The position numbers and the translations under genes were made by a program. DNA of 33,623 nucleotides from Desulfobulbus sp. (GTDB lineage: Bacteria; Desulfobacterota; Desulfobulbia; Desulfobulbales; Desulfobulbaceae): the NCBI GenBank assembly GCA_003978695.1, contig QNYF01000065.1, positions 1 to 33,623 of the forward strand, in the 5' to 3' direction. Below, piece after piece: positions 1 to 33,623 of this stretch. A model generated the notes under the pieces. It made no database searches, had not been told where the DNA came from, and saw only the letters and a program-made list of their open reading frames with translations. Numbering within the stretch: the stretch's first letter is position 1; each line of letters starts with the position of its first letter.

Positions 1-135
1 CGATTTGCCGCACCCCGATGGCCCGATAAGCGCCGTCACTTCACCGGTGGGTATTTGCGTATTGACCGAAAAGAGCGCTTGGCTTTTTCCGTAGTAGAAG
101 TTGAGATCACGAGTCTCTATTTTATAGGTTGTCAC
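1..135 (-). CDS. pstB: Phosphate ABC transporter ATP-binding protein (PstB-like), N-terminal fragment cut by the window edge
   Basis: Reverse-strand translation from GTG at 135: [45 protein letters not shown]. Walker A GPSGCGKS and a DLNFYYG N-terminus typical of PstB. Confidence 0.8.
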
Positions 136-1531
136 GAGATGACTCCTTTGTAGTTGCAGTGGGAAGGGTGAGAATAAAAGTGCTTCCTTTACCTAAGGTG
201 CTCTCAACAGAACACGAGCCGTTGTGGATACCAATGATGTGCTTTACAATGGAGAGTCCAAGTCCCGTTCCACCGATAGAGCGGTCTCGTCCGGTGTCCA
301 CGCGATAGAATCGCTCAAAGAGGCGGGGAATATGCTCTTGGGCTATTCCCGTTCCGTTGTCTTGCACCGTAAGGGTGATGGTATCGTCATTTTTAGTGAG
401 TCCAAGGGTGATAGTGCTTCCACGGGGGCTGTACTTAATGGCATTGTCCACAAGATTTGCCCATACCTGGTTTATGCGCTGTTGGTCGGCAAGCACTATG
501 ATGTCCGGTTGCGGGCGAAAATGAATGGTGATGTTCTTTTCTTCAGCAAGAATTGAGTAAAGGTCGAGTACATTTTCAACAGTTGCTGCAAGGTCAAGCG
601 GGACAAGTTTAAGTTTTACCGTATCTGCCTCTGCCTCGGCAACGTTAAGCATTGTGTTGAGCATGGAGAGCAGGCTGTCGGATTCTTCCAGACAGTCGGC
701 AAGGGCTTCCCGCAGGTGCTCGGGGTCGTCCTCCTTGTGGAGACTATATTCGGCAATGGCCCGCAGACGTGTGATGGGGGTGCGAAGGTCATGGGCTACA
801 TTGTCCATTGATTCCTGTAATTCACGGGTTAACTGCCGGTGACGGAAGAGCAGTTTGTTAACGGCCTGGACCAGGAGTTGCTCCCCGCCATTCATCGAGG
901 ATGCGGATTGCATGGGATCGGTTTTTCCCGGGTCCAGTCGCTCTATTTTGCCAGCGAGTTGTCTGGACGTTTTTTCCGCCCGTTTCCAGGCTATCCGGGC
1001 CGGGATAAAACACAAGAGCAGGAAGAACAATGTTGCCAGTGTCAGTAAAGCAATGAGGTTTTTACAGAGGTTCCAGCTCGCATTGCTGTTTATTCCGACC
1101 TGCAGGGTGGTTCCGTCTTGAAGCTGTGTCGCCGCAACCGACCATCCACCCCAATGAGTACCGCTTTGCAGGCTGTGCCACAGCAGATTATCTGCTACGG
1201 AAAAGCTGCTGAAATCTGGTAGGGGAACGGTTGGATCGGGCCTGTTGTTACTTATGAGCACAAGCCTAAGTGCGGGGCTTTCCAGGCGAAGAAAGCTTCC
1301 GGAAACCGTTGAGGGCGACAAAAAAGACAATTGCAGAGCTGATGGACCCTGCCGGTTGTAGACAGCTTGAAAAGAGTGCAGTTGCTGCTGAACTTTCACC
1401 TGTTCCTGCTGGCGCAGGTAAAAATAAATGACAGCAGTAGTTGTGAAGAAAAAAAGGAGCGTACATATCCAGTAGGGGATGACGTGGTAAATCAGTGTAC
1501 GAAACGAAAAGTCAATCCGTTTTGATGACAT
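122..1531 (-). CDS. Membrane sensor histidine kinase
   Basis: 469 aa; two N-terminal TM segments, HisKA motif [14 protein letters not shown] box ([11 protein letters not shown]), G boxes ([17 protein letters not shown]). Overlaps the response-regulator stop and the pstB start. Confidence 0.93.
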
Positions 1532-2186
1532 AGCCCATCCCGCGGACAGTGTGGATCAGTTTTGGTGAAAAATCCTTGTCAACTCTGTTACGCAGCCGGC
1601 AGACAAGGACATCAACAACATTGGTCTGCGGGTCGAAACTGTAGTCATAGACGTTTTCAAGGATTGCTGTTTTGGAGACAATCCGTCCCTGGTTGCGCAA
1701 CAGATATTCCAGCAGAGAAAACTCTTTGGCAGGCAGCTCTATTTTTTTGTTCTGGCGGGTAACCTCACGGGACAGCAGGTCCATATTCAGATCGGCAATA
1801 TGCAGATTGTGGCTGTCCACGGATCTGGAATCTCGTCTGATAAGAGCCTGAATGCGGGCCAGCAGTTCGGCAAAGGAGAATGGTTTGACCAGATAATCAT
1901 CACTTCCCTTTTGCAGGCCGGTGATGCGGTCCTCAACGCTTCGTTTGGCACTGAGGATGAGCACCGGAGTCGTTATCCCCTGTTTTCTGATGTTTTCGAT
2001 GATGGTGAGGCCGTCCATGGAGGGCAGCATGATGTCGACGACTGCGGCATCATAAGTCGTGGCCTCAAACAGGGAAAGCCCGTCAAGTCCGTCTGCGACA
2101 AGGTCGACAGTCAGCCCAGCTTCCCGTAATCCTTTACGGATAAATGAGCCTATTTTTTCATCATCTTCTATGACAAGAATACGCAT
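1512..2186 (-). CDS. OmpR/PhoB-family response regulator
   Basis: MRILVIEDDEKIGSFIRKGLREAGL receiver with DIMLPSMDG phospho-acceptor region and a winged-helix C-terminus (TNVVDVLVCRLRNRVD). The supplied ORF extends to 2330, but the receiver starts at ATG 2186. Confidence 0.93.
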   Translation of the reverse strand: MRILVIEDDEKIGSFIRKGLREAGLTVDLVADGLDGLSLFEATTYDAAVVDIMLPSMDGLTIIENIRKQGITTPVLILSAKRSVEDRITGLQKGSDDYLVKPFSFAELLARIQALIRRDSRSVDSHNLHIADLNMDLLSREVTRQNKKIELPAKEFSLLEYLLRNQGRIVSKTAILENVYDYSFDPQTNVVDVLVCRLRNRVDKDFSPKLIHTVRGMGYVIKTD

Positions 2187-2236
2187 GGCTAAGCAAAATC
2201 CTCCATCTGATGAAGATAAAGCTTTTTTAAGCCGTG

Positions 2237-4429
2237 TCAAGCAAGCCCCAGCAAGATACCTGCCTGATAGATGGCCACAGAGAGAATGAGGGCAAACACG
2301 GTGTTGAATCCCATGGAAAAAAAAGCCCATTTCCAGGAGCCTGCTTCATTTGCAATAGCAACAATGGTCACAAAACAGGGAGCGTAAAACATAATAAAGG
2401 CAAGCACGGAAAGACCTACAACAGGGTTCCAGTGCGGGTCTCTGGCCAGACGATCTTTAAGTGATGTCGTGTTCTGCGAATCAATATCCCCAAGGGAGTA
2501 AGCTGTACCAAGGGTTGAAACAATGACTTCTTTTGCGGCAAATCCTCCAACCAGTGCAATATTCGTCCGCCAGTCAAAACCCGCATAATGACTCACCGGC
2601 TCAAGGGCAATGCCTATTCGTCCGGCAAGAGAGTTGCGAAGTTTCGCTTCGGCCTCAAGGCCATTAATTTTTGCAAGTTCATCTTGAATGTCAGCTGATT
2701 GTGAGGAGGTTGTCTCCTGTCGCATCTGGTCAAATACGGCTGCTTCCTGATGCGGCAGTCCTGGATATGTCATCATTGCCCAGAGCAGGATAGATATTCC
2801 CAGAATGACTGTGCCTGCTTTTTTTATGTACTGCCAGGTACGTTCCCAGGTGTGAATGAACAGTCCTTTCAGGGTCGGGAACCTGTACGGAGGCAGCTCC
2901 ATCACAAATGGAGTTGATTCTCCTTTAAGCACTGTCATCCGCAGGAATTTTGCAGCCATCAGGGCAACGATCCAGGCGGCAACAGTGGCCAGAAACATGT
3001 AACGGGCCTGATGAGACGAGAAAAACGCGCCGATAATCAGGGTGAGAACAGGCAGCTTGGCACCGCAGTTCATAAAGGGAACCGTCAGCAGGGTGGCCAT
3101 GCGCTCTTTAGGAGAACGAAGGGTTCGGGTCGCCATAACTCCAGGAACAGCGCATCCTCCGGCAATTCCGCCTGAAACAATAAATGGCATGACAGAGGAG
3201 CCGTGCAGACCAAAAAAATGAAAGATACGGTCCATCATAAAAGCGACCCGGGCCAGATAGCCGGAATCTTCCAGCACTGCTATGCCAAAGAACATGAACA
3301 TAATGATGGGGACAAAGCCAAGAACCCCGCCAACACCGTCAATAACCCCGGAAATGATCATGGATTTAATCGGACCGTCCGGGAGGATCGAGTCGACAGT
3401 CTGGCTGAGGAGTGCAAAAAGGGAAGCAAGCCAGTCAACGAGAAAGGTCGAGAAATTAAAGGTAAAACTATACAGGGTAAAAAGGATGGCGGCCATGATA
3501 AGAGGGCCGATAATCCTGTTGGTGACAATTTTATCTATTTTGTCAGATGTATAAAGGCGGTTATTGTCAAAGGTTCTGGTGACCACCTCCTGTCTGAGAA
3601 TGGATTTGATAAACCCATACCTGTGATCGGCAATGACGGCTTCAGGGAAGGCATCAACCGTTGTCTGGAGATGATGTGTAAGGGTCTCACTTCGCTGGAC
3701 AAGGGTCCGGGTGACTTCACTGTCAGCAGCTTGGGCCTTATCAAGAATCTGTTCGTCATTTTCAAGGATCTTCAGGCCGGTCCAGCGGGCAGGGTAGGTG
3801 TCAGTGAGCAGATGTGAGTTTTCAATCCTGGGGATGATTTCTCTCAACGCTTCGTCAATGTCGGGGCCATAGCGCAAAAGAGTCGGGGGATGATCCCTCT
3901 CACCACTGGCCGTAAGCACGGTTGTAAATAATTCATCAACCCCCTGTCCTGAGCGGGCAATAATGGGAACGACGGGAACACCGAGGAGTTTTGCAAGTTT
4001 TTGTGTATGGATTTTAATGCCCCGTTTTTCCGCCACGTCCACCATGTTCAGGGCAATCACAAGCGGGATGCCGAGTTCCAGAAACTGGGTTGTCAGGTAG
4101 AGATTTCGTTCAAGGTTGGAGGCATCGACAATGTCGATGACCATGTCGGGTTTTTCATTGACCAGATAGTCTCTTGCAACGAGTTCCTCAACTGAATAAG
4201 CGGTCAGGGAATAGGTCCCTGGAAGGTCGATTATTCTGATCGAGTTGGTGTTAAAAGTAAAAAAACCTTCTTTCTTGTCAACTGTGACGCCTGGATAATT
4301 CCCCACATGCTGCCTTGCCCCGGTCAGGTGGTTGAACAGGGTGGTCTTGCCGGAATTGGGATTTCCGGCAAGGGTAATATGTAATGGGTTGTTCACCGTG
4401 ATCTTCTCCTGGGAGTCAAGCGGCCGCAT
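2237..4429 (-). CDS. feoB: Ferrous iron transport protein B
   Basis: 730 aa; G-protein motifs GNPNSGKTTLFNHLTG, DLPGTYSL, NMVD, then a multi-TM Gate/nucleoside-recognition region (GGCAVPGVMATRTL). True start may be GTG at 4396, which is preceded by AGGAG. Confidence 0.97.
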   Translation of the reverse strand: MRPLDSQEKITVNNPLHITLAGNPNSGKTTLFNHLTGARQHVGNYPGVTVDKKEGFFTFNTNSIRIIDLPGTYSLTAYSVEELVARDYLVNEKPDMVIDIVDASNLERNLYLTTQFLELGIPLVIALNMVDVAEKRGIKIHTQKLAKLLGVPVVPIIARSGQGVDELFTTVLTASGERDHPPTLLRYGPDIDEALREIIPRIENSHLLTDTYPARWTGLKILENDEQILDKAQAADSEVTRTLVQRSETLTHHLQTTVDAFPEAVIADHRYGFIKSILRQEVVTRTFDNNRLYTSDKIDKIVTNRIIGPLIMAAILFTLYSFTFNFSTFLVDWLASLFALLSQTVDSILPDGPIKSMIISGVIDGVGGVLGFVPIIMFMFFGIAVLEDSGYLARVAFMMDRIFHFFGLHGSSVMPFIVSGGIAGGCAVPGVMATRTLRSPKERMATLLTVPFMNCGAKLPVLTLIIGAFFSSHQARYMFLATVAAWIVALMAAKFLRMTVLKGESTPFVMELPPYRFPTLKGLFIHTWERTWQYIKKAGTVILGISILLWAMMTYPGLPHQEAAVFDQMRQETTSSQSADIQDELAKINGLEAEAKLRNSLAGRIGIALEPVSHYAGFDWRTNIALVGGFAAKEVIVSTLGTAYSLGDIDSQNTTSLKDRLARDPHWNPVVGLSVLAFIMFYAPCFVTIVAIANEAGSWKWAFFSMGFNTVFALILSVAIYQAGILLGLA

Positions 4430-4486
4430 TGTATGCGATCCGCTTCATTATTTTCGCAAGGTCAGTGTACATCTGTGTATACGAAG

Positions 4487-4520
4487 GCCTATCGGGGCAT
4501 TGAGCAATGCCCCGATAGGC
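4487..4520. other. Perfect 15-bp inverted repeat (RNA hairpin) between the Cys-rich Feo gene and feoB
   Basis: GCCTATCGGGGCATT-gagc-AATGCCCCGATAGGC read directly; no U-tract follows on the coding (minus) strand. Confidence 0.9.
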
Positions 4521-4548
4521 TACTGTAACTAGCGGTGCCTGCCGCGGA

Positions 4549-4725
4549 TCATTTTTCCTCAGTTTCCTTATGCTGGCTGAGGGGAAAGGAAGAACATCCT
4601 GACTCGCTGCAGCCATAACAGCATCCTCCACACGACGAGGAGCCGGGGCGAAATACAGCCAGCAGCTTTCTGCCGACATAGATAAGAGCGACAAGAATAA
4701 TGAGCGAAACTATAATGGTTTGCAT
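4549..4725 (-). CDS. FeoB-associated Cys-rich small membrane protein (58 aa)
   Basis: Manual translation: MQTIIVSLIILVALIYVGRKLLAVFRPGSSSCGGCCYGCSESGCSSFPLSQHKETEEK*. One TM helix plus a CGGCCYGCSESGC cluster; sits between feoA and feoB. Not in the ORF track. Confidence 0.85.
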   Translation of the reverse strand: MQTIIVSLIILVALIYVGRKLLAVFRPGSSSCGGCCYGCSESGCSSFPLSQHKETEEK

Positions 4726-4750
4726 TTTAGGGTCCTTTTAAGGGATGTGT

Positions 4751-4766
4751 TTTAGGCGCGCCTAAA
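4751..4766. promoter_or_regulatory. Perfect 16-bp palindrome, candidate DtxR-family operator
   Basis: TTTAGGCGCGCCTAAA in the gap between feoA and the Cys-rich gene. Confidence 0.45.
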
Positions 4767-4789
4767 CCTGTCAGCAAAAAAAAAGAACT

Positions 4790-5134
4790 TTACATGGGAG
4801 TAACAAAAATATTGTCTGCGGTCAGCTGATCCAGACTGAGTGTTCCTCCATTTACCTTGACCATACATCTATGCCCCTTGCCATGGCGACGGCCTTGTCC
4901 ACGTCTTCGAGCCGGGCATAACAGCTCCATTTCTGTGCCTGGCAAAACGCCAAGGTTAGCCATCCTGGCACAGGATTTTCGATCTCCACTGATTTTGCAG
5001 ACCTTGACTTTGCCGCATCCGCAACGTTCTGTAAGGGGGCGGGCATCAGTGGGGCATTCAACTTTGAGTCGATTGCAGTTACTGTCGGTACCATTCAGGC
5101 ATTGACAGGTTATGTCAGGATGATTTTTAGTCAT
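4790..5134 (-). CDS. feoA: FeoA-domain protein with a Cys-rich N-terminal extension
   Basis: C-terminal FeoA SH3-like region (RMANLGVLPGTEMELL...MVKVNGGTLSLDQLTADNIFV) after an N-terminus with CQC...C...C...CGC...C cysteines. Start placed at ATG 5134 (MTKNHPDITCQ); ORF extends to 5176. Confidence 0.85.
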   Translation of the reverse strand: MTKNHPDITCQCLNGTDSNCNRLKVECPTDARPLTERCGCGKVKVCKISGDRKSCARMANLGVLPGTEMELLCPARRRGQGRRHGKGHRCMVKVNGGTLSLDQLTADNIFVTPM

Positions 5135-5158
5135 ATCACTCTTTATTAAAAGTTGAGT

Positions 5159-5189
5159 TTTAGGTACACCAAACAATGTGCACTGTCAA
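5159..5189 (-). promoter_or_regulatory. feoA promoter with overlapping DtxR-like operator
   Basis: On the minus strand TTGACA (5189-5184), 17-bp spacer, TACCTA (5166-5161); the -10 overlaps TTTAGGTACACCAAA (5159-5173), related to the palindrome at 4751. Confidence 0.45.
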
Positions 5190-5293
5190 TATCTTTTGCA
5201 AGGTTTTTTTAGGATAATCAGGTAATATAAAGTTTGTTCCTGCAGATTTGCAGGGCACTGAAACAGCCTTATTAAGAAATACTTCTCTCCTCT

Positions 5294-6451
5294 ATGCCTT
5301 CTGAACAATCAAAACAGAATTTGCTCTCCGCCCGGAAAAGAGCTGCTGTTTCTATCGCTCTTAATATTGCTCTTACGGCAGGGAAGGGTATTGCCGGGGT
5401 TGCCTCGTCTTCCACCGCTCTTATTGGTGATGCCATTCATTCAGCGACGGACGTTTTGGCATCCATCGCTGCTTTTGTCGGCCTCTGGGTTGCCGGGCGG
5501 GAGCATCCATCATTCCCCTATGGCCTCTATAAAGCGGAAACCGTAGCCACTCTTATAACGTCGATTGCCGTCATTGTCGCCGCTTATGAAATAGGCAGGC
5601 AGGCATTTTTTGGCACGAATCGTTTGCCGGACACGGCCATTGCCCTTCCTGTGGCTGCTGTTTCACTTATTGTCGCATTATGTTTTGGTCTCTATCAGCT
5701 CAAGGCAGGGAAAAGGCTGCATTCACCCGCTCTACAGGCCGATGCCCGTGATTATCTGGCCGATGCCATGTCTACCGGCATTGTCCTTATCGGACTGGTT
5801 TTTACAAAATTTGGTTATCCTCTGGACAGATGGGCTGCTGCTGTGGTCTCTCTTTATGTCTTTCGGGCAGGCTCGGCATTGCTGCTGACAGCCTTAAAAG
5901 ATCTGCTTGATGCCTCGATTGACCGGGAAACAGAGCGGAAAATAATTGCAATGGTTGAGCAGCATCCCCGTATTACCAGAGTTAAACAATGCCTCAGCCG
6001 GACAGCCGGCGGCAGGTTCATTGTTGACATGGATGTTGTCATGCATACCCCATCGCACCGTATAGCTGATCATGTTGCCGACCGTCTGGAGATTCTCATC
6101 CCGCAGAAGTTTCCTCTGGTGGTCATGGCCCGCATCCGACCGCATTACAGCGAAGATACTTCAGTTAAACGAATAACTCCTGTCCAGCGCCCTGAAGGAG
6201 AGGTTTCTGCTCATTTTGTCACGGCCCCCTGGTTCTTGGTAGAGACCGTTGATACGCAAAACAATCATGTCGTTAAACGGAATTTTGTGGAAAATCCCCA
6301 TGTTGCCGCAAAAAAGAAAAAAGGACTCCTGGTCGGAACATGGCTGCTGTCTTTAAAGCCAGATGAGGTGAGAGTACCGGATGGCCATGATGGAACGGCA
6401 ATTGTTCTTTTAAGGGAATCAGGGATCGAAATACGGTCTATACCCGGCTAG
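5294..6451 (+). CDS. Cation diffusion facilitator transporter with C-terminal NifX/NifB-like (dinitrogenase iron-molybdenum cofactor) domain
   Basis: CDF motifs (ALIGDAIHSATDVLAS, HSPALQADARDYLADAMST) and a C-terminal segment EGEVSAHFVTAPWFLVETVD...VLLRESGIEI resembling the FeMo-co-binding domain. Confidence 0.85.
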   Translation: MPSEQSKQNLLSARKRAAVSIALNIALTAGKGIAGVASSSTALIGDAIHSATDVLASIAAFVGLWVAGREHPSFPYGLYKAETVATLITSIAVIVAAYEIGRQAFFGTNRLPDTAIALPVAAVSLIVALCFGLYQLKAGKRLHSPALQADARDYLADAMSTGIVLIGLVFTKFGYPLDRWAAAVVSLYVFRAGSALLLTALKDLLDASIDRETERKIIAMVEQHPRITRVKQCLSRTAGGRFIVDMDVVMHTPSHRIADHVADRLEILIPQKFPLVVMARIRPHYSEDTSVKRITPVQRPEGEVSAHFVTAPWFLVETVDTQNNHVVKRNFVENPHVAAKKKKGLLVGTWLLSLKPDEVRVPDGHDGTAIVLLRESGIEIRSIPG

Positions 6452-6627
6452 ATCTTTTGTTGATGCAATCATGCTTTTCACAAGCAGGCCGGAAAAATGG
6501 AAAAAATATTTTTTTATTGTATTTTATCACGTTTTTATAAGAGAATACTGTAAGTGTCTTCGTTCGGTATGAAAGGGATTTTTCCGGAGCAGTATCTGGA
6601 GGCAATTTTTCCGATCAAATCAGGTAA

Positions 6628-7905
6628 ATGGTACAGGGTTGTAAAAAAATGAGTGACGTCGGCCAGGGCAGAACCATTAATGAAAAACAGGCAGGTGAGG
6701 ATTTTCTTCTTGAAAAAACAGCGTCAGAGTCTGCTGCAGACCACCACCGGAAAACATCACCCATGTATTCTCTGCTAGGTAATCAGGATGTCGTCCTGAT
6801 CCCCATTGACGACCATAAGGAAATTGATGAGGCAGAGTTGCATGGTTTTCGCAGAACCGTTGCCGAAATTCAGTGGCTGCTGCTGGTGCTGGTTATCTTA
6901 TGCATGAAACTTCCAGGCATGACGATAGAGAAGCCCATGAATCTCGTGACGTCCATGGGTATTTTTGCCGCTTATGTCTTTTTTGTCCATTATATCTGGC
7001 GTTCTCAGGACGAAAAACGATGGAAACTGGCCCTCAATACCTGGGCCATGGTCTTTTTTATCACCGCAGTTGTCTGGCAGACAGGCGGGCTGTCGAGTCC
7101 TCTTCTGCCCCTGTATTTTTTGGTTGTTATTTTGTCGGCAACAACGCTTGGCATGGTGACTACACTGCTTGAAACGTCCCTGATAACAGTGTGCTACCTT
7201 CTTCTGGCAGCTTCCGGTAGCGGGGATTTACGGCAAGGGTTTGTCAGCTTCACGCTGGCAGAGCTGCCCGGCCCTGTTATTCAACTTTTTCTGCTATGGT
7301 TCATTGCCTATTTTGTCTCACTTATTTCCTGGGAATCGGAAAAGGCCAAGGAAAAAATCCGGCAGCTCTCCCGTACAGATCAGCTGACCGGGTTGTGGAA
7401 TATGAAAATGCTGCTTATCTTTATGCAGCGGGAACATAAGCGCTCTCTGCGGGAAAATCTTGAATTTTCTGTCCTGATGATTGATGCTGACAATTTAAAA
7501 GGCGTTAATGATACTTACGGGCATGATGCTGGGACCCGGATGATTATACACATTGCCGAATCCATGCGCTCCCAGTTGCGAGAGGCTGACATGCTGGCTC
7601 GTTTTGGCGGGGATGAATTTGTTGCCCTGCTGCCGGAGACAGACAGTCAGGGGGCATTACTGCTGGCAGAGTCCATGCGAAAGAAAATTGCTGAAACCAG
7701 GGTGGATTACGAAGGAAAAGAGCTCGGTATTACCGTGAGTATTGGTATCGCGTGCTTTCCCCGCCATGGACGCGAGCTTGCATATATTATGAAAATGGCT
7801 GATAAAGCCTTGTACACAAGCAAGCATCTTGGCAAGAATAGAACCAGTCTCTTTCAGGATGATAACGCCTCCGGGCAGCTCCTGGATACGGTTACCCCTT
7901 CCTGA
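6628..7905 (+). CDS. Membrane-bound diguanylate cyclase (GGDEF)
   Basis: Multi-TM N-terminus, then SRTDQLTGLWN and READMLARFGGDEF (GGDEF active site with upstream RxxD I-site). Start uncertain (6628 or 6649). Confidence 0.93.
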   Translation: MVQGCKKMSDVGQGRTINEKQAGEDFLLEKTASESAADHHRKTSPMYSLLGNQDVVLIPIDDHKEIDEAELHGFRRTVAEIQWLLLVLVILCMKLPGMTIEKPMNLVTSMGIFAAYVFFVHYIWRSQDEKRWKLALNTWAMVFFITAVVWQTGGLSSPLLPLYFLVVILSATTLGMVTTLLETSLITVCYLLLAASGSGDLRQGFVSFTLAELPGPVIQLFLLWFIAYFVSLISWESEKAKEKIRQLSRTDQLTGLWNMKMLLIFMQREHKRSLRENLEFSVLMIDADNLKGVNDTYGHDAGTRMIIHIAESMRSQLREADMLARFGGDEFVALLPETDSQGALLLAESMRKKIAETRVDYEGKELGITVSIGIACFPRHGRELAYIMKMADKALYTSKHLGKNRTSLFQDDNASGQLLDTVTPS

Positions 7906-9466
7906 TTTCCACCTGGGATTCAAGAACGTTTTTCACCTCGCCAATCGGCACTTCCTTGCGGTGAAAAATGCCAGCGGCAAGTGCGGCTTCAGCATCTGTT
8001 TTGCTGAAGACTTCCAGGAAATGCTCAGCACTGCCAGCACCACTAGAGGCGATAACCGGGATTGTAACAGCTTCTTTGACCGCATTAATTAATTCAAGGT
8101 CAAACCCGGAATTGGTGCCGTCCCTGTCAATACAGTTGAGCAGTATCTCGCCGGCCCCAAGCTGTTCGCAAACATGGGCCAGAGTAACTGCGTCAAGATT
8201 GCGTCCTTCCCGGCCTCCTTTTATTGTACACTGATACCAGCAGTATTTCTCTCCCTGAGGTCCGGGAACGGTTGTTTCAATTACATGATGGCTGACAGCA
8301 TCGGGTGAAGTGACATAGACACGCCTCGGGTCAACGGAAATAACCACTGCCTGATTTCCGTACACCCGGGCAATCTGTTCAATGGAGCTCATACCTGTGG
8401 CTTTACCTGTTTTCAGTACCTCTTCAACAATCAGAACAGCGTCTGAGCCAATGGATATTTTATCCGCCCCTGAGCGGAAGTATTCCGAGGCGACTTCCAG
8501 GGCGGTAGAGTGTTTGCCGTTGCGATCGGTAAAATCACGAATACCCCCGCCAATGGTCAACGGCACAAAGACGTTTTTCGACGTTTTTTTCAGCACATCC
8601 AGCATGGGCATGTCCTGCAGGGGGAAGTCTCTGAAGGCGGTAATATTTAAAAAGGTGATCTCATCTGCGCCCTGCTCGTAATACTCCCGGGCCAGCTGGA
8701 CCGGCATACCAAGGTTTCGGACAGCGCCCTTTTCCCGTACGTCATACTGGTCACCTTTTGTCACCACCAGATCACCCTGGTCATTTGAGCGCACGTCAAG
8801 ACAGGCAATAATCCGGCTGGCAAGTTGTGTCGTTTCAGGACAGGATTGAGGAATGATAGCCTCCCGTGAAGAGTCCAGAAAGTTTTCCAGAATCCGCAGG
8901 CCTGCCTTACCACTTTTTTCGGGGTGAAACTGGGTCGCCACGATGTTTCCTTTCTGGATGGAGCTGACAAATTCATAGCCGTAATCTGTCGTAGTCAGAA
9001 TGTCGGCAGCATTGTCAGCCTCAACATGGAATGAGTGGACAAAATAGAGTTTTTCCTCTCCTGTAAACCCGTTAAATATTCGTGAGGGCTGCTGCACCTT
9101 TATACCATTCCAGCCGATGTGGGGAATCGCCAGTTCAGTTGTAAAGCGTTTTACCCTGCCGGGAAGAAATCCTAAACCCGGCTCATCTGGCGCTTCCTCA
9201 CTGGATTCAAATAACGCCTGCAGGGCAACGCAGATTCCCAGAAACGGGCGATCAGCAAGGATATACTTTTTCAATGGCTCAATGAGTTGTTTCTGGCGCA
9301 GAATCTGCATCATTGCCCCGTAATTTCCAACCCCTGGAAAAACAAGCCGGTCTGCTCTGCCAATATCATCAGCTGAATCAACAAGAACAACTTTTTCACC
9401 AAAACTCTCAAGCGCGTTAATGACCGACCGGACATTGCCGGCACCGTAATCAAGTAGCGTAATCAT
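7892..9466 (-). CDS. hisHF: Bifunctional imidazole glycerol phosphate synthase, fused HisH-HisF
   Basis: N-terminal amidotransferase (FPGVGNYGAM, GICVALQALF, QFHPEKSG) fused to a HisF barrel (IACLDVRSN, TIGGGIRDF, VISVDPRRV, ASSGAG). Confidence 0.95.
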   Translation of the reverse strand: MITLLDYGAGNVRSVINALESFGEKVVLVDSADDIGRADRLVFPGVGNYGAMMQILRQKQLIEPLKKYILADRPFLGICVALQALFESSEEAPDEPGLGFLPGRVKRFTTELAIPHIGWNGIKVQQPSRIFNGFTGEEKLYFVHSFHVEADNAADILTTTDYGYEFVSSIQKGNIVATQFHPEKSGKAGLRILENFLDSSREAIIPQSCPETTQLASRIIACLDVRSNDQGDLVVTKGDQYDVREKGAVRNLGMPVQLAREYYEQGADEITFLNITAFRDFPLQDMPMLDVLKKTSKNVFVPLTIGGGIRDFTDRNGKHSTALEVASEYFRSGADKISIGSDAVLIVEEVLKTGKATGMSSIEQIARVYGNQAVVISVDPRRVYVTSPDAVSHHVIETTVPGPQGEKYCWYQCTIKGGREGRNLDAVTLAHVCEQLGAGEILLNCIDRDGTNSGFDLELINAVKEAVTIPVIASSGAGSAEHFLEVFSKTDAEAALAAGIFHRKEVPIGEVKNVLESQVEIRKG

Positions 9467-9665
9467 GAAACATATCCGTGGCTGCGAGGACCCTTTTTGT
9501 TCTCAGGCTGTAATGCCGGCAGAGGTTCGGGTGCTCATCATCGAAAAATAAAAACAGCTCTTCTGTACAAGAGAATGAAAAAATGATACTTAGAGTGAAT
9601 TGCTTGACAAGTCAAGACGTAAGCAATTTTTTCACTGGATAAACTTTACCCCATTTTCGATTCTT

Positions 9666-10562
9666 ATGCAGGCAATGCTTCTTGCAGCCGGGTTTGGCAC
9701 CCGGCTGCGTCCCTATACGCTGATTCGTCCAAAGCCGCTGTTTCCGGTTCTCAACGTGCCCCTCCTGCATATTCTTCTTGATAAACTCATACTGGCCGGT
9801 TGCGGAAAAATTGTCGTGAATTGCCACCATCTGGCATATCAGATCAAAGCCGCCGTCGCAGACAGGCCGGAAGTTATTCTCCAGTATGAGCCGGAAATTC
9901 TGGGAACCGGCGGCAGCCTTCGAAAGGCACTGCCCCTGTTTGATAATGGCCCGGTTCTGGTAATGAATGGGGATATTTATCATGATTTGAATGTCATGGA
10001 TCTTTTGGCCCATCACCAGAGCCATGATTTCCCGGTTACCATGGCCATGCATGATTACCCCCGTTTTAATTCTGTACATGTTCGTGAGGAAAAGGTTATT
10101 GCATTTGCAGACAACCATTTAAAGCCAGGCGGGGGAATACTGGCATTTACCGGGATTCATATTCTGCAGAGACATATAATTGAAAGGATTCCTGAACAAG
10201 GGTTTTTTCACATAATTGATCTTTACAAACAACTCGCAGGAGAAGGTCAGATAGGCAGCATGCGTATTGACGATTGTTTCTGGCAGGATATCGGCACGCC
10301 GGAAGACTATCTTGATCTCCATCGGGCGCTGCTCTGCAAAGGAAAGAGCAATGATGAATGCAGATATTGGCATATCAGCACAAAGGCCTGCATTGAAGAA
10401 AATGTTGAGCTCAAGGAGTGGGGAGCTGTAGGCCCGGAAGCAAAGATTTCCAGCGGTTCGAGCCTGGCACGCTGTGTTGTCTGGGAGGGAGCGCATGTCG
10501 ATTCGGGGCAGGAACTCACAGACCAGATAGTATGTCCGGAGATACAGGCCGTTACAAAATAA
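9666..10562 (+). CDS. NDP-sugar nucleotidyltransferase (MurU/RmlA-like)
   Basis: MQAMLLAAGFGTRLRPYTLIRPKPLFPVLNVPLL, LGTGGSL and VMNGDIYHD motifs. ORF extends to 9600; ATG 9666 fits the conserved N-terminus. Confidence 0.9.
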   Translation: MQAMLLAAGFGTRLRPYTLIRPKPLFPVLNVPLLHILLDKLILAGCGKIVVNCHHLAYQIKAAVADRPEVILQYEPEILGTGGSLRKALPLFDNGPVLVMNGDIYHDLNVMDLLAHHQSHDFPVTMAMHDYPRFNSVHVREEKVIAFADNHLKPGGGILAFTGIHILQRHIIERIPEQGFFHIIDLYKQLAGEGQIGSMRIDDCFWQDIGTPEDYLDLHRALLCKGKSNDECRYWHISTKACIEENVELKEWGAVGPEAKISSGSSLARCVVWEGAHVDSGQELTDQIVCPEIQAVTK

Positions 10563-10605
10563 GGGAGCATGTCTGTTGTCTATGAACGCTCCACAGCGGT
10601 GGTTT

Positions 10606-12039
10606 TTAAAAAAATCGGTGGTTAATAAGAAAGTGAACGCCAATGCTTGCGGCGTAGCCAAGTGCAATAACAGGTGTCCATTTCAGGTGGCCGACAAAGG
10701 TGTAAATGCCCCGGGCATGTCCCATCAGGGCAACTCCAGCGGCAGACCCAATTGAGAGCAGACTGCCACCCACTCCAGCTGTCAGGGTAACCAGCAGCCA
10801 GTGGCCTGTACTCATGTCCGGATGCATGGTGAGTACGGCAAACATGACCGGAATATTGTCAACAATCGCAGAGAGCAATCCAACCATTATGTTGGCCGTG
10901 GCCGGACCCCAGCTTCCGTACATGGTACGGGAGGCCATCCCCAGATAGCCGATAAATCCGAGCCCGCCTACACAGAGGATAACCCCGTAAAAGAAAATCA
11001 AGGTGTCCCATTCTGCCCGGGCAATATTTCGGAACACATCAAAGGCCATGGTATCGCCAATCCGTTCCCTGGCTTTATCAGGGTCGTAAAACGGGCTGTC
11101 TTTCTCGTTTTTATGGGTTTGTTTCAGGTAAAAGCCAAAAAATTTCAGATACGCAAGCCCCGTCATCATGCCCATCATGGGAGGAAGATGGAGAAAATTA
11201 TGAAAGCTTACGGCTGTAATAATGGTCATCAGGAATAAAACCATTACAATGATTGCGCCCCGTTTCATTTTTACCCGAAGTGCACACGGAACAGGATCGT
11301 GTTTTGGTACAGCAAAATTCATGATGATTGCCGGAACCAGCCAGTTTACTGCGGCGGGAATGAAGAGGTAAAAGAAGGTCCAGAAATCAATATTTCCTTT
11401 CTGCCAGACCATGAGGGTCGTGATGTCTCCAAAGGGGCTGAAGGCTCCGCCCGCATTTGCAGCAACAACAATATTGATACAGGCAAGACTGATGAACTTG
11501 GCGTTGTCCTTGCCAATGGCCATGACTACAGCGCACATAAGCAGTGCTGTGGTAAGGTTGTCTGCAACTGGCGAGATAAAAAAGGCAAGCAGCCCGGTTA
11601 TCCAGAACAGCTTCCGCAAAGAATAGCCCGCGCAGACCAGTCTTACACGCAGAGCCTCAAAAACCTGGCGTTCCTCCATGGCATTTATATAGGTCATGGC
11701 GACCAGGAGAAAGAGAAAGAGTTCAGCGTACTCTAGAATATTATGGCGGACAGCTATCTCAGCGGCATGCGTAAATCCGTGCCTGGTGTAGATCCAGCCA
11801 ATGATGCCCCAGATCAAACCGGCCGCAAGCAGAACCGGCTTGGATTTACGCATATGGGTGTATTCTTCGCTCATAACCAGGGCGTAGGCAAGCACAAAGA
11901 TAATGAGGGAGGCAATGCCCACCCAGCTTCCGGTGAGGTCGAGATGGTGTACACCCTCGGCCGCAGTGGCCAGAGCCATGCCAGGTAGACAAAGTACAGC
12001 AATAAACAAACTGCAAAGAGGTGATAAAACAACGGTCAC
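10606..12039 (-). CDS. nhaD: NhaD-type Na+/H+ antiporter
   Basis: Polytopic membrane protein with SPVADNLTTALLM, NAGGAFSPFGDITTLMVW, DNIPVMFAVLTM. GTG 12039 preceded by GGAGG is a plausible start; the supplied ORF goes to 12165. Confidence 0.85.
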   Translation of the reverse strand: MTVVLSPLCSLFIAVLCLPGMALATAAEGVHHLDLTGSWVGIASLIIFVLAYALVMSEEYTHMRKSKPVLLAAGLIWGIIGWIYTRHGFTHAAEIAVRHNILEYAELFLFLLVAMTYINAMEERQVFEALRVRLVCAGYSLRKLFWITGLLAFFISPVADNLTTALLMCAVVMAIGKDNAKFISLACINIVVAANAGGAFSPFGDITTLMVWQKGNIDFWTFFYLFIPAAVNWLVPAIIMNFAVPKHDPVPCALRVKMKRGAIIVMVLFLMTIITAVSFHNFLHLPPMMGMMTGLAYLKFFGFYLKQTHKNEKDSPFYDPDKARERIGDTMAFDVFRNIARAEWDTLIFFYGVILCVGGLGFIGYLGMASRTMYGSWGPATANIMVGLLSAIVDNIPVMFAVLTMHPDMSTGHWLLVTLTAGVGGSLLSIGSAAGVALMGHARGIYTFVGHLKWTPVIALGYAASIGVHFLINHRFF

Positions 12040-12265
12040 GACCTGCCTCCATTGGAAGGATTCATTTACTGTCAATGATAAGCGATTTTCATCTTTTTTC
12101 CCCTGATTATATTGTCGATATTCCTTTAAGCATTCAAAAAAATTTGCCAAAGAGACTGCGCTCAACTAAACTCGAGATAATTATGTTGTTGGTTCTATTA
12201 AATGAAAAGACTTTTTTCTCCAAGTATCCTCCAGAGAGTTCTCGTTATAAAGAGTTGAGGTTGGT

Positions 12266-13084
12266 ATGGCTGTGTCAAGAAAAACAGGTGGATTCATAGG
12301 TTTTCTGCTCATTGCGATTGTTGTGGGATGGTTCAGCCCCCTGTGGGCAGAATCATATTTTTTTGTAGATGAATTTGAGGGACCACACCTGAATTCATCT
12401 ATCTGGAAGAGTGAACAAGTCCGGGGAAGGAGATGGTGTGGAGAAGAGGAGAACGGTTTTGCACCAGGAACCTGGGTCAGTATTGCCTCCACACCGTGCT
12501 ACAGTACCCTGCAACCACCCCCTTACGGGAGTATTGAAATCAGTGAAGACGGTGTGCATCTGAATTCATTAAATGAGTATGTTTTCCCTTATTTTTTTAC
12601 AGGCCCTTCGAGCCACCTCTCACCGTTTCCACCAACCGGGGATTTCAGTCTGGAGATTCGACTCAGGCATGATTACATTGGAGTAGCTGGCAATGGTGTA
12701 TATATCAGGTTTTGGGATGATAATAAACCGGAGGGGGAAAATCCTCCTATTATTCCGGAGTTGAGAGTTTTTTCAATATGGTCGGACACGAACAGCTCCC
12801 GTATAGGATTATTAGGGGAGTCAACAGAATTTTCTGATATCCCCGGACTTTTTAACGTGTATCGGCTCGAATACAGGAAAGGGCAATATTCCGCGTTTAT
12901 TAACGATATCTTGGTTGCCGGTCCAATCAAGAGTGAACTACGGCCCAATACCATTTGGGTAGGGAATCCACTTGCTCTTTGGTGGATTTACAGCGGAGAA
13001 GCCGGATGGTCGGCATTTACCATTGATTACATCAGAGTCAGTAAGCTCAACAGACAGGATGAAGAGTTCAGCAAGATATATTAG
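12266..13084 (+). CDS. Exported concanavalin A-like/LamG-type beta-sandwich protein of unknown function
   Basis: Signal peptide (GFIGFLLIAIVVGWFSPLWA), then FVDEFEGPHLNSSIWKSEQ and a beta-rich pattern ending FTIDYIRVSKL, typical of GH16/LamG-like domains. Confidence 0.6.
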   Translation: MAVSRKTGGFIGFLLIAIVVGWFSPLWAESYFFVDEFEGPHLNSSIWKSEQVRGRRWCGEEENGFAPGTWVSIASTPCYSTLQPPPYGSIEISEDGVHLNSLNEYVFPYFFTGPSSHLSPFPPTGDFSLEIRLRHDYIGVAGNGVYIRFWDDNKPEGENPPIIPELRVFSIWSDTNSSRIGLLGESTEFSDIPGLFNVYRLEYRKGQYSAFINDILVAGPIKSELRPNTIWVGNPLALWWIYSGEAGWSAFTIDYIRVSKLNRQDEEFSKIY

Positions 13085-13092
13085 CTTGACTC

Positions 13093-13351
13093 ATAACTAT
13101 TCAGCTGCATCCCATCTCGGAGTCGTGGCTTACCGGCGACAATCAGGCCGCCTCACAGAGGTGTGACACCGCTTCGCTGTTATATTCGTTGGCCTGCTTG
13201 CCACAATATGGGGCACATCTTCTAAGTAACAAAATATCAACGTACTGATTTTTCGTTACTTTTAAAATATATGCCGGGGCACCCGGTTGGGGTGCTGAAC
13301 AGTTACAGACCACACGTTATGCCAAAGTCGGGGTGCTACCTGAATAGCACC
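13093..13351 (+). repeat. MITE-like repeat, copy A (degenerate, with ~76 bp of extra internal sequence)
   Basis: Near identity over most of its length with copy B. Ends ATAACTATTCAG / CTGAATAGCACC; flanks cttgactc / cctggctc agree at 6 of 8 positions. Confidence 0.8.
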
Positions 13352-13421
13352 CCTGGCTCAGGTGAGATCCGTTGGTAGTCCGTCAGAAAGAACATGGCGC
13401 CATTATGCTTGATTGCATTAA

Positions 13422-13437
13422 TGGCATAACTCTTGCT
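13422..13437 (+). promoter_or_regulatory. Candidate sigma-54 (-24/-12) promoter
   Basis: TGGCATAACTCTTGCT matches TGGCA-N6-TTGCW with correct GG/GC spacing, upstream of the SGNH-to-AlgX gene run. Confidence 0.6.
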
Positions 13438-13599
13438 TTGAGTATTCTGACGTAATCGAGTGACTTCTTCTCCTGCCATTGGCAGGTAAATTCTGGGCAG
13501 CCTACCGGAAAATATGTCGGGCGCTCAGGTGATTGACAACCTGTAATTCATTGCTTACTTTTTAGACGAATCATTGACTTGGATCTCAAGGGAAAGAAC

Positions 13600-14280
13600 A
13601 TGTGGTATCAACGCATCGCTTTATATTTGAGTCTCCTGTTTGTGCTGTTGCCCGGTTTATCGTCATGCGTGGACAAGGATCAAAGAGGACAGAAAAGACA
13701 AAAAATGAAGATTGTCTGTCTGGGTGACTCGATTACCTATGGACATAAACTTGTTGATCCGGCACGGGAGAGCTACCCCGCGAGGTTACGGCAGTTGGCC
13801 CATGGCAGGTGGCAGGTCTTAAATCTGGGGATCAACGGGGCAACAGTGCTTGGCAAGGGGGATATTCCCATAATCAAGCAGGAAGTCTATAATCAGGCCT
13901 TGCACGCCAACCCCGATTTCGTTGTTATCATGCTGGGAACAAATGATACCAAGAACGTCAATTGGAAGTATTTGCAGGAGTTTGAGAAAGATTACAGGGC
14001 CATGATTACTGATTTGCGCAGCCAACCTTCCAGGCCTCATCTGATACTCTGTTCAATACCACCTATTCTTATTGATTATCCCAACGGCCTGAAGGCTGCA
14101 CGTCAGCAGCAGGTGAATATGTTGCTGCGTAGAGTTGCGGCTCAGGCCGGTGTAGACTATCTTGATATTTCTGCCACAATGGCCAATATGCCATCTTTCT
14201 TTGTCGATGGAATTCATCCCAACGGACTCGGGGCAAAACAAATTGCTGCCCTTGTTTTTTCTCAAATATCCAGTCTGTAA
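13600..14280 (+). CDS. SGNH/GDSL-family hydrolase, predicted lipoprotein
   Basis: LPGLSSC lipobox-like, then CLGDSITYG (block I), GTND (block III), DGIHPN (block V). ATG 13600 has AAGGGA upstream; ORF start 13579 is a TTG. Confidence 0.9.
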   Translation: MWYQRIALYLSLLFVLLPGLSSCVDKDQRGQKRQKMKIVCLGDSITYGHKLVDPARESYPARLRQLAHGRWQVLNLGINGATVLGKGDIPIIKQEVYNQALHANPDFVVIMLGTNDTKNVNWKYLQEFEKDYRAMITDLRSQPSRPHLILCSIPPILIDYPNGLKAARQQQVNMLLRRVAAQAGVDYLDISATMANMPSFFVDGIHPNGLGAKQIAALVFSQISSL

Positions 14281-14298
14281 ATCTTTATCACATATATT

Positions 14299-16374
14299 AT
14301 GGAAAGAGTAATGCATCTACGTACACTTCCCCAGTTCGTTTTTATTTTTTGTCTGGCTTGTTTCTTTTTAACGACAAATGGTTTTGCAGGGTCTCTTGAG
14401 CAGTTCACCACTGTTCATACCAGAGTTGTCTGGGTGCAGGAACAGGGGCAGGGAACGGACACCTTTGCCCTTGGTGAGAACCTTAAACTCATGGGGTTTG
14501 ACTCCAGGGATGGCAAGGGGGAAAGAGTCATCTTGCCGGAAACCGGCAATTTTTATAAATCTTTTTTTACTCCGGATGGGCAAAAGATCGTGGTGAGTAA
14601 CCGCAGGCTCCATGAAATTTATCTGGTGGATTTTGAAAAAGGTGGCAAAAAAAAGCTGGGACAGGGTGTTGCTGTAGATGTCTGGAAAGACCCTGCAACC
14701 GATATTGTCTGGGTCTATGCGCTGGCAGGTAACGGACCGGAAAATATTTATTTTACCACCCATCCACTTATTCGTTTTCCGTTGGAACACCCTGAGCAGC
14801 GGGAAAAAGTGTGGGACAAAACTCCTCTTTCCTGGAGTAATTTTGATCTGTCCCGAGACGGAAAATTTGCAGGTGGGCTTTTCCCTTGGCCTCATGCAGG
14901 AATTTTGCTTTTTGAAAAGAATACATGGAAACAATATGGCAAGGGGTGCTGGACAGCGCTCAGTCCAGATTCCAGCGCAATTCTCTGGGTATTTGATGGG
15001 CTTCATAGAAATCTTAATTTTGTCAATCCGTTCACTGCTGAATTCTGGTCAACCAATATAAATAATGCGCCAGGTATTGGTGGATACGAGGTCTATCATC
15101 CCCGCTGGTCCAACCATGTCCGTTATCTCACCATGACAGGTCCTTACGTGGAAGGTGAAGGAGGCAACAAAATCACTGGAGGCGGCAAAAAGGTTGAGGT
15201 GTATATTGGCAGGTTCAGTCCTGATCTGAAAAAAGTGGAGGACTGGTTTCAGCTCACCCATAATAAGTTGGCAGATTTTTACCCTGAAGTCTGGCTGGAA
15301 AACGGCAGTTTAAGTACGTTGTCCGCTGCTCCGCAAACGCCAGTACCATTTGCTACCAGAACAGGAGGTTTGGAATGGCCCTCAACCAGAAAATCGCTGG
15401 TGTTTGTCTGGGAGAATGTTTTGGCAGAAAACAAACTCGACGAAAAAAGTGTGTTGGGTTTTAGCCAGTTCCGGGTAACAGCAAAACAAAAGGCTCGTTT
15501 TAATCGTTTTTTGGAGATGGACCTTCAGGGAGGGGGTTTTGTTGCCGACTGGCCTTCTGAAAAAGCTACCTTGCTTATTAACAGGAATCAATTCTTTGGA
15601 TTTGAGTTGTTGTTCACACCTGAGACAAGTGGAAAGAATACTTCGGGCCCGATACTCCGGTTCAGGGAAAAGGGAAAAATGCAAGGGGTTGCCCTGTTTC
15701 AACAGGGGGAACACCTTGGGCTGGAAATCTCATCAACAGATCGTCCTGCTGTCCGGGAGGAAATACCAGTAGTTCTGCGATCTGGCCGACCGGTTCATCT
15801 CCTGATTGAACTGCTGAAAGACAGGGTAAAGGTTTTTGCTGATGGACGGCTTCTGCTTGAGCACGCTGGCAAGGGTTCATATCCTGGTTTCATGAAGGAT
15901 GCAGAATTGCTGTTTGGCAGCCTCGATCATCCCGAAACAGGGATTGATGGAGCGATTTCTCATGTTGCTCTTTATAGCAGTGAAGTACAGGAAAAAGAGC
16001 TTGCCGGTAATGTACGAGTTGTTACCGGGGAGTTGGAGGCGAGAAAGGCTGTCGACTCACTTCATTTTAAAGGTGAACTGATCGAAGCCTCAAGCGTTCC
16101 TGCGCCCGATGATCTGGGCGCTTACAGACGGGCGCTGGTAGTTAATCGCTACCGAATTCTTGACCAAAATGAAAACAATGATGTCCGAGAAATACTCGTT
16201 GCCCAGTGGGCAGTTCTTGACAGGAAAGTGTTGCCGGAAGCAGAAAAATTTGTACCGGGATCACTTGCAGAGCTGACTGTGGAGAAAATTGACGACCATC
16301 CCGAGCTTGAGGGTGAGAGGTTAATGATGGATATGTTTGATCCAGACCTTGATATTTATTATCAGGTCGATTGA
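14299..16374 (+). CDS. Exported beta-propeller-like plus LamG-like protein of unknown function
   Basis: Signal peptide, repeated propeller-like strands (FFTPDGQKIVVSNRRLHEIYLVDFEKG, LSRDGKFAGGLFPWPHAGILLFE), then a ConA-like segment (ADGRLLLEHAG...GAISHVALYSSEV). Start could be 14311. Confidence 0.65.
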   Translation: MERVMHLRTLPQFVFIFCLACFFLTTNGFAGSLEQFTTVHTRVVWVQEQGQGTDTFALGENLKLMGFDSRDGKGERVILPETGNFYKSFFTPDGQKIVVSNRRLHEIYLVDFEKGGKKKLGQGVAVDVWKDPATDIVWVYALAGNGPENIYFTTHPLIRFPLEHPEQREKVWDKTPLSWSNFDLSRDGKFAGGLFPWPHAGILLFEKNTWKQYGKGCWTALSPDSSAILWVFDGLHRNLNFVNPFTAEFWSTNINNAPGIGGYEVYHPRWSNHVRYLTMTGPYVEGEGGNKITGGGKKVEVYIGRFSPDLKKVEDWFQLTHNKLADFYPEVWLENGSLSTLSAAPQTPVPFATRTGGLEWPSTRKSLVFVWENVLAENKLDEKSVLGFSQFRVTAKQKARFNRFLEMDLQGGGFVADWPSEKATLLINRNQFFGFELLFTPETSGKNTSGPILRFREKGKMQGVALFQQGEHLGLEISSTDRPAVREEIPVVLRSGRPVHLLIELLKDRVKVFADGRLLLEHAGKGSYPGFMKDAELLFGSLDHPETGIDGAISHVALYSSEVQEKELAGNVRVVTGELEARKAVDSLHFKGELIEASSVPAPDDLGAYRRALVVNRYRILDQNENNDVREILVAQWAVLDRKVLPEAEKFVPGSLAELTVEKIDDHPELEGERLMMDMFDPDLDIYYQVD

Positions 16375-16402
16375 CGCAGGTAGGCATCTGGTAACGGATT
16401 TT

Positions 16403-17821
16403 ATGGTTTTTTCTTCACATCTCTTTCTCTTTTATTTTCTGCCGCTCAGTCTGGGGTTGTATTACCTTATGCCGGATCGCGGAAAAAATCTGCTGCTCAC
16501 CATTCTCAGTTATCTCTTTTACGGCTGGTCCAATCCACTGTTCACTCTGCTCATGTTTTTTTCCACAGTGGTGGATTATATTTGTGGCTGGATAATTGGC
16601 ACGAGTGATCAGGATAAAGATATTTACAAGAGAAAAATTGCTCTTATCACTTCAATTGTGACAAATCTTTCTCTTCTTGCCATTTTTAAATACAGCAATT
16701 TCGCCCTGGAAAACTATAATTTACTCTTGTCTGCAGTGGGGATCGAAAATCAGGGGATTGAACTTGGTTTTCGTTTTATTCTGCCTTTGGGTATCAGTTT
16801 TTATACTTTCCAATCCATGAGTTATACTATTGACGTGTACCGGAACGATGCAGAATACCAGAAAAGTTTCATCGATTTTTCTTGTTATGTCTCCATGTTT
16901 CCACAGCTGGTTGCCGGGCCTATTATTCGATTTCAGGAAGTGGCAAATCAGTTGGCTGTACGCTCGCACACTCTGGAAAAATTTTCCAGAGGAGTGGCTC
17001 TTTTTTGTCTTGGTATGGCCAAAAAAGTTATCCTTGCCAACGGATGCGGGAAGATTGCCGATGTGATGTTTTCTGCAGGTACGCTACACTGGTTTGATAG
17101 CTGGTATGGGGCAGTTTCCTATGCCTTTCAGATATATTTTGATTTTTCAGGGTATTCTGACATGGCAATTGGCCTGGGGCTGATGTTTGGTTTTGTTTTT
17201 CCCAAAAACTTCAGCTCTCCTTATAAATCAGCGTCGATCACCGAATTCTGGAGACGTTGGCATATTTCCCTGTCCACCTGGCTTAAAGAGTATCTTTATT
17301 TCCCTCTCGGAGGAAACCGTAAGGGACAGACCCGAACGGCATTCAATCTGGTTATTGTCATGTTTCTTGGCGGGTTATGGCATGGTGCGTCGTGGAACTT
17401 TATCGTCTGGGGGCTGCTGCATGGTAGTCTGCTCGGGCTTGAACGGAGTATGGGGCGCAGGGCCTTCTATTTCAGGCTACGAAGACCTTTGAGAATTGGC
17501 CTGACCTTTCTGCTGGTGGTTATTGCCTGGGTCTTCTTTCGGGCAGAGACCTTCTCAGGAGCGCTAACGTATCTCTATAGTATGTTCGGTCTGGCAGCAG
17601 TCCCTGAGACATCATTGCTGGTCAGGGGGATTGTTTATCAGCCCTATTACAATCTGGTGATGGCCATTGCCGGCATAGTCGTCTGGGCTGCCCCGCAGAG
17701 TTGGGACTGGACCCGGGAATTGACTATCGCCAAGGCAGTAATTATTGGAGTGGTGATGTTACTTGCTCTGTCGTTGTTGACTCTTCAGTCATATAATCCA
17801 TTTATTTACTTTAATTTTTAG
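16403..17821 (+). CDS. MBOAT-family O-acyltransferase (AlgI-like)
   Basis: MVFSSHLFLFYFLPLSLGLYYLMP, EFWRRWHISLSTWLKEYLYFPLGGNRKG and GLWHGASWNFIVWGLLHG. Confidence 0.95.
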   Translation: MVFSSHLFLFYFLPLSLGLYYLMPDRGKNLLLTILSYLFYGWSNPLFTLLMFFSTVVDYICGWIIGTSDQDKDIYKRKIALITSIVTNLSLLAIFKYSNFALENYNLLLSAVGIENQGIELGFRFILPLGISFYTFQSMSYTIDVYRNDAEYQKSFIDFSCYVSMFPQLVAGPIIRFQEVANQLAVRSHTLEKFSRGVALFCLGMAKKVILANGCGKIADVMFSAGTLHWFDSWYGAVSYAFQIYFDFSGYSDMAIGLGLMFGFVFPKNFSSPYKSASITEFWRRWHISLSTWLKEYLYFPLGGNRKGQTRTAFNLVIVMFLGGLWHGASWNFIVWGLLHGSLLGLERSMGRRAFYFRLRRPLRIGLTFLLVVIAWVFFRAETFSGALTYLYSMFGLAAVPETSLLVRGIVYQPYYNLVMAIAGIVVWAAPQSWDWTRELTIAKAVIIGVVMLLALSLLTLQSYNPFIYFNF

Positions 17822-17823
17822 CC

Positions 17824-19494
17824 ATGACAATGCGACTGAACAGGGAAGAAATGGCAGCTTTGGAGGTTGGTCAGACCACGATATCACATGGTCTGTCAGC
17901 CAGTATGGTTTTTTTGTTTGTTGGTCTCATTGTAACTGTTCCCCTGGTGCAGCTGTTTCTGGACCGGCACGATGGGGTGCCTGATTTGATTGTCAGGATT
18001 AACCAGATGATTTCTGTTGAGAACGGACAGACCGGGCAGGTATCAGCTTTTCAAACCCTTTGGCGGAGAAATAACCGTCTGCTTGCCCGAATGGGAGATT
18101 TTGAAGAACAACTTGAGAAGTCGAGTTTTCTCCGAAGAATGCTTCTCTCTCCGGGCCAGCAGCTTCTTCTGAAGCTTGGTTATGGCAACGAAAAAGTCTA
18201 TCCGGGAAAAAAAGGTTGGTTGTTTTATCGGCCGGATATGGACTATCTCATAGGGCAGGGGTTTCTTGATTCGTCTACTCTAAAGGAGCGGAGTCAGAGC
18301 GGAAAGATTTGGGAAAAACCGATTGAACCTGATCCGGTTTCAGCGATTCTTGATTTTAACAGGCAGTTGAACCAGCGTGGAATCAAGTTGGTTCTTTTGC
18401 CTACCCCCATTAAAGCTTCGCTGCATCCGGAGTTCTTTGCTGAGAATAGTTCCTGGCATCTTCCCTTGCAAAACAGATCCTGGCAGGATTTTATTGACCG
18501 GATGAAGGAAGAGGGAGTTGATGTTTTTGATGCAGCTCCGGTACTCAAACAGTTTCTTCAGCAAAATGATCAACCTGTATACCTTGCCACAGATACCCAT
18601 TGGCGTCCTGAAGCCATGGAAGAGGTTGCCAGGCGGGTGGCATTATTTCTACGTGGGTACATTTCCACTGATGAAAAATCTATGGACTACAGACGTAAGA
18701 GCCGCCGGGTAACCAATGTGGGTGATATTGCGGCCATGCTCCAACTGACCGGTCCGTCGCGTACAGCTGACACGGAAGAAGTGGAGATTCATCCTGTTGT
18801 GTCCCGCTCTGATGAGCTCTGGCAGCCTGTTACAGAGGCTGAAGTTTTGCTGCTTGGGGATTCTTTTTCAAATATTTATTCTCTATCAGGGATGGGATGG
18901 GGGGAAGGAAGCGGCTTTGGCGAACAGGTCAGTTTTTTTCTTGATCGACCTGTTGATCTGGTATCGCAAAACGATGCGGGTGCCTTTGCCACCCGAGAAA
19001 TGCTGGCAAAAGAAATGGCTCGAGGCAGGGATCGTCTGGCAGGTAAGAAGGTGGTTGTCTGGCAGTTTGCCAGTCGTGAATTATCTTCAGGTAACTGGAA
19101 ACACATTGAAATGGATCTTAAAAAGAAACAGGAAAGCGGTTTTTTTGTACCAGAGCCCGGTGAGAGTCTTCATGTAAAAGCGGTTGTAGCCGCGGTTTCC
19201 CGTTCTCCACAGCCAGGGGCAGTACCCTATAAGGACAATATCATTACTCTACACCTGGTTGATGTCAAAGGTGTGAGTTCAGGAAAAGAATATGGCCAGG
19301 CTCTGGTCTACTGTTGGGGGATGCGGGACAACAAGCTTACCCGGTTTGCCCGTGTCCGGGCAGGCCAGGAAATAGATATTAAACTTGTTGACTGGGACAG
19401 TGTTGCTGAGAAATATTCATCGTACCGTCGCAGTACACTGGATGATGAAATGCTGGAACTTGAACTACCTGTTTGGGGAGAAATCAGACCATGA
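17824..19494 (+). CDS. AlgX/AlgJ-like SGNH-type O-acetyltransferase with C-terminal beta domain
   Basis: N-terminal TM, KKGWLFYRPDM, DTHWRPEAM, LLLGDSFSNIYS; extra ~110-aa C-terminal region. Confidence 0.87.
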   Translation: MTMRLNREEMAALEVGQTTISHGLSASMVFLFVGLIVTVPLVQLFLDRHDGVPDLIVRINQMISVENGQTGQVSAFQTLWRRNNRLLARMGDFEEQLEKSSFLRRMLLSPGQQLLLKLGYGNEKVYPGKKGWLFYRPDMDYLIGQGFLDSSTLKERSQSGKIWEKPIEPDPVSAILDFNRQLNQRGIKLVLLPTPIKASLHPEFFAENSSWHLPLQNRSWQDFIDRMKEEGVDVFDAAPVLKQFLQQNDQPVYLATDTHWRPEAMEEVARRVALFLRGYISTDEKSMDYRRKSRRVTNVGDIAAMLQLTGPSRTADTEEVEIHPVVSRSDELWQPVTEAEVLLLGDSFSNIYSLSGMGWGEGSGFGEQVSFFLDRPVDLVSQNDAGAFATREMLAKEMARGRDRLAGKKVVVWQFASRELSSGNWKHIEMDLKKKQESGFFVPEPGESLHVKAVVAAVSRSPQPGAVPYKDNIITLHLVDVKGVSSGKEYGQALVYCWGMRDNKLTRFARVRAGQEIDIKLVDWDSVAEKYSSYRRSTLDDEMLELELPVWGEIRP

Positions 19495-20513
19495 AAAACG
19501 CTTATATTTTGCTTGTTTTATCCATATTTTTATTAAGTTATGACATCAGCACAGCCACAACCATTAGCGAACAGGTTGCAGGCCTTGCTGATTCGGCAGG
19601 GATAGATGGTGTGGTCGTAGGAAAAGATGGTTGGCTCTTCCTGCAGGAAGAGCTTGTCCATCTAGGGAGCCCGACTTTTTTCGGTAGGGAAATGGCACAG
19701 ATATCCAAGGCTACTAAAGCTGAATTTGCCGATCCTCTGCCCGCCATTGTTGACTTTAATAATCAACTCAAAGAGCTTAATATTGATCTCATTTTTGTTC
19801 CAATTCCTCCTAAGGCATTGATTTATCCCGATAAACTCCCCGCCCAGCTTACTAAAGAAGCAACCGCCCAGTTACAGAAACCTTATGAAGCCCTGTATGC
19901 GCAACTTCGTCAAGAGGGGGTACAGGTCTTGGATCTGATACCATTATACTCTAAGGCTCGTGACACGGAGCAGGTATACTGCAAGACAGATACGCATTAT
20001 TCAGGGCCGGGGTTGTCGTTGTTGGCAAAAAACATTTCGGAATCATTGAAAAAAACAGACTGGTATAAAGCCATGCCGCAGACAAAGTATGTTGTTAATG
20101 CACAACCATTGGAAATTACAGGTGATCTTGCTCAGATGCTTAAGTCAGGTGCCAAGGAATCTCTTGTTCTTGATTTTGTCAGTGATCCTCAAACAGGGAA
20201 GAATATTATTCCAAAGAGTGGTAGTCCGGTCTTGCTGCTTGGCGACAGCCATACACTTGTGTTTTCTGTTGGGGGTGACCTGCACGCAACAGGAGCCGGT
20301 CTTTTTGATCAGTTAAGTGCAGATCTTGGTTTCCCACTTGACCGAATTGGTGTACGCGGCTCAGGCGCAACTCCAAGTCGTATCAAGTTGTATCAACGCA
20401 GTCGTAAAGATCCGGGCATGCTTGCTGCAAAGAAAGTTGTGATCTGGTGTCTGAGCGCCAGAGAGCTTACAGGCAGTGGTGGATGGAGAAAAATTCCTGT
20501 TGCAAAAAAGTAA
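19491..20513 (+). CDS. Second AlgJ/AlgX-like SGNH-type O-acetyltransferase
   Basis: Signal peptide, GKDGWLFLQEEL, KTDTHYSGPG, LLLGDSHTLVFS. ATG 19491 overlaps the upstream stop (ATGA). Confidence 0.87.
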   Translation: MKNAYILLVLSIFLLSYDISTATTISEQVAGLADSAGIDGVVVGKDGWLFLQEELVHLGSPTFFGREMAQISKATKAEFADPLPAIVDFNNQLKELNIDLIFVPIPPKALIYPDKLPAQLTKEATAQLQKPYEALYAQLRQEGVQVLDLIPLYSKARDTEQVYCKTDTHYSGPGLSLLAKNISESLKKTDWYKAMPQTKYVVNAQPLEITGDLAQMLKSGAKESLVLDFVSDPQTGKNIIPKSGSPVLLLGDSHTLVFSVGGDLHATGAGLFDQLSADLGFPLDRIGVRGSGATPSRIKLYQRSRKDPGMLAAKKVVIWCLSARELTGSGGWRKIPVAKK

Positions 20514-20707
20514 CAACGCACTAATGTCGCTTGGTGATGTTGTATTCACTGAGAGTTTTTTGTAAGAATTCAACAGCACCTCATGAGCTGTAGCCTCTGG
20601 CGTTGCCAGGTTTTGATCAAATGGAATATTGATTAGCCAGGAGATTTATCCATCAGGGGGGTGCTGAATCCTGACAAAATCGAGGCAGGGGCTATTTAAG
20701 CCTTGAT

Positions 20708-20891
20708 GTAACTATTTAGCTGCACTCCATCTCGGAGTCGTGGCTTACCTGCGACAATCAGGCCGCCTCACATAGGCGGTGACACCGCTTCGCTGTTATA
20801 GTTCGTTGGTCTGCTTGCCATAATATGGGGCACATCTGAATAGTTACAGACCACACGTATGCTAAAGTCGTGGTGCTACCTGAATAGTTAC
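20708..20891 (+). mobile_element. MITE-like element, copy B (184 bp), with perfect 8-bp target-site duplication
   Basis: TIRs GTAACTATTTAG / CTGAATAGTTAC (11 of 12). GCCTTGAT directly flanks both ends (20700-20707 and 20892-20899). No coding capacity. Confidence 0.9.
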
Positions 20892-20923
20892 GCCTTGATA
20901 AATATTAATTTCAACGGGTAAGG

Positions 20924-21514
20924 ATGATGAACAAAAGAGGATTAGGGGTATTATTTCCCATACTGATTACCGTATTATTTTTTATGCCGATTCAACTCCA
21001 GCTCTGTATGGCTGCGGAATCGTCAGAGACAATTGTTCTTGAAGGCAGAGGTAAACAGGTTGTAGCGCCAGTTGATAAGGTAGAATCCGAGGGTATGTCA
21101 ACGCCGATGATGATAGGCATTGGTGTCGGCGTAGCAGCACTTGCCGGTGGAGCCATTGCTCTTGGTTCAGGTGGAGGGGGCGATTCTTCTGCTTCTGCGG
21201 CACCTGCAGCTTCGCAAACTCCTCCGACGAGCGATATGCTGGTTTCTGCGTGGAATGCTGCTGCAAGTCAGGCGGGGAGCGGATTAACCTACACCGGCGT
21301 TTACCAGCTTTTCCAGGGTGGAGCAGTGGGATATGATCTTTTAGTAAGTGATGGTGAACATCTTGTTGGCGGAGGGAACTGGAGTTTGAACGGATTTACG
21401 CTCACTATTCATACTGATCACGGGTCGAGATATGTGGGGAATTTGCAACCTGGGAATTTAAAATCTGTTTCTCTGGTCGCCAACACCGGTTGGAGCCTGA
21501 CCCTGGCCAGATAA
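20924..21514 (+). CDS. Small exported Gly/Ser-rich membrane-anchored protein of unknown function
   Basis: Signal-like N-terminus, TM segment MMIGIGVGVAALAGGAIALGSGGGG, linker SSASAAPAASQTPP, then a beta-rich C-terminal domain. Confidence 0.65.
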   Translation: MMNKRGLGVLFPILITVLFFMPIQLQLCMAAESSETIVLEGRGKQVVAPVDKVESEGMSTPMMIGIGVGVAALAGGAIALGSGGGGDSSASAAPAASQTPPTSDMLVSAWNAAASQAGSGLTYTGVYQLFQGGAVGYDLLVSDGEHLVGGGNWSLNGFTLTIHTDHGSRYVGNLQPGNLKSVSLVANTGWSLTLAR

Positions 21515-21538
21515 ATTTTTTTATCTTGTATTATTGAG

Positions 21539-21582
21539 AAAAGCAAGACGGGCTTTCAGCCTGCCTTGCTTTTCTTGTTTTT
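21539..21582 (+). terminator. Intrinsic terminator after the small Gly-rich gene
   Basis: AAAAGCAAG-a-CGGGC-tttca-GCCTG-c-CTTGCTTTT followed by cttgttttt. Confidence 0.8.
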
Positions 21583-21608
21583 CCATGAGTCATTTTAAGA
21601 GAAAAATC

Positions 21609-22601
21609 ATGAAACGTATCGGCTACATTCTGCGGCTGGCAATAACCGCTGTGCTTTTATTGTATGTGCTGCAGAAAGTCGGTCTGTTTGACCCTGACGG
21701 GCGGGCAAGGCTTCTTTCATTACTCCGTTCTGTGTCCATACCGATTCTCTTTCTTTCTCTTGCACTCTCCCAGCTTCTCAACCTGTCCAGCGGCTTCAAA
21801 TGGTTTCTTCTTCTTCGTTCCCGTGGAATCGATGTCAGCTTTTTCAGGGTTTGGGGGCTGTATATGGTGGCTATCTGCTTCAGCCTTCTCCTGCCTACCA
21901 GCATGGGGGGGGACCTGATAAGGATTCATGAACTTGGTCGTTTTACCGGGAAAAGGGCAGAAGCGGCAGCGTCAGTTTTTGTTGAGCGGTTTTCCGGGAT
22001 GGTTATCCTCTTTTTTTTGACGATTGTGGCAGTTTTTATGCAACGTCAACTGCTCTCTGTGGCCTGGATGACTATCAGCCTGCTGATAGCAGTGGCTGCC
22101 AGTGCCGCAATTATTTGGGTTATCGTTGATGAGCGCCCTTACCACTTCTTCACAACGCTGCTTAAAAATAAGATGCCTTTTCTGACCGGGATATTAGGCA
22201 AAATAGATAAGCTGCATCAGGCAGTGATCGAATATCGTCATGACCGGACGGCCCTGATTATAGCATTTATAAATACATTTATTTTCTATTTTCTAGCTGT
22301 AGTGAACGTGTATGTGACAGCACTTGCCTTTAATACGGAAATTCATTTTATGGAACTTCTTGTAGCTGTGCCGCTGATTATGTTTATAATGAATCTGCCA
22401 ATTTCTATTGGCGGTATCGGGCTGATGGAATTTTCTTATATTTTTATTTTTGACATTTCAGGGTATAGTAGCGCTCTTGCCCTTTCTACAGCTCTGCTGA
22501 TGCGTTTCAAGTCTCTTGTCGACGCTGCCATTGGTGGACTTTTGTATCCGGTCCTTTCTCGTTCTGCACCACAGTTCCCCCAAGAAACATCTAAGGAGTG
22601 A
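21609..22601 (+). CDS. LPG_synthase_TM/flippase-like integral membrane protein
   Basis: Polytopic; GFKWFLLLRSRGI, LLLPTSMGGDLIRIHELGRFTGKRAEAAASVFVERFSG, LPISIGGIGLMEFSY are characteristic of the family. Start ATG 21609. Confidence 0.88.
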   Translation: MKRIGYILRLAITAVLLLYVLQKVGLFDPDGRARLLSLLRSVSIPILFLSLALSQLLNLSSGFKWFLLLRSRGIDVSFFRVWGLYMVAICFSLLLPTSMGGDLIRIHELGRFTGKRAEAAASVFVERFSGMVILFFLTIVAVFMQRQLLSVAWMTISLLIAVAASAAIIWVIVDERPYHFFTTLLKNKMPFLTGILGKIDKLHQAVIEYRHDRTALIIAFINTFIFYFLAVVNVYVTALAFNTEIHFMELLVAVPLIMFIMNLPISIGGIGLMEFSYIFIFDISGYSSALALSTALLMRFKSLVDAAIGGLLYPVLSRSAPQFPQETSKE

Positions 22602-22611
22602 TAAGGGTGCA

Positions 22612-24048
22612 ATGAAGATCAGAAGAGTCTGCAGATTAGTTGTCTTGACACTTTTTCTGGCAGGATCTTTATGCTTTTTTGAGGTGCCTGGATATACCTC
22701 GGCGGATCAGAACTCTTTGCTTAAGGAAGAATCTCCTGACAAGGTGATGCCTCTGGAAGAGTTGTTGCAGAGGGCTTTACTTGCCAATCGTACTTTACAA
22801 CAGAATGCTTTGCAGGTTGAGAGTCGTCAGTATTCACTCCGTAGCGCTGAATCCGAATTTGACTGGAAATTTCAGCCTTCGGCGAATGTAGGAATTTCCG
22901 GCAGAAGTAATACCAGCGCCCAGACTCGGGGGGTATCCGGGAAAATAAGCAAAAAAAACAGTCTGGGAGTTGAAGCCTCTGTTACGCCTTCAATAACCTA
23001 CAGGGAAGCCAGCGGCTCTGCAGGTGGAGTTGGAGCGTCCTTGTCAATACCGTTATTTCGGGGGTTTGGGCGCGAATTCAATTATGACGCTGTGCATGCT
23101 GCGGATTTTTCATTGGCAACCAGCACCCGTAATATGTATTTGTCTGAGGTGGAGATTGTTCTTGAAACGGTGACTCTTGTCTACGAAATACTCAGACAGC
23201 AGGCACTGGTCAACTTGTTTTCTTTACAGGAAAAAAGGTTTAAGGGGCATGTGCACAGGGCAAGTATTATGGAAGATACGGGATTGAGTTCACCTATTGA
23301 TACCTATCGTGCCCGCATTAGGTTAGGCGACGTGCAGGAGCAGCTGACGGTTGCCAGAGAAAAACACCGGGCCTCACTTGACCGCTTGAAAGTTTTACTC
23401 GCCTATCCGGTGGAAAGTGCGCTTAAGGTCAAGGCACCGTTATCCTATGCCCCCACCAGGATTTCTGATAAGAAAGCGATTGAAATAGCCCTGGAAAACA
23501 GAATTGAGCTTGAACAGAGCGGGGCCGACCTTTTGGAGTCTGAACGGAAATCCCGGGTGGCAAAAAGAGGTTTACTGCCTGACATAAAACTGGTCGGAAC
23601 CTATCGCAGGAAGACGTTTCCTGGAGATTTCAGTGAATTTGATGTCGATTCTGATGAATATTGGTCTATTGGTCTAACGAGTAGTACCGATTTTTCAAGA
23701 ACCAGGGAAAAGGCTATATATCAGCAGAGTCTGCTTGAAGTTCGAAGAAAAAAGTTGCAACTGCAGACGAGGTCAGATGAAATTATTTCTGAAGTGAAGA
23801 ATCGCCTGGATGCTCTCAAACAGGAAGAACAGCGTATCGCCCTGCGGCAAGATCAGATTATTCAGGCCAAAGGTAAGATGCGTCTTGCTGAGATTAAGTT
23901 CTCCCATGGTATGGGGGATAATTTTGACCTGCTTGAATCTGAGATTGAATATCAACAGGCTAAAACAAATGTGTTGAGTGAAAAAAATGCCTATATTGTC
24001 GGCCAGTACCGCTTGAGAGCGGCCCTTGGAACGTTACTTGCACGATGA
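22612..24048 (+). CDS. TolC-family outer membrane efflux protein
   Basis: Signal peptide; PLEELLQRALLANRTLQQNALQVESRQYSLRSAES and long helical repeats ending QAKTNVLSEKNAYIVGQYRLRAALGTLL. Confidence 0.85.
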   Translation: MKIRRVCRLVVLTLFLAGSLCFFEVPGYTSADQNSLLKEESPDKVMPLEELLQRALLANRTLQQNALQVESRQYSLRSAESEFDWKFQPSANVGISGRSNTSAQTRGVSGKISKKNSLGVEASVTPSITYREASGSAGGVGASLSIPLFRGFGREFNYDAVHAADFSLATSTRNMYLSEVEIVLETVTLVYEILRQQALVNLFSLQEKRFKGHVHRASIMEDTGLSSPIDTYRARIRLGDVQEQLTVAREKHRASLDRLKVLLAYPVESALKVKAPLSYAPTRISDKKAIEIALENRIELEQSGADLLESERKSRVAKRGLLPDIKLVGTYRRKTFPGDFSEFDVDSDEYWSIGLTSSTDFSRTREKAIYQQSLLEVRRKKLQLQTRSDEIISEVKNRLDALKQEEQRIALRQDQIIQAKGKMRLAEIKFSHGMGDNFDLLESEIEYQQAKTNVLSEKNAYIVGQYRLRAALGTLLAR

Positions 24049-25496
24049 CAAGACAAATTTTCCATTTTGGATTCTTTTGGATTCTTTTACTGGCGGGAGG
24101 TTTGCTGGTTTTTGAGCATACTCTCTGCGTGGCAGGAGAAGAGGATCTGTTGTTAACCCGGGTTGAACGGGGAGATCTTGCTATTTCTATTCACACGGTA
24201 GGGCTGCTTGACGCTGCTAAATCACATATGGTTTCCTCGGAGATACGGGGAAATAAAGGAAAGATTATTGAGCTTGTTCGGGACGGCAGCCGAGTGGAGA
24301 AAAATGCCGTTCTGGTTCGGCTTGATCCTTCACCCTTTGCAGAAGAAGTCCACCGCTTGCAGGGGAAAGTGGAAAGTTTGAAAGCTGCCGTAGAGGCTGT
24401 TACGCAACTGGTTGCCTGGGAGGAAAATCAAGCAGGTCAAAGAGTCGCAGCCCGGGAATACGATCTTAAAGTGGCAAAACTTGATCTTAAGCGCCTTGTT
24501 CACGGGGATGGGCCGCTCCAGCTGGCGCAATATCGTGAGGAAATGGAAAAAGCAAAGGCTGAGCAAGATAAATATGCCTCATTTGCCCGGGAGCTTAAGG
24601 GGCTTGAAAAAGAAGGGTTTAAAAATCCAGCGGAAGTAACCAGAGCACGCGAGAACGCGAAAACCTTTAAGGGTAAGTATGAGGCATCTCGTCGCCGTTT
24701 TACCAGTTATCGTGATTTTGTTTTACCGTCTCTTGAGGAAGCTGCCAAAGCAAAGGTCAAGAACAGTGAACTCATCCTTGGGCAGAGCAGGAAAGCTGGT
24801 GTTTTCAAAGTAGCCAATACAACAGCAGAATTACAACAGACCAAGGCGAAGCTGGAGACAGCGGAAAGTTCTCTTGCTCTTGCCAGAGAAGAACTCGAAA
24901 AAACAGTTTTGCGTGCCCCCTTTCCGGGTATTGCTATTTTGTATGAGGCATTCAGGGACGGCCAGAAGCGAAAACCCCGTGTTGGTGACACGGTTTTGAT
25001 GAATCAACCTATTCTTTACCTTCCTGATGTTTCACGATTTATTGTCAGGACCAAGGTGCGTGAGGTTGATTTGTACAAGATTAAAGTCGGCCAAAAGGCT
25101 TCTGTGAGAATTGATGCCTATCCCGATCTTGCATTTACAGCACAAGTTCAGTCGATAGGGGCTCTTGCGGCTGAGACTCAACCTGGCCGGGGGGGAGGAA
25201 AGTATTTTCAGGTGATTATGACCCTGGAAGGTACTGATCGTCGTTTGCGCCCTGGCATGACTGCCCGGGTAAGTATTAACGGAGAAAGGGCTGATAACGT
25301 TCTGCTGCTGCCGGTACAGGCTGTTTTTCAAGAGAGCAACGGCAAGGCTTTTTGTTATCTCTCCACTTTCCGGAGCCTCCGGAAAGTTCCGGTGATCACC
25401 GGCCGGGACAACGATGTGCAGATTGAAGTGGTCTCTGGTCTCAAGGAAGGTGACAGGGTAAGTCTTGTTCCTCCTGAACAGGGGAAAGTCCCGTGA
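24045..25496 (+). CDS. HlyD/MacA-type periplasmic adaptor
   Basis: Signal peptide, lipoyl-like GNKGKIIELVRDGSRVEKNAVLVRLD, coiled coil, LRAPFPGIAILYEAFRDGQ..., beta-barrel (VGQKASVRIDAYPDLAFTAQVQSIG). ATGA overlap with the TolC gene. Confidence 0.9.
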   Translation: MTRQIFHFGFFWILLLAGGLLVFEHTLCVAGEEDLLLTRVERGDLAISIHTVGLLDAAKSHMVSSEIRGNKGKIIELVRDGSRVEKNAVLVRLDPSPFAEEVHRLQGKVESLKAAVEAVTQLVAWEENQAGQRVAAREYDLKVAKLDLKRLVHGDGPLQLAQYREEMEKAKAEQDKYASFARELKGLEKEGFKNPAEVTRARENAKTFKGKYEASRRRFTSYRDFVLPSLEEAAKAKVKNSELILGQSRKAGVFKVANTTAELQQTKAKLETAESSLALAREELEKTVLRAPFPGIAILYEAFRDGQKRKPRVGDTVLMNQPILYLPDVSRFIVRTKVREVDLYKIKVGQKASVRIDAYPDLAFTAQVQSIGALAAETQPGRGGGKYFQVIMTLEGTDRRLRPGMTARVSINGERADNVLLLPVQAVFQESNGKAFCYLSTFRSLRKVPVITGRDNDVQIEVVSGLKEGDRVSLVPPEQGKVP

Positions 25497-25506
25497 GGAG
25501 TTTTCC

Positions 25507-26187
25507 ATGTCGCAAACGCCTTTAGCCAAACTCGAAAATCTGACAAAGGATTTTGTCCAGGGACAGACAACTGTGCAGGTGCTAAAAGGCATCGATTTGA
25601 GTGTCTATCACGGTGATTTTACTGTTATTATGGGTTCTTCCGGGTCGGGAAAATCTACTCTTCTTCACATTCTTGGTTGTCTGGACCGACCGACGACAGG
25701 AACGTATATTCTTGACGGTAAACCTGTTGACGGTCTGTCTGACCGCAGACTCTCTGCAATTCGAAACAGCTATATAGGTTTTGTTTTTCAGGAATTCAAC
25801 CTCCTTCCTGAAGCCACCGTATATGAAAATATCATGCTTCCTTTTGTCTATGCTGATTTAGACATTTCAGCATCCAGGAAGCGTGTTCTCGCGGCCGCAG
25901 AGGATGTCGGGTTGAGCAACCGCCTCGCGCATAAACCTGCGGCACTTTCTGGCGGAGAAAGGCAGAGGGTTGCAATTGCAAGAGCTCTGGCTGTTCGTCC
26001 CCGCCTGATTCTGGCAGACGAACCTACAGGCAATCTTGATTCGCAGAACAGTCGAGAAATTCTTTTTCTTTTTGAGAAATTACACAGAAGCGGCGCAACT
26101 ATAGTGCTCGTTACCCATGACACCGAGGTCGCCCGGGCAGCCAGGAGAACTCTTTTTATGCGGGATGGCATGCTGGAGACCCCGTAA
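25507..26187 (+). CDS. ABC transporter ATP-binding protein (MacB/LolD type)
   Basis: [52 protein letters not shown]. Confidence 0.95.
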
Positions 26188-27446
26188 TGAAACCAGTGAA
26201 TGCTTTTCTTCGTGTCAGGGGGTTACTTGGCATTGCCATGGGTTCCCTGATGAAGCATAGATTGCGCTCTCTGCTCAGTGTATTGGGTATTATTTGTGGT
26301 GTGGCGGCAGTTTTTGCCATTCTCTCTATCGGAGAAGGGGCAAAACGCGAGGTGCTGGCCGGGATTTCTCAACTGGGACTCGACAATATTATTGTTCGTA
26401 GTATCGGGTCTTCTGAAAAGAGAAAGGCAGACATGAAAAGTCATTCTGCCGGTTTGGCACTTGAGGATGTTGCTTTACTCTCAAAAGTACCTGTATCAGT
26501 GAAGGCGGTAGCCTATCTTAAAGACATTCAGGCCGCAGTAACCGGGGCCAGCCGTGAGTTGTCGCCACAGCTGGTAGCCTGCTCGTTTAACTATTTGCAG
26601 CTATTGGGGTTTATCCCGTCATCCGGGCGTTTATTTGTGGCCCGTGATGAGCACCGAAAAAATATGGTTTGTGTGCTTGGTGCCACCCTTGCCCGTCACT
26701 TGGGATCTTTCGGCAGGGTAGGCACTCGACTGAAGATTGATGAACAGATTTATCTGGTGGTGGGAATTATTCAAGGTAATCCACCTCAGGACCGAAAAAA
26801 AAGTGGGGCTGTTGTTGCCCGTGAAATAAATGATATCCTTTTTATTCCTTTTGGTTCTCATGTGTATCTCAATAAGCAGGGAAGCTTCGGAAAAGGTGAT
26901 GAACTCGATGAGATTATCATCAAATTTTCAGGCAGAACCCCAATAGAATCAGTGCTTCCTCTGGTAAAGCGGACACTGGATCTTAGCCGGCATGGTGTCG
27001 AAGATTACCAGCTTATTGTTCCACGACAGCTTTTGCGACAGGCCCGGAAAACCCAGCGGATTTTTAATATGGTATTAGGCACCATTGGTGGTATTTCTCT
27101 TGTTGTGGGAGGAATAGGTATCATGAATGTTTTGCTGGCAACAGTCTCTGAACGAACCCGCGAAATTGGGATACGCCGGGCAGTTGGTGCTTCCCGGGAG
27201 GATATTCTTGCTCAGTTTCTTGCAGAAAGTGTGCTGTTGACGACAGCTGGTGGGGTTATAGGGCTTGCTGTCGGAGTCTTCTGCAGTTGGCTCATTGCCC
27301 GGTTTGCCGGTTGGAGTGTTGCAGTCACACTTTATGGCATTCTGGTGCCCCTGCTTACTTCGGTAGCTGTCGGCATTTGTTTTGGCTTATTTCCTGCTCT
27401 TAAAGCAGCAGGCATGGATCCGGTTCAGGCCTTACGTTCCGCCTGA
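26187..27446 (+). CDS. ABC transporter permease (MacB/FtsX type)
   Basis: [34 protein letters not shown]... and [29 protein letters not shown]. Confidence 0.95.
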
Positions 27447-27612
27447 AAATAAGTGTTGACGAAATTATTCTTAAAAAAAATCTGAGAAGATGGTAGATAG
27501 TTTCCAACAGAAGTAATATTGAGAGGCAAGGCCACGGTTTGCAGGAGTACTGCTCGTGGCTCATATCTGTAGCGGCAAGCCCGGTGAATAGGGGATTCTG
27601 CCTGATTTTTGC

Positions 27613-28590
27613 ATGGAGAGTACATTGGATCTTTCGATTGTCATACCTCTTTTAAATGAAGAGGAGAATATTCCTGAACTGTATAGCGAACTTACTGAAG
27701 TTCTTGCAACAATTAATCGCAGCAGCGAAATGGTTTTTGTTGATGACGGTTCTACGGATACAAGTTTTCAACTGCTGGAGAAGCTTCAGGAAGAAGATCC
27801 CCGTGTTGTCGTGGTGAGTTTTCGAAAGAATTTTGGCCAGACAGCTGCCATGGCCGCAGGATTTGATTATGCCCGTGGCGATGTTATTGTTACTATGGAT
27901 GCTGATCTGCAGAATGATCCACGGGACATCCCTTTGCTGCTTGAAAAAATTGATGAAGGAAATGATGTGGTAACCGGCTGGCGTTATGACCGAAAAGACG
28001 CCTTTATTAACCGTCGCCTTCCCTCAATGATTGCCAACAAAATCATTTCGAAAACAACCGGCGTCAATCTGCATGATTATGGTTGTACCCTCAAGGCATT
28101 TCGTCAGGAAATTATTAAAACCATTAAGCTGTATGGAGAGATGCACCGTTTTATTCCGGCGATTGCCAGCGGCATGGGCATTTCCATTGCCGAGGTCAAG
28201 GTAAACCACCGCGCCCGCAAATATGGAACCTCAAAGTATGGAATTTCAAGGACTTTCCGCGTTATTCTCGATCTGCTTACTGTAAAATTTCTCCTCAGTT
28301 ATTCTACCCGGCCAATTCATGTGTTTGGCATGTTCGGCCTAGCCTCAAGTGGCCTGGGTTTTGCCATCGCTTTTATAATGATGCTTCAGAGGCAATTTAG
28401 TGGCACTCCGATGGCTGACAGACCTCTATTATTGCTTGCGATTCTATTGCTGTTTATGGGAGTACAGTTTATCACCATTGGTTTGCTCGCTGAGCTGCAG
28501 GCGAGAACCTATCATGAATCCCAGGACAAACCTATTTACTATATACAGCAGGTGCTGCAGGCGGAAGAACAGGCCCATGGCCAGGCATAG
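27613..28590 (+). CDS. GT2 glycosyltransferase, DPM/GtrB-like with C-terminal TM pair
   Basis: LSIVIPLLNEEENIPELYSEL, FVDDGSTD, MDADLQNDP, C-terminal TM helices. TTG 27625 with GGAG upstream is an alternative start. Confidence 0.92.
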   Translation: MESTLDLSIVIPLLNEEENIPELYSELTEVLATINRSSEMVFVDDGSTDTSFQLLEKLQEEDPRVVVVSFRKNFGQTAAMAAGFDYARGDVIVTMDADLQNDPRDIPLLLEKIDEGNDVVTGWRYDRKDAFINRRLPSMIANKIISKTTGVNLHDYGCTLKAFRQEIIKTIKLYGEMHRFIPAIASGMGISIAEVKVNHRARKYGTSKYGISRTFRVILDLLTVKFLLSYSTRPIHVFGMFGLASSGLGFAIAFIMMLQRQFSGTPMADRPLLLLAILLLFMGVQFITIGLLAELQARTYHESQDKPIYYIQQVLQAEEQAHGQA

Positions 28591-28610
28591 GAGGCCGCTT
28601 CCGGCAACAC

Positions 28611-29648
28611 ATGGAAGCTGATCCGTTTGTGGACATCGTCATTCCTACCTGGAATGGCCGGGAACTGCTAGAACCGTGTCTAAAGTCAATTGTTGGACAG
28701 AGCTATAAAAGGTTTCAGATAACAGTTGTTGACAATGGGTCCACAGATGGAACGGTTTCTTTTTTGCAGGAAGAGTTCCCGGATGTACAGGTTGTATCTT
28801 TTCCCGTAAACACAGGTTTCAGTGTTGCCGTAAATGCCGGAATTCAGGCTGGAACCCATCCCCTTATCTTTTTGCTCAATAACGATACAGAGCTTGCGCC
28901 GGACTGTCTTGAGCAGCTTGTTGATGCCTCACTGCTCAATAGCCACCAGTTTTTTGCTGCCAAGATGTTGAGCTTTCAAAACCGAACTCTGCTGGACGGT
29001 GCCGGAGACAGTTATCTTCGTGGAGGTGCCGGATACAGGCTTGGCACCATGGAGCCTGATGGGGGCGTCTATGACGAGCAACGTGAGGTTTTTGGGGCGT
29101 GTGCGGGAGCGGCTCTGTACAGGCGGAGTTTTTTTGAAATCGTTGGCAGGTTTGATGAGGATTTTTTTGCCTATCTTGAGGATGTGGATCTCAACCTGCG
29201 TGCCAATCGTCGTGGTCTGAGGTGTCTTTTTGTCCCCGGCGCCCGGGTTTATCATGTGGGAAGTGCTACCACCGGATCAAAAATCAACTCTGTAACTGTC
29301 CGTCTTTCCACGAGGAATTCATTTTTTGTTCTATTGAAAAATTATTCCCCTAAAGTTTTTTTCCGGTTTTTACCGGCTATAGTCGTGTATCAGGTCTGCT
29401 GGTTACTGTTTTGTCTCAAACGAAAACAGTTTGCAGCCTATCTGCAGGGGCTGGCTGCTGTTATACCATTTCTTGCAAAGCTCAGGACAAAGTACAGGGC
29501 CAGCCGGGAGAACGAACTGTCAACGATTGATACAGCCGCAATACTTGCAAAAGCAGAGAGGGAAGTGGTTGACTCGATCATGCGAAGAAGAAGAGATGCA
29601 GGCAAGAACAACCTGCTGCTCAAATGGTACGGTAAACTCTTTTTGTGA
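28611..29648 (+). CDS. GT2 glycosyltransferase (rhamnosyltransferase-like)
   Basis: VDIVIPTWNGRELLEPCLKSIVGQSY, VDNGSTDGT, LLNNDTEL, FDEDFFAYLEDVDLNLR. Confidence 0.9.
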   Translation: MEADPFVDIVIPTWNGRELLEPCLKSIVGQSYKRFQITVVDNGSTDGTVSFLQEEFPDVQVVSFPVNTGFSVAVNAGIQAGTHPLIFLLNNDTELAPDCLEQLVDASLLNSHQFFAAKMLSFQNRTLLDGAGDSYLRGGAGYRLGTMEPDGGVYDEQREVFGACAGAALYRRSFFEIVGRFDEDFFAYLEDVDLNLRANRRGLRCLFVPGARVYHVGSATTGSKINSVTVRLSTRNSFFVLLKNYSPKVFFRFLPAIVVYQVCWLLFCLKRKQFAAYLQGLAAVIPFLAKLRTKYRASRENELSTIDTAAILAKAEREVVDSIMRRRRDAGKNNLLLKWYGKLFL

Positions 29649-29664
29649 TTTGAGTAAGTACGCT

Positions 29665-30483
29665 ATGGCCGCTATTGCTGTAATTATTGTTACCCATGAT
29701 TCGGAGAAGGTTCTGGTTCCTTGTATGGAATCTCTTGCCCGTTATGGCGGTGACTGTACAGTCTGCATTGTCGATTCCGGCTCAAGTGACACCTCATATT
29801 TGCGGGAATACGAGGCCCATCCGCATCTGAGAGTTGTCTATCAGGGAGATATTGGCTTTGGCAGGGCCAATAATGTTGGTTATCAGCACAGTGATTCCGG
29901 GGCCGAGTATATAGTCTTTCTTAATCCGGATGCGTTTATTACAGAGCATACTTTTTCTGAAGCAGTGAAGGCGTTAAGCTCTGATACCGATGCTGTTTGC
30001 CTGGGAGGACGACTGCTGGGGTATGATCTGGAAACAATGCGGCCAACTGGCAAACTTGATTCGACAGGTATTTTTCGTAAGTGGTATGGCCGTTGGTTTG
30101 ACCGTGGACAGGGAGAGCCGGATAGCGGGCAGTATGGACATCCGGAGAGACTGCCTGCGGCCTGCGGAGCATTCCTTTTTTGCCGTAAAGAGAAGCTGGA
30201 ACAGCTCTCGCTGGCAGATGGTCAGGTATTTGATCCGGATTTTTTTCTCTACAAAGAAGATATAGAACTCGGCTTGAGAGTGGCAGCAAGCCGTTGGCAT
30301 ACGCTGTATGCGCCCGGGGTGAAGGTCTATCACTGCCGGGGCTGGCAGCATCGGCAGCAGATGTCCCACCGGTTTCGTTTGATGGCTGCAGAAAATGAGA
30401 TTCTTCTCTACAGGAAACATCCTTCTGCGTATCTCGCCTGGGCCTGGCTCAAATATATCCTTGTTCGTCTTTTCATAATCTGA
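29665..30483 (+). CDS. GT2 glycosyltransferase
   Basis: MAAIAVIIVTHDSEKVLVPCMESL, VDSGSSD, FLNPDAFI, FDPDFFLYKEDIELGLR. ATG 29665; the supplied ORF extends upstream into the previous gene. Confidence 0.88.
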   Translation: MAAIAVIIVTHDSEKVLVPCMESLARYGGDCTVCIVDSGSSDTSYLREYEAHPHLRVVYQGDIGFGRANNVGYQHSDSGAEYIVFLNPDAFITEHTFSEAVKALSSDTDAVCLGGRLLGYDLETMRPTGKLDSTGIFRKWYGRWFDRGQGEPDSGQYGHPERLPAACGAFLFCRKEKLEQLSLADGQVFDPDFFLYKEDIELGLRVAASRWHTLYAPGVKVYHCRGWQHRQQMSHRFRLMAAENEILLYRKHPSAYLAWAWLKYILVRLFII

Positions 30484-30495
30484 GTGTGGTCATAA

Positions 30496-31413
30496 ATGAC
30501 TTTATCAGTTTCTGTTATCATTCCGACTCTCAACGGGGAAAAGTGGCTTGACTCTCTCCTGGCTGCATTACACAAACAGACCCTGGCAATTGCTGATATC
30601 CTTTTGGTTGATTCCGGCTCTACTGACAATACCCTGCATATTGCAAGGCGTTACAAGGTCAAAATACATACAATAGAAGGCAGGGATTTTGATCACGGCA
30701 CAACTCGCACGCTTGCGGCAGGTTTAGTGACTGGTGATATTCTGGTCTACATGACTCAGGATGCCATCCCGACAGCGAAAGATTCCCTGCAGCGATTGAT
30801 TCAGCCCCTGGCCCAAGAACAGGTTGCCGCTGCCTATGGCCGCCAGTTACCGGCAAAAGATGCCAATGTCTTCAGTGAGCATTTGCGTTTATTTAATTAT
30901 CCGGATCAATCACAAATTCGTTGCTGGCAGGATAGAAAAAGATTTGGTTTTAAAACAATTTTTATCTCCAATTCCTTTGCCGCTTACCGGCGTGATGTTC
31001 TTGCTGCCCATGGGTTTTTCCCTGCCAAACAACTTTTTGGAGAAGACACCTTGACTGTGGCAAAGTTGATTGAAAACGGCTATTGTGTGGCATACGTCAG
31101 TGAGGCCTGTGTCTGGCATTCGCATAATTATTCGATTACTCAGGATTTTAAGAGATATTTTGATATCGGCGTGTTTCATGTGGAGCAGAGCGACCAGTTA
31201 TCGAAATTTGGCGGCCCTGGCGGTGCCGGTAGAAAATATGTTTTGTCTGAGCTGTCATTGCTCTGTTCAAGAAAAGAATATGCTCTGCTGCCAGAATCTC
31301 TTCTGAGAAATTTTGGTAAATTTGTTGCCTATACCCTGGGAAACCATTACAGGAGCTTACCCCGCTGGTTCGCTGCCCGGTTAAGCATGCACCGCAACTG
31401 GTGGAACACCTGA
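30496..31413 (+). CDS. GT2 glycosyltransferase (rhamnosyltransferase-like)
   Basis: VSVIIPTLNGEKWLDSLLAALHKQT, LLVDSGSTDNT, DFDHGTTRTLAA, YMTQDAIP. Confidence 0.9.
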   Translation: MTLSVSVIIPTLNGEKWLDSLLAALHKQTLAIADILLVDSGSTDNTLHIARRYKVKIHTIEGRDFDHGTTRTLAAGLVTGDILVYMTQDAIPTAKDSLQRLIQPLAQEQVAAAYGRQLPAKDANVFSEHLRLFNYPDQSQIRCWQDRKRFGFKTIFISNSFAAYRRDVLAAHGFFPAKQLFGEDTLTVAKLIENGYCVAYVSEACVWHSHNYSITQDFKRYFDIGVFHVEQSDQLSKFGGPGGAGRKYVLSELSLLCSRKEYALLPESLLRNFGKFVAYTLGNHYRSLPRWFAARLSMHRNWWNT

Positions 31414-31453
31414 TGAAGATAAACGCTATTATTCTGAATTTTCCAGAACAACT

Positions 31454-32887
31454 ATGTCACCTGTAATTTCCTGGAATCTGCGCGAACGCAGTTCCCTCAT
31501 ATACAGACTTTTACATATTCTCGACTGTATACTTGTCTGCGGTTTTCTCTGGGTTCTTGTCCAGTGGAACGGTATTCCCTGGAGTAAGTATTATAACTGG
31601 CTTGAAATAGCAGCGTTTGCGGTCTCTTTTCTCAGTTTTCATTATTTTCAGCTGTACAGGTCATGGCGGGGCTGGAAACTCTATCTTGAATTTCTGGTTA
31701 TTCTCCAGGCCTGGGCCACGGTTGTTGGTTTCATGCTTGCATATTTTTTCCTTTTGAAGATTTCTGTGGCCTACTCACGGGCGGTGTTCATCGTCTGGGC
31801 GGTAAGTACCCCGTTTCTCATATTCTTTTCTCATATTCTGGTCAGGCAGCTTTTACGGTATTTTCGGACACAGGGAAAGAATATTCGTCATGCTGTCATT
31901 GTAGGGGCTGGTGATTTGGGCATGAGAATGGCCCGGCAGATGGAAGAAATCCCATGGGCGGGAATCAATGTAATCGGTTTTTTTGATGATAAGGTAGAGC
32001 GTGAAGAAGGCCTGGAAGAAATTGACAAACCCCTGATCGGCAAGATCAGGGACGTGAAAGATTTCCTCAAAGTGAACGATATTGATTATGTTTATATAGC
32101 TCTTCCCATGCGGGCTGAACGAAAAATCTTTCGTCTGCTGCGGGAATGCCGGGATCTTGGCGCCCAGATTTATCTTGTACCTGATCTGTATATTTTTGGA
32201 CTTCACCATGCCGAAATTCAATCTCTTGGTGACATGCTGGTATTGAATTTTAATCCGTCATCAAGCTGGAAGCGGGTGTTTGACGTGGTTTTTTCCTCAC
32301 TTTTTCTGGTGCTGATGTCGCCTGTCATGCTCCTTATTATGCTCTGCATTAAGCTGGACAGCAGGGGGCCTGTATTTTACCGCCATACCCGTATTATGGC
32401 CACAGGGCGGGAATTTGAATGTCTGAAGTTCAGAACCATGGAGGTTGACGCAGACAGAAAGCTTAGCGAGTTGCTCGAGGAAGACCCGGAGCTGGCTGAA
32501 GAGTGGGAACAGAATTACAAGTTAAAAGAAGATCCGCGCATTACCCGAATCGGCCGGTTTCTCCGGCGCACCAGCCTGGATGAGTTACCGCAGTTTTTTA
32601 ATGTGCTGAAAGGAGAGATGAGTGTTGTCGGAGCGCGGCCAATCGTAGGCAAGGAACTTGAGGAATACTACAAAAAAAGTGACAGTGATCAAAGTGCCGG
32701 CCGTTACGTATCAATGAAGCCCGGAATTACCGGGCCATGGCAGGTGAGTAAACGCAACGATATAGACGATTACCAGGAACGTGTTGAACTCGACGACTGG
32801 TATGTACTCAATCACTCTCTCTGGTATGATATTAAAATAATATGCAAAACCATCCGCTGCATGTTCAGCGGCAAGGGGGCGTATTAG
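31454..32887 (+). CDS. Undecaprenyl-phosphate sugar phosphotransferase (WcaJ/PssY-like polyprenyl glycosylphosphotransferase)
   Basis: N-terminal TMs, CoA-binding-like [16 protein letters not shown]-terminal transferase with [59 protein letters not shown]. Confidence 0.95.
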
Positions 32888-32954
32888 TTCCATGTTGCCC
32901 TTTGTCAAACTTTAAGCCCTTCAGGCCGAGCTTTGAAGATATCCAGAGAGCCTG

Positions 32955-33191
32955 TTAACCGTTTCTTTTTGTTCCTTTATAGGTAAAGGATTTGGCGATC
33001 ATCTTGTAAAAGCTGCCTTTATCAATGCCGATTCTTTTCCCGCAGGGGCAGGATACACGCCCGTTGTCGGCGATAACCGCCCGGTATATTTTTTTTATTC
33101 TATCCTTGTGACAGCGAAGGACTTCTCCCTGGCCGATTTTATCATAGCGCCATATTTTTTTGCTGCAGGCAGCGCATCGAATAGTCAGCAT
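32955..33191 (-). CDS. Small predicted zinc-ribbon protein (78 aa)
   Basis: MLTIRCAACSKKIWRYDKIGQGEVLRCHKDRI...VSCPCGKRIG; CxxC and CxC metal-ligand-like pairs. The ORF extension to 33422 reads through the repeat end and is not used. Confidence 0.65.
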   Translation of the reverse strand: MLTIRCAACSKKIWRYDKIGQGEVLRCHKDRIKKIYRAVIADNGRVSCPCGKRIGIDKGSFYKMIAKSFTYKGTKRNG

Positions 33192-33327
33192 AGGCTTTTC
33201 TGGTGAAAATGATAAGGCGAGTCCGGGGCTGAAAATGGTAACAACCAAACTCTCTGCCGAGAGGGAACGCCAGTTTGCCGCATATTCTGTTGCAGGGGCA
33301 AGGCTGTCCTCTGGTCCTCTGGCTCCG

Positions 33328-33364
33328 GTCACGACTCCGAGATGGGGTGCAGCTGAACAGTTAC
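33328..33364 (-). repeat. MITE-like repeat family, copy C (one recognisable end)
   Basis: Reverse complement GTAACTGTTCAGCTGCACCCCATCTCGGAGTCGTG matches the left end of copies A and B; internal sequence diverges beyond. Confidence 0.8.
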
Positions 33365-33623
33365 GACTCCTCAAGTACGGCCTTGAGAAGTTCAGCGGGA
33401 GCGTTTTCAAGAGTATCCGCAATAGCGGTCACCGGGGTCGCGGACCTTTCAGCCTTGCGTATTGTTGAGGAGTTTGGAAAGAAGGCCACGGGCGGCTCGC
33501 CAAGGGCATCGATCAGAAACGTTCTGTCTTCTTCATCCTCTATCTGGTTGCCAACAAAAAAAACTCTGGGAATCCGGACATCATCGGCCATTTCCTTTAT
33601 TTTTAGAGCCGTACGGACGCTGG
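33361..33623 (-). CDS. CooC/MinD-like ATPase, C-terminal fragment cut by the window edge
   Basis: SVRTALKIKEMADDVRIPRVFFVGNQIEDEEDRTFLIDALGEPPVAFFPNSSTIRKAERS..., a pattern typical of CooC-type maturation ATPases. Confidence 0.6.
   Translation of the reverse strand, partial: SVRTALKIKEMADDVRIPRVFFVGNQIEDEEDRTFLIDALGEPPVAFFPNSSTIRKAERSATPVTAIADTLENAPAELLKAVLEES

What the first reader, a model, noticed from the sequence alone, without database searches (positions are those of the whole stretch)
20700..20899. Fresh MITE-like insertion with 12-bp GTAA-type TIRs and a perfect 8-bp target duplication
Seen: GCCTTGAT | GTAACTATTTAG ... CTGAATAGTTAC | GCCTTGAT, a 184-bp element with no ORF and an internal CCGCCT-cacat-AGGCGG hairpin. 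Its TIR motif CTGAATAGTTAC is repeated inside the right end at 20836-20847. Established knowledge: IS66-family elements typically have GTAA termini and 8-bp duplications, so an IS66-mobilised non-autonomous element is a reasonable guess. It sits about 30 bp upstream of the 196-aa gene and may have changed its promoter.
Basis: partly seen in the sequence, partly recalled or inferred. Interest (0 to 1): 0.68.

Follow-up and report, generated by a model that had tools for sequence, protein, structure and literature searches.

The report
IS66-powered miniature jumping DNA element
The 184-base stretch is a real, gene-less jumping DNA element that exists in dozens of copies in this Desulfobulbales bacterium and is most likely moved by the transposase of an IS66-type (ISBst12-group) insertion sequence; it is a new family of a well-known kind, with an unusual third copy of its end sequence kept at a fixed distance inside one end.

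Summary
Window 20708-20891 is a 184-bp ORF-less element with 12-bp terminal repeats (11/12 matching), a third copy of that motif at 20836-20847, and a perfect 8-bp duplication, GCCTTGAT. The same (1.9-Mb, about 75% complete) genome holds about 40 further matches; most full ones have their own 8-bp duplication. A congener has the orthologous spacer without the element. The IS66 guess is supported. Intact 1.7-kb single-ORF IS66 elements of the same bacterial order end in GTAACTATTCAG, identical to the MITE consensus, with 8-bp duplications. The window's genome keeps a remnant of one, 85-91% identical in protein to those. One relative (G112) carries intact IS66 copies and MITEs with identical ends. 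'Fresh' is overstated: this copy differs from its consensus at 7 sites, 4 of them private. Beyond the first report: the family spans Desulfobulbales, and its inner and outer right-end motifs lie 43-47 bp apart in all 58 elements aligned, even where the sequence between differs. A 17-bp module sits on either arm, as mirror images. Minimal 48- and 53-61-bp derivatives also carry target duplications. It is a new MITE family, a variant of a known kind; the third end motif is the one unusual point.

The parts
20700..20707 (.). left copy of the 8-bp target-site duplication GCCTTGAT
   Evidence: repeated exactly at 20892-20899
20708..20719 (+). left terminal inverted repeat GTAACTATTTAG (family consensus GTAACTRTTCAG)
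20708..20891 (+). the 184-bp MITE
   Evidence: 44 matching stretches in own genome; 8-bp duplications on sibling copies
20733..20749 (+). 17-bp optional module CGGAGTCGTGGCTTACC; in other lineages its reverse complement sits at the mirrored position of the other arm
20757..20810 (+). central palindrome (CAGGCCG ... CGTTGGTCTG in this copy), with compensatory base changes across the family; contains the hairpin CCGCCT-cacat-AGGCGG at 20763-20779
20836..20847 (+). inner (third) copy of the end motif, CTGAATAGTTAC
   Evidence: 43-47 bp from the outer copy in 58 of 58 aligned elements
20848..20879 (+). tail between inner and outer end motif (32 bp here, usually 33)
20880..20891 (+). right (outer) terminal inverted repeat CTGAATAGTTAC
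20892..20899 (.). right copy of the target-site duplication GCCTTGAT
13093..13347 (+). second, decayed family member in the window, of the 262-bp variant with an extra central segment; right end motif truncated
   Evidence: intact sibling L028:1091-1352 with duplication GAAAAATA
33330..33364 (-). third, truncated family member: left arm only

Best explanation
[quoted passage not shown] It encodes nothing; an IS66-family transposase of the single-ORF ISBst12 group recognises its GTAACTRTTCAG ends and inserts it into AT-rich intergenic DNA with an 8-bp staggered cut, which leaves the duplication. Shown: structure, copy number, duplications, an element-free orthologous site, identity of the ends with intact IS66 elements of the same order, and coexistence of both in one genome. 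Inferred: that this transposase does the moving. The right end carries the motif twice (inner and outer, about 45 bp apart). The outer copy is the one normally used as the boundary; the inner copy is either an extra transposase binding site or a relic of a core element that gained a tail. Shorter versions arise by internal deletion at short direct repeats and keep both outer ends.
For: Own genome: 44 matching stretches, more than a dozen of the first 30 with exact 8-bp duplications, all different. 57 duplication-flanked elements over all loci then held. Element-free site in congener G004: the spacer aligns end to end when the element and one duplication copy are left out (score 230 against 144 with it). 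Ends: intact IS66 elements L212 (GTAACTATTCAGCG at both ends, duplication ATTGCTTC, 1728 bp), L190/L213, L191 and L186 (one end GTAACC) have exact 8-bp duplications. The remnant at G000:C88 has an end GTAACCATTCAGCG, matches the NCBIfam IS66 model (below its whole-protein cut-off, being a fragment), and its protein is 85-91% identical to G112 and G133 IS66. G112 holds both IS66 copies and 151-bp MITEs with identical ends and exact duplications. Outside support: ISDge4, an ISBst12-group IS caught transposing, has ends GTGACTACTCAGCA/GTAACTGCTCAGCA and an 8-bp repeat (PMC12898284). All 28 G000 copies checked are intergenic by a crude ORF test.
Against: No intact IS66 transposase of this group was found in the window's own genome, only a remnant; the assembly is about 75% complete. 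Congeners G001-G004 have many copies but no close relative of the remnant. Beyond the 12-13-bp ends the element shares nothing with any IS66 checked, so it is not simply an internally deleted IS66. No transposition was observed.
Confidence: 0.9

Rival explanations
1. A MITE moved by a different transposase family that also makes 8-bp duplications (for example ISAs1, IS1595 or ISL3), the match to IS66 ends being convergence.
For: No intact IS66 of the right group in the own genome or, at E<=1e-20 to the remnant, in congeners G001-G004.
Against: 12/12 end identity with IS66 elements whose boundaries were set by their own 8-bp duplications; coexistence in G112; no larger element with these ends and another transposase turned up among the loci read. 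Other transposase families were not searched for in the genome.
Confidence: 0.06
2. A host-serving intergenic repeat (RNA hairpin that alters mRNA stability or termination) rather than a selfish element.
For: Stable fold (z -2.85); compensatory changes and many G-U pairs in the core palindrome; intergenic location.
Against: Duplications and an element-free site show insertion; no consistent placement relative to gene starts or ends; no Rfam match; most double changes come from a few diverged elements; the tail is not a conserved hairpin (mean z -0.5).
Confidence: 0.04
3. A history compatible with the best explanation: the 184-bp element is a composite, a 140-bp core element (left end to inner motif) that gained a 44-bp tail once, by adjacent insertion or one-ended transposition, and has since moved as a unit; the inner motif is then a relic without function.
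For: Left arm and inner right arm form the longer palindrome; a tail-less 125-bp element with exact duplication exists (L127); tail-only 61-bp and 48-bp forms exist.
Against: The 43-47-bp spacing is kept even where tail and core sequence have been replaced, which a neutral relic would not require.
Confidence: 0.4

Closest known systems
ISBst12 group of the IS66 family (single-ORF IS66; e.g. ISDge4 of Deinococcus geothermalis, PMC12898284)
   Same: GTAACTRYTCAG-type ends and 8-bp target duplication
   Different: those are autonomous elements (1.6-1.7 kb in this order) with a transposase gene; none of those examined here has a third end motif; no shared internal sequence
Bacterial MITEs in general (e.g. 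MITEPsy1, MITEAba12, MITEPye1)
   Same: short, no ORF, inverted ends matching a known IS, target duplication, mostly intergenic, folds into a stem-loop
   Different: reported partners are other IS families (MITEPsy1 with ISPsy2, 4-nt duplication, PMC3189936; MITEPye1 with IS1182, PMC11578231). No IS66-moved MITE was found in the papers searched; a 2024 review of prokaryotic MITEs does not mention IS66 (PMC10969869)
REP/REPIN and similar intergenic palindromes
   Same: short, palindromic, intergenic, many copies
   Different: exact 8-bp duplications and transposon ends shared with an IS family point to ordinary transposition

Membership tests
MITE | short (under about 600 bp), no coding sequence | tested here: met
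   184 bp, no ORF of 80 aa or more
MITE | terminal inverted repeats | tested here: met
   12 bp, 11/12; family consensus GTAACTRTTCAG
MITE | target-site duplication on independent copies | tested here: met
   57 exact 8-bp duplications, different sequences
MITE | many copies in the genome | tested here: met
   44 matching stretches; end motif 257 times in 1.91 Mb, control 0
MITE | element-free orthologous site | tested here: met
   G004 L081; the site itself is diverged, so the single GCCTTGAT is not preserved there
moved by ISBst12-group IS66 | ends identical to an autonomous member | tested here: met
   GTAACTATTCAG in L190, L191, L212, L213
moved by ISBst12-group IS66 | 8-bp target duplication | tested here: met
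moved by ISBst12-group IS66 | intact cognate transposase in the same genome | tested here: not met
   only a remnant in G000 (assembly about 75% complete). Met in relative G112
moved by ISBst12-group IS66 | transposition by that transposase | not testable with these tools
   needs an assay
internal-deletion derivative of IS66 | subterminal sequence shared with the parent IS | tested here: not met
   blastn finds only the 12-13-bp ends and chance-level matches
three-gene IS66 (tnpABC) | GTAAGCG-type ends | tested here: not met
   the IS66 elements of that kind in G009 and G015 end in GTAAGCGC / GTAACCGC; the MITE does not

The most novel reading that the evidence does not exclude
The fixed spacing (43-47 bp) of two directly repeated end motifs at one end only, kept while the sequences between and beside them were replaced, means that the MITE has a functional asymmetric double end: a second transposase site that makes it a better substrate than the parent IS66, which lacks it.
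Probability: 0.3. Interest if true: 0.55.

Novelty: new variant of a known kind. Interest (0 to 1): 0.4.

Why it matters
It gives the poorly studied ISBst12-group IS66 transposases a natural minimal substrate: a 12-bp end seems enough, down to 48-61 bp elements. It also explains a large share of the intergenic repeats (up to hundreds of end motifs per genome) in Desulfobulbales MAGs, which probably break assemblies. The conserved third end motif makes a concrete question testable: why a MITE should keep a double end that its presumed parent lacks.

Tried and rejected
Tail as a conserved hairpin: rejected, mean z -0.5 over distinct tails. Whole-core inversion as the cause of the 17-bp module's two positions: rejected where the central block could be read, since it keeps its orientation. 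MITE as internal deletion of IS66: rejected. Three-gene IS66 as the mover: ends do not match. Plasmid collection: no match. Viral contigs: no exact match to a 17-base internal pattern. Rfam: none. The 17-mer scan of genome contigs also returned unrelated phyla; about 30 chance hits are expected for a 17-mer in 257 Gb on two strands (my arithmetic), so only loci with duplication-flanked elements were counted. The 34-bp pair at G000:C9:167-200 has no convincing duplication, and two 35-bp pairs (C8, C45) proved to be cores of tailed elements, so no claim is made for elements under 48 bp. Promoter change: one weak sigma-70-like match inside the element (20815-20844, 9/12) means little.

Full report
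What is there. Window 20708-20891 is a 184-bp ORF-less element between two copies of GCCTTGAT. Its ends are GTAACTATTTAG and CTGAATAGTTAC, 11 of 12 complementary, with a third copy of the right motif at 20836-20847. The window holds two more relatives: a decayed copy at 13093-13347 and a left-arm fragment at 33330-33364.

Copies. The genome (1.91 Mb in 236 contigs, 74.6% complete) has 44 matching stretches for the 184-bp query, itself included, and the end motif CTGAAYAGTTAC occurs 257 times against 0 for the reversed control. Of the first 30 copies, most full ones are flanked by their own exact 8-bp duplication, each different. Over all loci then held there were 57 such elements, mostly 150-191 bp. 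The duplications are AT-rich in the middle, with purines favoured at position 1. None of 28 G000 copies lies inside a long ORF by a crude test, and none of the gene-end classes dominates.

Insertion, not ancestral sequence. The congener G004 has the orthologous genes (83% protein identity for the LPG_synthase_TM gene that follows the 196-aa gene; 76% DNA identity over the region). Its spacer aligns through the insertion point when the element and one duplication copy are left out (score 230 against 144 with the element). The site itself has diverged, so the single GCCTTGAT is not preserved. The element differs from its G000 consensus at 7 positions, 4 of them private, so it is recent enough to keep an exact duplication but not pristine.

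Who moves it. PF03050 finds one IS66 transposase remnant in G000. Its adjacent end reads GTAACCATTCAGCG, its protein matches the NCBIfam IS66 model, and relatives at 85-91% identity exist in G112 (intact, several copies) and G133. Those and others (L186, L190, L191, L212, L213) are elements of 1.71-1.73 kb whose boundaries are fixed by exact 8-bp duplications and whose ends read GTAACTATTCAG, with GTAACC at one end of L186. In G112, the IS66 copies and 151-bp MITEs with the same ends and exact duplications (ATATAATC, GTTTTATT, CATTATTC) live together. The longer IS66 elements of G009 and G015 (about 2.4 kb, consistent with the three-gene type) end in GTAAGCGC or GTAACCGC and do not match. ISDge4 of Deinococcus geothermalis, an ISBst12-group element observed to transpose, has closely similar ends and an 8-bp repeat (PMC12898284). 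That this transposase moves the MITE is an inference from these facts.

Anatomy across the family. Named loci with duplication-flanked copies come mainly from Desulfobulbaceae and other deltaproteobacterial MAGs, including Candidatus Desulfobulbus rimicarensis. In 58 aligned elements the inner and outer right-end motifs start 43-47 bp apart (45 in 42 of them), also where the tail differs strongly, and G112 elements with replaced interiors show the same layout at 43 bp. The intact IS66 elements examined have no such third motif. The left arm and the inner right arm form a long palindrome with compensatory changes (28 pairs, 93.7% of cells paired, 10 pairs with double changes against 4.2 in shuffles). 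Most double changes come from a few diverged elements, so the number of independent events is small. A 17-bp module (CGGAGTCGCGGCTTACC and variants) accounts for the 153/170-bp size classes and sits on the left arm or, reverse-complemented, on the mirrored place of the right arm, while the central block keeps its orientation where it could be read. Local exchange between the arms of the hairpin is the simplest reading.

Small derivatives. A 53-bp and a 61-bp element in G000 carry exact duplications, and another 61-bp one occurs in a Desulfobulbaceae MAG (L112). Their junctions fall at short direct repeats of the 184-bp form (CAG; TACCTG), as expected for internal deletion. In G112 two identical 48-bp elements lie at different sites, one with an exact and one with a 7-of-8 duplication. 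Movement of such short forms, or recurrent identical deletion after insertion, would both explain this.

Effect on the neighbour gene. The element ends 32 bp before the ATG and leaves the presumed ribosome-binding region intact. One weak promoter-like match inside it is no evidence. The claim of a changed promoter is untested.

Verdict. An ordinary kind of thing (a MITE), correctly spotted and correctly attributed, in a family not described in the papers searched, with one unusual architectural feature.

Noticed in passing
window 13093-13347 and L028:1091-1352: A 262-bp family variant with an extra segment of about 75 bp inserted at the same place before the inner motif; one copy has an exact duplication.
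   Followed up: partly
L163:1459-1710: A different 252-bp element with long inverted ends (GTAACTTCTCAATAAGTGGTG...) and an exact 8-bp duplication GTTATTTC, possibly another IS66-type MITE family.
   Followed up: no
G112 contig starts (C8, C21, C35, C36, C65, C82, C84): The end motif lies at about 115-128 bp from the start of many contigs, as expected if the MITE breaks the assembly.
   Followed up: no
L172:1-141: In G030 a MITE end abuts the start of a single-ORF IS66 transposase gene (477 aa), whose downstream end reads GTAACCGTTCACCAG like the ends of some order-level MITE relatives (L067, L115).
   Followed up: partly
G015:C6:180766-180933: Three end motifs in direct orientation 30 bp apart behind a left end: an expanded array of the right end.
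   Followed up: no
window 17824-20513: Two neighbouring AlgX-type SGNH acetyltransferase genes upstream of the element, probably an exopolysaccharide cluster.
   Followed up: no
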